Assembly: GCF_007970465.1 (NCBI RefSeq)
Contig: NZ_CP042429.1
Span: 930,001-994,000 of the forward strand
DNA: 64,000 bases
Origin: Corynebacterium nuruki S6-4
GTDB taxonomy: Bacteria > Actinomycetota > Actinomycetes > Mycobacteriales > Mycobacteriaceae
Direction of reading: 5' to 3'
In this document: positions 1 to 64,000 of the stretch, one piece after another
How positions within the stretch are numbered: the first letter of the stretch is position 1
How the letters are laid out: every line of letters begins with the position of its first letter
Translations under genes and position numbers: made by a program
The notes under the pieces: model-generated
What the model saw: only the letters and a program-made list of their open reading frames with translations
Databases searched by the model: none
What the model was told of the DNA's origin: nothing

Positions 1-475
1 TAGCCGAACTTCCAGTTCCACTGGTAGGCGGTGACGTCGACCTTGACCTTCGGGTCCTTGTTCAACGCGGTGGCCTGGTCCTGCGCCTGCACGTTGAAGA
101 AGAACAGGCCCATGACGATGAGCACCGGGATGACGGTCAGCGTCAGCTCGAGGTTGACGTTGTAGGCCGTCTGGCGCGGGAACTCGCCCTTGCCCGCCTT
201 CTTGGCGCGCTTGGCACTGTCCCGGAACATCACGAAGAGCAGCAGTGCCCACATGATGATGCCGATGATCCAGGCCACGACCCAGGTCCACACCCAGAAG
301 TTGCCCATGGACTTGGACTCCGGGGTGATGCCGTCGGGCCAGCCCATGCGCAGGGCATGGAAGAATCCGTTGTCGGGCGGGTTGACGTCACAGCGACCAG
401 GGCCGTGGCGCCGAGTCCCAGCGCACCGACCAATCCCAGCTTGCGGGCCATACCGTGAACTTTTCGCTGTTCCAC
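1..475 (-). CDS. ctaC: cytochrome c oxidase subunit II, N-terminal part, with apparent 1-nt frameshift
   Basis: Membrane-anchored, CuA-carrying subunit of the aa3 terminal oxidase. Only the 5' part is present; the gene runs off the left edge. A GTG start at 475 gives MEQRKVHGMARKLG and a hydrophobic signal ending ALVA. The reading frame then fails: the family sequence (C-D-V-N-P-P-D-N-G-F, then RMGWPDGITPE and two transmembrane helices) continues in another frame from about position 392. One missing base near 393-394, between a GTC codon and TGT, would restore a lipobox-like L-V-[GA]-C. The CuA ligands lie outside the window. The gene is divergent from asnB, as in other corynebacteria. Because the oxidase is central to respiration, a sequencing error is at least as likely as a real pseudogene. 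Confidence 0.85.
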
Positions 476-884
476 GCGAGTATGCCTTCCTCAATCACAC
501 GTCGTGTTCACCGGAACGGTCCCGGGACATCGACTGCAGAGGACGACCCGGAGGTTCCGTATCAGGTAATGACAATAGTCCATCGGGTGGACGCGTCCAC
601 CATCATCCCGGCCGTGGCGGCGGCGCATGGACCCTATTCGGGGTTGCCGCCGACGCCAGGACCGGACAGACGGGCACGCCACCTGCGACGGGGCACCACC
701 CCCGGCCCCACCCGTGCGATTCCCCGGCCCCGGCCCATGACCCGCCCCACGTTCCACTCCACGCCTCACCGTCAGGCGCGCCGGTACCCGTCCTGCGCGC
801 TACTCCCCTAGTATTCTCTAGGTCCGTATGCGGTCGACTCCCCCCGACCGCCCGCCCACCTATTGGAGATGACCCCTACAGCCT
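476..884. other. divergent intergenic region, ctaC/asnB
   Basis: About 410 bp between the divergent starts of ctaC and asnB. Open frames exist on both strands but look like high-GC noise: arginine/proline-rich, no recognisable family and no good ribosome binding site. It should hold both promoters. An AT-richer patch near 812-826 (gtattctctagg) is the best -10-like candidate for asnB. No repeat or RNA structure was recognised. Confidence 0.5.
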
Positions 885-2822
885 ATGTGTGGACTTCTTG
901 GAATCCTCACCGCCCTCGGTGACGCATCGCGGTTCGCCGACCCCGTCGCCGCCGCCCTGCCCTGCATGCGGCACCGCGGCCCCGACGACTCCGGCACCTG
1001 GCACGACGACGACGTCGTCTTCGGCTTCAACCGGCTGTCCATCATCGACCTGGAGCACTCGCACCAGCCGCTGCAGTGGGGCCCCGCCGGTCAGCCCGAC
1101 CGATACGCGCTGACGTTCAACGGTGAGATCTACAACTACGTCGAACTCCGCGAGGAACTGCAGGCGCAGGGGTACGAGTTCGCCACCGGCGGAGACTCGG
1201 AGACCATCGTCGTCGGCTACCACCACTGGGGCGCCGACGTCGTCAACCACCTGCGCGGCATGTTCGCCTTCGCGGTGTGGGACACGGTCGACCGCAAGGT
1301 GTTCCTCGCCCGGGACCCCTTCGGCATCAAGCCGATGTTCTACGCCACCACCGACGCCGGCACCGTCTTCGGCAGCGAGAAGAAGTGCATCCTCGCCATG
1401 GCGGACGCCATCGGTCTCGACAAGAGCCTTGACGACCGTGCGATCGTCCACTACACGGACCTTCAGTACGTGCCGGAGCCCGAGACCCTGCACCGCGGCA
1501 TCCGCCGCCTCGAGTCCGGCTGCCACGCGACCCTGACCCCCGGTGGCGAGGTCAACGCGGTCCGCTACTTCACCCCGGACTTCACCCCGGTGCCGGTCCC
1601 GGCCGGTGGCGAGGACGCCCTGTTCCACCGGATCGCGGACGCCATGGAAGACTCGGTCGCCAAGCACATGCGCGCCGACGTGACCGTCGGGTCGTTCCTC
1701 TCCGGCGGCATCGACTCGACCGCCATCGCCGCACTCGCCAAGCGCCACAACCCCGACCTGGTCACCTTCACCACCGGGTTCGAGCGCGAGGGCTACTCCG
1801 AGGTCGACGTCGCCGCCGAGTCCGCCGAGGCCATCGGCGTCGAGCACGTCGTCAAGGTGGTCTCCCCCGAGGAGTTCGCCGCCGCCGTCCCCAAGATCAT
1901 CTGGTACCTCGACGACCCGGTGGCCGACCCGGCCCTGGTCCCGCTGTACTTCGTCGCCGCGGCCGCCCGCGAACGCGTCAAGGTCGTCCTGTCCGGTGAG
2001 GGCGCCGACGAGCTCTTCGGCGGCTACACGATCTACAAGGAGCCGCTCTCCCTCGCACCGTTCGACAAGGTGCCGTCGCCGCTGAAGAAGGTGCTCCACA
2101 AGTTCGGCGAGCTCCTCCCCGAGGGACAGCGCGGCAAGTCGCTGCTGCTGCGCGGCACCACCCCGATGGAGCAGCGCTACTACGGTAACGCCCGCTCCTT
2201 CAACTACGAGCAGCTCGAGCGGGTCCTGCGCATCGCCCGCCCGGAGTGGGACCACAGCGACGTCACCGCGCCGATCTACGCCGCCTCCCGCGACTTCGAC
2301 CCCGTCGCCCGAATGCAGCACCTGGACCTGTTCACCTGGATGCGCGGCGACATCCTCGTCAAGGCGGACAAGATCACCATGGCGAACTCACTCGAACTTC
2401 GGGTGCCGTTCCTCGACAAGGTCGTCTTCGACGTCGCCCGGACCATCCCCTACGACCTCAAGATCAGCCACGGGACCACGAAGTACGCTCTGCGCCGGGC
2501 CATGGAGCTCATCGTCCCGCCGCACGTCATCAACCGGAAGAAGCTCGGCTTCCCGGTGCCGATCCGCCACTGGCTGGCCGGCCCCGAGCTCTACGACTGG
2601 GCCCGCAAGATCATCGAGGACTCGCAGACCGACGCGATCTTCAACCGGGCCGAGGTGCTCGCCATGCTCGACGAGCACCGGGTCTCGATGACCTCCGGGC
2701 ACGGCCCCGACCACTCCCGCCGACTGTGGACCGTCATCGCCTTCATGATCTGGCACGGCATCTTCGTCGAGGACCGCATCCACCCGGAGATCGACGAGCG
2801 GGATTACCCGGTCTCACTCTGA
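885..2822 (+). CDS. asnB: asparagine synthase (glutamine-hydrolysing)
   Basis: Class B asparagine synthetase of 645 residues, known as ltsA in C. glutamicum, where mutants are lysozyme- and temperature-sensitive. The N-terminal glutaminase domain starts MCGLLGI, so Cys2 is the nucleophile after Met removal. It includes the NGEIYNY and FGIKP motifs. The C-terminal ATP-pyrophosphatase domain carries SGGIDST (about residue 270) and SGEGADELFGGY (about 370). Length fits the family. The start is fixed by the catalytic Cys2; the ribosome binding site is weak. A perfect 22-bp stem hairpin follows the stop, separating it from the convergent HesB-type gene. Confidence 0.95.
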   Translation: MCGLLGILTALGDASRFADPVAAALPCMRHRGPDDSGTWHDDDVVFGFNRLSIIDLEHSHQPLQWGPAGQPDRYALTFNGEIYNYVELREELQAQGYEFATGGDSETIVVGYHHWGADVVNHLRGMFAFAVWDTVDRKVFLARDPFGIKPMFYATTDAGTVFGSEKKCILAMADAIGLDKSLDDRAIVHYTDLQYVPEPETLHRGIRRLESGCHATLTPGGEVNAVRYFTPDFTPVPVPAGGEDALFHRIADAMEDSVAKHMRADVTVGSFLSGGIDSTAIAALAKRHNPDLVTFTTGFEREGYSEVDVAAESAEAIGVEHVVKVVSPEEFAAAVPKIIWYLDDPVADPALVPLYFVAAAARERVKVVLSGEGADELFGGYTIYKEPLSLAPFDKVPSPLKKVLHKFGELLPEGQRGKSLLLRGTTPMEQRYYGNARSFNYEQLERVLRIARPEWDHSDVTAPIYAASRDFDPVARMQHLDLFTWMRGDILVKADKITMANSLELRVPFLDKVVFDVARTIPYDLKISHGTTKYALRRAMELIVPPHVINRKKLGFPVPIRHWLAGPELYDWARKIIEDSQTDAIFNRAEVLAMLDEHRVSMTSGHGPDHSRRLWTVIAFMIWHGIFVEDRIHPEIDERDYPVSL

Positions 2823-2856
2823 CCGGCGCTCCCCGGAGAAAGACTGACCCGGTGAA

Positions 2857-2913
2857 AGACTGACCGCCTGAGGGTGGATCCCGGAAAGGATTCCACCCTC
2901 AGGCGGTCAGTCT
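2857..2913. terminator. bidirectional terminator between asnB and the HesB-type gene
   Basis: Perfect inverted repeat with 22-bp arms (2857-2878 and 2892-2913) and a 13-nt loop, placed between two convergent stop codons. There is no long U tract, as is usual for high-GC actinobacterial terminators. It can serve both strands. Confidence 0.8.
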
Positions 2914-2956
2914 GTCTCTGAGCGGGGACGCCGCACCTGAGGCGGCGTCCTGGCGG

Positions 2957-3307
2957 TCAGCTGAACGAGTCGCCGCAGGCGCAGGAGCCGGAGGCGTTCG
3001 GGTTGTCGATCGTGAAGCCCTGGGACTCGATGGTGTCCGAGAAGTCGATCTTCGCACCGGTCAGGTACGGGGCCGACATCTTGTCGACGACGAGGGTCAC
3101 ACCCTCGACCTCGTCGACCAGGTCACCGTCCAGGGTCCGGTCATCGAAGAACAGCTGGTAGCGCAGGCCTGCACAACCACCCGGCTGCACCGCGATGCGC
3201 AGCGACAGATCGTCGCGGCCTTCCTGTGCGAGCAGTCCCGCAGCCTTACCTGCCGCAGCACTCGACAGCTCGACGCCTGTGTTCGTGGTCTTCTCGGGAG
3301 CAGTCAT
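2957..3307 (-). CDS. HesB/IscA/ErpA-type iron-sulfur carrier
   Basis: Small A-type Fe-S carrier of 116 residues that accepts and delivers clusters to apoproteins. The three conserved cysteines are visible: GGCAGLRYQ near residue 65 and the C-terminal SCACGDSF. Length and motif spacing match ErpA/IscA proteins. A well-spaced AGGAGGAA lies just upstream of the ATG at 3307. It sits alone between the asnB terminator and the divergent DUF3043 gene. Likely clients nearby are lipoyl synthase and biotin synthase, both radical-SAM Fe-S enzymes; that link is inference. Confidence 0.93.
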   Translation of the reverse strand: MTAPEKTTNTGVELSSAAAGKAAGLLAQEGRDDLSLRIAVQPGGCAGLRYQLFFDDRTLDGDLVDEVEGVTLVVDKMSAPYLTGAKIDFSDTIESQGFTIDNPNASGSCACGDSFS

Positions 3308-3425
3308 CTATTCCTCCTCGGTAGTGGGTTGACACCAAACTACCCCCGTACAACGCGCTAATCCAACGATCTGTTCCCGGACCCGCGTTGGTGCCGGTGA
3401 CTGCCGGTGCTCTAGCCTGTGGAGT

Positions 3426-4151
3426 GTGAAGATGCCGTGGAAGAAAGACGACGAGACCGGCGGGGACCCCGCCGACCGGACCGGGACCGCCGGTACCGCG
3501 ACCGACGACGCCGCAACCGACACCGACGGTGCCGCCGCCGAGGGTCCGAAGGGTTACACGCCGAAGAAGGGCCGCCCCACCCCGAAGCGCAACGAGGTCG
3601 AACGCGCCGCCGGCACCCGCCGCGCCCACTACGAGGCGCCGCTGACCCCGAAGGAGGCACGTCAGCGCCGCAAGGACGTGAAGAACTCCATGACGAAGGA
3701 GGAGTTCAAGGAGGCCAAGCGGAAGCAGCGCGAGGAGGCCACGGCCGCCCGCCGCAAGGCCAACGACCGGATGATGGCGGGCGACCCCGACTATCTCCTC
3801 GCCCGTGACCAGGGCAAGGAGAAGCTGCTCATCCGTAACTGGGTGGACGCCCACCGGTACGCGATGAACTTCTTCCTGCCGCTGGCGCTGGTGGTCATCG
3901 TCATCATGATCGTCGGCACCCGGCTCCCCGAGGTCGCCAGCCTCACCTCGATCATCATGATGGTCATCATCCTCGCCCTGATCGTGGAGGGCTTCTTCCT
4001 CGGCAGGAAGGTCAACAAGGTCGTCCGCGCCCGGTACCCCGGCACCAGCCTCGGCCGGTGGACGATCGGGTTCTACGCCTTCACCCGCGCCACGATGATC
4101 CGCCGCATGCGTTCGCCTGCCCCGCAGGTCGCCATCGGCGACGAGGTCTAG
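3426..4151 (+). CDS. DUF3043 family membrane protein
   Basis: Actinobacterial DUF3043 protein of unknown function, 241 residues. The N-terminal third is charged and low-complexity (Asp/Thr/Gly then Lys/Arg/Glu, probably partly coiled). Two transmembrane helices follow at roughly residues 145-163 (FFLPLALVVIVIMIVG) and 175-195, then a basic C-terminus. The start is GTG at 3426; an in-frame ATG at 3432 is an alternative. It is followed after 4 bp by the CobT-like gene, so the two are probably cotranscribed. Confidence 0.85.
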   Translation: MKMPWKKDDETGGDPADRTGTAGTATDDAATDTDGAAAEGPKGYTPKKGRPTPKRNEVERAAGTRRAHYEAPLTPKEARQRRKDVKNSMTKEEFKEAKRKQREEATAARRKANDRMMAGDPDYLLARDQGKEKLLIRNWVDAHRYAMNFFLPLALVVIVIMIVGTRLPEVASLTSIIMMVIILALIVEGFFLGRKVNKVVRARYPGTSLGRWTIGFYAFTRATMIRRMRSPAPQVAIGDEV

Positions 4152-4155
4152 CACC

Positions 4156-5052
4156 GTGACGGCACCCACCCCGTCCGCTGCGTCCCCTGCATCCGGCTCC
4201 CCCGCGTCCGGTTCCTCCGGTCCGTCGGGGCTGCTGCAGGAACTCGCCGACTGGCTCCGGACCACCGGGGCAGCGGACGCGCTCGCCGCGACCGCAGTCG
4301 GCCCGGACCAGGATCCGCCGGCATCGGGTCCACTGCTCGTCAGCGTCACGGGGGTCACCGATGTCACAGGGGGCGGTGCGGGCACCGGTGTCACCGGCGA
4401 CCGGCTCTCCGCGGCAATGCAGATCCAGACCGTGCACCGTGACGTCGCCGGCACGTCGGTCGACCAGGCCCGTGACCTCGGTGCGGAGATCGCCGACCGG
4501 GCGGCCGACGACGGCGTCCCGCTGCTCGTCCTCGCCGGACCCGACGTGCCCGACACGACGACGGCCGCGATCGTCGGGACCCTCTGCAATCTCGAACCGG
4601 TGAAGGCCCACAGCCCGGCCGGCCGCACGGACCACGCCTGGGCCGACGAGGTCGCGGAGGTGCGGGACCTCATGTTCGCCACCCGGTCCCTGCGCAGAGG
4701 CCCCGCTGACGCGACGAAGGCCACTGCCGTGCTCGACGCCGTCGGATCACCCGTGGTTGCAGCCGTCACCGGTCTGCTCGCCCGGGCGGCGCAGCGGCGC
4801 ACCCCGGTCATCCTCGACGGTGCGGCCTCCCTCGCGGCCGCACTCCTGGCTGAAGCCCTCTCCCCCGGTTCCGCGGCCTGGTGGCTCGCCCCGCACCGCC
4901 CCGGTGGTGCCGGGGCAGGAGCGGCCGGGGCAGCGCTCGACCGACTTCAGCTGCGTCCCGTCCACGACCGCGAGCTCGGTGCGACGGCCGGCGGAGCCGG
5001 CCTGTGCGTCCTGCCCCTGCTGCAGGCCGCGGCACTCGGCACCGCCCGCTGA
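4156..5052 (+). CDS. degenerate CobT-like phosphoribosyltransferase-fold protein
   Basis: Resembles nicotinate-nucleotide:dimethylbenzimidazole phosphoribosyltransferase (CobT). Recognisable parts are a G-T-T-A-A-I-like segment (PDTTTAAIVGTL), RTPVILDGAASLAAALLA, a short HRPGG segment and a C-terminal CVLPLLQAAA. At 298 residues it is shorter than typical CobT (about 350). The C-terminal GEG[ST]G motif, whose glutamate is the catalytic base in Salmonella CobT, reads GATAGGAG here, with no glutamate. The cobU and cobS genes that accompany cobT in C. glutamicum are missing; the next gene is ilvE. It may be a relic or a repurposed domain. GTG start, 4 bp after the DUF3043 stop. Confidence 0.6.
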   Translation: MTAPTPSAASPASGSPASGSSGPSGLLQELADWLRTTGAADALAATAVGPDQDPPASGPLLVSVTGVTDVTGGGAGTGVTGDRLSAAMQIQTVHRDVAGTSVDQARDLGAEIADRAADDGVPLLVLAGPDVPDTTTAAIVGTLCNLEPVKAHSPAGRTDHAWADEVAEVRDLMFATRSLRRGPADATKATAVLDAVGSPVVAAVTGLLARAAQRRTPVILDGAASLAAALLAEALSPGSAAWWLAPHRPGGAGAGAAGAALDRLQLRPVHDRELGATAGGAGLCVLPLLQAAALGTAR

Positions 5053-5096
5053 CCCCGCCCCGACCCTGTTGTCCCCCGATCCCGCTGATCGCGGAA

Positions 5097-5194
5097 CGAA
5101 CCGACAGGTCGACATTTCCGTCCTCAGACGGCACCCGGGTTCGCGAACCCGACATCTGTAGGAGCGGACCGACCCCCGGGTTCTGAAAACCGAC
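5097..5194 (+). repeat. 98-bp dispersed intergenic repeat, copy A
   Basis: Homologous to the reverse complement of 39480-39577. Both copies are exactly 98 bp, and my hand alignment gives about 73 identical positions without gaps. Shared landmarks are CGAACCGAC at one end, a central palindrome CGGGTTCGCGAACCCG (5136-5151), further ACCGAC motifs about 20 bp apart, and AAAACCGAC at the other end. It lies between two convergent stops (CobT-like and ilvE). No coding potential. Confidence 0.8.
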
Positions 5195-5284
5195 CGGGGC
5201 GCGGCGGTCCGGAGCGGATGCACCGGCCGGACGCCCGGGTCACCCCGCCCCCGGCGCCCCGAGCCTCCCTCCCCGACAGTGCGG

Positions 5285-6421
5285 CTAGTCCGCCTGGTCG
5301 ATCAGGGTGTAGTTCCAGTGGTGCGTGTCCTCGACCGTGCCACGCTGGATCCCGGTGAGGTGCTCACGCAGCTTCATGGTGATCTCGCCGGCCTTCCCGC
5401 CGTTGACCTGGAACTCCCCGCTCTTGTCCTTGACGGTCCCGACCGGCGTGATGACGGCGGCGGTTCCGCAGGCGAAGGCCTCGCTCATGGCACCCGACGC
5501 GGCGGCGTCCTTCCAGTCCTGCACGCTGAACCGCTTCTCCGAGACCTTGAGGCCCTCGTCGGCGGCGACAGCCAGCAGCGAGTCCCGGGTCACGCCGGCG
5601 AGCAGTGAACCGGACAGTGCCGGGGTGATGAGCTCGGCGTCCTCACCGGTGCCGAAGATGAAGGCGAGGTTCATGCCGCCCATCTCCTCGATGTACTTCC
5701 GCTCGATCGCGTCGAGCCAGACGACCTGGTCGCAGCCCTGCTCCTCAGCGTGCGCCTGGGCGACGAGCGAACCGGCGTAGTTGCCGGCGAACTTCGCGGC
5801 GCCGGTCCCGCCCGGGGCGGCGCGGACGTACTCGGTGGACAGCCAGACGCTGACGGGCTTCACACCGCCGGCGAAGTAGGCGCCGGCCGGGGAGGCGATG
5901 ACGTAGTAGGAGTAGCTGTTCGCCGGGTGGACGCCCAGGCCGACCTCCCGCGAGATCATGAAGGGGCGCAGGTACAGCGCCTCCTCGCCACCGGCGGCCG
6001 GAACCCATGCCCGGTCGACGTCGACGATCTGGCGCAGCGACTCGAGGAAGAGCTCCTCAGGCAGTTCCGGCATCGCGAGACGCTCGGCGGAGTTCCGGAA
6101 GCGTGCGGCGTTCTTCTCCGGACGGAAGGTGACGATGGACCCGTCCTCGTGGCGGTACGCCTTGAGTCCCTCGAAGATCGCCTGACCGTAGTGCAGCACC
6201 GAGCTCGCGGGGTCCATGCTGATCGGACCGTAGGGGACGACACGGGCATCGTGCCAGCCCTCGTCCTCGGTCCAGTCGATGATGACCATGTGTTCGGTGA
6301 AGTAGTTGCCGAAACCGGGGTTGGCGAGCACCTCCCCGATCTTCTCTGCACTGGTCGGTGTGGTGGTGAGTGTGCGGGAGAACGACGCGGCGGCGCCGTC
6401 GGCGAAGGACGTATCAGACAT
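5285..6421 (-). CDS. ilvE: branched-chain amino acid aminotransferase
   Basis: PLP-dependent class IV (fold type IV) aminotransferase for the last step of Val/Leu/Ile synthesis, 378 residues. The PLP lysine lies in [11 protein letters not shown] (about residue 215). The ALYLRPF and EMGGMNLAF motifs are also typical. The start ATG at 6421 (MSDTSFADG) fits known corynebacterial IlvE proteins; longer upstream frames overlap the divergent pepA region. A weak CAGG-type ribosome binding site precedes it. It is divergent from the PepA-like gene. Confidence 0.95.
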
Positions 6422-6545
6422 GGCCTGTATCTTAGACCCGGCACCGTCCCCGGGACACAGACAGGCCCACCGCCGTATCCCCGGGACAACCAACCGGCCG
6501 ACAACCGGCCCGGTCGAAGACCCAGCTTCCCGAGAGGACGCCGAC

Positions 6546-8171
6546 GTGACCCGGTCCGCACCCCAGACACCTCCACCGCGGCCCACGGCCGTCGGCGCCG
6601 ACCTGCCCGACAACTTCTTCGTCCGCGGGGACGTGCCCCGGATCGTCCCGGTGACCGATCCCGCCACCGTCCCGGACGCCACCGTGGACCTGCTCGTCGT
6701 CCCGTGCATCGCCGGGCCCACCGGACTGTCGCTGCCCGACGATCTGCCGCTGCCCCGCACGGCGGTCACCGACCTGTGGAAGACCCTCATGGAGACCGGG
6801 GTGACCGGTGCGGCCGAGGAGGTCCACACGGTCCCCGCCCCCGACGGCGTCCGCGCCCGACAGGTCCTGGCGGTCGGACTCGGATCCACGGACACCGGCA
6901 GCACAGCAGGCGCAGACGGCACAGCCGACCCGACCGGCCGACGCGACCGCCGGATCCGTGCGGCTGCGGGCGCCGCCTCCCGTGCCCTGCGGAGCCTCCC
7001 CGGGACGGCCCTGACCGTCCTCAGCCTGCTGGGCCGGTACTCCCCGACCGCCGCCGTGGAGGGGCACGCGCTCGGCGCCTACCGCTACACCGGCCTGCGC
7101 ACAGCCGGGCCCGCCGAGGGCGGGATCGCCCGGCTCGGCGTCCTCGTCGACGGTCAGCTCGCGGCCTTCGCCCGTGCCTGCACCGTGGTGGAGGCGGTCG
7201 CCACCGCCCGGGATATCGTCAACGCCCCGACCGGGAGTCTCGACCCCGCCCGTCTCGCCGCCCTGGCTGCCGGCCTCGCCGCCCGGTCCGGTATCGGTGC
7301 GGAGATCCTCGACGCGACGGAGCTCGGCGACCGGAGGTTCGGCGGGATCCTCGGCGCCGGCGGCGGATCAGTCCACGCGCCCCGCCTGCTGCGCCTGGTC
7401 CACCGCCCCGAACCGCTCGCCGGGCAGGACAGGGTGCCGCACATCGCACTGGTCGGTGCGGCGGTGACCGCCGGGTCTGCCGGGGCTGCCGGAGTCACCG
7501 ACCTGGCCGGTTCATCCGCCGCCGCAGCCGCCGCCGTCGCCGCCACTGTCGCCGCGGCGGAGCTGGAGCTTCCCGTGGCGGTCACCGCGACAGTTCCGGT
7601 GGTCGAACTCGCGTCGGACGCCCCGGCGCTGCGTCCCGGTTCCGTGCTGCGGCACGTCGACGGCACCACCACCGAGATCTCCGGCTGCGACCCCACAACC
7701 CCCACCGACCCCAGCGACACCGTCAGGACAGCCACCTCTCTCGTCCTCGCGGACGCCGTCGCACGGGCGGTGGCGGATTCACCCGACCTGCTGGTGACGG
7801 TCTCCGCGGTGACAGGCTCCCGGACCCTGCCGTTCGGTGACCGCACCGCCGCGGTGACGGGCAGCCCGGCGCTGCGCGACCTGCTCGTCGATCTCGCCGA
7901 CCGTGCCGGCGAGGACGCGTGGGCCGCGCCGTTGCCGGTGGAGTCCGACCGGGAGATCGGTTCCGAGGTCGCCGATCTGCGGACCGCCGCCCCGGACCGC
8001 TATCTGCCGGCGTTCGTCCCCGCCGGGACGCCCCGGGCCCACGTCGATGTCGCCGGCCCCGCCGTCAATTCCGGTGCCCCGTACGGTGACATTCCCGGTC
8101 GGGCATCGGGCCGCCCGGTAAGGACCCTCGTCGCGCTGCTCGGGAGTGCACGGGATTACGCTGACAGGTAA
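6546..8171 (+). CDS. leucyl aminopeptidase (M17) homologue lacking metal ligands
   Basis: Occupies the pepA position and aligns with M17 leucyl aminopeptidases along its length (541 residues). C-terminal landmarks are [16 protein letters not shown] and RTLVALL. The dinuclear metal site is gone: the VGKG-T-F-D-[ST]-GG motif reads [11 protein letters not shown], and the signature NTDAEGRLVLADA reads [14 protein letters not shown], so the lysine and most Asp/Glu ligands are absent. Only the middle Asp (VTDLAGS) is kept. It is therefore probably not an active peptidase; a structural or DNA-binding role, known for some PepA proteins, is possible. The GTG start at 6546 has GAGAGG 8 nt upstream. Unusually rich in Ala, Thr and Val. 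Confidence 0.8.
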
Positions 8172-8281
8172 GCGCCGTCACCCCGTTCCGGGAGGTCTCA
8201 CCGGACCGCGGACGGCCGGTCAATGTACTATCTGGTCAGAGACCACAACTGTATTTCTCGTCATTTAGGAGCTTCAACACC

Positions 8282-9976
8282 ATGGCGCACTCCGTCGAAA
8301 TGCCCGAGCTGGGCGAATCCGTCACCGAAGGCACTGTCACCCAGTGGCTGAAGAAGGTCGGCGACACGGTCGCGGTCGACGAGCCGCTGCTGGAGGTCTC
8401 CACCGACAAGGTGGACACCGAGATCCCCTCCCCCGCGGCCGGCGTCCTGCTGAAGATCCTCGCCGACGAGGATGACACGGTCGACGTGGGTACCGTCATC
8501 GCCGAGATCGGCGACGAGGGCGAGACCCCCGCGGAGCCCGCCGCCGAGGAGAAGGCCGAGCCGGCCGCCGAGAAGGCTGCGGAGCCCGCCGAGAAGCCGG
8601 CTGAAAAGCCCGCGGAGCAGCCCGCCGCTGCACCGGCTGCCGCACCGGCGGCGTCGGGAGACACCACCGACGTCACCATGCCGGAGCTCGGCGAGTCCGT
8701 CACCGAGGGCACCGTCACCCAGTGGCTGAAGAAGGTCGGCGACACCGTCGAGGTCGACGAACCGCTGCTCGAGGTCTCCACCGACAAGGTCGACACCGAG
8801 GTCCCCTCCCCGGTCGCCGGCACCCTGGTCGAGATCCTCGCTGACGAGGACGACACCGTCGACGTGGGCGAGACCATCGCCCGCATCGGCGATCCGGACG
8901 CCGCGGCAGCCGCCCCGGCCCCGGAGCCCGCCCCAGAGCCCGAGCCCGCCCCGGAGCCGGCCCCGGCCGCCGCCGAGAAGCCGGCCGAGAAGGCTGCACC
9001 GGCTGAGGAGCCGGAGAAGCCGGCCACCCGACCCGCCGAGGGCAACCTCCCCTACGTCACCCCGCTGGTGCGCAAGCTCGCCGACAAGCACGGCGTGGAC
9101 CTGTCCACCGTCACCGGTTCCGGTGTCGGCGGCCGCATCCGCAAGCAGGACGTCCTCGCCGCCGCCGGCCAGACCTCCGGGGCAGAGAAGGCCACCGCCG
9201 CAACCGCGGCCCCGGCGCAGCGCGTGCTCAAGGGTGTGGACCCGGCGAAGGCGTCCCTGCGCGGCACCACGCAGAAGGTCAACCGCATCCGCGCCATCAC
9301 GGCGAAGACCACCCTCGAGTCCCTCCACGGTGCCGCCCAGCTCACCCAGGTCCACGAGGTCGACATGACCCGTATCGCCGAGCTGCGCACCGCCTCCAAG
9401 GAGGCCTTCGAGGACAAGCACGGTGTGCACCTCACCTACCTGCCGTTCTTCGCCAAGGCCATCGTCGAGGCCCTCGTGGCCCACCCGAACGTCAACGCGT
9501 CCTACAACGCGGAGACCCAGGAGATGACCTACCACGAGCAGGTCAACCTGAGCATCGCGGTGGACACGAAGGAGGGCCTGATCTCCCCGGTGATCCACAA
9601 CGCCCAGGACCTGAGCCTGCCGGAGCTCGCCGCCGCGATCGTCGACATCGCCGACCGCGCCCGGAACAAGAAGCTCAAGCCGAACGACATCAGCGGCGGC
9701 ACGTTCACCATCACCAACATCGGCTCCGAGGGCGCCCTGACCGACACCCCGATCCTCGTGCCGCCGCAGGCCGCGATGATCGGCACCGGCGCCATCGTCA
9801 AGCGCCCGGTGGTCATCTCCGAGGACGGGCAGGACGCCATCAGCATCCGCCGCATGGTCTACCTCCCGATGACCTACGACCACCAGGTCGTCGACGGTGC
9901 CGACGCCGGCCGTTTCCTCACCACCGTCAAGGACCGTCTCGAGAACACGGACTTCACCGCCGACCTCGGACTCTGA
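8282..9976 (+). CDS. aceF: dihydrolipoyllysine acyltransferase (E2 of 2-oxoacid dehydrogenase)
   Basis: E2 core of the corynebacterial pyruvate/2-oxoglutarate dehydrogenase supercomplex (called sucB in older annotations), 564 residues. Two lipoyl domains (about 1-78 and 125-205) each carry the lipoylated Lys in [10 protein letters not shown]. They are joined by Ala/Pro/Glu-rich linkers. A peripheral subunit-binding domain follows ([26 protein letters not shown], about 258-295), then the acyltransferase domain with the catalytic His in [12 protein letters not shown] near residue 540. C. glutamicum has three lipoyl domains (family knowledge); this one has two. The ATG follows TTTAGGAGC. lipB and lipA, which install the cofactor, are directly downstream. 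Confidence 0.95.
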
Positions 9977-10036
9977 TCCCACGGTTCCCCGGATCGGCCG
10001 CACTGACCGTGTCCGTCCGGTCGGCTCAGTCCTGAA

Positions 10037-10089
10037 CCCCGCCGCAGCCCGTCCCCTCCCCGGGGACGGCCGCGGCGGGGTCTCGTTTT
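10037..10089 (+). terminator. terminator after the E2 gene
   Basis: GC-rich hairpin whose outer arms CCCCGCCGC and GCGGCGGGG (10037-10045, 10072-10080) enclose a CCGTCCCC/GGGGACGG inner stem. It is followed by TCTCGTTTT. It lies between the E2 stop and lipB, so lipB probably has its own promoter or depends on read-through. Confidence 0.7.
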
Positions 10090-10111
10090 GCCGGGAGTAG
10101 GATTGTCGTCC

Positions 10112-10885
10112 ATGGGCTTCCAACACGGATCAATCCGCCGCTCCGGTGATGACATCGCCGTCGAGCAGCTCGGCACCGTCGACTACCTCTCGACCTGGGA
10201 CAGACAGGCCGCCATGGCCAGGAAGCGGGCTGCCGGGGAGATCCCCGACACGGTCCTGCTGCTGGAGCACCCGTCGACCTACACGGCGGGCAAGCGCACC
10301 CAGCCCTCCGATCTGCCCACCAACGGGCTCCCGGTCGTCGACGTCGACCGCGGTGGCCGGATCACCTGGCACGGCCCCGGCCAGCTCGTCGCCTACCCGA
10401 TCATCCAGCTCGCCGACCCGATCGACGTCGTCGACTACGTACGGCGCGTCGAAGAGGCCGTCATCGCCACCTGCCACGACCTGGGACTGGAAAATGTCGG
10501 TCGGGTGCCCGGCCGGTCCGGGGTGTGGCTGCCCGCCGGTATCCGGCGTGGCGAGCTGCTGCCCGCCCGCAAGGTCGCGGCGATCGGTATCCGGGTCACC
10601 CGCGGGGTGACGATGCACGGTGTCGCCCTCAACTGCGACAACACCCTCGATTTCTACAACCACATCGTGCCCTGCGGACTGCCGGACACGGGTGTCACGA
10701 CCCTGTCCGACGAGCTGGACCGGGACGTGACGGTCGAGGAGGTCACCCCGACTTTCACCCGGCACCTGCTCGACGCGCTCAACGGCACGCTGGCCATGTC
10801 CGACGTCGACGTCCCCGAGCAGCTCGCCCACGGGGCGCCCACCGACCCGGACGCCGTCTTCGACGCTGCCGGGACGCACGCGTAG
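10112..10885 (+). CDS. lipB: octanoyltransferase
   Basis: Transfers octanoate from acyl carrier protein to lipoyl domains, the first step of endogenous lipoylation. Family motifs are present: [47 protein letters not shown] (with the catalytic Lys) and NHIVPCGL (with the active-site Cys). The 257 residues from ATG 10112 fit; TTG at 10088 is a possible in-frame alternative. lipA follows after 10 bp, and the E2 lipoyl acceptor is encoded just upstream. Confidence 0.93.
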
Positions 10886-10895
10886 GCTGGCGACC

Positions 10896-11942
10896 GTGAC
10901 TGTTACAGCAGACGGACGACGACTTCTGCGCATCGAGGCCAAGAACGCGCAGACCCCCATCGAACAGAAGCCGCGGTGGATCCGCACGCAGGCGAAGATG
11001 GGCCCGGAATACCGTGACATGAAGAACCGTGTCTCGGGCGCCGGCCTGCACACCGTGTGCCAGGAGGCGGGCTGCCCGAACATCCACGAGTGCTGGGAGG
11101 ACCGTGAAGCGTCCTTCCTCATCGGCGGGGACACGTGTTCCCGGCGCTGCGACTTCTGCCAGATCAAGTCGGGGCGCCCGTCCCCGCTCGACCGGGACGA
11201 GCCGCGGCGGGTCGCGGAGAACATCCGCGAGATGAACCTGCGCTACGCCACCATCACCGGCGTCACCCGCGACGACCTCGACGACGAGGGCGCCTGGCTC
11301 TACGCCGAGATCGTGCGCAAGGTCCACGAGCTCAACCCCAACACCGGTGTGGAGAACCTCACCCCGGACTTCTCCGGCAAGCCGGACCTGCTGGCCGAGG
11401 TCTTCGAGGCCCGCCCCGAGGTCTTCGCCCACAACCTGGAGACGGTCCCCCGCATCTTCAAGCGGATCCGCCCGGCGTTCAAGTACGACCGTTCCCTCGA
11501 GGTCATCCGGGCCGCCCGGGACTTCGGCCTGGTGACGAAGTCGAACCTCATCCTCGGTATGGGGGAGACCGCCGAGGAGGTGCAGTCGTCGCTGACCGAT
11601 CTGAAGGACGCGGGCTGCGACATCATCACCATCACCCAGTACCTGCGTCCGACCTCGATGCACCACCCGATCGAGCGGTGGGTGAAGCCGGAGGAGTTCA
11701 TGGAGCACTCCGAGTTCGCCAAGGAGCTCGGCTTCGGTGCGGTCATGTCGGGTCCGCTGGTGCGCTCCTCGTACCGTTCCGGACGGCTCTACGCCGAGGC
11801 CAAGGCCGCCCGGGGTGAGGCACTGCCCGACAATCTCCGCCACCTGGGGGACTCGCTGGGATCCACCACCAGCCAGGAGGCCAGCACCCTGCTGGCGAAG
11901 TACGGCCCGTCGAAGGAGACCCCGGTCTCCGCCGCCCGGTAG
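10896..11942 (+). CDS. lipA: lipoyl synthase
   Basis: Radical-SAM enzyme inserting two sulfurs into the octanoyl group on lipoyl domains, 348 residues. The auxiliary cluster is marked by [12 protein letters not shown]. The SAM cluster motif is CSRRCDFC (CxxxCxxC). The C-terminal RSSYRSG motif supplies the serine ligand of the auxiliary cluster. GTG start at 10896, 10 bp after lipB, so the pair is almost certainly cotranscribed. Confidence 0.96.
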
Positions 11943-11984
11943 CGGCTGCACGTCCCCCGGTACCCATGCTCTAGAGTTGGGGGC

Positions 11985-12758
11985 ATGGCGAAAGACAACC
12001 GGGCGAAAGAAGAGAAGCGGCTGGCGAAGGCCGCGAAGAAGGCGAAGCGGAAACAGACCCGCGGCCAGATGTGGCAGGCGTTCAACCTGCAGCGCAAGCG
12101 GGACAAGAAACTCGTCCCGTACATGCTGCTGGGATTCCTGGTCCCGATTGCGCTGCTCCTGCTGCTGAGCCTCGTGTTCGGCGCCTGGTGGATCAACCTC
12201 ATCATCGGTATCCTTTTCGGCGTCGTCGCCGCCATGTGGATCTTCTCCCGGCGGCTGCAGTCCGGCGTCTACGACCAGATCGAGGGCCAGGCCGGCGCCG
12301 CCGGCTGGGCGCTGGACAACATGCGCAACGGTGTCGGCATGAAGTGGATCACCGAGACCGCCGTGGCCACCAACACGCACATGGATGCGGTCCACCGTGT
12401 CGTCGGCACCCCCGGTGTGGTGCTCGTCGGTGAGGGCAGCCGGTCGCGGCTCAAGCCGATGATGGCCCAGGAGCGTCGGCGTCTCGCCCGCATCCTCGGC
12501 AACACCCCGATCTACGACGTCTACGCCGGTGAGGGCGAGGACGAGGTCCCGATCCGCAAGCTCCAGAACCACCTGATGAAGCTCCCCCGGAACGTCAAGA
12601 AGAACGAGGTCGATGCCCTCAACAGCCGTATCGATTCCATCTCCCGGCTGCACTCGCGCGAGTCGCAGCTGCCCAAGGGGCCGCTGCCGGGGAACGCGAA
12701 CATGTCCGGCATGAACCGGCGTGCCCGTCGCGCCTCGCAGCGCAACAAGAAGGGCTAG
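11985..12758 (+). CDS. DUF4191 family membrane protein
   Basis: Actinobacterial DUF4191 protein of unknown function, conserved next to lipA in this order, 257 residues. The N-terminus is strongly basic and lysine-rich (about 1-45). Two adjacent transmembrane helices follow (about 47-90; LLGFLVPIALLLLLSLVFG and a second), then a soluble domain with GVVLVGEG and a basic tail. Its stop codon overlaps that of the convergent RDD gene within the tetranucleotide CTAG. Confidence 0.85.
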   Translation: MAKDNRAKEEKRLAKAAKKAKRKQTRGQMWQAFNLQRKRDKKLVPYMLLGFLVPIALLLLLSLVFGAWWINLIIGILFGVVAAMWIFSRRLQSGVYDQIEGQAGAAGWALDNMRNGVGMKWITETAVATNTHMDAVHRVVGTPGVVLVGEGSRSRLKPMMAQERRRLARILGNTPIYDVYAGEGEDEVPIRKLQNHLMKLPRNVKKNEVDALNSRIDSISRLHSRESQLPKGPLPGNANMSGMNRRARRASQRNKKG

Positions 12759-13372
12759 CGACTGCGGATGACCGCGGTGCCGGTCGCCCGGTCGTGCATG
12801 CCACGCCGGTCGGTGTCCTGGATCAACGGGGGGAACAGGAAGACCGTCAGCACGGTGCGGACCACCGCGCGCCACAGTCCGACCCGCTTGTCGGTGTCGT
12901 CCACGCGGGCCACACCGATACCGACGAGGGCATGTCCGGGGGACTGCCCGAACAGCCAGACGGTGATGATCCGCCAGATGACCCAGACGACGAGTGTCGT
13001 CATGGAGACGTCCCCCAGAGCGTCCGTCATCGTGGTGACGAGGAAACCGATCCCCCAGCAGATCAACCAGTCGATGAGCAGCGCGAGAACCCGCTGCCCC
13101 ATGGAGGCCACGGACCCGGCGCCGCTCTCCGGCAGTCCGAGGAGCTTGCCCGGCCACGGGCTGAGGTCGTGCGGGTCCTCGTAGCGTCCGGGGACCCGGG
13201 GGCCTTCGAGCCAGCTCGGCTGCTGCGCGCGCGCCTGACGGAATTCGGACCGCGCCTGCTTCTTCCCGTCCTTCCCGTCTCCGCCGGCATCCCCGCTCTT
13301 CCGGGTCCGCTGACCGTTCGCCGCCCCCTGACGCTTCTTCGCACCCGACCCTTTTCTCTGGCGTTGTGACAT
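12755..13372 (-). CDS. RDD family membrane protein
   Basis: RDD-domain integral membrane protein of 205 residues. A Lys/Arg-rich cytoplasmic N-terminus (MSQRQRKGSGAKKRQ) is followed by two or three transmembrane segments including RVLALLIDWLICWGIGFLV and a region with PGHALVGIGVARVD. Function unknown; some RDD proteins are Na+/H+ or small-solute transporters. ATG 13372 is preferred over upstream frames because it begins the family-typical basic stretch. The tail overlaps the DUF4191 stop by 4 bp. Confidence 0.82.
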   Translation of the reverse strand: MSQRQRKGSGAKKRQGAANGQRTRKSGDAGGDGKDGKKQARSEFRQARAQQPSWLEGPRVPGRYEDPHDLSPWPGKLLGLPESGAGSVASMGQRVLALLIDWLICWGIGFLVTTMTDALGDVSMTTLVVWVIWRIITVWLFGQSPGHALVGIGVARVDDTDKRVGLWRAVVRTVLTVFLFPPLIQDTDRRGMHDRATGTAVIRSR

Positions 13373-13640
13373 GCTGGCCAGCCTACCGGCGGCGTCCGCC
13401 AACCTAAAAAGGGGCGGACCACGGTACACCGGAGCGGGGCGGTAGGGTGGAAGCAGTTCCCGATCGGGGAGCGGCGCGTGACGCCACCTGTGTTACACGC
13501 CTGAAACATCGGTTTGACCACCGGGCAACAACTTCCCTTTAGAGTTGTTTCCATAGACTCAGCCATCACTGCGGTACCGACGGGGTTCCGCTGAGAAAAT
13601 CCGGGCTGGGGCGCGACCATGACTGCAAGGAGTCTCCACA

Positions 13641-15077
13641 GTGGCATTCACTACGGCCGAAGAGGTCACCAAGTTCATCAAGGACGAGGGCGTCGAATTC
13701 GTTGACGTCCGTTTCACGGACGTTCCGGGCACGGAGCAGCACTTCACCATCGCAGCCTCCGCCTTCGACGAGGACGCCATGGAGGACGGTCTCGCCTTCG
13801 ACGGTTCCTCCGTCCGCGGGTTCACCACCATCGACGAGTCCGACATGAACCTGCTCCCGGATCTCACGACCGCGCAGATCGACCAGTTCCGTAAGGCCAA
13901 GACGCTGAACATCAAGTTCTTCGTCCACGACCCCTTCACCCGCGAGCCGTTCTCCCGCGACCCGCGCAACGTCGCCCGCAAGGCCGAGGAGTACCTCGCC
14001 TCCACCGGCATCGCCGACACCTGCAACTTCGGCCTCGAAGCGGAGTTCTACCTGTTCGACAAGGTGCGCTACGCCGCCGAGCAGAACTCCTCCTTCTACG
14101 AGGTGGACTCCGACGAGGGCTGGTGGAACCGCGGCAAGGAGACCAACACCGACGGCACCCCCAACAACGGTTACAAGACCCGCGTCAAGGGCGGTTACTT
14201 CCCGGTCCCGCCGTACGACAAGACCCTCGACGTCCGTGACGAGATGGTCGAGAACCTCCTCGCCGCCGACTTCGACATCGAGCGGTTCCACCACGAGGTC
14301 GGCACCGGTGGCCAGCAGGAGATCAACTACAAGTTCAACACCCTGCTGCACGCCGCCGACGATCTGCAGACCTTCAAGTACATCATCAAGAACACCGCCG
14401 CCGCCCACGGCAAGGCCGCGACCTTCATGCCGAAGCCGCTGGCCGACGACAACGGCTCCGGCATGCACGCCCACCAGTCGCTGTGGAAGGACGGCCAGCC
14501 GCTGTTCTTCGACGAGAACGGCTACGCCGGCCTGTCCGACATGGCCCGCTACTACATCGGCGGCATCCTCGCCCACGCCGGTTCGGTCCTGGCGTTCACC
14601 AACCCGACGCTGAACTCCTATCACCGCCTGGTGCCCGGCTTCGAGGCCCCCATCAACCTGGTGTACTCGCAGCGCAACCGCTCCGCCGCGATCCGTATCC
14701 CGATCACCGGGTCCAACCCGAAGGCCAAGCGCCTCGAGTTCCGCGCCCCGGATCCCTCGGGCAACCCGTACCTGGGCATGGCCGCGATGATGCTCGCCGG
14801 TCTCGACGGCATCAAGAACCGCATTGAGCCGCACGCCCCGGTCGACAAGGACCTCTACGAGCTGCCCGCCGAGGAGGCCGCCGGCATCCCGACCGCCCCG
14901 ACCTCGCTCGAGGCCGCGCTGAAGTCCCTCTCGGAGGACAACGAGTTCCTCACCGAGGGCGGCGTGTTCACCGACGACCTGCTGGACACCTACATCGGCT
15001 TCAAGTACGACAACGAGATCTCCCCGGTCCGGCTCCGCCCGACCCCGCAGGAGTTCGAGCTCTACTTCGACTGCTAG
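13641..15077 (+). CDS. glnA: glutamine synthetase type I (beta)
   Basis: Dodecameric ATP-dependent glutamine synthetase, 478 residues. Seen: FDGSSVRGF, the E-x-E metal ligands in [40 protein letters not shown] and [17 protein letters not shown]. The adenylylation tyrosine is retained in [12 protein letters not shown] near residue 408, which fits control by GlnE encoded at 34-37 kb. The start is GTG 13641 behind AAGGAG. About 270 bp of upstream DNA should hold the nitrogen-regulated promoter; I could not identify a convincing AmtR site. Confidence 0.97.
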
Positions 15078-15125
15078 TCGGTCCCCGGCAGTCAGCGACT
15101 GCCCCTGCCACGCCGGCAGCGCACG

Positions 15126-15175
15126 AAAACCGGCGGGGTGGACCCGGATCTCTCCGGGTCCACCCCGCCGGTTTT
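15126..15175. terminator. bidirectional terminator between glnA and acyl-CoA dehydrogenase
   Basis: Perfect inverted repeat with 23-bp arms and a 4-nt loop (TCTC). It begins AAAACCGGCGGGG and ends CCCCGCCGGTTTT, so it has a U tract on both strands. It separates glnA from the convergent acyl-CoA dehydrogenase gene. Confidence 0.92.
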
Positions 15176-15197
15176 CCGTCGTGCGGGCCGCCGGAAC

Positions 15198-16370
15198 TCA
15201 GACCAGGGCGTTGTTCAGCAGCGCGCTGGGTGCGACCTGCGGCGAGTCCGAGGCGAGTGCCGCCGACCGGGTCTCGAGCTCACCGCCGTAGATCTGGCGG
15301 AAACCGGTGAGCGCGGCGGCGTAGTGGCTGATCGCCGCCTCATAGGTCACGCCGATCCCGCCGTGAAGCTGGATGGACTCCTCGGCGACAGTGCGGGCCT
15401 GGCCGTTGAGGAACACCTGCGCATCCCGTGCGGTCTGGATCAGGAGTGCGTCATCCCCGTTCTCGAGCGCGGCGGTCGCCGTCGCCGTCGCCCACAGTGC
15501 GAGCGACTGAGCACTCTCCAGGTCGGCGTACAGCTGCGCGGCACGGTGGGTCAGCGCCTGGAACCTGTTGAGGGTCACCCCGAACTGCTTGCGCACCTTG
15601 AGGTACTCGACGGTGGTGGTCACCGCGGTCTCCATCAGTCCGACGGCACGACCGCCCTGCAGGATCCGTGCCACGGCGGTGGTGCGGTCCAGGGCCGCGG
15701 TGACCGTGGCGGCGTCCGGCCCGGAGCCCACGGCACCGCCCAACCGCTCCGCCGGGACGTCGGTGAAGGTGACGGTCCCGGTGCGCACCCATTCCGCGTT
15801 CCGGTGGACTTCGACGGCCACGCCGTCGGCGGTCGCCTCGACGAGATAGACGCCGGGCACCCCGTCCTCGACGGCGGTGACGAGGAACGAGGTCGCCGCG
15901 TCCGGGACCGCGACCGCCCGCTTCGTCCCGGTCAAGGTGCCGGACGCCACCGTGGCGGTGCGTGCGCTGTCCCAGCCGGTGCCTGCTTCGGCGTGCGCCA
16001 GCGGAATCCGTGCCTCGCCGGCGGCGACGGCCGGCAGGACCGCGCCCTGCTGGTCGGCGGTGCCGAGCGCGGCGACGAGCACCGAGGGTACGTAGGCGGC
16101 GTCCACCAGCGGCTCCGGTGCCGCAAGTGCACCCAGGGCGTTGGCGGCCGCCCAGGCCTCGCCGAGACCGGCCCCGGCACCGTCGTGCTCCTCGTCGATG
16201 AGCAGGGCGGTCAGCCCCAGCTCGGCACCCTGGCTCCACAGTGCGGCGCGGAACTCGAGTCCGCCCTCGGGTGCCTCTCCCCCGGCGGTCGGGTCGCCCT
16301 CGGCGCCGGAGAAGACGCTCCGGACGCTGTCAGCGAGCATGCGCTGTTCATCGGTCAGTGAAAGATCCAT
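15198..16370 (-). CDS. acyl-CoA dehydrogenase family protein, subunit 1
   Basis: FAD-dependent acyl-CoA dehydrogenase fold, 390 residues from ATG 16370 (MDLSLTDEQ) with AGGAG upstream. It is divergent in the middle domain but keeps KVRKQFGVTLNRFQA and the C-terminal QLHGGIGVTYEAAIS, where the Glu corresponds to the catalytic base position of one ACAD group. It is 25 bp downstream of a second, dissimilar ACAD. In mycobacteria such adjacent pairs form alpha2beta2 heterotetramers acting on steroid or other CoA thioesters; that assembly is inferred from arrangement. Substrate unknown. Confidence 0.85.
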   Translation of the reverse strand: MDLSLTDEQRMLADSVRSVFSGAEGDPTAGGEAPEGGLEFRAALWSQGAELGLTALLIDEEHDGAGAGLGEAWAAANALGALAAPEPLVDAAYVPSVLVAALGTADQQGAVLPAVAAGEARIPLAHAEAGTGWDSARTATVASGTLTGTKRAVAVPDAATSFLVTAVEDGVPGVYLVEATADGVAVEVHRNAEWVRTGTVTFTDVPAERLGGAVGSGPDAATVTAALDRTTAVARILQGGRAVGLMETAVTTTVEYLKVRKQFGVTLNRFQALTHRAAQLYADLESAQSLALWATATATAALENGDDALLIQTARDAQVFLNGQARTVAEESIQLHGGIGVTYEAAISHYAAALTGFRQIYGGELETRSAALASDSPQVAPSALLNNALV

Positions 16371-16395
16371 GTCTGCTCTCCTGTCGTGTCCGTGC

Positions 16396-17562
16396 TCAGA
16401 GTCCGAGAATGCCCTTGGCGATGACGTTCGCCTGGACTTCGTTGCTGCCGCCGTAGATCGAGACCTTGCGGTTGTTGAGGTAGTCCACCACCGCGTCCCC
16501 GTCCCCGGCCGCACCGGTCGTCGGTGTGCCGGTGATCTCCACGGCTTCCGAGCCGAGCGCGGTGACCGTCAGATCGTTGAGCTCCTGGATGATGCGGCTG
16601 CCCTGCATCTTCAGCAGCGAGGACAACGGGCTCGGCTTGCCGTCGGCGCTCGCGGCCGTCACCCGCAGCTGGGTGGCTTCGAGGGCGGTGAGCCGCATCT
16701 TGACGTCGAGCAGCCGGCCGCGGAAGACCGGGTCCTCGAGGACCGGCCGGCCGGCGACCTCACGGTGGGCGGCGATCTCGACCAGCGCGGTGTACAGCCG
16801 CTGGCTGCTGCCCACCTGGGCCATGCCGTTGCGCTCGTTGCCGAGCAGGAACTTCGCGTAGGTCCAGCCCTTGTTCTCCTCGCCCACGAGGTTCTCGGCC
16901 GGGATGCGCACGTCGGTGAAGAAGAACTCGTTGACCTCGACGGAGCCGTCGATCAGGCGGATCGGACGCCGCTCGATGCCGGGAGTGTCCAGGTCCACCA
17001 GCAGGAAGGAGATGCCCTTCTGCGGCTTGTCGGCGTTCGGGTCCGTGCGGGCCAGCAGGAACATCCAGTCGCCGTACTGGCCGAGGGTGGTCCACGTCTT
17101 CTGCCCGTTGACGACGTACTCGTCACCGTCGCGGACTGCGGTGGTCTTCAGCCCGGCGAGGTCGGACCCCGCACCCGGCTCGGAGAAACCCTGCGACCAC
17201 CAGATGTCGAGGTTGGCGGTCTTGGCGAGGAAGCGTTCCTTCTGGTCGTCGTTGCCGAAGGCGGCGATGACCGGGCCGACCATACCGACGTTGAAGGGCA
17301 GCGGCTCGGGGACCCCGGCGCGCTGGAGCTCGTTGGTGAAGATGTGCGCCTGGGTGGCCGTCCAGTCCTGTCCGCCGTACTCGACGGGCCAGTGCGGCAC
17401 CGCGATGCCGTGGCTGTTCAGCACCTGCTGGCTGGCGACGATGTCGTCGTGGGTGACCTGACCCGCGCGGTTACGGTCGCGGATCTCCTGCGGGACTTCC
17501 CGGAAGATGGCGCGGAGGTCGTCGCGGAACGCGATCTCCTCCGGTGTGAGCTCCAGATTCAT
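16396..17562 (-). CDS. acyl-CoA dehydrogenase family protein, subunit 2
   Basis: Acyl-CoA dehydrogenase of 388 residues, upstream partner of the preceding gene. Motifs include WSQGFSEPGAGSDLAGLKT and NGQKTWTTLGQYGDW in the middle domain and YGGSNEVQANVIAKGILGL at the C-terminus (the FAD-contacting end). Start at ATG 17562 with GAGGAGAAAC nearby. First gene of a two-gene operon divergent from the NAD(P)-binding gene at 17771. Similar to FadE-type proteins that pair as heteromers; the true substrate cannot be told. Confidence 0.87.
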   Translation of the reverse strand: MNLELTPEEIAFRDDLRAIFREVPQEIRDRNRAGQVTHDDIVASQQVLNSHGIAVPHWPVEYGGQDWTATQAHIFTNELQRAGVPEPLPFNVGMVGPVIAAFGNDDQKERFLAKTANLDIWWSQGFSEPGAGSDLAGLKTTAVRDGDEYVVNGQKTWTTLGQYGDWMFLLARTDPNADKPQKGISFLLVDLDTPGIERRPIRLIDGSVEVNEFFFTDVRIPAENLVGEENKGWTYAKFLLGNERNGMAQVGSSQRLYTALVEIAAHREVAGRPVLEDPVFRGRLLDVKMRLTALEATQLRVTAASADGKPSPLSSLLKMQGSRIIQELNDLTVTALGSEAVEITGTPTTGAAGDGDAVVDYLNNRKVSIYGGSNEVQANVIAKGILGL

Positions 17563-17770
17563 CCGTGTTTCTCCTCACGTTGTCGGGTGACAGGTGCCGT
17601 GCATCACTGCCACGGGGATGTCTGTGACCCTACCCGGCGACCGGACACGGTTCGGAGGAAGCGACCTGAATTTCTCTTCAATTACCCCCGGAGCGTCAGA
17701 ATTCACCGTGTGAACAGCGGATTCCCACATGCCGGTGGGCACGGAGCCGCAACGGGGGTAGACACGGGGC

Positions 17771-18436
17771 ATGACCAACATCCTCATCCTCGGAGGCCAC
17801 GGCAAGGTGGCCCTGCTCGCTGCACCGAAACTCGTCGCCCGCGGCTTCGCGGTCACCTCGCTGATCCGGAAGCCGGAGCAGTCGGCGGACATCGAGAAGC
17901 TCGGCGCCACTCCCCTGGTCCGCGATCTCACCACTCTCACCGGTGACGACTGGGACGCCCTGCTCGCCGACTTCGACGTCGTCGTCTGGTCCGCCGGGGC
18001 CGGCGGCGGCGCACCGGAGCGCACCTACGCGGTCGACCGGGACGCCGCCCTCGCCGTCATCGACTCCCTCGAGCGGCTCCGTGACGCCGGCACCGCACCC
18101 CGCTACCTCAACGTCTCCTACCTCGGTGCGACGACGCACAACGTGCCGGAGGACGACTCGTTCTTCCCCTACGCGGACGCCAAGAAGACCGTCGACGACC
18201 GGCTGAACGCCACGACGGGGCTGGATTACGTGATCCTCGGCCCCTCGTCGCTGACCCTGGAGCCCGCGGGCGGTTTCGCCACCCCGACCGCCGACCTGCC
18301 CCGGGAGGACTCGCACACCTCCCGTGAACTCGTCGCCGACGTCATCACCGAACTCGCGGGCCGGGATCAGCTGCCCGCCGACCGCACCGTCGAGTTCATC
18401 GACGGTGACCGCCCGGTCTCCGAGATCGGACGCTGA
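17771..18436 (+). CDS. atypical SDR / NAD(P)-binding protein
   Basis: NAD(P)H-binding Rossmann protein of 221 residues related to SDR_a5 (YwnB/NmrA-like) proteins. The N-terminus MTNILILGGHGKVALLAAPKL carries the GGxGKV nucleotide loop. DVVVWSAGAGGG and FFPYADAKK are also family-like. It lacks the classic YxxxK. Probably a redox or sensing protein; function unknown. Divergent from the acyl-CoA dehydrogenase operon with about 200 bp between the starts. Confidence 0.8.
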   Translation: MTNILILGGHGKVALLAAPKLVARGFAVTSLIRKPEQSADIEKLGATPLVRDLTTLTGDDWDALLADFDVVVWSAGAGGGAPERTYAVDRDAALAVIDSLERLRDAGTAPRYLNVSYLGATTHNVPEDDSFFPYADAKKTVDDRLNATTGLDYVILGPSSLTLEPAGGFATPTADLPREDSHTSRELVADVITELAGRDQLPADRTVEFIDGDRPVSEIGR

Positions 18437-18451
18437 GACCGGGCCGTGCGA

Positions 18452-18521
18452 GGTCAGCATCGCGCGACGCCAGGATGGTGAACAGTCACCGGAACCGACC
18501 TCACGTCGCGCGATGCTGACC
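18452..18521. repeat. hairpin repeat with GCATCGCGCGAC arms, copy 1
   Basis: Perfect 18-bp inverted repeat (18452-18469 and 18504-18521) around a 34-nt loop. A second copy with the same arms and similar loop (CCAGGATGGTG, then ACCGACCTCACG) is at 19744-19812. It lies between convergent stops and could terminate transcription, but the conserved loop argues for a dispersed element rather than a simple terminator. Confidence 0.85.
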
Positions 18522-18539
18522 ACGCTGGCGTCGGCCGCG

Positions 18540-18593
18540 CCCACTGCACCCGCTGTGCCCACTGCACCCACTGCACCCGCTGCGCCCGCTGTG
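18540..18593. repeat. 9-bp tandem repeat, six units
   Basis: Six consecutive 9-bp units of the type CCCACTGCA or CCCGCTGTG, ending 3 bp before the stop codon of the minus-strand SDR gene at 18597. It does not belong to either gene. Copy number may vary by slippage. Confidence 0.85.
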
Positions 18594-18596
18594 CCG

Positions 18597-19508
18597 CTAC
18601 TGACTCCTCGCCATGTCGAGCATGCCCCGGAGCCCCAGGCCTGCCCGGTTGCCGCCGTCGACGAGAATGTCGGTACCGGTCAGGTAGCCGGGCTCCCGGC
18701 TGACCGCGAAGGCGAGGACCGCCGCAATCTCCTCGGGCCTGCCGAACCGCTTGAGGGCGGCGTACTCCACCATCTTCCCTGAGCCGTGGTCCTTCTCCAG
18801 CTGTCCCATGTCGGTGTCGAAGGATCCGGGGGACACCGAGAGGATGCGTGCGCCGTGCTCCCCGAAGGCAGCGGCCATCCGTGCCGAGTACCAGATGACG
18901 AAACTCTTCGAGACCGAGTAGGCCATCCCCGACCGGGAGGCCGCGGGCACGATTTTCGTGGCCGTGGTCATCTTCGCGACGAACGCGTCGACGTCGGTGA
19001 GCGCCCGGGCGAAGATACGGGTCGGCTGCAGCACCGTGGGGGACATGTGTCCGGCAATGGAGGCGACGTTGACCAGGGCGTCCCCCTCCCGCGCGATCTG
19101 CAGGTATTCCCGGGTGATGTTGACCGTGCCGAGCCCGTTGACCCGGATGATGAAATCGGGGTCGCCCATCTGCGGGCTCACGCCGGCGGCGTGGACGACC
19201 GCACGCACATGTCCGTGGGAGGACGCCGTCTCGAACAGGGCCGCCACGCTTGCCCGGTCGGTGATGTCACACGGCGCGACGTAGACGGTGATTCCCTCGG
19301 CGGTGAGACTGTCGGCCGCTGTCCGGAGCTTCTGCCCGTTGACGTCACTGAGGACGATGACGTGGTCCCCACCGAGCTTCCTGGCGGTCGCGAGGCCCAT
19401 GCCTCCTGCTCCGCCGGTGATGACGGCGACGTCGGTGGGCGTGCCGGTGGGCGTGTCGGCGGGTGTGCCGGCGGGGGCCGTGCTGCTGTCGTCGGTGGTG
19501 TCCGTCAT
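18597..19508 (-). CDS. short-chain dehydrogenase/reductase
   Basis: Classical SDR of 303 residues. A Thr/Pro/Ala-rich N-terminal tail precedes the cofactor loop VAVITGGAGGMGLATA (about residues 29-44). Asp in VLSDVNG suggests NAD(H) preference. The catalytic YSVSK is in AYSVSKSFVIWYSARMA and the C-terminus has TGTDILVDGG. ATG 19508 is chosen because GGAGG lies 8 nt upstream; ATG 19541 is an alternative. It resembles steroid/polyol SDRs but the substrate is unknown. It is bracketed by the two copies of the GCATCGCGCGAC hairpin, which suggests it was inserted as a unit. Confidence 0.85.
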   Translation of the reverse strand: MTDTTDDSSTAPAGTPADTPTGTPTDVAVITGGAGGMGLATARKLGGDHVIVLSDVNGQKLRTAADSLTAEGITVYVAPCDITDRASVAALFETASSHGHVRAVVHAAGVSPQMGDPDFIIRVNGLGTVNITREYLQIAREGDALVNVASIAGHMSPTVLQPTRIFARALTDVDAFVAKMTTATKIVPAASRSGMAYSVSKSFVIWYSARMAAAFGEHGARILSVSPGSFDTDMGQLEKDHGSGKMVEYAALKRFGRPEEIAAVLAFAVSREPGYLTGTDILVDGGNRAGLGLRGMLDMARSQ

Positions 19509-19621
19509 GGTGGTTCCCTCCGCGGTGTCCGGAATTGTCACCTCAACTCTGCCACCGTTGCCGCGTCGACCGCGACCACCCGGTCAACGGGACCGGACGG
19601 TGCAGGATCGGGCGCCGGTGC

Positions 19622-19718
19622 GGGAAGTGTTACCACCTCACTCCGTCATAAGCTGGCGGATCCGCACTTTTCCGCAGGTCACGGAAAGTCCGGCGGGCCT
19701 GGGGTGGTAACACTTTCC
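19622..19718. repeat. 97-bp element with 16-bp inverted termini
   Basis: Terminal inverted repeats GGGAAGTGTTACCACC (19622-19637) and GGTGGTAACACTTTCC (19703-19718) match at 15 of 16 positions. Inside is a second small stem, ACTTTTCCG/CGGAAAGT. The element lies upstream of the SDR start (19508) and just before the second hairpin repeat. It could be a miniature inverted-repeat element or a looped operator. No open frame. Confidence 0.7.
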
Positions 19719-19743
19719 GGAGCGCGCGCACGGAGCTGTGCGA

Positions 19744-19812
19744 TGTCGGCATCGCGCGACACCAGGATGGTGGGCGGCCGTCAGGACCGACCTCACGTCG
19801 CGCGATGCGGAC
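19744..19812. repeat. hairpin repeat with GCATCGCGCGAC arms, copy 2
   Basis: Arms GCATCGCGCGAC (19749-19760) and GTCGCGCGATGC (19797-19808), with flanks that pair less well than in copy 1. The loop shares CCAGGATGGTG and ACCGACCTCAC with copy 1, in the same orientation. It lies between the SDR start and the thiE stop. Confidence 0.82.
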
Positions 19813-19833
19813 CACGCGGCCGCAGCGCGGGTG

Positions 19834-20607
19834 CTACCGACCAAGCACCGCCTTGAGCTCCGCCGCCGCGGCACGCGGATCGGCGGCCTCCGTCAGCGCC
19901 CGCACCACCACGGCACGCACCGGGACCTGCCCGTCGAACGCTGCCCCGGATGCCGGTCCGGACGCTGCCCCGGATGCAGGTCCGGACGCCGCGGCGTCCT
20001 GCACCTCGGGCAGCGTCCGTGCGTTGACGCCCCCGATGGTGAACCAGACCTTCTCCCGCTGCGCCGCCACCGGAGCCGCGGCCAGCATCGCCGCGGTCTC
20101 CGTCACCAGGGACAGCCCGGTCGCCGCGCGGCCCGGCTTGGTCGGGGTCTCCCACAGCGGCCCGGTGCAGAAGTAGTCGAGGGCTCCGTCCTCCATCGCC
20201 GCCCGCGCCTGCGGCAGTGAATGGGTGGACAGCCCCACCACCACGTCGGGCCCGAGCAGCTCGCGGACCTGAGGGACCGTCAGATCGTCCTGGCCGACAT
20301 GGAACACGTCGGCACCGACGAGGGCGGCGATGTCCGCCCGGTCGTTGACGGCGAACAGCTTCCCGTGCTCCCGTGCCACCGTGGCGAGCACCTCCAGCGC
20401 GGCGATCTCGTCGCAGGTGTCGATGGACTTGTCGCGCAGCTGGATGATGTCCACTCCGCCGTCGTAGGCGGCGTGCAGGAAGTCCCGCAGATCGCCCTGT
20501 TCCGTCCGCGCGGGGGTGCAGAGATAGAGGGCGGCGTTCGACAACAGGTCGAGACGGTGACGGCGCAGATCACGGTCGGGGGTAGCGGCAGATCGCAGGA
20601 TGCTCAT
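19834..20607 (-). CDS. thiE: thiamine-phosphate synthase
   Basis: Couples HMP-PP and thiazole phosphate to thiamine phosphate; TIM barrel, 257 residues. Seen: IIQLRDKS, FAVNDRADIA, VFHVGQDDL, VGLSTHS, YFCTGPLWETPTK and FTIGGVNARTLPEV. Near the C-terminus an Ala/Ser/Gly/Pro insertion of about 20 residues follows LPEVQDA. It is encoded by a 24-bp tandem duplication at 19938-19985. ATG 20607 is the natural start; longer frames run into the riboswitch region. It is transcribed away from thiOSGF, so its own leader does not contain the TPP aptamer. Confidence 0.92.
   Translation of the reverse strand: MSILRSAATPDRDLRRHRLDLLSNAALYLCTPARTEQGDLRDFLHAAYDGGVDIIQLRDKSIDTCDEIAALEVLATVAREHGKLFAVNDRADIAALVGADVFHVGQDDLTVPQVRELLGPDVVVGLSTHSLPQARAAMEDGALDYFCTGPLWETPTKPGRAATGLSLVTETAAMLAAAPVAAQREKVWFTIGGVNARTLPEVQDAAASGPASGAASGPASGAAFDGQVPVRAVVVRALTEAADPRAAAAELKAVLGR
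19938..19985. repeat. 24-bp tandem duplication inside thiE
   Basis: Two 24-bp units beginning ACGCTGCCCCGGATGC, differing at one base, plus a partial third. It encodes an in-frame Ala-Ser-Gly-Pro type insertion just before the last strand of the ThiE barrel. Copy-number change would keep the frame. Confidence 0.8.
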
Positions 20608-20624
20608 GTGGTGAAATGGTAGCC

Positions 20625-20745
20625 GTAGGCGAACTACGGGAGCCCCTGGCGGTGCCACAGCAGTGACGCACCGCGGCCGGGGCTGAGAGGACCGGTGCAC
20701 CGGTCGACCGTCCACACCTGACGCGGATCATGCCGCCGGAGGAAA
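20625..20745 (+). promoter_or_regulatory. TPP riboswitch (THI element) controlling thiOSGF
   Basis: The thi-box signatures are in order: ACGGGAGCCC near 20635, GGGGCTGAGAGG near 20681, ACCTGACGCGGATCATGCC near 20715 and CGGAGGAA near 20733. This fits the TPP aptamer consensus (CTGAGA, then CCTGA...GGATAATGCC). It ends at the thiO ribosome binding site (GGAGGAAAGGAACGC before ATG 20753), so control by occlusion of translation initiation is likely. Confidence 0.93.
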
Positions 20746-20752
20746 GGAACGC

Positions 20753-24193
<3,441 letters not shown>

Positions 24194-24228
24194 GACCGGC
24201 GCCGAGGTGCCCCGGTCCCGTCCCCGGC

Positions 24229-25530
24229 TCAGGCGCTGTACTGCCGGGCCCGCCAGCGCACCATGACCGCCCGGCTCACCAGCAGGCCGACCACACCGAC
24301 GGCCCACACCCCGCCGACGGCCACCAGCCAGGCCAGCCGGAAGTCGTCCCAGGTGTAGTCCCCGCCGTGCGCGGAGGCATCCAGGATGACACCCACCAGC
24401 TGTGAGGCGACCATGGCGGCGGTGAACCCGCCCATGTTCGACAGCCCGGTGGCCGTCGCGGTGAACCGGCGGTCCACCTCCTCACGGACGGTGTCGAAAC
24501 CGAAGTTCGCGACCGGGGCCAGCCCGGGCAGCAGGATGTTCATGACGATGATCGCCGCGAAGCCGCGCGGGGCGTCCGGCAGGAAGAACACCACCCATCC
24601 CACCGCCACGACGACCGTGGCGGCGAGAGTGACGAGCGGACGCTGCCGACCGGCCCGCGCCGAGATGATCCCCATGACCGGGCCGACGGCGACACTCATC
24701 AGCATGTTGACGACGAGCACCGTGGAGGCCTGCCCGTCGGACAGCCCCATACCGAGGGTCATCAGCGGCTTGCCCCACAGCAGGGTGAAGACGACCTGGC
24801 TCATCAGGGTGAAGTGGATGAAGAACCCGAGCCAGCAGGCCGGCTGCCGGACGACGACGGCGAGGGTGCGGCCGATACCGGAGCGCGCCGGACCGGTCCC
24901 CCCGGACGCTGCCGGGGCACCGGCGACGGTCGGCTCCGGGGTGTCCCGCACGGCCAGTCCGACGAGGACCGCGATGAGTACGCTGAGCCCGCCGAGGCTG
25001 ATGAATGCACTGCCCCAGCCGGAGGCGTGGAGCAGTGCGGTGAACGGCACCGCGGAGATGAACTGGCCGATGTAGCCGAGCCCGCCGGTGAGCTGGGTGA
25101 ACAGCGGGGTCCGCCGCATCGGGATCCAGGCGGGGAGCAGCCGCATGACCGACAGGAACGCGGTGGCGTCCGCCGAGCCGACGATGACCCGGGCGACGAT
25201 CGCCACCGGGTAGGAGGAGGTCGCCCCCAGCAGTACCTGGCCGATGCCCATGAGCAGTGCGCCGACGACGAGCATCCGGCGGGGTCCGAACCGGTCGATG
25301 AGCATGCCCATGGGGATCTGGGCGAGGGCGTACACGCCGACCTGGACCGAGGAGAACACCGCCAGGCGGCTCGCCGACATGCTGAAGTGGTCCATCGCCT
25401 CCACCCCGGCCACGCCGAGGGAGGTCCGACCGGTGATCGCCAGGATGTAGGCGAGGATCGACGCGCCCCAGACGAGCAGGGCGCGGGTGGTCAGACGGTC
25501 ATCAGGTGGTGTGGTGGAGGAGGCTGGCAC
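24229..25530 (-). CDS. MFS transporter
   Basis: Major facilitator superfamily permease, 433 residues, with about 12 hydrophobic segments. The loop-2 signature DRFGPRRMLVVGA lies in the first half, and a 20-residue Pro/Ala/Gly linker (TPEPTVAGAPAASGGTG) separates the two bundles. GTG 25530 is chosen because upstream sequence is not hydrophobic and overlaps nothing useful. Substrate cannot be inferred. It is convergent with thiF. Confidence 0.85.
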   Translation of the reverse strand: MPASSTTPPDDRLTTRALLVWGASILAYILAITGRTSLGVAGVEAMDHFSMSASRLAVFSSVQVGVYALAQIPMGMLIDRFGPRRMLVVGALLMGIGQVLLGATSSYPVAIVARVIVGSADATAFLSVMRLLPAWIPMRRTPLFTQLTGGLGYIGQFISAVPFTALLHASGWGSAFISLGGLSVLIAVLVGLAVRDTPEPTVAGAPAASGGTGPARSGIGRTLAVVVRQPACWLGFFIHFTLMSQVVFTLLWGKPLMTLGMGLSDGQASTVLVVNMLMSVAVGPVMGIISARAGRQRPLVTLAATVVVAVGWVVFFLPDAPRGFAAIIVMNILLPGLAPVANFGFDTVREEVDRRFTATATGLSNMGGFTAAMVASQLVGVILDASAHGGDYTWDDFRLAWLVAVGGVWAVGVVGLLVSRAVMVRWRARQYSA

Positions 25531-25629
25531 GGTCCCCCACTGTAGACCTGGTACGACCTCACCTGACCGCTGGGTCGGCGACGGGGCGTCCGGTGACCGG
25601 ACGCCCTGCCACCGCACAGCAGACGACTG

Positions 25630-26375
25630 TCAGCCGGCCAGCGTGAGGCAGCCACGCACCAGAACAGTCAGGGCGCCGACGGCGGCGAGCGTCACCGCCA
25701 GCCGGTGGGCGACGGTGCGGTCGACCCGGTCGCTGACCCTCATACCGACGGCGATGCCGATGACGATGGCGACCAGCGCCGCCGGCCAGATACCCCAGGG
25801 CTCGGAGCCGATGTCCCCCGCGCCGGTGAGCCACTTGACGAGGAAGCTCAGTGTCCCGGACACGACGAACAGCGGCTGCAGGGTGGCGGCGAAGGTCCGC
25901 TGCCCCCAGCGGGACGCCTGCCCGTAGACCGTGATGACCGGCCCGGCGACACCCGCCAGCGTGTTGCTGAACCCGGCGACGACACCGGCGGCCATCGCCG
26001 GTGCCCTCCCCCGACTGCGGGGATGTAACGCCGGCCGAAGGTGGTGATCCCCAGCGCCACGAGGATGAGCGCACCGACGATGATCTGCAGGACGGCGGGA
26101 CTGATGACGTGGATGAGCCAGGTCCCGGGGACCACACCGACGACCATGACCGATCCGATGAGTCCGAACTTCCGCCAGTCGACGTTCTGCCGCTGGGTCC
26201 AGGTCGACAGCAGGGCGTTGACCACCGCGATCGCGTTGACCACCATGATCCCCTCGACCGGCCCCATGGCCAGTGACAGCACCGGGCCGCCGAGAATCCC
26301 GACCCCCATCCCCGACACGCGCTGCATGGCGGCCCCGATGAGGATCGTGACGAAGACGAGCAGCACCAGTGACAT
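25630..26375 (-). pseudogene. TauE/SafE (TSUP) family permease, frameshifted
   Basis: The two halves of one TSUP permease lie in different frames. The N-terminal half starts at ATG 26375 (MSLVLLVFVTILIGAAMQRV) and reads through MGPVEGIMVVNAIAVVNALLS to FGRRYIPAV. The C-terminal half resumes as APAMAAGVVAGFSNTLAGVAG and ends at 25630. The shift falls at about 26003-26022, in a run rich in C and G homopolymers, and corresponds to one missing base. Otherwise the protein is intact (about 248 residues, 7-8 helices). Either a fresh pseudogene or a sequencing error. Confidence 0.8.
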
Positions 26376-26479
26376 AACTTCAGAATCTAGACCTGTGTGA
26401 CTCAGGACAACGTCAGCACCCCGGAGTTCTTCCGGACTCCTGCTCCGACGCCGGAGGACGGGCGGTACGCTGCATATCC

Positions 26480-27913
26480 GTGACCTCTGCCACCGCTGCG
26501 ACGTCCGGACCTGCCGGAACTTCAGGGACTTCAGGGACTTCAGGGACTTCTGAGCCCGCCGGGTCTTCTGCACCCTCCGGGGCCGCCGACCCTGTCGCCG
26601 ACCACCCCGACGGTCCCGGTCGGCCCGGTCGACCGAGCCGGCCCGTGCTGCGCACCGTGGTCCGTACCGTCTCGACTCTTGCTGCCTGTGCCGGGTGGGT
26701 CGTCGCCCTGCTCATCCAGCTGTCGCTGCTGGACCGGCACCGTCCCATGATCATCACCGACGTCCACTACTACTACCGGGTCCTCACCGGGGTCTGGGGC
26801 GGCGACCTCGGCGAGTATCCCGTCGTCGGACTCTGGCCGGTCCACCTGCTCCTCGGCCTGACCCGCTCGGCCGGCGGCGACGAGGACTGGTTCACGACCG
26901 CCTTCAGTGTCATGTGCGCGGTGTGTTCGGCGTTTTTCACCCTGTGGCTGCTGTGGCGTGATCCGTCACCGTGGTGCCCGGCCGCCTGGTTCTGGGTGCT
27001 GTACTCCGGGTGCGCGGGGCCGATCATCCTCACCCGGCTCGATCTCTTCCCCGGCCTGCTGGTCGCGACTGCGGCGGCCCTCCTGTTCGCCCGGCACAGG
27101 CCAGGCAGGACCGGCGGTACCGGTGGGTCAGGCGGCTCCGGCAGTGTCGCGCAGACGGTGGCCGCCGTCCTCCTCGCGGTGGCGACGGCGGCGAAACTGT
27201 GGCCCGGTGTCCTCGCGGCGGGTCTCGTCGGCCGGTGGCGGCACCTGTCGACCTGGGCGCGGACGGCGGGGTTCCTCGCCGCGCTCGCCGTCGTCGCCGG
27301 GCTCGTCGCCGCAGTCTCCGGGGCGGACCGGCTGACATCGCCGCTGGACTACCAGACCGATCGCGGCCTGCAGGTCGAGTCGGTCTCCGCGACCCCGCTC
27401 GTCCTCGCCGCGGCACTCGGAAACCAGGACGGTCGCTGGCATGTCGGTCAGGCCCCGTCGAAGAGCATCGAGATCACCGGCCCGTGGGAGTCGACGATGG
27501 TGACCGTGGCGGATGTCGGGCTGATCGTCGTCCTCGTCGCCGCGGCCGGCGTCGGACTGTGTCGGCTGCTCCGTGGCGGCTGGACGCCGCAGCGCACCCT
27601 GTCGTTCTGGGCGGCCCTCATCATGGCGGTCATCGTGACCGACAAGGTCCTGTCACCGCAGTACCTCGTGTGGATCACCCCGCTCCTCGCCGTCGGGCTC
27701 ACGGTGAGCCGTCGGCCGAGTCTCCGGATCGCCGCCCTGCTGACGGTCGTCGCGGCGCTGCTCACCACCCTGGTCTTCCCGGTGAACTACGACGGACTGC
27801 TGGCCGACGGTGGCCCGGAGCTGCTGCCCGCTGTGCTGCTCACCGTCCGGAACGGTCTGCTGCTGCTGGTCACGGCGGTGTGCCTGCGCTGGGCCACGGC
27901 CCGGGACCGGTAG
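26480..27913 (+). CDS. GT87/DUF2029-type membrane glycosyltransferase, copy 1
   Basis: Polytopic GT-C-fold protein, 477 residues, like the polyprenyl-phosphate-mannose-dependent transferases that build lipomannan/arabinomannan in mycolata. About ten transmembrane segments. VHYYYRVLTGVWGG and GEYPVVGLWPVH near the first loop carry acidic residues expected at the active site. Also FWVLYSGCAGPIILTRLDLFPG and LTSPLDYQTDRGLQVESV. The first 40 residues are low complexity, with a 9-bp tandem repeat encoding repeated Thr-Ser-Gly. GTG start at 26480. Followed by a paralogue 11 bp downstream. Confidence 0.8.
   Translation: MTSATAATSGPAGTSGTSGTSGTSEPAGSSAPSGAADPVADHPDGPGRPGRPSRPVLRTVVRTVSTLAACAGWVVALLIQLSLLDRHRPMIITDVHYYYRVLTGVWGGDLGEYPVVGLWPVHLLLGLTRSAGGDEDWFTTAFSVMCAVCSAFFTLWLLWRDPSPWCPAAWFWVLYSGCAGPIILTRLDLFPGLLVATAAALLFARHRPGRTGGTGGSGGSGSVAQTVAAVLLAVATAAKLWPGVLAAGLVGRWRHLSTWARTAGFLAALAVVAGLVAAVSGADRLTSPLDYQTDRGLQVESVSATPLVLAAALGNQDGRWHVGQAPSKSIEITGPWESTMVTVADVGLIVVLVAAAGVGLCRLLRGGWTPQRTLSFWAALIMAVIVTDKVLSPQYLVWITPLLAVGLTVSRRPSLRIAALLTVVAALLTTLVFPVNYDGLLADGGPELLPAVLLTVRNGLLLLVTAVCLRWATARDR
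26517..26552. repeat. 9-bp in-frame tandem repeat in glycosyltransferase gene
   Basis: Four tandem units of the type GGGACTTCA encoding Thr-Ser-Gly repeats in the N-terminal tail of the GT87 protein. Slippage would change length by three residues without breaking the frame. Confidence 0.75.
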
Positions 27914-27924
27914 ACTGCGACGGT

Positions 27925-29313
27925 GTGACTCTCCCCCGCCGTAGCCCCCGGTCGACCCGGCCAGCCAGGTCGGCGCAGTCAGCACAGTCGCAGCTGCCGC
28001 TGTTCTGGCTCGTCTGGCTGGTCGCCCACGCGATCCCGGTCGTCTGGATCGTCGTGGGTCACACCTCCACCGGGGACGTGCACTACTACCGCAGCGGGGT
28101 CTCCGGAGCCGTGACGGACGCCATGACCGAGTACCCCGAGGTCGGCACCTGGCCGGCGGTGTTCGTCAACGCGGTGACCGACCTCGTCGGCGGCGGACAG
28201 GACACGTTCGTCACGGTGTTCATCGGCCTGTGCGTCCTGCTGTCCGCCCTGTTCACCGGGTGGCTCCTCAGTGAGGGGTCCCTCCGCCACGGTCACGGCG
28301 CCGGGGTACGGGGGACACGGGGGGCACGGGGGACACGGACCGCCGCGTGGTTCTGGGTGGGGTTCATCGCGTTCTCCGGCCCCATCGCCGTCACCCGGCT
28401 CGACCTGTTCCCCGGTGTGACGGTGGCGTGGTACGCCGCCTGCCTCATCGCCGGGTCCTCCCGGGTGCGAACGGCGGGGACGGCACTGCTCGCTGTGGCG
28501 ACGATGATGAAACTGTGGCCGGGCGTCCTGGCCGCCGGACTTGTCGGCGGGCTTCGCCGCCGGTCGACGTGGCTGCGGGTCGGCGCCTTCGTCGCCGCGC
28601 TCGCCGTGCTGTGCGCCCTCGTGGTCCTCCTCGCCGGCCCGGAGCGGCTGACCTCGCCGTTGACCTACCAGAGCGACCGTGGCCTGCAGGCCGAATCTGT
28701 CCTGGCCACCCCTGCCATGGTCGCCGCCGCCGTCGCCGGGACGGACGCCGCGGGCACCAGCCGGTGGTCCATCGGGTACGCCGCGTCGAAGAGCTACGAG
28801 ATCGAGGGACCCGGGGTGGAGGCCCTCACGACCGTGTCCACCGTCCTGATGGCCGCCATGATCCTCTTCGCCCTCGGATGGGCGGTGACCCGGCTGATCC
28901 GCGACGACTGGTCACGGGAGCGGGCGTTGGCGTTCAGTGCCGCGATGATCATGCTCGTCATCGTCACGAACAAAGTCTTCTCCCCGCAGTACCTCACCTG
29001 GATCGCCCCGCTGACCGCGGTGGCCCTCCTGGCCTACCGGCGGCGGATCGTGTCCATCATCGCGGTGGAACTCCTCGTGACTGCGGCGCTGACCACCGTC
29101 GTCTACCCCTCCCTGTACGACTGGATCATCGCCGTCCCGCCGTCGCCCGTCCCCACGATGGTGCTGCTGCTGCGCAACGCCATGGTCCTCGTCCTCACGG
29201 TCACCTGCCTGTGGTGGTGCGTCACCGCCGGCCGGGGTTCCCGGGGCCGCTCGGGACGCCGTGGTCAGAGTGCGAGCACCTCCGCGACCGCCCGTCCGGT
29301 CTCGGCGACATAG
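27925..29313 (+). CDS. GT87/DUF2029-type membrane glycosyltransferase, copy 2
   Basis: Second GT-C membrane protein, 462 residues, clearly paralogous to its neighbour. Matching landmarks are DVHYYRSGVSG, TEYPEVGTWPAVF, FSGPIAVTRLDLFPG, MKLWPGVLAAGLVGG, LTSPLTYQSDRGLQAES and VTNKVFSPQYLTWIAPL. GTG 27925 starts it 11 bp after copy 1; no strong ribosome binding site, so translational coupling is plausible. Its last 49 bp overlap the 3' end of the convergent kinase gene. Confidence 0.8.
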   Translation: MTLPRRSPRSTRPARSAQSAQSQLPLFWLVWLVAHAIPVVWIVVGHTSTGDVHYYRSGVSGAVTDAMTEYPEVGTWPAVFVNAVTDLVGGGQDTFVTVFIGLCVLLSALFTGWLLSEGSLRHGHGAGVRGTRGARGTRTAAWFWVGFIAFSGPIAVTRLDLFPGVTVAWYAACLIAGSSRVRTAGTALLAVATMMKLWPGVLAAGLVGGLRRRSTWLRVGAFVAALAVLCALVVLLAGPERLTSPLTYQSDRGLQAESVLATPAMVAAAVAGTDAAGTSRWSIGYAASKSYEIEGPGVEALTTVSTVLMAAMILFALGWAVTRLIRDDWSRERALAFSAAMIMLVIVTNKVFSPQYLTWIAPLTAVALLAYRRRIVSIIAVELLVTAALTTVVYPSLYDWIIAVPPSPVPTMVLLLRNAMVLVLTVTCLWWCVTAGRGSRGRSGRRGQSASTSATARPVSAT

Positions 29314-30023
29314 CCGCCGCCGAAGACCGCGGCATGCAGGTACAGCATGTGCAGGCGGTGCAGCGGGAGGAGTTCGCGCCACCGGGTCGGCAGCTCCGCC
29401 ACCTCGGCGTAGGCGCCGAGAATGTGGTCGAGGAAGGGGGCACCGAACAGGGTGAGCCCCGCGAGGTCGGTGAGCGGGTGGCCACCGTGGGCCGCCGGGT
29501 CGATGAGGACCACCCCGTCCGCGCTCCACAGCACATTTCCGGACCACAGGTCGCCGTGCAGCCGCGCCGGTGGCAGGTCGTCGTCGAAGTCTCCCGCGGT
29601 GAGCCGCGCGCACAGCTGCGGCGTCCCCGCCACGGCGCGGCCCCGGTCGGCCGCCACCTGGGCCAGTGGTCCGATCACCGAGGACGCGAAAAACGTGCCC
29701 CAGTCGGTGGCCGGGGCGAGGGGCAGCTCGAGCAGACTGTCATTCGGTCCCTGGTAGCCGCTGCCGCTCCAATCGGCCGGTCCGGCACCGAAGGCGGGGG
29801 CACCGGCCCGGTGGGTCGCGGCGAGGCGGCGTCCGAACTCCTCGGCGTGCGCGGCGTCGGGTGCGGTCGGGGTCACCCGTTCCAGGACCGTGTCGCCATC
29901 GTGGCGGTCGAGGACCCCGACGACCGGCACGCCACCGTCGGCGGCCGCCAGCCAGGTCAGGCCGGCGACCTCCCAGTCGCCGGGGCGTCCCGGATTGTGC
30001 TTGATGTAGGTCTGCGGTGTCAC
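29265..30023 (-). CDS. fructosamine kinase family protein
   Basis: Fructosamine/ketosamine-3-kinase family (aminoglycoside phosphotransferase fold), 252 residues. Such kinases phosphorylate glycated amines for repair. The catalytic loop LHGDLWSGNVLW (about residue 180) and the metal-binding VVLIDPAAHGGHPLTDLA are intact, as is PQTYIKHNPGRPGDWEVAGL at the N-terminus. GTG 30023 gives a 4-bp GTGA overlap with the Nudix stop; GTG 30032 is an alternative. Its 3' end overlaps the GT87 gene by 49 bp. Confidence 0.87.
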   Translation of the reverse strand: MTPQTYIKHNPGRPGDWEVAGLTWLAAADGGVPVVGVLDRHDGDTVLERVTPTAPDAAHAEEFGRRLAATHRAGAPAFGAGPADWSGSGYQGPNDSLLELPLAPATDWGTFFASSVIGPLAQVAADRGRAVAGTPQLCARLTAGDFDDDLPPARLHGDLWSGNVLWSADGVVLIDPAAHGGHPLTDLAGLTLFGAPFLDHILGAYAEVAELPTRWRELLPLHRLHMLYLHAAVFGGGYVAETGRAVAEVLAL

Positions 30024-30505
30024 CTCACCCACCGTAACCGTCCGGCGAGCACCGGGAACACCTCGGACATCAGCGGAGCTAACGGAGGGGCCGGAGCACC
30101 CGGGGCACCGTCAGCACCATCAGCACCGTCAGCACTGCCGGTACTGTCCAGCGGAAACCAGCGGCCTTCCTCGATCTCCGCGGCGACCACCGGGGCGGTG
30201 TCCTGCCCGACGGACACGACATACACTCTGGCCTGCACGTCGCGGCCGGGCTCGTTGGCTGCAGGGCTCCGGAAGACGCCCATGTCCTGCAGCTGAACGT
30301 CGGACAGGTCCAGACCCGTCTCCTCGGCGACCTCACGTCGGGCCGTCTGCTCCGGTGTCTCCCCGGGTTCGGGTTTACCGCCGGGGAACTGGAACAGTGC
30401 GGTCCCCCGTTTCCGGACCGTGAAGACGTCGGTGCGGGCCGCATCCCGCCCCGTGGCCGGTCCGCGCAGCAGCGCCACCGCGCTGACGACGACCGGCCGG
30501 CTCAC
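30020..30505 (-). CDS. Nudix hydrolase (MutT-like)
   Basis: Nudix hydrolase of 161 residues. The full Nudix box is visible, from GGKPEPGETPEQTARRE to EETGLDL (about residues 40-62). Expected to cleave nucleoside diphosphates linked to other groups; substrate unknown. GTG 30505 overlaps the upstream gene's stop by 4 bp (GTGA). A 9-bp DNA repeat gives an Asp-Gly-Ala run near the C-terminus. It is in the middle of a tightly overlapped set: HO-like gene, Nudix, kinase. Confidence 0.9.
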   Translation of the reverse strand: MSRPVVVSAVALLRGPATGRDAARTDVFTVRKRGTALFQFPGGKPEPGETPEQTARREVAEETGLDLSDVQLQDMGVFRSPAANEPGRDVQARVYVVSVGQDTAPVVAAEIEEGRWFPLDSTGSADGADGADGAPGAPAPPLAPLMSEVFPVLAGRLRWVR

Positions 30506-31194
30506 TGCTGGAGGGCGCCGCGGATCATCGAGACCGTCACCATGCATTCGGCGTCCGGGTTGCGGTCCTGGTAGCCACGGCAGATGTCCGAACCGTGCTG
30601 GAGGACGAGCATGAGGGCGGCGCTGAATTCCTCGGAGAGGCGTTCGAGGCCCTCTTCGTCGTGGACGAGGGCACCGGCGATGTCCCGGAGGCCGTCCGTC
30701 GGCGCGTCCACGGTGGTGTCCGCGGTCGCCGGCCGCAGGCAGACGGCCGCGCAGTCCAGCCTGAGCAGCACGTGGGCGACGAGGGCGGCGGTGTCCCCGG
30801 CGGCGAGCAGTTCCGCGACATGCCGACGGAACTCCAGGGTCGAGGGGACGGTCACGTGCCGGTCCCGCCATCGGGCGGTGGCATGGGCGCGGTCCAGGGT
30901 GGTGGCGAATCGTTCGGTCACCACCGCGAGGATCCGGCGCAGTCCGGCCGTCGGGGCACCGGTGCACGCCGGGTCCGCCAGGGCTGTGCGGAGTACGCGG
31001 AGGCCTTCCCAGTGCTGTTCGAGATAGGCGGCCCGGCCCGCGAACGGCAGACTGCCGTCGGCCATCCGCCGGATCACCGTGGACCGTCGCAGGCAGTCGA
31101 CGGCGGCGGCCGAGGCTGCGGCGACGGTGGCCGTCGTCTCCCGGGCGAGGGGCTGTCGCGGTTCGTCTGCGGGCACGACCGTCATCTGCGTCAT
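30502..31194 (-). CDS. diverged heme oxygenase-like protein without axial histidine
   Basis: No obvious family at first sight, 230 residues, all-helical composition. Eye alignment with HmuO gives ordered similarity: STxxxxxxxGxL near residue 38, then LEQ, then a WRDRHVTVP segment matching WRSRITASP of C. diphtheriae HmuO, then ALVAHVLLRL against ALVAHHYxRY. At the position of the heme-ligating His of HmuO it has Val, and the distal Gly-Asp-Leu-x-Gly-Gly is replaced by LDCAAV. It may be a paralogue that lost heme cleavage. It lies directly downstream of hmuO with a DtxR-like box in its promoter. A TenA-type protein is the main alternative. Confidence 0.5.
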   Translation of the reverse strand: MTQMTVVPADEPRQPLARETTATVAAASAAAVDCLRRSTVIRRMADGSLPFAGRAAYLEQHWEGLRVLRTALADPACTGAPTAGLRRILAVVTERFATTLDRAHATARWRDRHVTVPSTLEFRRHVAELLAAGDTAALVAHVLLRLDCAAVCLRPATADTTVDAPTDGLRDIAGALVHDEEGLERLSEEFSAALMLVLQHGSDICRGYQDRNPDAECMVTVSMIRGALQQ

Positions 31195-31222
31195 CGCCTT
31201 TCCACTGTCGCCGAAAATTCTA

Positions 31223-31241
31223 TGCTGTGAGCCTACCCTAA
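31223..31241 (-). promoter_or_regulatory. DtxR-like iron box upstream of the heme oxygenase-like gene
   Basis: On the minus strand TTAGGGTAGGCTCACAGCA matches 14 of 19 positions of the corynebacterial DtxR consensus TTAGGTTAGGCTAACCTAA. It sits just 3' of hmuO, where the -35 region of the next gene should be, with a TAGAAT -10-like sequence following. Suggests iron repression of the 30502-31194 gene independently of hmuO. Confidence 0.65.
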
Positions 31242-31898
31242 TCAGTCGCGGCGGGTGTTCTCCCGGTCCCGCTCGAGCCCGGCGAAGACGCCGGAGTTGA
31301 AGGCGAAGGCCTCCACTGCCGCTGCGAGCAGCCGTTCCTTCTCCGGCGCGGAGAAGTCGGCGGCGTCGAGCCGGGCGCGGTAGCCGTCGCGGTACGGCTT
31401 CGGCTTCCCGATCTCCGGGAAGTCGTAGAAGTTCAGGCCGGTCGACGGCACGCCGTAGTGGCGTCCCATCAGCCGGCCGATCACCTGGCCGCCCGCCAGA
31501 TCACCCAGGTAGCGGGTGTAGTGGTGGGCGACGAGCCCCGGGACGTCCCCGTCCCGGGCGATGCGCTGCAGTTCTGCGACATAGGCCGCCGTCTCCGGCA
31601 GCGGGTCCGCGTCGACGGTCCCGCCCAGGGCCGCCAGGTCGGCGGCGAGTCGCGCGCGACGGTCAAGACCCCGGTCGTCGACACTGTCCAGGCGGGAGTC
31701 GCCCGCCAGGGCCGCGACCGCGTCCTCCAGCGCCGAATAGAACAGGTAGGCCTGCTCCTGCAGCGCAGTGAACGCGGCGGCGTCCAGGTCCCCGTTGAGC
31801 AACTGTTCCATGTACGTGGAGTGTTCGGCCCGGTCATGAGCCTGGCGGGTCTCCTCGCGGAGCTGCTCGGAAAGGGTGGTGGTCGTTGTGCCGGTCAC
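31242..31898 (-). CDS. hmuO: heme oxygenase
   Basis: Degrades heme to biliverdin, CO and iron, 218 residues. The proximal His is in REETRQAHDRAEHS (about residue 21), and the distal helix LVAHHYTRYLGDLAGGQVIG keeps the Gly and Asp residues needed for oxygen activation. FYDFPEIGKPKPYRDGYR is also typical. GTG 31898 has AGAAGGA 7 nt upstream. The corynebacterial neighbourhood hmuO-glnE-glnA2 is kept, with a transporter inserted between. The array element at 31997-32127 lies about 100 bp upstream of the start. Confidence 0.95.
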   Translation of the reverse strand: MTGTTTTTLSEQLREETRQAHDRAEHSTYMEQLLNGDLDAAAFTALQEQAYLFYSALEDAVAALAGDSRLDSVDDRGLDRRARLAADLAALGGTVDADPLPETAAYVAELQRIARDGDVPGLVAHHYTRYLGDLAGGQVIGRLMGRHYGVPSTGLNFYDFPEIGKPKPYRDGYRARLDAADFSAPEKERLLAAAVEAFAFNSGVFAGLERDRENTRRD

Positions 31899-31996
31899 GG
31901 TCGGTCCTTCTCTCGGTCCTGTGGTCGCGTCTCCCGATGTTACTGAGGCAACCCTGTCCCCCACATCATCCGAAAGGTTGATTGGCGATGCCGACC

Positions 31997-32127
31997 GGCA
32001 GCGGATCTGCCAGCGTGGCAGCGGATCCGCCGGGATGGCAGCGGTAACGTCAGAGTGGCAGCGGTAAACGTCGCTCACCACCGTGGTGAACGACGTTTTC
32101 CGCTGCCAGAACGCAGGAACCGCTGCC
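31997..32127. repeat. 20-bp-phased core array with central palindrome, element 1
   Basis: GGCAGCGG occurs at 31997, 32017, 32037 and 32057 (exact 20-bp period), then inverted as CCGCTGCC at 32100 and 32120. The innermost pair bounds a 51-bp palindrome centred on 32082 (TCACCAC-C-GTGGTGA at its heart) whose 25-bp arms match at 23 positions. The 12 bp between cores are not conserved. It occupies the leader side of hmuO and the downstream side of hmuV. A related element lies at 49135-49285. No coding potential. Confidence 0.9.
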
Positions 32128-32133
32128 GCCCCG

Positions 32134-32961
32134 CTACGGCTCCGCGTGCGGGGTCGGCCGGATCCACAGCTGCCCGTCGACGTCGCTGACACTGACCGGC
32201 CACTCGTAGACCGTGGACAACCGCTCGGCGGTGCAGACCTCCCGCGGCGTCCCGACCGCCACGACCCGCCCCGCCGACAGCAGCGCCAGCCGGTCGCAGT
32301 ACCGCGCCGCGAGATTGAGGTCGTGGAGCACGACGAGCACACCCCGACCGGTCCCGTCCGCCGCCGTCTCGTGCGCCAGCGTGCGGGCGGTGACCATGGT
32401 CCGCTCCTGGTGACCGATGTCCATCGCGGCCGTCGGCTCATCGAGCAGCAGGCACCGCGCCCCCTGCGCCATCACCCGGGCGAACGCCACCCGGGCACGC
32501 TCACCACCGGACAGCGTGGTGATCTCCCGGTCCTGCAGTTCCGTCATCCCCACCGCCTCGAGACAGCCGTCGACGATCAGCCGGTCGGCCTGCGGGTCCC
32601 GCGGCCAGGCCGCCCGCCCCATCTGCACGACGTCCCGCACCAGGTGGGCGAAGGCGACGGTCGGGTCCTGCAGCATCACGGCCCGCGCCCGCGCTGCCTC
32701 CCGGGCGGAGTAGCCGGTGTAGGGCTCGCCGAGCAGGTCGACGCGCCCGGCGGACGGCGCCGTGTCCCCGGACAGCACCGACAGCAGTGTCGACTTGCCG
32801 GCCCCGTTCGGCCCGATGAGGCCGACGACCTCCCCGGCGTGCACCGCCAGGTCCACCCCGTGCAGGATCTCGCGGCCGCCGAGACCGACGACGGCGCCGG
32901 ACGCCTCGAGCAGCGTCTCCCCGCTCAGACTCCCACCGCTCACACCACTGATACCGCTCAT
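32134..32961 (-). CDS. hmuV: heme/iron ABC transporter ATP-binding protein
   Basis: ATPase of an FecCD-type importer, 275 residues. Walker A GPNGAGKST (about 48), signature LSGGERARVAFARV (about 155), Walker B CLLLDEP, and the H-loop VVLHDLN. The heme/iron assignment rests on the permease type and on the location next to hmuO; ferric siderophore uptake is the alternative. ATG 32961 overlaps the permease stop (ATGA). Confidence 0.85.
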   Translation of the reverse strand: MSGISGVSGGSLSGETLLEASGAVVGLGGREILHGVDLAVHAGEVVGLIGPNGAGKSTLLSVLSGDTAPSAGRVDLLGEPYTGYSAREAARARAVMLQDPTVAFAHLVRDVVQMGRAAWPRDPQADRLIVDGCLEAVGMTELQDREITTLSGGERARVAFARVMAQGARCLLLDEPTAAMDIGHQERTMVTARTLAHETAADGTGRGVLVVLHDLNLAARYCDRLALLSAGRVVAVGTPREVCTAERLSTVYEWPVSVSDVDGQLWIRPTPHAEP

Positions 32962-34010
32962 ACCGTTCCTCCCCGCTTCAGCATCCGCCGCAGCAGGACG
33001 AAGAATGTCGGACCGCCGACAAGGGCGGTGAAGATACCGATCGGCAGGTCCGCGAACGCGATGAGCGTCCGCGCCGCCAGGTCGGCGAGCACGAGCAGCA
33101 GCGCGCCGCCCACCGCACTCAGCGGCACCAGCCACCGGTTCGAGGCACCCACCACCTGCCGCAGGATGTGCGGGACGATGAGCCCGACGAAGCCGATGAT
33201 CCCGGCGAAACTCACCGCCAGCGCGGCCAGCGCCGTCGAAAGGCCGATGATCGCGAACCGCATCAGCGGCACGTTCACTCCGGCGTGGCCGGCGGCCTTC
33301 TCCCCCAGGCTCAGCACGTCCGTGCGTCCGGCGATGGCGCAGGACGCCACGAGGCAGAGCACCACCGGAATGACGACGATGCCGACCTGGCTCCACTGGG
33401 ACCCGTTGAGCGAGCCCATCTGCCAGAAGATGATCTGTTCCCGGGACGTGGTCGGCGCGAGGAAGACCAGGAAGGAGATCGCCGCCCCGGCCACCGCGTT
33501 GACCGCGATACCGGTGAGGATCAGGGTGAGCACCCGGACCTCGCCGTTCATCGAGGACAGCCGGTAGATCAGCACCGTCGTGAGGATGCCGGCGGCGAAG
33601 GCGAGGACCGGGGTCGTCGCCGCACCGAGGAAGTCGAGGCCGAAGACGATCGCCGCCGCCGCCCCCACTCCGGCGCCGGAGGTGACGCCGATGACGCTCG
33701 GTTCGGTCAGCGGGTTGCCGAACAGGCCCTGCAGCAGCGTTCCGGCGACCGCCAGCGCCGCCCCGACCAGCAGGCCGAGGACGATGCGCGGCAACCGGAT
33801 CTGCCAGAGAACGTTCGCCCCGGTCTCCGAGGTGTCGCCGGGGCCCGCGGTCAGCGCGTTCCAGACTTCCCCCGGGGACAGGGAGTACTGCCCGAGCACG
33901 AGGTTCACCCCGACGGTGACGACGAGGAGGACCAGCAGGACCACCAGGGTCGTCCACCGTACCGACGTCCTGTGCTCGAGGACGCCGCGGCGGTCGGTTG
34001 AGGCTTTCAT
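32958..34010 (-). CDS. hmuU: FecCD-family heme/iron transporter permease
   Basis: BtuC/FecCD permease of 350 residues with about 9-10 transmembrane segments. Typical motifs: RLPRIVLGLLVGAALAVAG, LQGLFGNPLTEPSVIGVTSGA and GFVGLIVPHILRQVVG. No lipoprotein binding protein (hmuT) is encoded next to it. The start is 18 bp from the glnE stop, so its promoter and the DtxR-like site at 34013 overlap the glnE 3' end. Substrate by context is heme or a siderophore. Confidence 0.85.
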   Translation of the reverse strand: MKASTDRRGVLEHRTSVRWTTLVVLLVLLVVTVGVNLVLGQYSLSPGEVWNALTAGPGDTSETGANVLWQIRLPRIVLGLLVGAALAVAGTLLQGLFGNPLTEPSVIGVTSGAGVGAAAAIVFGLDFLGAATTPVLAFAAGILTTVLIYRLSSMNGEVRVLTLILTGIAVNAVAGAAISFLVFLAPTTSREQIIFWQMGSLNGSQWSQVGIVVIPVVLCLVASCAIAGRTDVLSLGEKAAGHAGVNVPLMRFAIIGLSTALAALAVSFAGIIGFVGLIVPHILRQVVGASNRWLVPLSAVGGALLLVLADLAARTLIAFADLPIGIFTALVGGPTFFVLLRRMLKRGGTV

Positions 34011-34012
34011 CG

Positions 34013-34031
34013 TCCGGAGAGTTTACCCTTA
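34013..34031 (-). promoter_or_regulatory. possible DtxR-like box upstream of hmuU
   Basis: On the minus strand TAAGGGTAAACTCTCCGG resembles the box found at 31223 (10 of the first 13 positions match TTAGGGTAGGCTC). It overlaps the glnE stop codon and ends just before the hmuU start. Weaker than the other two candidates. Confidence 0.35.
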
Positions 34032-37000
34032 CTCGTCGTAGAGGGCGTCCACGACCTCCTCACCCCAGAACACCCGGTCGATGACCCGGCGCGCCCGTCG
34101 GGTCTTCTTCAGGTAGTCGTCGAGGAAGCCCTGCGAATCCTCCGGATCCCAGTCCGCCGCCGCGGCGACGTGCGCCAGCTGCGGGCCGGGGTCCGGCAGC
34201 TGGTCGGGCCGCTTGGCCTTGACGAGCACCAGGGCGTTGCGGGCGCGGGTCGCGGTGAGCCAGGCGTCCCGGAGGATCTGGGTGTCGTACTCGGAGAGCA
34301 GTCCCGCCGTCCGGATCGCCTCGAGCACCTCGAGGGTGGAGGTGTTGTGCAGGGTCCCGATCTCGTGGGCGTGCTGCATCGTGAGCAGCTGGACGGTCCA
34401 TTCGATGTCGGTGAGGGCGCCGCGTCCCAGTTTGGTGTGGGTGTTGCGGTCGGCGCCGCGGGGCAGCCGTTCCGCGTCGACCCGCGCCTTCATCCGGCGG
34501 ACCTCCCGCACGGTCTTCTCGTCCGCCCCCTGCTCCGGGTAGCGGAACTCGTCGACCATGTGGAGGAACCGGATGCCGAGGTCCTTGTCGCCGGCGATCC
34601 AGGTCGCCCGCAGCAGGGCCTGGTACTCCCAGGTCTCCCCCCAGCGTGCGTAGTAGCTGTGGTACGAGTCCAGGGTGCGGACCGTGGGGCCGCTGCGTCC
34701 CTCCGGACGCAGGTTGACGTCGACCTCCAGCGGCGGGTCCTGCGAGGGTTTCGCCAGCCGGCCCCGCAGCCGGTCGCACACACCGACCGCCCAGGCGACC
34801 GCCGCGTTCTCGTCGAACTCGGGGTCGTCGGGGTCCGGCTCGCAGACGAAGAGGACGTCGGCGTCCGAGCGGTAGCTCAGCTCCGCGCCGCCCAGGCGTC
34901 CCATGCCGATGACGGTGACCACCGCGGGGGCGTTGCGCCGGTGGGTGTCCTCCCAGGCGCGGGTCTCGGCCTGCAGCGCCGCTTCGAGGACGGCGTTCCA
35001 CACCAGGGACAGCGACCGGCACACCTCCGGCACGTCCATCATGCCGAGCAGGTCGGCGGAGGCGATGCGGGCCAGTTCGGTGCGGCGCAGCGACCGTGCC
35101 ACGGCGATCCCCTTGTCGGGGTCGTCGTGGCGGGACGCGGCGGCCACCAGGGAGTGGCTGAGCACCGAGGCGTCCTTCTCCAGCAGTTTCGGGCCGGACG
35201 CCCCGTCGGAGAGCATGGTCACCGCATCCGGTGCGGCGATGAGCAGGTCCGCGATGTACGGCGAGGTGCCGAGGATCTGCATGAGGCGCTGCCCGACGAT
35301 GTTCTCGTCGCGCAGCAGCCGCAGGAACCAGGACTTGGCCACGGCCGCGTCCGAGAGTTTGCGGTAGGCCAGCAGTCCGGCGTCCGGATCGACGGTGCCG
35401 GCCAGCCAGTCCATCAGCGACGGCAGGATCATCGCCTGGATACGGTCCTTGCGGGTACTGCCCGAGGCCAGTGCGGTGAGGTGGTCCATCGCCCGGTCGG
35501 GGTTCCGGTAGCCGAGGGCGGCGATCTGGCGTTCCGCCGCCTCCGGGGTCATCCGCAGTGCCTCGACCGGGACGGCGACAACCGAGTCCAGCAGCGGCCG
35601 GTAGAACAGTTTGGTGTGCAGCTGGCGGATCTGGTGGCCGACCTGCCGGGCCTTGACCGAGAGTTCCTCGGCGACCGAATGGTTGGCCTCGGCGCGGATC
35701 CCGGCCGTGCGCCCCAGCCAGGTCCGCGCGGCGACATCGTCTTCGGGCGGCAGGGTGTGGGTGCGCCGCAGGTGCCGCAGCTGCATCCGGTGTTCCAGCA
35801 GCCGCATGAAGCTGTAGCAGGTGATGAGGGTGTGCCCGTCGGTGCGGCCGACGTAACCACCGGCGACCAGGGCGTGGAGTGCGTCGACGGTCGACCGGAC
35901 CCGGAGGCTCTCGTCCACCCGGCCGTGCACGAGCTGGAGCAGCTGGACGGCGAACTCCACGTCCCGCAGTCCCCCGGGCCCCAGCTTCAGCTCGCGGGAC
36001 TGCAGGTCCTCCGGCACGTTCTCGATGACACGGCGGCGCATGGCCTGCACGTCCGGGACGAAGTCCTCCCGCTCCGCCGCCGACCACACCATCGGCGCCA
36101 CGCCGGCGACGTAGTCCCGCCCCAGATCGAGGTCGCCGGTCATCGGGCGGGCCTTGAGCAGGGCCTGGAACTCCCAGGTCGAGGCCCACCGCCGGTAGTA
36201 GGTCAGGTGGGAGTCGAGGGTGCGGACCAGGGCGCCGTGGCGCCCCTCCGGACGCAGCGCCGCGTCGACCTCGAAGAAGTTCCGGCAGCCGATGTTGATG
36301 AATTCGCCGGCCAGCCGGGTCGTCGAGGCGTCGGCGGGTTCGGCGACGAAGATGACGTCCACATCGGAGATGTAGTTGAGTTCCCGGGCGCCGCACTTGC
36401 CCATCGCCAGCACCGACAGCTTCGCCTCCACCGGCCCGTCCGGGAAGACGGTGGCGACCGCCACTGCGAGGGCGGTGGTCAGGGCCGCGTCCGCGGCGTC
36501 CGACAGTCGTGCGGTGACGGTGACGAAGTCGGTGGGTTCCGGCTCCGGGGCGCCCGCCACATCGTGGGTCGACGTCCAGGGCACGAAGGTCCCGGCGAGG
36601 TCGATGGCGGCGATGCGGGCCAGCAGGGTGCGGTAGGCGTCGCGCATCGCACGGTCGGCGGCGGTGCCGGTGACCGTGGCCCGGTACAGCAGCGAATCCT
36701 CCGCGTGGGGCCCCGGCGCCCGCTCCGCGCCGACCGAGGCGAGCATCGTCGCCATCAGCTCGTCGCGCCCCGGCATCGCCCCACGCAGTTCCGGCCAGAC
36801 CTCCGGCGAGGCGACGACATGGTCGCCCAGCAGCGAGGACGCCCCGAACAGGGCGAGCAGCCGCACCCGGAACACCACGTCATCGCGCAGGGCCGTCAGC
36901 AGCGGGTCGACACCTGCCGCCGGGTCGACCGTCCCCGCCGTCTCCCCGGCCCGCAGATTCTCCACGAGGCGGACGACGGTGATCAGTGCCCGGTCCGGGT

Positions 37001-37148
37001 CACCGGTCGCCGCCAGGGTCCACAGCAGATCGAGATGCTCCTCATTGTCCCAGCCCAGCGCCGCCAGATCGGCGGCCGCGTGCGGCCGGGACAGCCCCAG
37101 CGACGCCGCGGAGGGCACACTGCGCCGGGTGGTCCTCGGCTGGACCAT
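34029..37148 (-). CDS. glnE: bifunctional glutamine synthetase adenylyltransferase/deadenylylase
   Basis: Modifies the conserved tyrosine of GlnA, 1039 residues. It has two nucleotidyltransferase domains: an N-terminal adenylyl-removing one with LAMGKCGARELNYISDVDV (about residue 245) and a C-terminal adenylylating one with IGMGRLGGAELSYRSDADV (about 755). Each is followed by RPEGR and a helical domain. ATG 37148 shares its A with the TGA of glnA2 (TGATG), implying translational coupling. Confidence 0.95.
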   Translation of the reverse strand: MVQPRTTRRSVPSAASLGLSRPHAAADLAALGWDNEEHLDLLWTLAATGDPDRALITVVRLVENLRAGETAGTVDPAAGVDPLLTALRDDVVFRVRLLALFGASSLLGDHVVASPEVWPELRGAMPGRDELMATMLASVGAERAPGPHAEDSLLYRATVTGTAADRAMRDAYRTLLARIAAIDLAGTFVPWTSTHDVAGAPEPEPTDFVTVTARLSDAADAALTTALAVAVATVFPDGPVEAKLSVLAMGKCGARELNYISDVDVIFVAEPADASTTRLAGEFINIGCRNFFEVDAALRPEGRHGALVRTLDSHLTYYRRWASTWEFQALLKARPMTGDLDLGRDYVAGVAPMVWSAAEREDFVPDVQAMRRRVIENVPEDLQSRELKLGPGGLRDVEFAVQLLQLVHGRVDESLRVRSTVDALHALVAGGYVGRTDGHTLITCYSFMRLLEHRMQLRHLRRTHTLPPEDDVAARTWLGRTAGIRAEANHSVAEELSVKARQVGHQIRQLHTKLFYRPLLDSVVAVPVEALRMTPEAAERQIAALGYRNPDRAMDHLTALASGSTRKDRIQAMILPSLMDWLAGTVDPDAGLLAYRKLSDAAVAKSWFLRLLRDENIVGQRLMQILGTSPYIADLLIAAPDAVTMLSDGASGPKLLEKDASVLSHSLVAAASRHDDPDKGIAVARSLRRTELARIASADLLGMMDVPEVCRSLSLVWNAVLEAALQAETRAWEDTHRRNAPAVVTVIGMGRLGGAELSYRSDADVLFVCEPDPDDPEFDENAAVAWAVGVCDRLRGRLAKPSQDPPLEVDVNLRPEGRSGPTVRTLDSYHSYYARWGETWEYQALLRATWIAGDKDLGIRFLHMVDEFRYPEQGADEKTVREVRRMKARVDAERLPRGADRNTHTKLGRGALTDIEWTVQLLTMQHAHEIGTLHNTSTLEVLEAIRTAGLLSEYDTQILRDAWLTATRARNALVLVKAKRPDQLPDPGPQLAHVAAAADWDPEDSQGFLDDYLKKTRRARRVIDRVFWGEEVVDALYDE

Positions 37149-38491
37149 CAGAACTCCAGGTTGTGGGCGAGCTCCCAGGGCGTGACCTGGGCCTGGTACT
37201 CCTTCCACTCCCGCCACTTGTTGCGGAGGAAGAACTCGAAGACGTGCTCACCGAGCGCGTCCGCCACCAGTTCGGACTTCTCCATCGCGTGCAGCGCCAG
37301 GTCAAGGTCCGTGGGCAGGTCCTTGTAGCCCATCGCCATGCGCTCCCGGCGCGTCATCGTGGCGATGTTGTCCTCCGCCGGCGGCATGAGCTCATAGCCC
37401 TCCCGGATGCCCTTCAGACCGGCGGCGAGCAGCACCGCGTTGGCCAGGTACGGGTTCGCGCCCGAGTCCGGGCTGCGCACCTCGACCCGGCGCGAGGCCG
37501 GCTTGTTGACGGTGTACATCGGGACCCGGACCAGGGCGGAACGGTTGGACGCCCCCCAGGTCGCCGAGGTCGGCGCCTCCGCCCCGCTGGTCACCCGCTT
37601 GTAGGAGTTGACCCACTGATTGGTCACCGCGGAGATCTCCGGGGCGTGCTCCAGGATGCCGGCGATGAAGGACTTCGCGGTCGGGGACAGGAAGTACTCG
37701 TCGTCGGGGTCGTGGAAGGCGTTGGTCTCCCCCTCGAACAGCGACATGTGGGTGTGCATCGCCGATCCCGCGTAGTCGCGGAAGGGCTTCGGCATGAACG
37801 TGGCGCGCACACCGTTGCGCTTGGCCACCTGCTTGATGATGTAGCGGAAGCTCATGATGTTGTCCGACATCGACAGGGCGTCCGCGAAGCGCAGGTCGAT
37901 CTCCTGCTGCCCGGGGGCGGCCTCGTGGTGGGAGAACTCGACGGAGATGCCCATCGACTCCAGCGCGGTGATCGCGTCCTGCCGGAACGCCGGGGCCGCG
38001 TCGGTGACGGCCTGGTCGAAGTAGCCGCCGGTGTCGGAGGGGACGGGACGCCCGTCCGCGTCGTTCTCCTTCTGCAGCAGGAAAAACTCGACCTCGGGGT
38101 GGACGTAGGCGGTGAAGCCCTCGTCGGCCGCCCGGTTGAGTTGGCGCCGCAGCACCTGGCGCGGGTCCGCCCAGCTCGGTTCCCCGTCGGGCATGGCGAT
38201 GTCGCAGAACATCCGCGCGGTGAGGTTCGTGTCCCCCTCACTGTCGTTGAGCGGGAGAATCTGGAACGTGGACGGGTCGGGGCGGGCGATCGTGTCCGAC
38301 TCGACGATCCTGGAGAACCCCTCGATGGAGGATCCGTCGAAGCCGATCCCCTCCTCGAACGCGCCCTCGAGCTCCGCAGGCGCCACCGCCACGGACTTCA
38401 GGTAACCCTGGATGTCGGTGAACCAGAGGCGGACGAAACGGATGTCCCGCTCCTCCAGCGTGCGGAGGACGAATTCCTGTTGACGACTCAT
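37148..38491 (-). CDS. glnA2: glutamine synthetase, GlnA2 type
   Basis: Type I-alpha-like glutamine synthetase of 447 residues. Seen: GFDGSSIEGF, HPEVEFFLLQ, FSHHEAAPGQQEIDLR, PFRDYAGSAMHTHMSL and NSYKRVTSGAEAPT. The region equivalent to the adenylylation loop reads DNIATMTRRER and has no tyrosine, so GlnE should not act on it. In mycobacteria and C. glutamicum glnA2 lies directly upstream of glnE, as here, and is dispensable for nitrogen assimilation. ATG 38491. Confidence 0.93.
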   Translation of the reverse strand: MSRQQEFVLRTLEERDIRFVRLWFTDIQGYLKSVAVAPAELEGAFEEGIGFDGSSIEGFSRIVESDTIARPDPSTFQILPLNDSEGDTNLTARMFCDIAMPDGEPSWADPRQVLRRQLNRAADEGFTAYVHPEVEFFLLQKENDADGRPVPSDTGGYFDQAVTDAAPAFRQDAITALESMGISVEFSHHEAAPGQQEIDLRFADALSMSDNIMSFRYIIKQVAKRNGVRATFMPKPFRDYAGSAMHTHMSLFEGETNAFHDPDDEYFLSPTAKSFIAGILEHAPEISAVTNQWVNSYKRVTSGAEAPTSATWGASNRSALVRVPMYTVNKPASRRVEVRSPDSGANPYLANAVLLAAGLKGIREGYELMPPAEDNIATMTRRERMAMGYKDLPTDLDLALHAMEKSELVADALGEHVFEFFLRNKWREWKEYQAQVTPWELAHNLEF

Positions 38492-38603
38492 GGCGACCAT
38501 CGTATCCGCCGCCACCTGTCCGGGGGGTGCCCGAGAGCGGATATCCCCCTTGTTGTTACAAGCCGTTAACACCGGGCCGCCGGGAGTGGCACAATATCCT
38601 GCC

Positions 38604-39440
38604 ATGGCAGACAACTCCCCCTCCACCGGTTACCTCGTCCCGACCCGCCAGGTCCGCATCGCCGACCTGCAGAAGAAGAAAGGCACCGGCGAGAAGTGGG
38701 CCATGCTCACCGCCTACGACTACTCCACCGCCCGGGCGTTCGCCCAGGGGGGTGTGGAGTGCCTCCTCGTCGGTGATTCGGCGGCCAACGTCGTCTTCGG
38801 TTACGGACAGACCCAGCAGGTCAGTCTCGACGAGATGGTCTACCTGGCCGCCGCCGTGGTCCGCGGTGCCGGCAATGCCCTCGTCATCGCCGACCTGCCG
38901 TTCGGCACCTACGAGGCCTCGGACGAACAGGCCGTGGTCTCCGCGGCCGAGATGATGCGCCGCTCCGGTGCGGCGATGGTCAAGATCGAGGGCGGGGTGC
39001 GCATCGCCCCGCGGATCCGTGCCCTCGTCACCGCCGGTATCCCGGTGTGCGCGCACATCGGGTTCACCCCCCAGTCGGTCAACGCCCTGTCCGGGTTCAA
39101 GGTGCAGGGTCGGGGGGACGCCGCCGACCAGCTGCTCGCCGATGTCCGGGCCATCGCGGAGGCCGGGGCATCGATGGTCGTGCTCGAGATGGTGCCCGCC
39201 GCCGTGGCCGCCGAGGCGACCGCCGCGGTCGACATCCCCACGATCGGTATCGGCGCCGGCCCGGAGACCGACGCCCAGGTGCTCGTGTGGCATGACCTGG
39301 CGGCGTTGCCAGCCGACGGTCACCGGCCGAAGTTCGCCAAGCAGTGGGCGCAGGTCGGCGCGGACCTCACCACCGCCGCGTCCTCCTACAAGCGGGAGGT
39401 CGCCGAGGGGACCTTCCCCGCGGCGGAGCACTGCTTCTAG
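38604..39440 (+). CDS. panB: 3-methyl-2-oxobutanoate hydroxymethyltransferase
   Basis: First committed step to pantothenate (ketopantoate from 2-oxoisovalerate), 278 residues. Seen: KWAMLTAYDYSTARAFA, LVGDSAANVVFGY, the metal ligand Asp in VIADLPFGTYE, VKIEGG, CAHIGFTPQSVN and GIGAGPETDAQVLVWHDL. Substrate links it to the IlvE pathway. panC, often its partner, is not adjacent. Divergent from glnA2 with about 110 bp between. Confidence 0.96.
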   Translation: MADNSPSTGYLVPTRQVRIADLQKKKGTGEKWAMLTAYDYSTARAFAQGGVECLLVGDSAANVVFGYGQTQQVSLDEMVYLAAAVVRGAGNALVIADLPFGTYEASDEQAVVSAAEMMRRSGAAMVKIEGGVRIAPRIRALVTAGIPVCAHIGFTPQSVNALSGFKVQGRGDAADQLLADVRAIAEAGASMVVLEMVPAAVAAEATAAVDIPTIGIGAGPETDAQVLVWHDLAALPADGHRPKFAKQWAQVGADLTTAASSYKREVAEGTFPAAEHCF

Positions 39441-39479
39441 GCGTCCTGCCCCGGGGAGGTCGTGAACGTCCCCGTGGGT

Positions 39480-39577
39480 GTCGGTTTTACGGACCGGGAG
39501 GTCGGTCGCGTCCCGGAGCGGTCGGGTTCACGAACCCGGGTGCCGTTCCGGGACAGGAAAAACGGCCCGTCGGTTCG
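39480..39577 (-). repeat. 98-bp dispersed intergenic repeat, copy B
   Basis: Reverse-complement partner of 5097-5194: same length, about 73 of 98 positions identical without gaps by hand count. On the minus strand it begins CGAACCGAC, has the central palindrome CGGGTTCGTGAACCCG, and ends AAAACCGAC. Like copy A it sits between two convergent stops (panB and a small minus-strand gene). Confidence 0.8.
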
Positions 39578-39669
39578 TCCCACGGACATCGGGGTCAGGG
39601 GCGGGTCAGGGAGAGGGCAGCGCCGGGGTCAGGGGCGGGACCGCGTGACGGGACCGGGGCCGACGGCTG

Positions 39670-39861
39670 TCAGTCCTCGTCCCACTCGTCGGCGGCGGCG
39701 GTGCGTGCCCGCGCGGTCTCGAGGGCGGCACGTGCCGCCGCTTCGGTGTCGTAGGGGCCCATCCGGTTGTCCCAGCCGGTGGTCTTGCCCCGGCTGACCT
39801 CCCCGGTGGATGTGTCGAAGTACCAGGCGCCGTTTCCGCTGTTGTCGCTGTTGTCGCTCAT
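39670..39861 (-). CDS. small SPOR-like hypothetical protein
   Basis: 63-residue acidic protein starting MSDNSDNSGNGAWYFDTSTG. The WYFDTxTGEV and RMGPYDTEAEA-like (MGPYDTEAAARAAL) pattern resembles a short actinobacterial family with an SPOR-like fold. No signal peptide. The 5' end has a repeated Asp-Asn-Ser. Function unknown. Confidence 0.65.
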   Translation of the reverse strand: MSDNSDNSGNGAWYFDTSTGEVSRGKTTGWDNRMGPYDTEAAARAALETARARTAAADEWDED

Positions 39862-39906
39862 GCCGCCGAGTGTAGCCCGGGACGGCACCGGACAGCCCGC
39901 GTCCGG

Positions 39907-40233
39907 TCACACCACCCCGAGGATGACCAGCACCACGCACAGCACCCCGACCGCCAGGGTCGCGGCCGCGAGAACGATCACCCCGCCCGCCGCCGGCCGG
40001 ACGGCCCCGTCGCCGATCCCCCGGGCATGCCGCCGGTACCGGTGACGCTGGGTGACCTGGATCCCCAGGCCGATGACGGCGAGCACCCCGGCCGCGACGG
40101 CGACCGACAGGCCGTGCCCGGCGACCCACGACAGCAGGGCGGTCGCGGTGAGCAGGAGGCGCAGGGTCGTCCTGCCCCAGGCCAGGTTCGTCCGCTCCGG
40201 CTGCAGACCCGGGTCACGGCGTCCGGACGTCAT
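39907..40233 (-). CDS. DUF202 membrane protein, short
   Basis: 108-residue DUF202 protein. It starts with the family-typical LQPERTNLAWGRTTLRLLLT and has three transmembrane helices. Function unknown. Its ATG at 40233 overlaps the stop of the upstream DUF202 gene by 4 bp, so the two probably form a heteromeric pair. Confidence 0.82.
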   Translation of the reverse strand: MTSGRRDPGLQPERTNLAWGRTTLRLLLTATALLSWVAGHGLSVAVAAGVLAVIGLGIQVTQRHRYRRHARGIGDGAVRPAAGGVIVLAAATLAVGVLCVVLVILGVV

Positions 40234-40601
40234 TCCAGGACCACGAGGGCGAGCAGGACCGCGGCGATGATGGCCCCCGCCGACAGCACCGGCACGATGG
40301 ACGGCACGGGCAGCGGCTCATTCCGGCGCATCGCCCGTTCGATGCGCAGCCACCGCACCGCCGACCCGGCGGCGAGGAGAATACCGGTACCGATGGCCGC
40401 CAGTGCGGCGACGGTGCGCAGTCCCGGCGACATGACCGAGACCGGAAGCGCCTCGATGCCCACACCGCCGGCGATGAAGGCCAGGGCGGTGCGCATCCAG
40501 GCGAGGAAGGTCCGCTCGTTGGCGAGCGTGAAGCGTGGATCGGGTTCCTCCCCGTCGGGGAAGAGCCGCCGGGTCAACGGTGTTCTGCTCTTTCCGGTCA
40601 C
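40230..40601 (-). CDS. DUF202/YidH-like membrane protein
   Basis: 123-residue partner of the preceding gene. PDPRFTLANERTFLAWMRTALAFIAGG is the DUF202/YidH signature, followed by two more transmembrane helices. GTG 40601 chosen; frames further upstream overlap the RNase P RNA. Function unknown. Confidence 0.82.
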   Translation of the reverse strand: MTGKSRTPLTRRLFPDGEEPDPRFTLANERTFLAWMRTALAFIAGGVGIEALPVSVMSPGLRTVAALAAIGTGILLAAGSAVRWLRIERAMRRNEPLPVPSIVPVLSAGAIIAAVLLALVVLE

Positions 40602-40640
40602 GGTGCCCCAGTGTATGGACACCGGAGGAAGTCTGTGCCG

Positions 40641-41044
40641 AGAGGGTCTGTGAGCCGGATTCTGTCCTATCCCTTGCGGGACGAGGTGATCATCCATCTG
40701 GGGCGGCCGTCACCGGCCGTCTCGAGCGGTCTACCTGCCCCTTGTCCGACGAGCAGCCGACGGGGCACTGCCCGCACCGCGGACGGTGCGGACATCCATG
40801 ACCTTGCTCCCGGTGGGGTTTACCCAGCTACGACAGTCACCTGCCGCACTGGTGCGCTCTTACCGCACCTTTTCACCCTTACCCGGTTCACACCGGGCGG
40901 TCTGTTTTTCTGTGGCACTGTCCCGCGGGTCACCCCGGGTTGCCGTTAACAACCACCGTGCTCTGAGGAGTCCGGACTTTCCTCGACCCCGGCTACGCCC
41001 CGCGGACGGGGACGGTTCCGGGACCGCGATCACCCGACCCTCTC
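40641..41044 (-). ncRNA. rnpB: RNase P RNA
   Basis: Catalytic RNA that matures tRNA 5' ends, about 404 nt. On the minus strand the universal P4 segment GAGGAAAGTCCGGACTCC is at 40984-40967. The conserved AGATGGATGATCACCT is at 40699-40684 and ACAGAATCCGGCTCA at 40665-40651. Terminal P1 strands AGAGGGTC (41044) and GACCCTCT (40641) pair. Type A, as expected for actinobacteria. Open frames across it are not genes. Confidence 0.97.
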
Positions 41045-41061
41045 GACAGTGTCCAAGACTA

Positions 41062-41799
41062 TCACCGCGCCGTGTCGCGCAGCAGCAGCACCCCGCACTC
41101 CGGGCAGGTCAGCACCTCGTCGGCGGGGGCGGCGGCGAACCGGCGCAGCGTGACGGCGTCCAGGTCGATGAAGCAGGCACCGCAGGAGCTGCCGAGCAGC
41201 GGTGCCGCCCCCACGCCGTGGTCACGTTCCCCGTCCCGGTAGAGGGCGAGGATCTGCGGCGGCAGGGCGTCCCGCAGCTCCCGCGACCGGTGCTCCAGAT
41301 CGGTGATCTGACCGGTCAGGTCACGGACCACCGCCTGCTGCTCCGCGCGGGCCTGCACCAGGGCGGGATCCTCGACCGGACCCGCATGGCCGGGGTCGTC
41401 GGGGGCGCCGAAGGCCTCGAGGGTGCGCTGCTCCCGCGCGATCTCGTCGGTGAGTTCGGCCAGCCGCCGCTCGGCGACGGCGAGGTCGTGCCGGAGGTCA
41501 CGACGGCGTTCGGTGTCCGGGTTCGCGCGCAGTCCCTCGATGTCCCGGCGGCGACGGGCACGCATGTTCGCGGCGTCCCGGGTCAGCCGCCACAGGGTGG
41601 CGGAGCGGCCGCGTTCGTCACCGCGGGCCCGGCGGGCGAGACGCTGCCGCTCCTCGTCGGCGGCCTCGAGCCGTTCAACCTCGGCGGTCTCCGGCAGGGC
41701 CTGCAGCCGGGCGGTGAGCAGCCGGGTGCGTTCGTCGACGCCGGCGAGCTCGGCGAGGATGCCGCGTCCGGCGGCGTCCAGGGTCAGCGGGGCGGTCAT
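41062..41799 (-). CDS. coiled-coil zinc-ribbon protein (C4-type)
   Basis: 245-residue protein: a long charged coiled coil (about 20-180, rich in Arg, Glu and Leu) and a C-terminal zinc ribbon with CGACFID and CPECGVLLL. The family (DUF164, CdsZ-like) is widespread in actinobacteria. Its ATG overlaps the upstream Nif3-like stop by 4 bp, a conserved pairing. Proposed roles include nucleic-acid or secretion-related chaperoning; uncertain. Confidence 0.85.
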   Translation of the reverse strand: MTAPLTLDAAGRGILAELAGVDERTRLLTARLQALPETAEVERLEAADEERQRLARRARGDERGRSATLWRLTRDAANMRARRRRDIEGLRANPDTERRRDLRHDLAVAERRLAELTDEIAREQRTLEAFGAPDDPGHAGPVEDPALVQARAEQQAVVRDLTGQITDLEHRSRELRDALPPQILALYRDGERDHGVGAAPLLGSSCGACFIDLDAVTLRRFAAAPADEVLTCPECGVLLLRDTAR

Positions 41800-42647
41800 G
41801 ACTGCACCGCCGTCGTGCTGTCGGCGTGCAGTGTCCACGGATCCGTCCGGACGCCGATGACGCCGGTCGCCACGCCGGGCAGTTCCGCACCGAGCAGATC
41901 GGCGGCCTGGGCGCACCACGGGAACTCACTGGCCCAGTGGGCCGTGTCCACCACCGGGCAGCCGCCGGCCCGCAGATGCTCGTCGACGGGGTGGTGCCGA
42001 AGGTCCGAGGTGACGAAGCAGTCGACGTCGAGGGATGCGACGGTCCCGAGGAAACTGTCCCCGGCACCGGAGGCGACCGCGACCCGGCGGATGATCCGGT
42101 CGGGGTCACCGGCGGCACGCACACCCCACACGGTCGCGGGGAGCCGGTCGGCGACCCGGGCGGTGAACTCGCGCAGGGTCATCGGGGTGTCCAGGTCACC
42201 GACCCGCCCGATCCCGGTGGCGGTGGCCGGGTCCACCCCGTCGGGCACCGGGGTCAGCGGCGGCCCGGGGGTTACCCCCAGCAGTTCGGCGAGCCGGTCG
42301 TTGACGCCGGGGCGGGCGGCGTCCGCACTGGTGTGCGCGGCGTAGAGGGCCACACCGGCACGGATCAGCCGGTGGATGATCCGCCCCTTCGGGTGCGTCA
42401 CCGGCACACCGGTCACCCCACGCAGCAGCGGCGGATGGTGGACCAGCAGGAAGTCCGCGCCGTCGGCGATCGCCGCATCGGCGACCGCATCGGTGCAGTC
42501 CAGGGCGACACGGAGGCGACGGACCGGGTCGGCGGGATCGCCGCAGACCAGCCCGCAGGCGTCCCAGGATTCGGCGAGGCGGGGCGGGTAGGCGGCCTCG
42601 ACCGCCGCGACGACGTCAGCGACGGTGGTTGTACTGTTCTCACTCAC
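41796..42647 (-). CDS. Nif3-like dinuclear metal center protein
   Basis: Nif3/YbgI (DUF34) protein of 283 residues, often linked to GTP cyclohydrolase I; exact activity uncertain. Metal-binding motifs are present: LLVHHPPLLRGV, YAAHTSADAARPGVND and the C-terminal HWASEFP region. GTG 42647 (VSENSTTTV) is the first start that does not overrun the divergent HAD-PTP gene's promoter. Operon with the zinc-ribbon gene. Confidence 0.9.
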   Translation of the reverse strand: MSENSTTTVADVVAAVEAAYPPRLAESWDACGLVCGDPADPVRRLRVALDCTDAVADAAIADGADFLLVHHPPLLRGVTGVPVTHPKGRIIHRLIRAGVALYAAHTSADAARPGVNDRLAELLGVTPGPPLTPVPDGVDPATATGIGRVGDLDTPMTLREFTARVADRLPATVWGVRAAGDPDRIIRRVAVASGAGDSFLGTVASLDVDCFVTSDLRHHPVDEHLRAGGCPVVDTAHWASEFPWCAQAADLLGAELPGVATGVIGVRTDPWTLHADSTTAVQS

Positions 42648-42726
42648 CTGTCCCACGATAGTCGTCCGGCTGACCGGCGGGACCCCGGTGCAGGCGGCAC
42701 GGACCATATTCTGGCAGTCTGGATGT

Positions 42727-43899
42727 GTGGCAGCATCAACGGATTCATCACAGCGGATTCTCCTCCTCGACGTCGACGGCACGCTCGTCGACTCGTACCC
42801 GGGTATCCGGGACAGTTTCGTCCGTGCCCTGGAGGACAACGACATCCCGCTCCCCGGAGACGATGTGATCGCACGCCTCCCCGGCCCGCCGATGATCGAC
42901 ACCCTGCGGTCCCTCGGTCTGGAGGGCGATGACCTGGACCGCGTCTTCGCCTCCTACCGCGCCGCCTACGACAGTGCCGGCTGGCAGGCCGCCGAACCGG
43001 TCGAGGGCATCGCGGATCTCCTCGCCGACTGGAAGGCCCGCGGTTTCACCCTCGCGACCGCGACCTCGAAGGCGGAGGCCTCGGCCCGGCGGGCGCTGGA
43101 ACAGTTCGACCTGCTGCAGTACATCGACGTGCTCGGCGCGGCGGAGGACGGGACGGACCCGGGGGCACGGCGGGACAAGACCGACGTCGTCCGCCACACC
43201 CTCGGGCTCCTCGACCGGTCCACCGACAGTGTCGACGAGGGCGGGCCCGCCGCCCGCCACGACATCCTGCTCGTCGGGGACCGCATCCACGACGTCACCG
43301 GGGCACACACCTTCGGTATCCGGGCGGCCCTCGTCGACTGGGGCTACGGCAGCCGCGACGAACACGCGAAGGCGGACTACTCCGTCGCCGACGTCGGGGA
43401 GCTCCGCCGGCTCGTCGACGACTGGTCGGACACCCGGCCGCACCTGTGTGTGGTCTGCACCGGCAATATCTGCCGGTCGGCGATGGCCGAGATCATGCTG
43501 CGGGCCGCGTTCGAGAAGGCCGGGGTGGCGGACGCCGTGCGGCTGAACTCCTGCGGTATCGAGAAGTGGCATGTCGGAGAGGCCGCCGACCCGCGTGCCG
43601 TCGCGCAGCTGCAGGAGGACGGGTACCAGGGGTCCGGGCACCGGGCCGCCCAGTTCGGCCCGGAGCACCGGGACGCCGACCTGTTCCTCGTCATGACCGC
43701 GGCGCACCGCAGGGCGCTGGTGAAGCTCGGCGTGGACCCGGAGAAGATCCGGCTGTTCCGCTCCTTCGGGCCGGCCGGCGACCGGGAGGTCGAGGACCCG
43801 TACTACGGCGGTGACGACGGCTTCGCCCAGGTCTCCCACCAGCTCGCCGAGGCGATCCCCGGGATCGTCGACTGGGCCGAGGCCGAGACCGGGAAGTGA
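42727..43899 (+). CDS. HAD phosphatase - low-molecular-weight protein tyrosine phosphatase fusion
   Basis: One 390-residue protein with two phosphatase domains. Residues about 10-225 are a Gph-like HAD hydrolase: LLLDVDGTLVDSYPG, the core lysine region ATATSKAEASARRAL, LLVGDRIHDVTGAH. Residues about 235-390 are an LMW-PTP: catalytic P-loop VCTGNICRSAMAE (Cys about 242) and the general-acid loop EDPYYGG. Both catalytic sets look complete. The two activities are usually separate genes. GTG 42727; no frameshift or internal stop. Confidence 0.88.
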   Translation: MAASTDSSQRILLLDVDGTLVDSYPGIRDSFVRALEDNDIPLPGDDVIARLPGPPMIDTLRSLGLEGDDLDRVFASYRAAYDSAGWQAAEPVEGIADLLADWKARGFTLATATSKAEASARRALEQFDLLQYIDVLGAAEDGTDPGARRDKTDVVRHTLGLLDRSTDSVDEGGPAARHDILLVGDRIHDVTGAHTFGIRAALVDWGYGSRDEHAKADYSVADVGELRRLVDDWSDTRPHLCVVCTGNICRSAMAEIMLRAAFEKAGVADAVRLNSCGIEKWHVGEAADPRAVAQLQEDGYQGSGHRAAQFGPEHRDADLFLVMTAAHRRALVKLGVDPEKIRLFRSFGPAGDREVEDPYYGGDDGFAQVSHQLAEAIPGIVDWAEAETGK

Positions 43900-43917
43900 C
43901 CGGCCGGCGCCGGTAGG

Positions 43918-44163
43918 TCAGCGCTCACCCAGCATCTCGGAATCGGTCTCGCCGTGCCGGGGGCACACGGCGGTCCAGCCGTGGGGGGTGACCTGGACGG
44001 TGCGTCGGCGACCGCACTCGGGGCAGTAGCGCGGTGCGTCGAGCCCCGCCTGCTGCGCGGGCGAGTAGTCGATCCACTCCCCCTCCCCCAGGTCGGCGCC
44101 CGTGTACGGATCGAAGGGGCCGGTCCCCCGGCGCCTGCTCCGGCTGCGGGTTGTCCGGGGCAT
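43918..44163 (-). CDS. bsaP: biotin synthase auxiliary protein
   Basis: 81-residue protein ending the bioB operon. FDPYTGADLGEGEW and a Cys-rich half (YCPECGRRR, VCPRHGE) match the small actinobacterial BsaP (Rv1590-type) proteins, which help BioB's auxiliary Fe-S cluster turn over. The basic N-terminus is poorly conserved. ATG 44163 overlaps the bioB TGA (ATGA). Naming rests on context plus motif pattern. Confidence 0.75.
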   Translation of the reverse strand: MPRTTRSRSRRRGTGPFDPYTGADLGEGEWIDYSPAQQAGLDAPRYCPECGRRRTVQVTPHGWTAVCPRHGETDSEMLGER

Positions 44164-45161
44164 CACACGCTCCGGGACAGGACCTTGATCGGCAGGCGCA
44201 GCCGGTCGACCATGTCCATGTCCTGCTCGGCCGGCCGCCCCAGGGTGGTGAGGTAGTTGCCGACGATTACCCCGTTGATCCCGCCGAGCATCCCCTGCTC
44301 CACGCCGAGATCGCCGAGGGTGAGTTCCCGGCCACCGGCGAAACGCAGCGTGGTCTTCGGCATCGCCAGCCGGAACATGCCGACCGCACGCAGGGCGTCC
44401 TTGCCGTCCATGACATCCATGTGACCGAACGGGGTGCCCGGACGCGGATCCAGGAAGTTCAGCGGAACCTCGTCCGGGTCGAGGTCGGCGAGCTGCAGGG
44501 CGAATTCCACCCGCTGTTCCGGGGACTCCCCCATGCCGATGATCCCGCCGCAGCAGACCTCGATACCGGCGTCCCGCACCAGCTGCATGGTCTCGCGGCG
44601 CTCCTCCCAGGTGTGGGTGGTGACGACCTGCGGGAAGTAACTGGCGGCGGTCTCGAGGTTGTGGTTGTAGCGGTGCACGCCGACGGCCTTGAGCCGGTCG
44701 ACCTGCGCCGGGGTGAGGATACCGACGGACACGGCGACGTCGACGCCTTCGACGTTGGCGTAGATCTCCTCGACGGCCTGCTCGACCTGGCTCATGAGGT
44801 TCTCGTCGGGGCCCTTGACCGCGGCGACGATGCAGAATTCGGTGGCCCCGGTCTTGCGGGTCTGCCGGGCCTGTTCGACGAGCTGAGCGATGTCGAGTTT
44901 GGCGGAGCGGACCGGGGACTCGAAGAGCCCGGACTGGGAGCAGAAGTGGCAGTCCTCGGGGCAGCCGCCGGTCTTGATGCTGACGATGCCCTCCATCTCG
45001 ATCTCCTCGCCGCACCAGCGGACGCGGACCTCGTGGGCGAGGGCGAGCAGGTCGGGGATGCGGTCGTCGGGGAGGTCGAGGATCTGCAGGAGCTGGTCAT
45101 GGTCGAGTCCGCGTCCGGTGTCGAGGACGCGGGTACGTGCAGTGGTGAGTATGTCCGTCAT
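44163..45161 (-). CDS. bioB: biotin synthase
   Basis: Radical-SAM sulfur insertion into dethiobiotin, 332 residues. The cluster motif [11 protein letters not shown] (about residue 60), [18 protein letters not shown] segment, YNHNLETA and [10 protein letters not shown] are visible. Cys/Arg ligands of the [2Fe-2S] cluster are in the expected positions. ATG 45161 lies 13 bp downstream of a perfect palindromic operator. bsaP overlaps its end. Confidence 0.96.
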
Positions 45162-45173
45162 GGCACACACTCT

Positions 45174-45194
45174 AACTTGAACAGTGTTCAAGTT
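45174..45194. promoter_or_regulatory. BioQ-type palindromic operator of bioB
   Basis: Perfect 21-bp palindrome, AACTTGAACA-G-TGTTCAAGTT, immediately upstream of bioB. It contains the TGAAC-N3-GTTCA core described for the corynebacterial biotin repressor BioQ. Most likely overlaps the bioB promoter and represses it when biotin is sufficient. Confidence 0.8.
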
Positions 45195-45216
45195 CCACCC
45201 GGAAACTACGGTCCTG

Positions 45217-46329
45217 TCAGAACCGCTCCTCACCACGGGCGTTGTGCCGCTCATGGAACCGGTTGCGCGAATGGCCGTAGCGGTCGGCGAGCTTCCGCTC
45301 GGTCGACGGGACCCGGTCACGGTCGTCCCCGCCAGCCGTGTCACCCGACGCGGCCGGCGCAGTACCGGACGCAGCAGCAGAGGTCGCCGCGGCTACGCGG
45401 TCCGACCCGGCATCCGCCGATCCGGTCTCCGCAACGTCGCCGACCCCGGACTCTGCTTCCGACTCTGCCCCGGACTGCACCCCGGACTCTGCCTCGGACG
45501 CGGCGATCTCGGCACGCTGCCGCCGCCGCTCCCGGATCTCCGCCCAGACGAAGTACCCCAGACCCAGCGGGACCATGATCCCGAAGGCGATCCACTGGAT
45601 GCCGTAGGACAGGTACGGGCCCGATTCCAGGTCCGGCAGCGGGATCGGCTGCAGCCCCCGGCCCGCGCCGGTCGTCGCATCCTTCACCGAGACCTCGTCG
45701 AGCTGGACGTAGTCCCCGGTGAGCTGCAGTCCGGTGAGTTGCCCGATCGCCCCGGTGTTCATGCCGTAGACCTGCCGGCGGCCCTGCTCGGTGATCGGGG
45801 CGCTCGTCGGCGGCGCCTCCGACATCCGGATGTAGCCGTTGACCGTGATCTCCCCTGCCGGTGCCGCGGGGATCTCCGGGACGTCCGCACCCTCCTTCGG
45901 CGGGATCCAGCCCCGGTTGACCAGGGCCGTCTGACCGTCATCGGTGCGGAACGGGGTCAGCACCTGGAAGGCCGGGCTGCTGTCGACCGGCCGGTTGCGC
46001 AGCAGGACCTCGTCCTCGGGAAGGAACCTGCCCTGCAGCTCGACGCGGGTCCACTCCTTCTCCGGACCGGCACTCGAGCGGTCCGCGGGCTCCACGTCCC
46101 GCAACGGGACAGGGTCTTCGTCGAGGGCCGCCTCGAGCCGGTGGTTGAACTCCTGGGTGTCCTTGTTCTTGCCCAGCTGCCAGGGCGCGAGGACGGTGAA
46201 GGCGACGTAGGCGAACGCCACCACGATGACCGCCGTCAGCACCCACCCCGGGGTGAAGAAGGCACGCCAACCGCGGCGCCGACGGGGCCGGTGGGAGGGG
46301 ACGGTCGAGGATTCTGACACGGCCCCCAT
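45217..46329 (-). CDS. SURF1 family cytochrome oxidase assembly protein
   Basis: SURF1 family, aiding heme a/cytochrome oxidase biogenesis, 370 residues. One transmembrane helix near the N-terminus ([25 protein letters not shown]) and one near 265-285, with a periplasmic domain between ([29 protein letters not shown]). The last 85 residues are low complexity (repeated Glu-Ser/Ala-Gly) and probably disordered. ATG 46329 chosen (MGAVSESS). Confidence 0.85.
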
Positions 46330-46415
46330 CCTAGTCGCCTCCACCGCCTGGGCCCTACCGCTGCTCCTGCCCGTCGTTATCGCCTCTCAACTGCTGCCCG
46401 GCCGCTGTTCGGCCA

Positions 46416-48857
46416 CTACTCGGCACTGTCGTCGGTGTCGCTGCCGCCGGTCTCACCGGCGGTGCGGTTCCGGCGCAGCTGGAACCCGAAGATCCCGGCG
46501 ATGATCACGGCGATCAGCGCGATGGCACTCGGGATCATCGAGGCAGGGTCCTTGATGAACGCGACGAGACCGCTGTCCGTGTCGTCCTTGTGCCCCGCAT
46601 CGGCGGCATTGTGGACGGTGACCTGCCCGTCGTTCTTCCGGGCGTGGTCCTTGTCGTCCTTGTGGTCCTTGTCGGATTCGTCCGCCGGCTTGTCACCGAG
46701 CGAGGCGCGGGACTTGTCGTCACAGCCGGACGACAGCGCCGCGCGGAAGCTCACCGGATCCAGGGCCGATCCGGCCTCGTAGAACCCGGCGAGTGCCGCC
46801 GCACCGTCGGAGGACAGGGTCGCGCCCGCCTTACCGTCCAGGACGTCGTCCTTCACGGACGCCGAGTTGATGCTCAGTTGCGCCAGCGCGATCCGTCCGA
46901 AGTCCTGCGGGTGGCCCTCCGTGTCATTGGAACTGACGTTGGCGACGAGGGTGCCGCCGGAGCCGTCGATGCGGATCTCCGGGTCGGAGATGGTCGTGCG
47001 CAGCACACCGCCGTGCCCGGTGAACAGCACCGAGCCGCCGAACTTCAGGGTGCCGGAGGAGACGGTTCCGCCACTGACCTTCACCGAGCCGTCGGACCCG
47101 CTGAACACGAAGTTGCCGGAACTGTAGACGGCGCCTCCGGTGGGCGTCCAGTCACCCTTGGCGATGCTGCCCTTGATGTAGGAGCGGAAGGATTCCTTGA
47201 TGCCCCAGCCCATGCGGTCCTCGACGACCTTCCGGTCACCGTCGGACGCCTTGCAGGTCGTGTCGGCCGAGCCGGCGCCCGATGTTGCGGCACCCGCCGT
47301 CCCGACGACCCGGGGAGCACGCGACATGCCCAGATCCGGGGTCCCGGTCGACACGTCGCCGGAGGCTGCGGCGCCGCCGGAGGTGGCCGCCCCCGCGGAC
47401 TGCAGTCCGCCCAGGCCGGCACCACCGCAGTCGCCGCTGGTGTTCAGGGCGATGTTGATCGGGTCCGCCTCGTTGTTGCCTTCGCCGTACTGGCCGCCGA
47501 GAGACTGGTTGCCGTCCTCGGTGATGTAGCCGGGACCGCTGAGGTTGACGGCACCGCCGCTGATCGGCTGGCCGAGGGTGAACTGGGCGATCGGGACCTG
47601 GCTGCCGGTCTTCGCCCCGGTGACCGTGGCGCCGGCGGTGAAGCTGCTCACGGTGGTGCTCCGGTAGTCGGCGATGAACTGCGCCGTCGTCCCGCGGACC
47701 TTCACGCTCATGTTCGTGTACGTGATGTCGAGGGCGCCGAGGTGGCCGGTGAGGTGGATGGAACCCGGGAGCGGGATATCGGCGTCCTGCCCGGAGACCC
47801 GGACCGCAGAGGGGTCGGCGGTGAACTGGAAGGCACCGTCGTCCCCGCCCTGGCTGCCGCTGAAGCCGACGCCGTCCAGGTCCCAGTGGCCGCCGGCGAT
47901 CGGGCCGGTCAGGTAGCTGCGGAAGGACTTCTTCAGACCCCAGCCGACCGACGCGGAGTTCACGGTGCCGCAGCTTCCGGCGTCGGCCGGCTGCCCGGTC
48001 GTCGTGGCCTGCGGTGCCGCCTGTGCCGCCGGGGCGGCCTGCTGTGCCGCGGGGGCGGCAGCCGCCTGGCCGGGTTCCGGGTTACGGTCGGGCTGTCCCG
48101 GCGACGTCGCCATCACGGCGTTGTCGTCGACGGCACAGTGCCCGCCCGGTGCGGTGCCGAGAGTGACGGTGACCGGGTCGCCGTCGTTCTTGCCCTCGCC
48201 GTAGCTGCCGAGCAGTCCCTTGTTGAGGTTCTCGTGGATCCAGCTGGTACCGGTGAGCGTCGCGGAGCCGCCCTGGGCGCCCGCCTGCGTGAGCGTCTGG
48301 TCGAGGGTGAAGGTCGCCACGGGCTGCTGGGTGAAGGCCGGGGCGCCGCCGGCGATACTGGACAGCGCCGCGGGGTCGGCGGCCAGGTACCGGCCGTCGG
48401 CGAGCAGCTGGGCCTTCGTCCCGCGGATCTGCAGGGTGAAGTTGGAGAGGGTGACGTCGATGATTCCGCCGTGACCGGTGAGCTTGAGAGTTCCCGGCAT
48501 CGGCAGGTCGGCGGCGTCCCCCTGCACGGCGGAACGCCCGGGATCGGCGGTGAAGTGGAATGCGCCGTCAGCCGCGTTGTTCTCCCCGGTGTACGTCACA
48601 TGGTCGAGATCCCAGTGTCCACCGGCGATCGGACCGGTGATGTAGTTGCGCAGCGACTGCTTGATGCCCCAGGACATCTCCCCCGAGGTGACCGCCAGGC
48701 ACTGGTCAGACGCCGCCTCGTCGGCGACGGCGGCGGGCAGCGCGGCGGTCGGCAGCACGGCGACGCCCACCAGGGGCAGGGTCGACGCGACGGCTGCCGC
48801 CGAGGCGACTCGCAGGGCTCGGGGTGACCGGCGGGAAGCCGGGCGGCTAGCTGACAT
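46416..48857 (-). CDS. htaA: three-domain HtaA heme-binding surface protein
   Basis: Cell-envelope heme receptor, 813 residues. A signal peptide ends near PAAVADEA. Three HtaA domains follow, each opening with WGIKxSLRNYI / WGLKKSFRSYL / WGIKESFRSYI and containing LTGHGG, LTGHLG and FTGHGG, which carry the conserved Tyr and His used for heme binding. Low-complexity linkers join them. A single transmembrane helix (IPSAIALIAVIIAGIFGFQL) and basic tail anchor it. AGGAG lies 10 nt before ATG 48857; ATG 48866 would be too close. A DtxR-like box and the phased-repeat element 2 lie upstream. The usual hmuTUV neighbours are not here. Confidence 0.9.
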   Translation of the reverse strand: MSASRPASRRSPRALRVASAAAVASTLPLVGVAVLPTAALPAAVADEAASDQCLAVTSGEMSWGIKQSLRNYITGPIAGGHWDLDHVTYTGENNAADGAFHFTADPGRSAVQGDAADLPMPGTLKLTGHGGIIDVTLSNFTLQIRGTKAQLLADGRYLAADPAALSSIAGGAPAFTQQPVATFTLDQTLTQAGAQGGSATLTGTSWIHENLNKGLLGSYGEGKNDGDPVTVTLGTAPGGHCAVDDNAVMATSPGQPDRNPEPGQAAAAPAAQQAAPAAQAAPQATTTGQPADAGSCGTVNSASVGWGLKKSFRSYLTGPIAGGHWDLDGVGFSGSQGGDDGAFQFTADPSAVRVSGQDADIPLPGSIHLTGHLGALDITYTNMSVKVRGTTAQFIADYRSTTVSSFTAGATVTGAKTGSQVPIAQFTLGQPISGGAVNLSGPGYITEDGNQSLGGQYGEGNNEADPINIALNTSGDCGGAGLGGLQSAGAATSGGAAASGDVSTGTPDLGMSRAPRVVGTAGAATSGAGSADTTCKASDGDRKVVEDRMGWGIKESFRSYIKGSIAKGDWTPTGGAVYSSGNFVFSGSDGSVKVSGGTVSSGTLKFGGSVLFTGHGGVLRTTISDPEIRIDGSGGTLVANVSSNDTEGHPQDFGRIALAQLSINSASVKDDVLDGKAGATLSSDGAAALAGFYEAGSALDPVSFRAALSSGCDDKSRASLGDKPADESDKDHKDDKDHARKNDGQVTVHNAADAGHKDDTDSGLVAFIKDPASMIPSAIALIAVIIAGIFGFQLRRNRTAGETGGSDTDDSAE

Positions 48858-48932
48858 GGACAACATTCTCCTGGGACACGTCTCAGGGCCGCGGTTGTGT
48901 CCGGATCTCCGGTGTCCGCGACCCCCTTTCAC

Positions 48933-48951
48933 TTAGGCAAGGCTAGTCCAC
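48933..48951 (-). promoter_or_regulatory. DtxR-like iron box upstream of htaA
   Basis: Read on the plus strand, TTAGGCAAGGCTAGTCCAC matches 13 of 19 positions of the DtxR consensus, including TTAGG and AGGCTA. It is about 75 bp upstream of the htaA start, in the right place for iron repression of a heme receptor. The box is near-palindromic so strand is nominal. Confidence 0.7.
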
Positions 48952-49134
48952 TTTCAGGGTCTCCCCAAGCAGAGCAGGCACTCCAGGTCGCGCAACGTGA
49001 CAGAATTCACACAGGGGCCGCCGGGTGCGCCGGATGCAGGCCTGTCGGGTGTGCCGGGTGTGTGCCACACACCCCCCGGCCGCACAGCCCGCCGGCCGCG
49101 CCGGCCACCTCACCACTCCGCCACGCCGCCCAGC

Positions 49135-49285
49135 GGCAGGCCAGGGTCCCCGTCGGCAGGCCAACCGCTCAGCCGGCAGGCCGGCTGTCAGACCGACAGG
49201 CCAACTGCCCGCCTGGCAGGCATAAACAACGTTCACCAGGGGTACGGCGGCACTTTTGGCCTGCCACGCGAACAGATGGCCTGCC
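49135..49285. repeat. 20-bp-phased core array with central unit, element 2
   Basis: GGCAGGCC-type cores start at 49135, 49155, 49175, 49195 (GACAGGCC) and 49215 (GGCAGGCA), an exact 20-bp period. Inverted GGCCTGCC cores are at 49258 and 49278, again 20 bp apart. The central unit from first inner core to last inner core is 51 bp, the same as element 1, and shares TAAAC--CG-TCACCA and TTTT at the same offsets. Its inner palindrome is less complete than in element 1. It fills part of the 640-bp gap between htaA and tRNA-Val; the rest of that gap (48952-49134, 49286-49499) shows no gene. Confidence 0.88.
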
Positions 49286-49499
49286 AGCCCGCCCCCGACC
49301 AGACGGAAACTGTTTTCAGTCGGTGTGATGCCGTCAATTACCGCCCTGGGAACGTGGTCGCGACGCAGCGGAGTCAGAATGTGGTCACGGATGAGGAACA
49401 GGGCACCACGGATGCACCACGGATGCACCACGGAGTCACCGGACATAGAAAAACCAGCCTGCTCTACCCTCGTAAGAGAAAGAACACGCCGGTCACTGA

Positions 49500-49575
49500 T
49501 GGTGCGCACTGACGGGTTCGAACCGCCGACCTGCTGGGTGTAAACCAGCTGCTCTTCCAGCTGAGCTAAATGCGC
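49500..49575 (-). tRNA. tRNA-Val (anticodon TAC)
   Basis: Cloverleaf of 76 nt with encoded CCA. Acceptor GCGCATT pairs with AGTGCGC, the D arm is AGCTCAGCTGGAAGAGC, anticodon stem GCTGG/CCAGC closes TTTACAC (anticodon TAC), and the T loop is GGTTCGAACCC-like. Confidence 0.95.
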
Positions 49576-49623
49576 TCACCGCCACACCCGGTCACAGCCG
49601 GGGCGCGGATGTCCGGTAGAACT

Positions 49624-50052
49624 CTAGCGTTTGTTTCCCCCGGCGACCAGACAGGCCCCCTGCCAACCCCCCAGACGGGTCGACCTGGTCTGCACCATGC
49701 CTGCGACCTGGGCGGATTCGGCGATCTCGCCCGGGTCGACAGTCCCGGCGGTCCCGGCGGCAGGGGTCAGCAGCCAGATGGAGCCGTCGTCGCCGAGATT
49801 CCGGCCGGCGTCGACAAGCCCGTCGATGAGGTCGCCGTCATCGTCCCGCCACCACAGCAGGACCGCGTCGACGACCTCGTCGGTCTCCTCGTCCAGCAGC
49901 GGATCACCGAGCTCGTTCTCCAGGGCTTCACTGATGGAGCTGTCCGCGTCCTCGTCCCAGCCCAGTTCCTGCACGACCTGGCCCTTGACGATGTCCATCA
50001 TCGCCGCCCAGTCCGTGCCCTTGTCCACTGTCGCCTCTGAGGCGTCCACCAC
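49624..50052 (-). CDS. DUF3052 family protein
   Basis: Acidic 142-residue actinobacterial protein of unknown function (DUF3052). Seen: QELGWDEDADSSI, LLDEETDEVVDAVLLWWRDDDGDL and SIWLLTPAAG. Conserved next to aceE in this order. GTG 50052 preceded by AGGAGAAGC. Divergent from aceE with about 300 bp between. Confidence 0.85.
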   Translation of the reverse strand: MVDASEATVDKGTDWAAMMDIVKGQVVQELGWDEDADSSISEALENELGDPLLDEETDEVVDAVLLWWRDDDGDLIDGLVDAGRNLGDDGSIWLLTPAAGTAGTVDPGEIAESAQVAGMVQTRSTRLGGWQGACLVAGGNKR

Positions 50053-50350
50053 GTGCTTCTCCTGACCTTTCTGTCATGTCTGTCGATGTCCCGACGGGAT
50101 TCTGCGTCCGAACCACGGTCGATCCGCGGCCGTCACATATGTCTGCCGTGCATACTAGGGGATTTTCAGGCTGCGGGCCAGACCCGCCACCCGAATACGT
50201 GCACGTCACCTCGCGGACATGCCACTTTGGTTTCCCTTAGATACGGGCCGAACCGGGCTGACGTAAAGTAGCGGGGACATCGACGTGCGTGCGACCACCA
50301 CCGGAGGCCGTGTGTGCGTGACCCACACCAGGTTATTTAGGAGGATCGTC

Positions 50351-53134
<2,784 letters not shown>

Positions 53135-53239
53135 TGCTGGGTCCCGATTCCGGGTCCTGACCACGTGTCGGCCGTCGGCCGACCGTTGGTAGGCTGACGG
53201 TCGACCCATCCGTCCGACGAGACAAGAGGAATTCAACTG

Positions 53240-53593
53240 GTGGAGATCTCCCGCGAAGCACAGGAGAAGCTGGCGGCCGCCCTCGGCGGCACCGCGACCG
53301 CGGCAGGTGACAAGGCCGCCGGCGGGACCGGTGACACGGCCGGGGCCGACGACACGGTCCGTGCCCGGATCGCCCGCATCATCGAGGGATCGACCGGCAT
53401 CGACGCCGACGAGATCACCGATGACGCGGACCTCTCCGACGATCTCCACATCAGTTCCGTGTCCCTCATCGAGATCGCCATCCACATCGAGGACGAACTG
53501 CACGTCAGGGTCGAGGAGGAGGACATCTACTCCGCCCACTCCCTGGCCGACCTCGTCTCCTTCGTGGAGAAGGCACAGTCGGGCGGGAAATGA
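53240..53593 (+). CDS. acyl carrier protein
   Basis: 117-residue ACP: a variable Ala/Gly-rich N-terminal tail of about 35 residues and a four-helix acidic domain. The phosphopantetheine serine is expected in LHISSVSLIEIAIHIE, where SSV replaces the usual DSL. Neither the upstream aceE nor the downstream hydrolase indicates a pathway; a meromycolate or housekeeping ACP is possible. GTG 53240 with AGAGGAA upstream; TGA overlaps the next gene's ATG. Confidence 0.82.
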   Translation: MEISREAQEKLAAALGGTATAAGDKAAGGTGDTAGADDTVRARIARIIEGSTGIDADEITDDADLSDDLHISSVSLIEIAIHIEDELHVRVEEEDIYSAHSLADLVSFVEKAQSGGK

Positions 53594-54492
53594 CCGTGCC
53601 GGGCGGCGTCCCCACCACCGGCCCCGCCGGAATTCTCGCCGGAATCGACGACTGGCCGGTGGACACCGCCGCGGCGGCGGTCGTCCGCCCCGACGGCACC
53701 ACCGTCAGCCACGGCGACACCACGGCGGTGTTCGCCCTGGCGAGCGTCAGCAAACTCATCACGGCCCACACGGTGCTGTGCGCCGTCGCCGAAGGCTGCT
53801 TCGAGCTCGATGACACGGTCGCCGACGTCGCCGTGGAGAGCGGGCACGACGTCGACGGTCCGCAGGACGCCACCGTCCGCGAGCTGCTCGCCCACGCCTC
53901 CGGTGTCGGTTTCAGGGGCCGGACGCGGGAGCGGGACGCCCGCACCCGCCGGATCTACTCCTCGGCGGGCTTCGAGATCCTCGCCGACCTGGTCAGCGCC
54001 ACGGTCAGTGAGGTCGACCTCGACTTCGCCGGATACGCGCGCGCCACCGTCCTCGACCCGTTGGGGATCCCGGCGGACCAGCTCGTCATCGACGGCTCCG
54101 CCGGCCACGGTTTCCGGGGGTCGGTCGGGGCGCTCACCCGGCTGGCGCAGGAGTTCCTCTCCCCCACCCTGCTGCCCGCCGGACTGTGGGACGAGGCCCT
54201 GACCCCCCAGTTCCCGGACCTCGACGGCGTGGTCCCCGGTTACGGCCGGCAGCGCCCCTGCCCGTGGGGGCTCGGGTTCGAACTGCACGACCACAAGTCA
54301 CCGCACTGGTTGTCCCCGGACATGCCCACGGACGTGGCGGGGCACTTCGGCCAGGCGGGCACGTTCCTGTGGTTCCACCGCGGCACCGGGACGGCGGCGG
54401 TCGTCCTCACCGACCGGAACTTCGGCGACTGGGCGAAGCAGCGGTGGGACGGGTTCAACGGGCGGCTGTGGACCGCCCTCACGGCGTCCTAG
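53590..54492 (+). CDS. serine hydrolase, beta-lactamase fold
   Basis: Class C beta-lactamase/D-aminopeptidase-like hydrolase, 300 residues. The SxxK motif is FALASVSKLITAHT (Ser about 53), the second motif is IYSSAGFE (YSS for YxN), and the third motif is HFGQAGTFLWF (HxG). No signal peptide, so cytoplasmic, perhaps an esterase. It overlaps the ACP gene by 4 bp, suggesting it could act on an ACP-bound or related ester. The stop overlaps the lldD stop in CTAG. Confidence 0.83.
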   Translation: MTVPGGVPTTGPAGILAGIDDWPVDTAAAAVVRPDGTTVSHGDTTAVFALASVSKLITAHTVLCAVAEGCFELDDTVADVAVESGHDVDGPQDATVRELLAHASGVGFRGRTRERDARTRRIYSSAGFEILADLVSATVSEVDLDFAGYARATVLDPLGIPADQLVIDGSAGHGFRGSVGALTRLAQEFLSPTLLPAGLWDEALTPQFPDLDGVVPGYGRQRPCPWGLGFELHDHKSPHWLSPDMPTDVAGHFGQAGTFLWFHRGTGTAAVVLTDRNFGDWAKQRWDGFNGRLWTALTAS

Positions 54493-55757
54493 ATCCAGTA
54501 GCCGGACGCCACCTCGGAGGTGTGCGCGGTGACGTGCTCCGGGGTCAGGTCACTGACCCTGGTGACGCCGCACAGTCGCAGGGTGCGCCGCAGCTGGTCC
54601 TCCATGATGTCGAGCATCCGGGCCACGCCGCGCTGCCCGCCGGCCATGAGACCGTACATGTAGGCCCGCCCCACGAGCGTGTAGTCGGCGCCGAGGGCGA
54701 CGGCCGCGGCGATGTCCGCACCGTCCATGATGCCGGTGTCCAGACCGATGGTGGCGTCCTCACCGACGGCGGCACGGACCTTCGGCAGCAGGTGCAGCGG
54801 GACGGGGGCCCGGTCGAGCTGGCGTCCGCCGTGGTTGGACAGGATGATGCCGTCGGCACCGTGGTCGAGGACGCGCTGGGAGTCCTCGACGGTCTGCAGT
54901 CCCTTGGCGATCAGGGTGCCGGGCCACAGGTTGCGGAGCCAGTCGATGTCGTCGAAGGTCAGCGCCGGGTCGAACATCCGGTCCACGAGGTCGGCGACGG
55001 TGCCGGAGCTTCGCGACAGTGAGGCGAAGGACAGCTGTTCGGTGGTGAGGAAGTTGAACCACCACGCGGGCCGGTAGGAGGCGTCCAGGACGGTCTTCCA
55101 GGTCAGCTGCGGCGGGATGGAGAAGCCGTTGCGGGTGTCGCGCAGCCGGGCGCCCGCGATGGCGGTGTCCACCGTGACGATGAGCTTGCGGTAGCCGGCG
55201 TCCCAGGCGCGCCGGACGAGCTCCTCGGAGGCCTCGCGGTCCTTCCACAGGTACAGCTGGAACCAGTTGTTCCCCTCCGGGGCGTGCGTCGCGACATCCT
55301 CGAGGGACGCCGTGCCCATCGTCGACAGACAGAAGGGGATCCCCTTGTCCGCGGCGGCGGCGGACCCGGCGTACTCACCCTCGGTCTGCATCATGCGGGT
55401 GAACCCGGTGGGGGCGATCGCCAGCGGCATGCTGATCCGGTCGCCGAAGACCTCGGTGGACAGGTCCGCGTCGGAGACGTCGCGCAGCACACCCGGGTTG
55501 AACTCGAGGTCCCGGTAGGCCAGTCGGGCGCGGTTGAGGGAGATCTCGTTCTCGGCGGCGCCGTCGACGTAGTCGAAGGGGGCTTTCGGGGTGCGGCGCT
55601 TCGCGATCTTCCGCAGTTCCCAGACGTTCGTGGCCTTGGCGAGTTTCCGGCCGGTGAGGTCCAGGGTCGGCTTCTCGAACTGCATGAGTTCCTTCAGGTC
55701 CTTGACCGGGGGGAACCTGCGCTTGAGTGCGGCCGGGGTGGGACGCTGCGGTGACAT
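54489..55757 (-). CDS. lldD: L-lactate dehydrogenase (quinone), FMN-dependent
   Basis: Membrane-associated respiratory L-lactate oxidation to pyruvate, 422 residues. FMN alpha-hydroxyacid dehydrogenase motifs: FDYVDGAAENE, APTGFTRMMQTEGE, WFQLYLWKDRE, VTVDTAIAGARLRD and the catalytic His in ILSNHGGRQLDRAP (about residue 290). ATG 55757. The lactate permease gene that often precedes lldD is absent. Stops of lldD and the serine hydrolase overlap by 4 bp. Confidence 0.93.
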   Translation of the reverse strand: MSPQRPTPAALKRRFPPVKDLKELMQFEKPTLDLTGRKLAKATNVWELRKIAKRRTPKAPFDYVDGAAENEISLNRARLAYRDLEFNPGVLRDVSDADLSTEVFGDRISMPLAIAPTGFTRMMQTEGEYAGSAAAADKGIPFCLSTMGTASLEDVATHAPEGNNWFQLYLWKDREASEELVRRAWDAGYRKLIVTVDTAIAGARLRDTRNGFSIPPQLTWKTVLDASYRPAWWFNFLTTEQLSFASLSRSSGTVADLVDRMFDPALTFDDIDWLRNLWPGTLIAKGLQTVEDSQRVLDHGADGIILSNHGGRQLDRAPVPLHLLPKVRAAVGEDATIGLDTGIMDGADIAAAVALGADYTLVGRAYMYGLMAGGQRGVARMLDIMEDQLRRTLRLCGVTRVSDLTPEHVTAHTSEVASGYWI

Positions 55758-55872
55758 GCTCGTTTGCTCCTTCGGGCTCGGTGACTTTCTGCGGCCTGAC
55801 CTTACTCGCGGGCGGAAGGTCCCCGGAACGTGCCCGGGACGCACTTGGAAGGCGCGGAGCCCCGCCGCCCTG

Positions 55873-55963
55873 TTGTCCCGGATTGCCCCGAGTTGTTCCG
55901 AGTTGACCCGGATCGGTCGGTTCCGTCGGGTCGGGAACGCAGAATCGGGTCAGCTCGGGACAG
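55873..55963. repeat. 10-bp-phased array with inverted partners upstream of lldD
   Basis: Four consecutive 10-bp units, TTGTCCCGGA, TTGCCCCGAG, TTGTTCCGAG, TTGACCCGGA (55873-55912). After a 31-bp spacer come two inverted 10-bp units whose complements are CTGACCCGAT and CTGTCCCGAG (55944-55963). The layout (direct array, spacer, two inverted units) recalls the 20-bp-phased elements, with a different core. It is 115-205 bp upstream of the lldD start, so it could also be a regulator array. Confidence 0.65.
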
Positions 55964-56018
55964 ACCCGCTCCAGAGGCCCCCGCCGGGCCGGCACTGAAA
56001 CCGCACCCGGATACGACT

Positions 56019-56047
56019 GAACCCCGCTACCGTCGGTAGCGGGGTTC
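56019..56047 (-). terminator. terminator after tRNA-Asn
   Basis: Perfect hairpin GAACCCCGCTACC / GGTAGCGGGGTTC with a 3-nt loop, starting 5 nt after the 3' end of the minus-strand tRNA-Asn. Confidence 0.8.
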
Positions 56048-56052
56048 TGCTG

Positions 56053-56124
56053 CTCCCCCAACTGGATTCGAACCAGTAACCTTCCGATTAACAGTCGGAT
56101 GCTCTGCCGTTGAGCTATGGAGGA
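56053..56124 (-). tRNA. tRNA-Asn (anticodon GTT)
   Basis: 72-nt cloverleaf. Acceptor TCCTCCA pairs with TGGGGGA (one G-U), anticodon arm CCGAC-TGTTAAT-like with anticodon GTT, T arm CTGGTTCGAATCCAG. CCA is not encoded. Confidence 0.94.
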
Positions 56125-56389
56125 ATATCTCTGCTGTCCGGAAGCGGTGCTCCCTGGCAACGGGACATACTGTACCCAGCGGTTGTGATTCGATCAAATC
56201 CGCTGTTCAGGATGGATAATGCGGACAACTTCGGTGACTTCTCCACCACCGGTGGACGACTGGCTGGAACCCGACGCCAGCGTGACCCCGGTGGACCCGC
56301 GCCGACCACGGGTCGTCGGTCGCCGGCGCCCGGCACCGTAACCGGGTCACCTGTACGGCGTCCCCGAACCCGTGTGATTCAATATCCGC

Positions 56390-56463
56390 GGGACTATAGC
56401 TCAGTTGGTTAGAGCCGCGGACTCATAATCCGCTGGTCGCGGGTTCAAGCCCCGCTGGTCCCA
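56390..56463 (+). tRNA. tRNA with CAT anticodon (Met or lysidine-modified Ile)
   Basis: 74-nt cloverleaf: acceptor GGGACTA/TGGTCCC, anticodon stem GCGGA/TCCGC around CTCATAA (anticodon CAT), T arm GCGGGTTCAAGCCCCGC. No encoded CCA. It lacks the initiator's C1-A72 mismatch, so it is elongator Met or Ile2 (TilS substrate); I cannot separate these by eye. Confidence 0.88.
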
Positions 56464-56467
56464 CACG

Positions 56468-56508
56468 ATCCCCCGGACGCCGTACGGCACCCGGGGGATT
56501 CCTGTTTC
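56468..56508 (+). terminator. terminator after tRNA(CAT)
   Basis: Stem ATCCCCCGG/CCGGGGGAT followed by TCCTGTTT, beginning 5 nt after the tRNA 3' end. Confidence 0.75.
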
Positions 56509-56686
56509 CGCATCCCCCGCTGTCCCGGACCACAGGACCGGCCTGCGGCGGCCCCGTCCGTCGGTCAGGAACAGGACGCCGCCGCTCAGTCCGTGTTCGA
56601 AAAATCTCACCCCCGAAACTCATCCCGTCCCATGGTCGGTCTACATTATCGGCTATCTCATGTTGATGTTTCATAAAGGAGAAGAG

Positions 56687-57700
56687 ATGCAGAAGGCAGG
56701 ATCCCGGCTGCGGGTCGTCACGGCACTCGCCGCGACAGTCCTCCTCGGGACCGGTGCACTGACCGGGTGCTCATCCGGTGACGGGAAATCCGGGGCAGCC
56801 ACGTCAACCACTGCGGCGTCCGGTATGGGTGTGCCCGTGAAAGGCGACGGCGCCACCATCACCATCACCGGCGCCTACGCGACCGACCAGATCGACTTGT
56901 ACACCGACGGATCCTGGAATGCATCAGAGGGACGCCCGACGACCCCGACGCGGGCACGTGACGGTGGCCGGTACATTGTCGTCGAAACGACGGTCAGGAA
57001 CGATACGTCATCGGACATGGACCTGACCTGCCGCTCCACCGGCGACTACGTGGATACAGCTCTCCGGACCGAGAACGATGCCATCTACCAGCCGATCGAT
57101 TCACTGTACGAGATTCCCGGCAATCCGGAGTGCAACCACAATCTCGGATCGGGTTTCGATACCCCGATGACCTGGGCCTTCCTCGTCCCCGACGATCGCA
57201 CGCCGGAGAGCCTGCTGTTCAGGACGGGCAGCTCCACCCGCGACGACAAGGTCGCGGTCATTTCGCTGGACAAGTTCGGCGCCCCGGCATCCGACAGTAA
57301 GCGACCGTCCCCCACCACGGGACGCCCTGCGGAAGGTTCTTCTCCGACGGGCCAGGGCGCGGCCAGCTCCCCCGGCAACACGGGCGGCGCCCCGGAATCG
57401 GACGAACTTTCACCCTCCGTTCCCACCGACAGCGGACAGTCGCAGTCCGGTGTGGCCTACAGCGACACCTGCGATGCTGGGAGCCTCGGCATGCCCACCA
57501 CCGGCCCGAACGGAGAAACCCTGGTATGTACCGGAATGGGCGGCAACGCACCGTCCCGATGGGTCTACGGACCTGATGAGCTGCAGGGCGCCGGCACCGC
57601 CGACGTCGGTGGCGCCTGTGCCGACGGGGAGTCCGGTGGGCAGGACGCCGCAGGTCACGTCCTGCTCTGCAGCAACGGTCAGTGGTATCCCGGCCCCTGA
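56687..57700 (+). CDS. secreted lipoprotein with DUF4352-like domain and C-terminal Cys-pair repeats
   Basis: 337-residue lipoprotein. The signal peptide has lipobox LTGC (Cys about 28). Residues about 50-195 look like a DUF4352/Telomeric-repeat-type beta domain (GRYIVVETTVRNDTSSDMDL). A Ser/Pro/Gly linker follows. The C-terminus carries two short modules with paired Cys and a Trp: one from SDTCDAGS to VCTGMGG with RWVYG, the other from GGACADGE to VLLCSNGQWYPG. ATG 56687 has AAAGGAGAAG upstream. The 5' region is AT-richer than its neighbours. Function unknown. Confidence 0.8.
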   Translation: MQKAGSRLRVVTALAATVLLGTGALTGCSSGDGKSGAATSTTAASGMGVPVKGDGATITITGAYATDQIDLYTDGSWNASEGRPTTPTRARDGGRYIVVETTVRNDTSSDMDLTCRSTGDYVDTALRTENDAIYQPIDSLYEIPGNPECNHNLGSGFDTPMTWAFLVPDDRTPESLLFRTGSSTRDDKVAVISLDKFGAPASDSKRPSPTTGRPAEGSSPTGQGAASSPGNTGGAPESDELSPSVPTDSGQSQSGVAYSDTCDAGSLGMPTTGPNGETLVCTGMGGNAPSRWVYGPDELQGAGTADVGGACADGESGGQDAAGHVLLCSNGQWYPGP

Positions 57701-57714
57701 CATCCGTCGACGCC

Positions 57715-58182
57715 CTACTTCATCAGGCGGGCCACCGCCGCGGACACCTCGTCGAGCTTCTCCTGCGCTTCCCCGCCACCCTGCTGGGCGGCGTGGAGCA
57801 CGCAGTGGTGCATGTGGTCGTCCAGCAGGGCCAGTGCGACCCCTTTGAGGGCCGACTGGACGGCGGAGACCTGGGTGAGGATGTCGATGCAGTAGGCGTC
57901 CTCGTCGACCATCCGGTGCAGGCCCCGGACCTGCCCCTCGATGCGCTTCAGGCGCGCGAGGTACCGCTTCTTGTCCGGGCTGTACCCGTGCGCTCCCCCG
58001 GCACAGTCGTCCCCGTGCTGACCGGCAGCGCCGTGGTCAGCGCCGTGCTCTGTGCCGCACGTGTCAGCACCGCGCTCAGCGCCGCACGTGTCGTCACCGC
58101 ACCGGTCACCGACAGCCGGGATGTCCTCGGTATCGTCCACGGTTTCCAGGTTGTCCACGGTTCTCCACGCCTCCGCATTCAC
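57715..58182 (-). CDS. csoR: CsoR-family copper-sensing repressor with Cys/His-rich N-terminal extension
   Basis: Cu(I)-sensing repressor, 155 residues. The core (about 66-155) has RLKRIEGQVRGLHRMV and the C-H-C copper site: Cys in DAYCIDILTQ, His and Cys in DDHMHHCVLHA. An unusual 65-residue N-terminal extension is rich in Asp, Gly, His and four Cys (CGDDTCGAE, DTCGTEHGADHG, DDCAGG). It starts at GTG 58182, with a weak ribosome binding site; an internal start is possible, which would remove the extension. An ATACCCC/GGGGTAT operator lies 40 bp upstream, so it is likely autoregulated. No copper ATPase adjoins it. Confidence 0.88.
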   Translation of the reverse strand: MNAEAWRTVDNLETVDDTEDIPAVGDRCGDDTCGAERGADTCGTEHGADHGAAGQHGDDCAGGAHGYSPDKKRYLARLKRIEGQVRGLHRMVDEDAYCIDILTQVSAVQSALKGVALALLDDHMHHCVLHAAQQGGGEAQEKLDEVSAAVARLMK

Positions 58183-58221
58183 ACCGCCGGCACGCCGCTC
58201 ATGCCGGACACACCCGCGACG

Positions 58222-58238
58222 ATACCCCCGAGGGGTAT
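58222..58238. promoter_or_regulatory. CsoR operator
   Basis: ATACCCC-CGA-GGGGTAT, a perfect inverted repeat of the kind bound by CsoR (TACCCC/GGGGTA half-sites), about 40 bp upstream of the csoR start and 32 bp from the 3' end of the adjacent hydrolase gene. Confidence 0.85.
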
Positions 58239-58269
58239 GCCGACGCCAGGTCCGTGCCGCGGACCCGGC

Positions 58270-58929
58270 TCAGTATCCGCGGGCGATCCACTCCGCCAGG
58301 TGCGGCGCCTCCGCGCCGATCGAGGTGGCGTCCCCGTGACCGGTGTAGACCTCCGTCTCCCCCGGCAGGGTCAGCACCTTCTCCCGGATCGAGTCGATGA
58401 TCGTGTCGAAGTCACTGAACGACCGCCCCGTCGCCCCCGGACCGCCGGCGAACAGTGTGTCGCCGCTGACGAGCACCTTCGCCTCCGGCAGGTAGAGGCA
58501 GCAGGATCCCGGCGAGTGCCCCGGGGTGTTGATGACCTGCAGCTGCGTGCCCGCGATGTCGAACAGTTCCCCGTCGGCGAGATCCTCGTGCCCCACGCCG
58601 GGGTGGGTCTGGTCCCACAGCATCTGGTCGCCGGGGTGCACGAACACCGGGGCGTCCAGTTTCTCGGACAGCTCCGGGGCGACGGTGACGTGGTCGTTGT
58701 GGGCGTGGGTGCAGATGATGCCCCGCACCGTCCGACCGCCGACCGCGTCGATGACGGGTGCTGCGGTGTGCGCCGCGTCGACGACGATGACCTCGTCGTC
58801 GTCACCGATCAGCCAGATGTTGTTGTCGACCTCCCACTCCCCGCCGTCGAGGGCGAAGGTGCCGTGGGTGACCACCCGGTCGACCCGCAGACCGGTCTCG
58901 CTGGTCCCCTGTCCGGACGCCGCGGTCAC
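58270..58929 (-). CDS. metallo-beta-lactamase fold hydrolase, partner of mycothiol-dependent formaldehyde dehydrogenase
   Basis: 219-residue glyoxalase II-like hydrolase. Zn ligands: THAHNDH (about residue 75), [15 protein letters not shown] and the C-terminal YTGHGD. GTG 58929 overlaps the fadH stop (GTGA). In actinobacteria this pair detoxifies formaldehyde: the dehydrogenase makes S-formylmycothiol and a hydrolase releases formate; assigning that hydrolysis to this gene is inference from the overlap. Confidence 0.87.
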
Positions 58930-60044
58930 AGCTCCACCACCGACCGCAGGACCTCGCCCTTCTTCATCTTCGCGAACGCGTCCTCCACCTTGTCGATGCT
59001 GGTGCGCTCGTCGATGAAGTCGCCGAGCGGGAACCGGCCCTGCAGGTACAGGTCGGTGTACAGCGGGAAGTCCCGCTCCGGCAGGCAGTCGCCGTACCAG
59101 GCGGACTTCACCGAACCACCGCGGCTGAACACGTCGGCCAGCGGCAGGTTCAGCTGCATCTCCGGGGTCGGCACACCGACGAGCACCACGCGGCCGGCGA
59201 GGTCGCGGAGGTAGAAGGCCTGGGTGAAGGTCTGCGGCACACCCACCGCGTCCACCACCACGTCGGCGCCGACCCCGCCGAGGATCTCCTGCACCGCCTT
59301 GACGACCGGCTGGTCCTCACCCTGCGCTGAGGCATCGCCCGGCAGGGAGCGGGAGTTGATGACATGGGTCGCGCCGAAGTCCTTCGCCCGCTCCAGCTTC
59401 CCGTCGGAGACGTCGATGGCGATGATCGTCGTCGCCCCGGCGAGCTTCGCACCGGCGACCGCGGCCATCCCCACACCACCGCAGCCGATGACGGCGACGG
59501 ACTCGCCGCGCCGGATGTCGCCGGTGTTCACCGCGGCGCCCAGGCCCGCCATGATGCCGCAGCCGAGCAGGCCGGCCGCCGCCGGATCCGCCGCCGGGTC
59601 GACCTTCGTGCACTGCCCCTCGTGGACGAGGGTCTTGTCGATGAAGGCGCCGATGCCGAGCGCCGCCTCGAGCTCGGTGCCGTCGGCCAGGGTCATCGGC
59701 GCCGAGGCGTTGAAGGTGTTGAAGCAGTACTGGGGCTGCCCCTTCTTACAGGCGCGGCACTCGCCGCACACCGCGCGCCAGTTGAGGACGACGAAGTCCC
59801 CGACGGCGACATGGCTGACCTCGGAGCCGACGGTCTCGACGATGCCGGACGCCTCGTGGCCCAGCAGGTAGGGGTAGTTGTCCCCGATGCCGCCGTCGCG
59901 GTAGGCGAGGTCGGTGTGGCACACCCCGCAGGCCTGGATCTTCACGATGACGTCATGGGGGCCCGGGTCCGGGACCACCACGTCGACCAGTTCGACGTCC
60001 GCGCCCTTGCTCCTGGCGATGACTCCCTTGACGGTGGTGCTCAT
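58926..60044 (-). CDS. fadH: S-(hydroxymethyl)mycothiol dehydrogenase
   Basis: Zinc-dependent class III-like alcohol dehydrogenase using mycothiol, 372 residues. Catalytic zinc site [16 protein letters not shown] and GHEASGIVE. The structural zinc motif [18 protein letters not shown] loop [20 protein letters not shown], and the mycothiol-type [14 protein letters not shown] stretch identify the subfamily (also called mscR/adhE). Operon with the hydrolase. Confidence 0.92.
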
Positions 60045-60224
60045 TGTGTTTTACCGGTCCTTCCTCGGGTTTTCCTGTCGGTGATGACGATCACGTCTCA
60101 CCCTACCGGCCCCACCGCCACCCCGCCCGGCACCGGCCCCCGGTCCGACCGGACCCGTCGGTGGCGGCCCGGACCCGCTAAGATCGACGGGCAGACAACC
60201 ATCACCCGTCCAGGAGGCTCCAGC

Positions 60225-60599
60225 ATGATCCAGCTCGTCGTCGGCGCCGCAGCCGGGTACGTTTTCGGCACGAAGGCGGGACGCCGCCGCTTCGAACAGA
60301 TCCGCGGCGCCTACGAGACCGCCGTCAATTCCCCGGTCACCCGCCGTGCCGTCCGCGCCGGACGCAAGGCCCTCGCCGACCGGCTCGACCCCGAACCGCG
60401 GATGCGCGAGGTCCGCGACCTGCGCCCCGGCCGCCACGGCAACCGGAGCCTCGACGGCCAGGAGCTGCTGGAGAACGACGACCTCGACTTCGACGAGGAC
60501 CGGATCATCGGCACCGATGACCCGGTGATGCGGGACGCGAAGGGGCGTCCCGCCCGCGACCAGGACCGGTCCGGACGCCCCACCGGCCGCCGCCGCTAA
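60225..60599 (+). CDS. small YtxH-like protein
   Basis: 124-residue protein. An N-terminal amphipathic/hydrophobic start MIQLVVGAAAGYVFGTKAGRR resembles YtxH-like or DUF3618-type membrane-associated proteins; the rest is basic then acidic (ENDDLDFDEDR) and probably disordered. ATG 60225 has CAGGAGG upstream. Function unknown. Confidence 0.7.
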   Translation: MIQLVVGAAAGYVFGTKAGRRRFEQIRGAYETAVNSPVTRRAVRAGRKALADRLDPEPRMREVRDLRPGRHGNRSLDGQELLENDDLDFDEDRIIGTDDPVMRDAKGRPARDQDRSGRPTGRRR

Positions 60600-60640
60600 A
60601 CCGGACCAGCCGGCCCGGGGGTCGCGAGCCGAGCCGGGGG

Positions 60641-62635
60641 TCAGTCGGCCAGTTCCCCGTAGTCCTGCGCGCGGTCCTGCAGCGTCCGCCGGTACTTCTC
60701 CAGCGCCATGAGGTCGGCGAAGGTGGCGTTGTACTCCTTCTTCTCCGCCCCGCCCCGGTCCGGGCGCATCCGCTGCATCCGGGCCTTCAGCTCGGCGATC
60801 TCCGCACCGACCCAGCGTTCCTCCATCCGGGCGACGACGGCGTCCGCGTAGAACGGCAGCCGGTCCGCCTCACACCGCGGTTCCTCGACCGCCAGCTCAC
60901 TGATCACCGCCCGGCACATGACGTCGCCGGTCGCGGCGGTGACCGCATCCAGCCAGTCGGCGCCGGGGGCGTGGCCGCCGTCGCCGGACGCCCCGACCGA
61001 GCCCACGCCGCCGGCCTTCTGCACCGCCTCGGCCACCGCCATGTAGGTGGGGTGTTCGAAACTGTCGGTGAGCAGGCCGTCGGCGTCCGCCCCGACGAGC
61101 TGGGGTTCCTGGAGCATGAGCTTGAGCACCTCCCGGACCGGCTGCAGGTAACCGTCATCGGGATCGGGCCGGGTCAGGCTCGACTGCTGTGCCTGTGCCG
61201 CGGCGGCCTCGCGTTCCTTCTCCTCGGCCCGGCGGGCGAGCCGGGCCACCCCCTCCTTCAGCGCGGGGCCGGAGGACCGGCGACCGGCCCGGCGCGCCTC
61301 CTGCCGCACCTGGGCGACGACCTCGCCCGGGTCCGGCCAGGACAGCCACCCGGCGGCCTGCCGCGCGTATTCGTCGCGCAGCGCGTCGTCACGGATTCCG
61401 GCGAGCACGGGGACGACCCGGCGCATCGCTTCCACCCGACCGTCGATGTGGTGGGTGTCGTAGCCGCCGATGATGGTGCGGATGACGAACTCGAACATGG
61501 GGATCCGGTCGGCGACCATCTCACGCACCGCGGCGTCGCCACGGTCCATCCGCAGGTCGCAGGGGTCCATCCCGTCGGGTGCGACGGCGACGTAGCTGCG
61601 TCCGGTGAATTTCTGGTCGCCCTCGAAGGCGCGCATCGCGGCCTTCTGCCCGGCCTCGTCCCCGTCGAAGGTGTAGATGATCTCCCCGCGGAAGAACTGG
61701 TCGTCGAGCATGAACCGGCGCAGCATCTGCAGGTGCTCCTCGCCGAAGGCGGTACCGCAGGCCGCGACGGCGGTGTGCACCCCGGCCGCGTGCAGCGCCA
61801 TGACGTCGGTGTAGCCCTCGACGATGACGGCCTGGTGGTCGGCGCCGATCGACTTCTTCGCCCGGTCGAGGCCGAACAGCACCTTCGACTTCTTGTACAG
61901 GAGCGTCTCGGGGGTGTTCATGTACTTGCCGAGCTTGTCGTCGTCGAAGAGTTTCCGTGCACCGAAGCCGATGACGTCGCCGGCGGAGTTCCGGATCGGC
62001 CACAGCAGCCGCCGGTGGAACCGGTCGATGGGACCGCGGTTGCCCATCCTGCTCAGCCCCGCGGCCTCGAGCTCCTTGAAGTCGAAGCCCTTGCGCAGCA
62101 GGTGCTTGGTCAGGGTGTCCCACCCGGCGGGCGCGTACCCGCAGCCGAACTCGGCGACGAGATCATCGTCGAAACCCCGGTCACGCAGCAGGTCGCGCGC
62201 CTTCTCCGCCCCGGGGTCTGTGTTGCCGGTATCGGTGAACTGTGCCCGGTAGAACTCCTGGGCCGCCCGGTTCGCGGCGATGAGACGCTGCCGGGTGCCG
62301 GGCTCGACCCGGTTGACCGGGCCGCCACCGGTGTAGTTGATCTGGTAGCCGATCCGCTCGGCGCATTCCTCGACGGCCTCGGGGAAGGTGACGTGCTCCA
62401 TCTTCATGAGGAAGCTGAAGACGTCCCCGCCCTCGCCGGTGGCGAAGCAGTGGAAGTAGCCCTTGTTCGGCCGGACGTGGAAGGAGGGGGTCTTCTCGTC
62501 CTTGAACGGGCTGAGCCCCTTCAGCGAGTCCACGCCACCGGGGGTGAGCTGCACATACTCCCCCACCACCTCCTCGATCGGGGTGCGCTCCCTGATCGCG
62601 GCGATGTCGCTGTCCGGAATCCGCCCTCGTGCCAT
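60641..62635 (-). CDS. dnaG: DNA primase
   Basis: Replicative primase, 664 residues. TOPRIM motifs: AVIVEGYTDVMALHAAG (Glu about 280) and YTFDGDEAGQKAA, with MDPCDLRMDRGD. The N-terminal zinc-binding domain is unusual: where other DnaG proteins read CPFH...HCFGCG, this reads SPFK...HCFATG, so at most one of the four zinc ligands remains. The C-terminal helicase-binding domain is present (about 530-664). ATG 62635 (MARGRIPDSDIAAIRERT). Confidence 0.94.
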   Translation of the reverse strand: MARGRIPDSDIAAIRERTPIEEVVGEYVQLTPGGVDSLKGLSPFKDEKTPSFHVRPNKGYFHCFATGEGGDVFSFLMKMEHVTFPEAVEECAERIGYQINYTGGGPVNRVEPGTRQRLIAANRAAQEFYRAQFTDTGNTDPGAEKARDLLRDRGFDDDLVAEFGCGYAPAGWDTLTKHLLRKGFDFKELEAAGLSRMGNRGPIDRFHRRLLWPIRNSAGDVIGFGARKLFDDDKLGKYMNTPETLLYKKSKVLFGLDRAKKSIGADHQAVIVEGYTDVMALHAAGVHTAVAACGTAFGEEHLQMLRRFMLDDQFFRGEIIYTFDGDEAGQKAAMRAFEGDQKFTGRSYVAVAPDGMDPCDLRMDRGDAAVREMVADRIPMFEFVIRTIIGGYDTHHIDGRVEAMRRVVPVLAGIRDDALRDEYARQAAGWLSWPDPGEVVAQVRQEARRAGRRSSGPALKEGVARLARRAEEKEREAAAAQAQQSSLTRPDPDDGYLQPVREVLKLMLQEPQLVGADADGLLTDSFEHPTYMAVAEAVQKAGGVGSVGASGDGGHAPGADWLDAVTAATGDVMCRAVISELAVEEPRCEADRLPFYADAVVARMEERWVGAEIAELKARMQRMRPDRGGAEKKEYNATFADLMALEKYRRTLQDRAQDYGELAD

Positions 62636-62828
62636 GCCGACCATGATAGCCACCTGTCCCCCGCCCGTCCGCGGTGGCGTCCCACCGCTTCCTCCGTTCT
62701 GCTCCGCGGCCGTCGGGATGCCCCTATGCTTTCTCCGTAACAACTGATCCAGACTGTGACGACTGCATGACGACCGCGCGCCCTGACCGGCACCTGCGGC
62801 GCCGCGTGCTCAGAAGGGATGACTGACC

Positions 62829-64000
62829 ATGGCTGCAGCAGCCAAGCATTATGACGTGCTCATCGTCGGCTCCGGATTCGGCGGCTCGGTGTCCGCCCTC
62901 CGGTTGACCGAGAAGGGCTACTCCGTCGGCGTCGTCGAAGCCGGACGCCGCTTCGCCGACAAGGACTTCGCGAAGAACTCCTGGCACCTCAGGGACTTCC
63001 TGTGGGCCCCGAAGCTGGGCTTCTACGGTATCCAGCGGGTCCACCTGCTCAAGGACGCAATGATCCTCGCCGGCGCCGGGGTCGGCGGCGGCTCCCTGAA
63101 CTACGCCAACACCCTCTACAAGCCCGGCGAGAACTACTTCCACAGCCCCGCCTGGGACCACATCACCGACTGGGAGGACGAGCTCAGCCCGTACTACGAC
63201 CAGGCGCGCAAGATGCTCGGCGTGGTCGACAACCCGACGTTCACCCCGGCGGACAAGCTGTCCAAGCAGGTCGCCGAGGAAATGGGCGTCGGTGACACGT
63301 TCCGGATGACGCCGGTCGGCGTGTTCTTCGGCAAGAAGGTCGGACTGGAAGGCGAGGAGGGCGAGACCGTCGCCGACCCGTACTTCGGCGGGGTCGGCCC
63401 GGAGCGCACCGCCTGCACCGAATGCGGCGAGTGCATGACCGGCTGCCGGCACGGTGCGAAGAACACCCTGCTGAAGAACTACCTCTACCTGGCGGAGAAG
63501 GCCGGCACCGAGGTCCACGACCGGTCGACGGTGACCACGGTCCGCAAACTCGGCGCCGACGACGAGCCCGGCTGGGAAATCACGGTGGAGCGCACCGGCC
63601 CGCTGTTCGGGAAGAAGAAGACCCGCACCTTCACCAGTGACTACCTGATCATCGCGGCCGGGACCTGGGGCACCCAGAACCTGCTGCACCGGCAGAAGGA
63701 GGACGGCACCCTGCCGCACCTCTCCCCGCACCTCGGCCAGCTCACCCGCACCAACTCGGAGGCACTGCTGGGTGTGGGGCTGTGGAAGTCCGACCCGGAA
63801 TACGATTTCCACAAGGGCGTGGCGATCACGTCGAGCTACTGGCCGGCGCCGGACACCCACATCGAACCGGTCCGCTACGGGGTGGGCTCCAACGCGATGG
63901 GCCTGCTGCAGACGATGAACACCGACGGGGACACGAAGTGGCCCCGCTGGGTGGAGTTCCTCCGCCAGCTGGCGATGAACCCCAAGGCGGTGAAGCTCGT
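62829..64000 (+). CDS. ChoD-like GMC oxidoreductase (partial, runs off the right edge)
   Basis: First 390 residues of a GMC-type flavoprotein close to mycobacterial ChoD. FAD loop VLIVGSGFGGSVSALRL (about residues 9-25), EKGYSVGVVEAGRRF, ILAGAGVGGGSLNYANTLY, and the Cys-rich CTECGECMTGCRHGAK. THIEPVRYG and GSNAMGLLQTM also match. ChoD's cholesterol oxidase role in mycobacteria is debated, so the substrate is left open. AGAAGGGATGAC precedes ATG 62829. Divergent from dnaG. Confidence 0.88.
   Translation, partial: MAAAAKHYDVLIVGSGFGGSVSALRLTEKGYSVGVVEAGRRFADKDFAKNSWHLRDFLWAPKLGFYGIQRVHLLKDAMILAGAGVGGGSLNYANTLYKPGENYFHSPAWDHITDWEDELSPYYDQARKMLGVVDNPTFTPADKLSKQVAEEMGVGDTFRMTPVGVFFGKKVGLEGEEGETVADPYFGGVGPERTACTECGECMTGCRHGAKNTLLKNYLYLAEKAGTEVHDRSTVTTVRKLGADDEPGWEITVERTGPLFGKKKTRTFTSDYLIIAAGTWGTQNLLHRQKEDGTLPHLSPHLGQLTRTNSEALLGVGLWKSDPEYDFHKGVAITSSYWPAPDTHIEPVRYGVGSNAMGLLQTMNTDGDTKWPRWVEFLRQLAMNPKAVKL

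Follow-up and report, generated by a model that had tools for sequence, protein, structure and literature searches.

Phased inverted arrays dispersed in Corynebacterium nuruki and related species, and their association with a gene for a predicted nuclease

The bacterial repeats designated REP/BIME and MITE are short, palindromic, mostly intergenic, dispersed and lineage-specific, and the element described here is like them in each of these respects. Unlike them it possesses phased multi-unit arms and a variable core within a fixed geometry, with neither terminal inverted ends nor target duplication seen; and while REP/BIME sequences are associated with a RAYT (Y1) transposase, the protein associated with this element has another predicted fold. 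The foldback elements of Drosophila carry inverted arms of tandem short repeats in variable unit number. The arms of our element are built in the same manner, but it is bacterial and far smaller, and has a fixed central unit and a linked gene for a predicted nuclease. A literature search found no such element.

Two groups of proteins are comparable to the product of this gene. The AbiEi and Rv2827c antitoxins have a fold like that predicted for its residues ~65-285; according to PMC7319586, members of this group recognise inverted repeats located in the promoters of their own genes, and the binding of AbiEi proteins to paired inverted repeats shows positive cooperativity in one case and negative cooperativity in another. 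The system considered here differs from these in the predicted fusion to a nuclease, in arrays of cores at 20 bp around a fixed centre, and in sites dispersed throughout the genome. The Vsr-like EDxHD homing endonucleases (I-Bth0305I) are alike in predicted nuclease fold, whereas here the gene is free-standing between two whole arrays, and many solo arrays occupy places not shared with relatives.

The window, i.e., the whole stretch of 64,000 nucleotides of C. nuruki S6-4 that was analysed, contains two elements (Table 1). The core type of the five direct repeats of element 2 is GGCAGGCC. The preliminary description had reported five direct cores at 20-bp spacing followed by two inverted cores 20 bp apart, a central unit of 51 bp, and TAAAC..CG.TCACCA and a run of T placed equally in element 1; we find all of these, the T run as TTT, every step being 20 bp and the central unit occupying 49215-49265. 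As also described, each of the two has a heme gene downstream of it and turns its longer arm towards that gene. A later model, R2, matches both window elements on the + strand at E ≤ 8.4e-10, the match to element 2 covering 49195-49285 (E 8.4e-10); both elements belong to its training set.

Table 1. Positions of features in the window and of gene loci flanked by elements
Feature	Position	Strand	Remarks
Element 1	31997..32127	.	lies upstream of the heme oxygenase gene; cores GGCAGCGG, centre palindromic (class 3-3)
htaA-like gene	46416..48932	-	Pfam HtaA, E 2.6e-106, three domain stretches; longest ORF starts 202 bp from element 2
TTAGGCAAGGCTAGTC box	48933..48948	+	presumably iron-box-like; also in three relatives without the element here
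Extra own-lineage DNA containing element 2	~48975..49440	.	approximate borders; shorter intervals in G243, G024 and G258, without element
Element 2	49135..49285	.	33-bp centre between five left and two right units; solo copy, class 3-2
Left arm, four outer 20-bp units	49135..49214	+	cores at 49135 (GGCAGGCCA), 49155, 49175 and 49195 (GACAGGCCA)
Left inner core GGCAGGCAT	49215..49223	+	
33-bp centre	49224..49256	+	half-site AAACAACGTTCACC (type 3); from the right reading inwards AAAGTGCCGCC (type 2)
Right inner core	49257..49265	-	
Right outer unit	49266..49285	-	inverted core 49277-49285
Gene loci flanked on both sides	own pair 1572642/1575711		also G101, G075 C50, G243 (twice), G024, G258 C20 and G134
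Gene loci flanked on one side			G028 and G258 C22

The pattern of element 2 is beyond chance: two cores in the arrangement GGCAGNNNA-N11-GGCAGNNNA match 89 times in its own 3.17-Mb genome, compared with a single match for the reversed control. Thirty-two complete elements (those of the window and of 30 further stretches) were identified; in every one the steps are exactly 20 bp and the centre measures 33 bp. Of the 33 places found, one inside a gene (1651452) was discarded, and the set likewise excludes the four copies at 52825, 150827, 1335613 and 1972069, which are one-sided or odd. All 32 centres start with AAA and 30 end with TTT. The unit consensus, derived from 112 non-inner units, is Y followed by GGCAGSSCANCYGTYCGNNY, with C3 and G5 invariant. 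Under a lenient core rule the arms comprise one to seven units on the left and two to eight on the right, and are unequal in 19 of the 32 elements. By a crude, GC3-based gene caller 27 elements lie wholly between ORFs and five overlap the ends of called ORFs.

At least one type 3 half-site (AAACGNCGTTCACC) is present in 27 of the 32 centres. The half-centres define classes 3-2 (12 elements, including element 2), 3-7 (10), 3-3 (three, including element 1) and 3-1 (two), together with five elements lacking type 3; the centre of the 3-3 class is palindromic. The best match of element 2 is the element at 1607850 of the same genome (78 of 91 positions). Among 3-2 elements the flank matches held in common are short and mostly to other repeats, and seven of the ten 3-7 elements form part of a longer composite that also contains another repeat family, one of the seven being embedded on one side only. 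The genome contains further repeats. A second dispersed palindromic family, CCCGAGTTGACCCGG...GAATCGGGTCAGCTCGGG, is found at 55900-55965 of the window and at 52935, 151168, 922300, 1433487 and other places of the genome, and flanks the 3-7 class. A third consists of near-palindromic AGATACTGCACTCCCTGTCACCG hairpins (150915, 498188, 1395097, 1458253, 1792423, 2477954 and 3082863), some of which end in CGTTCACC, resembling the type 3 half-site. Half-sites of the form TAAAC..CGTTCACCA also occur without arrays at 1392162 and 2022696 (L003 and L005).

Twelve of the 32 complete elements are located between 1.33 and 1.66 Mb. Since dnaA is at 2.178 Mb and what we take to be the dif site is at 0.606 Mb (a dif-like sequence with two mismatches to the pattern as we assume it), this cluster lies in mid-arm, and enrichment at the terminus was rejected. 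The collections searched, which may omit near records, gave no useful phage or plasmid match of either element or protein; the only match in the contig collection, to one Syntrophomonadaceae contig, was taken as chance.

The geometry extends to relatives (kinship being judged by genome labels and aceE identity). A core-free scan of 120 stretches of relatives, 2.4 Mb in all, over periods of 14-30 and spans of 36-74, returned 61 loci. The period was 20 in 11 of these, including seven of the eight best-scoring. Low-scoring loci occur equally often at period 15 (10 loci), period 27 (9) and period 20 (11); it is among the high scores that period 20 is in excess. Nine of the 11 were accepted as elements; of the other two, one is weak and the other a simple tandem repeat. 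A first covariance model, built from 18 elements and scoring at most 17 candidates per genome, found matches in 11 of 242 genomes of the genus at E ≤ 0.01, that in G025 being weak and partial; a second model (32 rows) found matches in 11 of 13 chosen genomes, G028 included, and none in G207 or G200. Match counts from these models include both strands of a palindrome. Together, scan and models place this geometry, with cores of other sequence, in 11 related species, C. nuruki included. The cores are GTCATCGNA in G101 and G075, GCCATCCGG in G243, GCCCTGGGT, GTCATGAGA and others in G258, GGCAGATGC in G194 and G003, and GGCATCCCG in G024. GNCAK is the left inner core in 30 of the 32 cross-species rows (A2) and is found in all four cores in 27; in 23 rows the centre has a left GTCG or a right CGAC, and in 15 it has both. 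The GGCAG/AAA/TTT pattern, which is blind to other cores, occurs genus-wide at 32 places in the own genome and as chance-like matches in eight others. In G123 we observed another geometry, in which inverted arrays of period 19 enclose a short centre (L180:4046 and L182:8949).

The preliminary description had further proposed that the cores co-vary, differing between elements while the two arms of each agree. In 31 elements of the own genome the tails of the inner cores agree between arms (p=0.0007). Outer-core tails show no agreement beyond chance in the same 31 elements (p=0.14) or inside the 3-2 class, and in the 12 elements of that class the inner-core tails show none either (p=0.62); the agreement within this genome is in part a class effect. 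Across species the agreement is strong. In the A2 rows 87% of mirror cells pair, compared with 44% or less when the arms are slid, and 21 of 26 mirror pairs have changed on both sides, although the relatives' rows in A1 and A2 come partly from scans favouring arm likeness, which biases core agreement upward. One of five A2 measures (further pair types) was equalled by 40 of 500 shuffles. We regard the agreement between species, as read from these alignments, as real. No mirroring between arms was found in the spacers (p=0.96), while neighbouring spacers within one arm are similar (6.45 versus 4.91 of 11 positions). Inner cores that agree between unmirrored spacers form the pattern that would be expected of protein-binding sites.

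Two explanations that involve no protein bear on these data. A structured RNA or single-stranded DNA hairpin would make the arms agree through pairing, much as the doubly changed mirror pairs and the 87% of paired cells might indicate; but the unit number differs between arms in the majority of own elements, the spacers are unmirrored, and the rows were chosen partly for arm likeness, and we consider a hairpin very improbable. Agreement could also be purely mutational and functionless, arising from tandem duplication within an arm and templated correction of imperfect palindromes. The likeness of adjacent spacers is in keeping with such a process, which we nevertheless judge very improbable, given that cores are kept while the spacers between them drift and that exact spacing is maintained across species. 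A better fit than a hairpin is tandem growth together with selection on sites of protein size that share one helical face.

In G101 (L249) a 399-aa ORF is flanked by two elements, one array lying 41 bp before its first start codon; the relative orientation of this pair is less clear (73 versus 69 of 90). A protein search of 242 genomes revealed 13 loci at 44% identity or more, of which eight are flanked by elements on both sides, two on one side and two have none listed, with G258 C4 outside the tally. The crude chance of at least 10 of 12 loci being flanked is ~1e-18. All eight genomes with the gene have elements, compared with three of the 234 others (Fisher 6e-13, ignoring kinship); G028 is counted as element-bearing through the second model alone, which was run on 13 genomes. 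This genome has just two element places, one of them 326 bp from the gene match. In C. nuruki the gene between 1572642 and 1575711 is split into a C-terminal ORF, a 414-aa ORF of a Mutator-family transposase, and an N-terminal ORF. The two flanking elements share the class and orientation of element 2, matching each other in 77 of 91 positions and element 2 in 73 and 69 of 91, respectively. The same Mutator-family transposase (L057 3485-4729; L066 3180-4424) also adjoins 2475869/2476358.

The association between gene and element is strong, and there are cases that count against its being a functional one of the selfish kind proposed below. No element is among the matches listed near the intact own copy at 2208943 or near G075 C31:34649. 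Elements are present in G194, G003 and G030, where the homologs have 30-35% identity and none is listed beside an element; between the G003 pair C426:63905 and 65467, 1.5 kb apart, no nuclease homolog was found. Apart from these cases, more distant family members (e.g., L133, L142 and L194) have no listed element nearby. G081 contains seven scattered homologs of 32-33% identity, perhaps another multiplying family.

The protein (P0001) matches no Pfam or NCBIfam model at E 1. Over 30 family members Pfam gave one weak DUF559 match (0.071) and one weak Acetyltransf_6 match (0.03), and a PDB sequence search with the protein profile returned one meaningless match. From structure prediction, residues ~65-285 would form a putative AbiEi-like DNA-binding part and residues ~290-391 a Vsr/I-Bth0305I-like nuclease. 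Foldseek matches AbiEi at a modest E of 6e-4, which, like the lack of Pfam and NCBIfam matches, is a further point against the selfish reading; the Vsr-like fold is present by prediction. The single neighbouring ORF scanned for AbiEii, in L249, belongs to an NAD(P)H-binding family. A protein partner of DDE or Y1 type had been anticipated; a protein does co-occur with the elements, and its predicted fold is AbiEi-like and Vsr-like instead.

Could the element be a MITE-like, non-autonomous transposon moved by an unrelated transposase, with the nuclease gene a passenger between two copies? It is mostly intergenic, lineage-specific and present in many copies, most 3-7 elements are carried within larger composite repeats, and transposase-like ORFs adjoin 97473, 1510152 and 2476358, with another between 1572642 and 1575711. 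These adjoining ORFs, however, belong to different families, whereas the gene between element pairs is of one family in seven species. By eye, the 24-bp flanks outside the outermost cores of the 32 own elements contain no conserved terminal inverted ends and, 3-7 composites excepted, share only the usual pyrimidine; nor was any target-site duplication seen in these flanks, where the ragged arms blur the border. Because there is neither a conserved outer border nor a visible target duplication, ordinary transposition is unlikely, and we hold this MITE-like explanation to be quite doubtful.

The position of element 2 had suggested a link to heme utilization. Element 1 is situated by an ORF (31242-32441) matching Pfam Heme_oxygenase at E 1.5e-48, and element 2 by the htaA-like gene. 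Upstream of htaA a TTAGGYAAGGCTAGTC box is present regardless of the element, being kept in the htaA-tRNA interval of three relatives; this interval contains no element in G243, G024 or G258, and there is none beside the heme oxygenase gene (hmuO) in G243, the sole relative tested. A site of the HrrA, ChrA or DtxR heme-iron regulon would be expected to persist upstream of one and the same heme gene in relatives, which these two elements do not. Eleven own elements were compared with their syntenic places in relatives, using genes from the crude GC3-based caller; merging of 19 rows gave 15 distinct comparisons, and in none was the element found. The neighbours used are in some rows as much as 3.5 kb apart, and presence was judged by nine element places. 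The empty syntenic places imply that the elements move or turn over. Pfam results for 53 of 54 neighbouring ORFs (of at least 90 aa) of the other 30 elements are mostly to unrelated families, the heme-labelled ones being HemD (at 1607850) and an HbpS-like protein (at 3083043); cytochrome b is found beside 922395 and CopC beside 500152. In all, four of the 32 own elements have heme-labelled neighbours, a raw count, and all four places are empty in the relative or relatives tested. All three 3-3 elements adjoin a heme or copper gene by Pfam (500152, CopC; 962057, Heme_oxygenase; 3083043, HbpS-like), and their syntenic places are likewise empty, two in G243/G030 or G243 and the third in G258. The proposed heme link is therefore not supported by synteny, and what stands of it is the proximity in these four cases.

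A host regulon, in which the AbiEi-like protein would be a regulator or nucleoid protein, the dispersed arrays its operators and the flanking arrays autoregulatory, has several of these facts on its side. AbiEi and Rv2827c act at inverted repeats in their own promoters, as noted above; the G101 array is close to the start codon; the spacing is exactly helical; and the proximity of class 3-3 to heme or copper genes and of four elements to heme-labelled ones, which speaks against a selfish reading, leaves regulation open. Another point against selfishness is that orthologous acyl-CoA dehydrogenase genes have an element downstream both in the own genome (97473) and in G258, there with a different core, which could represent a conserved site. 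Against a regulon, no tested syntenic place keeps its site, the four heme-labelled ones included, arrays are found on the 3' side of the gene as well, the annotated neighbours are mostly of unrelated function, and the cores vary among elements within one genome. A regulon seems to us unlikely.

We incline, if only slightly, to the interpretation that element 2 is a solo binding array of a nuclease-driven, dispersed selfish element found in a group of related Corynebacterium species. We are led to it by the 32 exactly spaced copies, the recurrence of their geometry in relatives under other cores, the association with one gene, the 15 syntenic comparisons that lacked the element and the predicted folds. 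The element would serve as a binding platform, in which GNCAK-type cores recur at 20-bp intervals along one helical face and both arms point inwards towards a centre that often has GTCG...CGAC halves. The AbiEi-like part would load along the arms and the nuclease would nick or cleave the centre or DNA close to it, whereupon repair might copy the DNA of the element, and of the gene, to other places. Where elements flank the gene, the one close before its start may repress it, and solo elements would be what remains once flanking copies had recombined. From lineage to lineage the cores change, presumably together with the protein. That this amounts to a new class of selfish element is a possibility we advance tentatively: an AbiEi-like reader joined to a Vsr-like nuclease, whose sites are phased inverted arrays, a fixed geometry with fast core turnover, reader and sites that co-diverge by species, and solo arrays spread via breaks and repair and not by transposon ends.

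If this is true, a nuclease family unrecognised by Pfam and NCBIfam models would gain a defined DNA target, and bacteria would have a mobile element that keeps its geometry while changing its sequence. It would offer a tractable system in which a DNA reader can be followed as it changes jointly with dozens of sites in the genome, and intergenic repeats of a class easily mistaken for regulatory sites would have an explanation.
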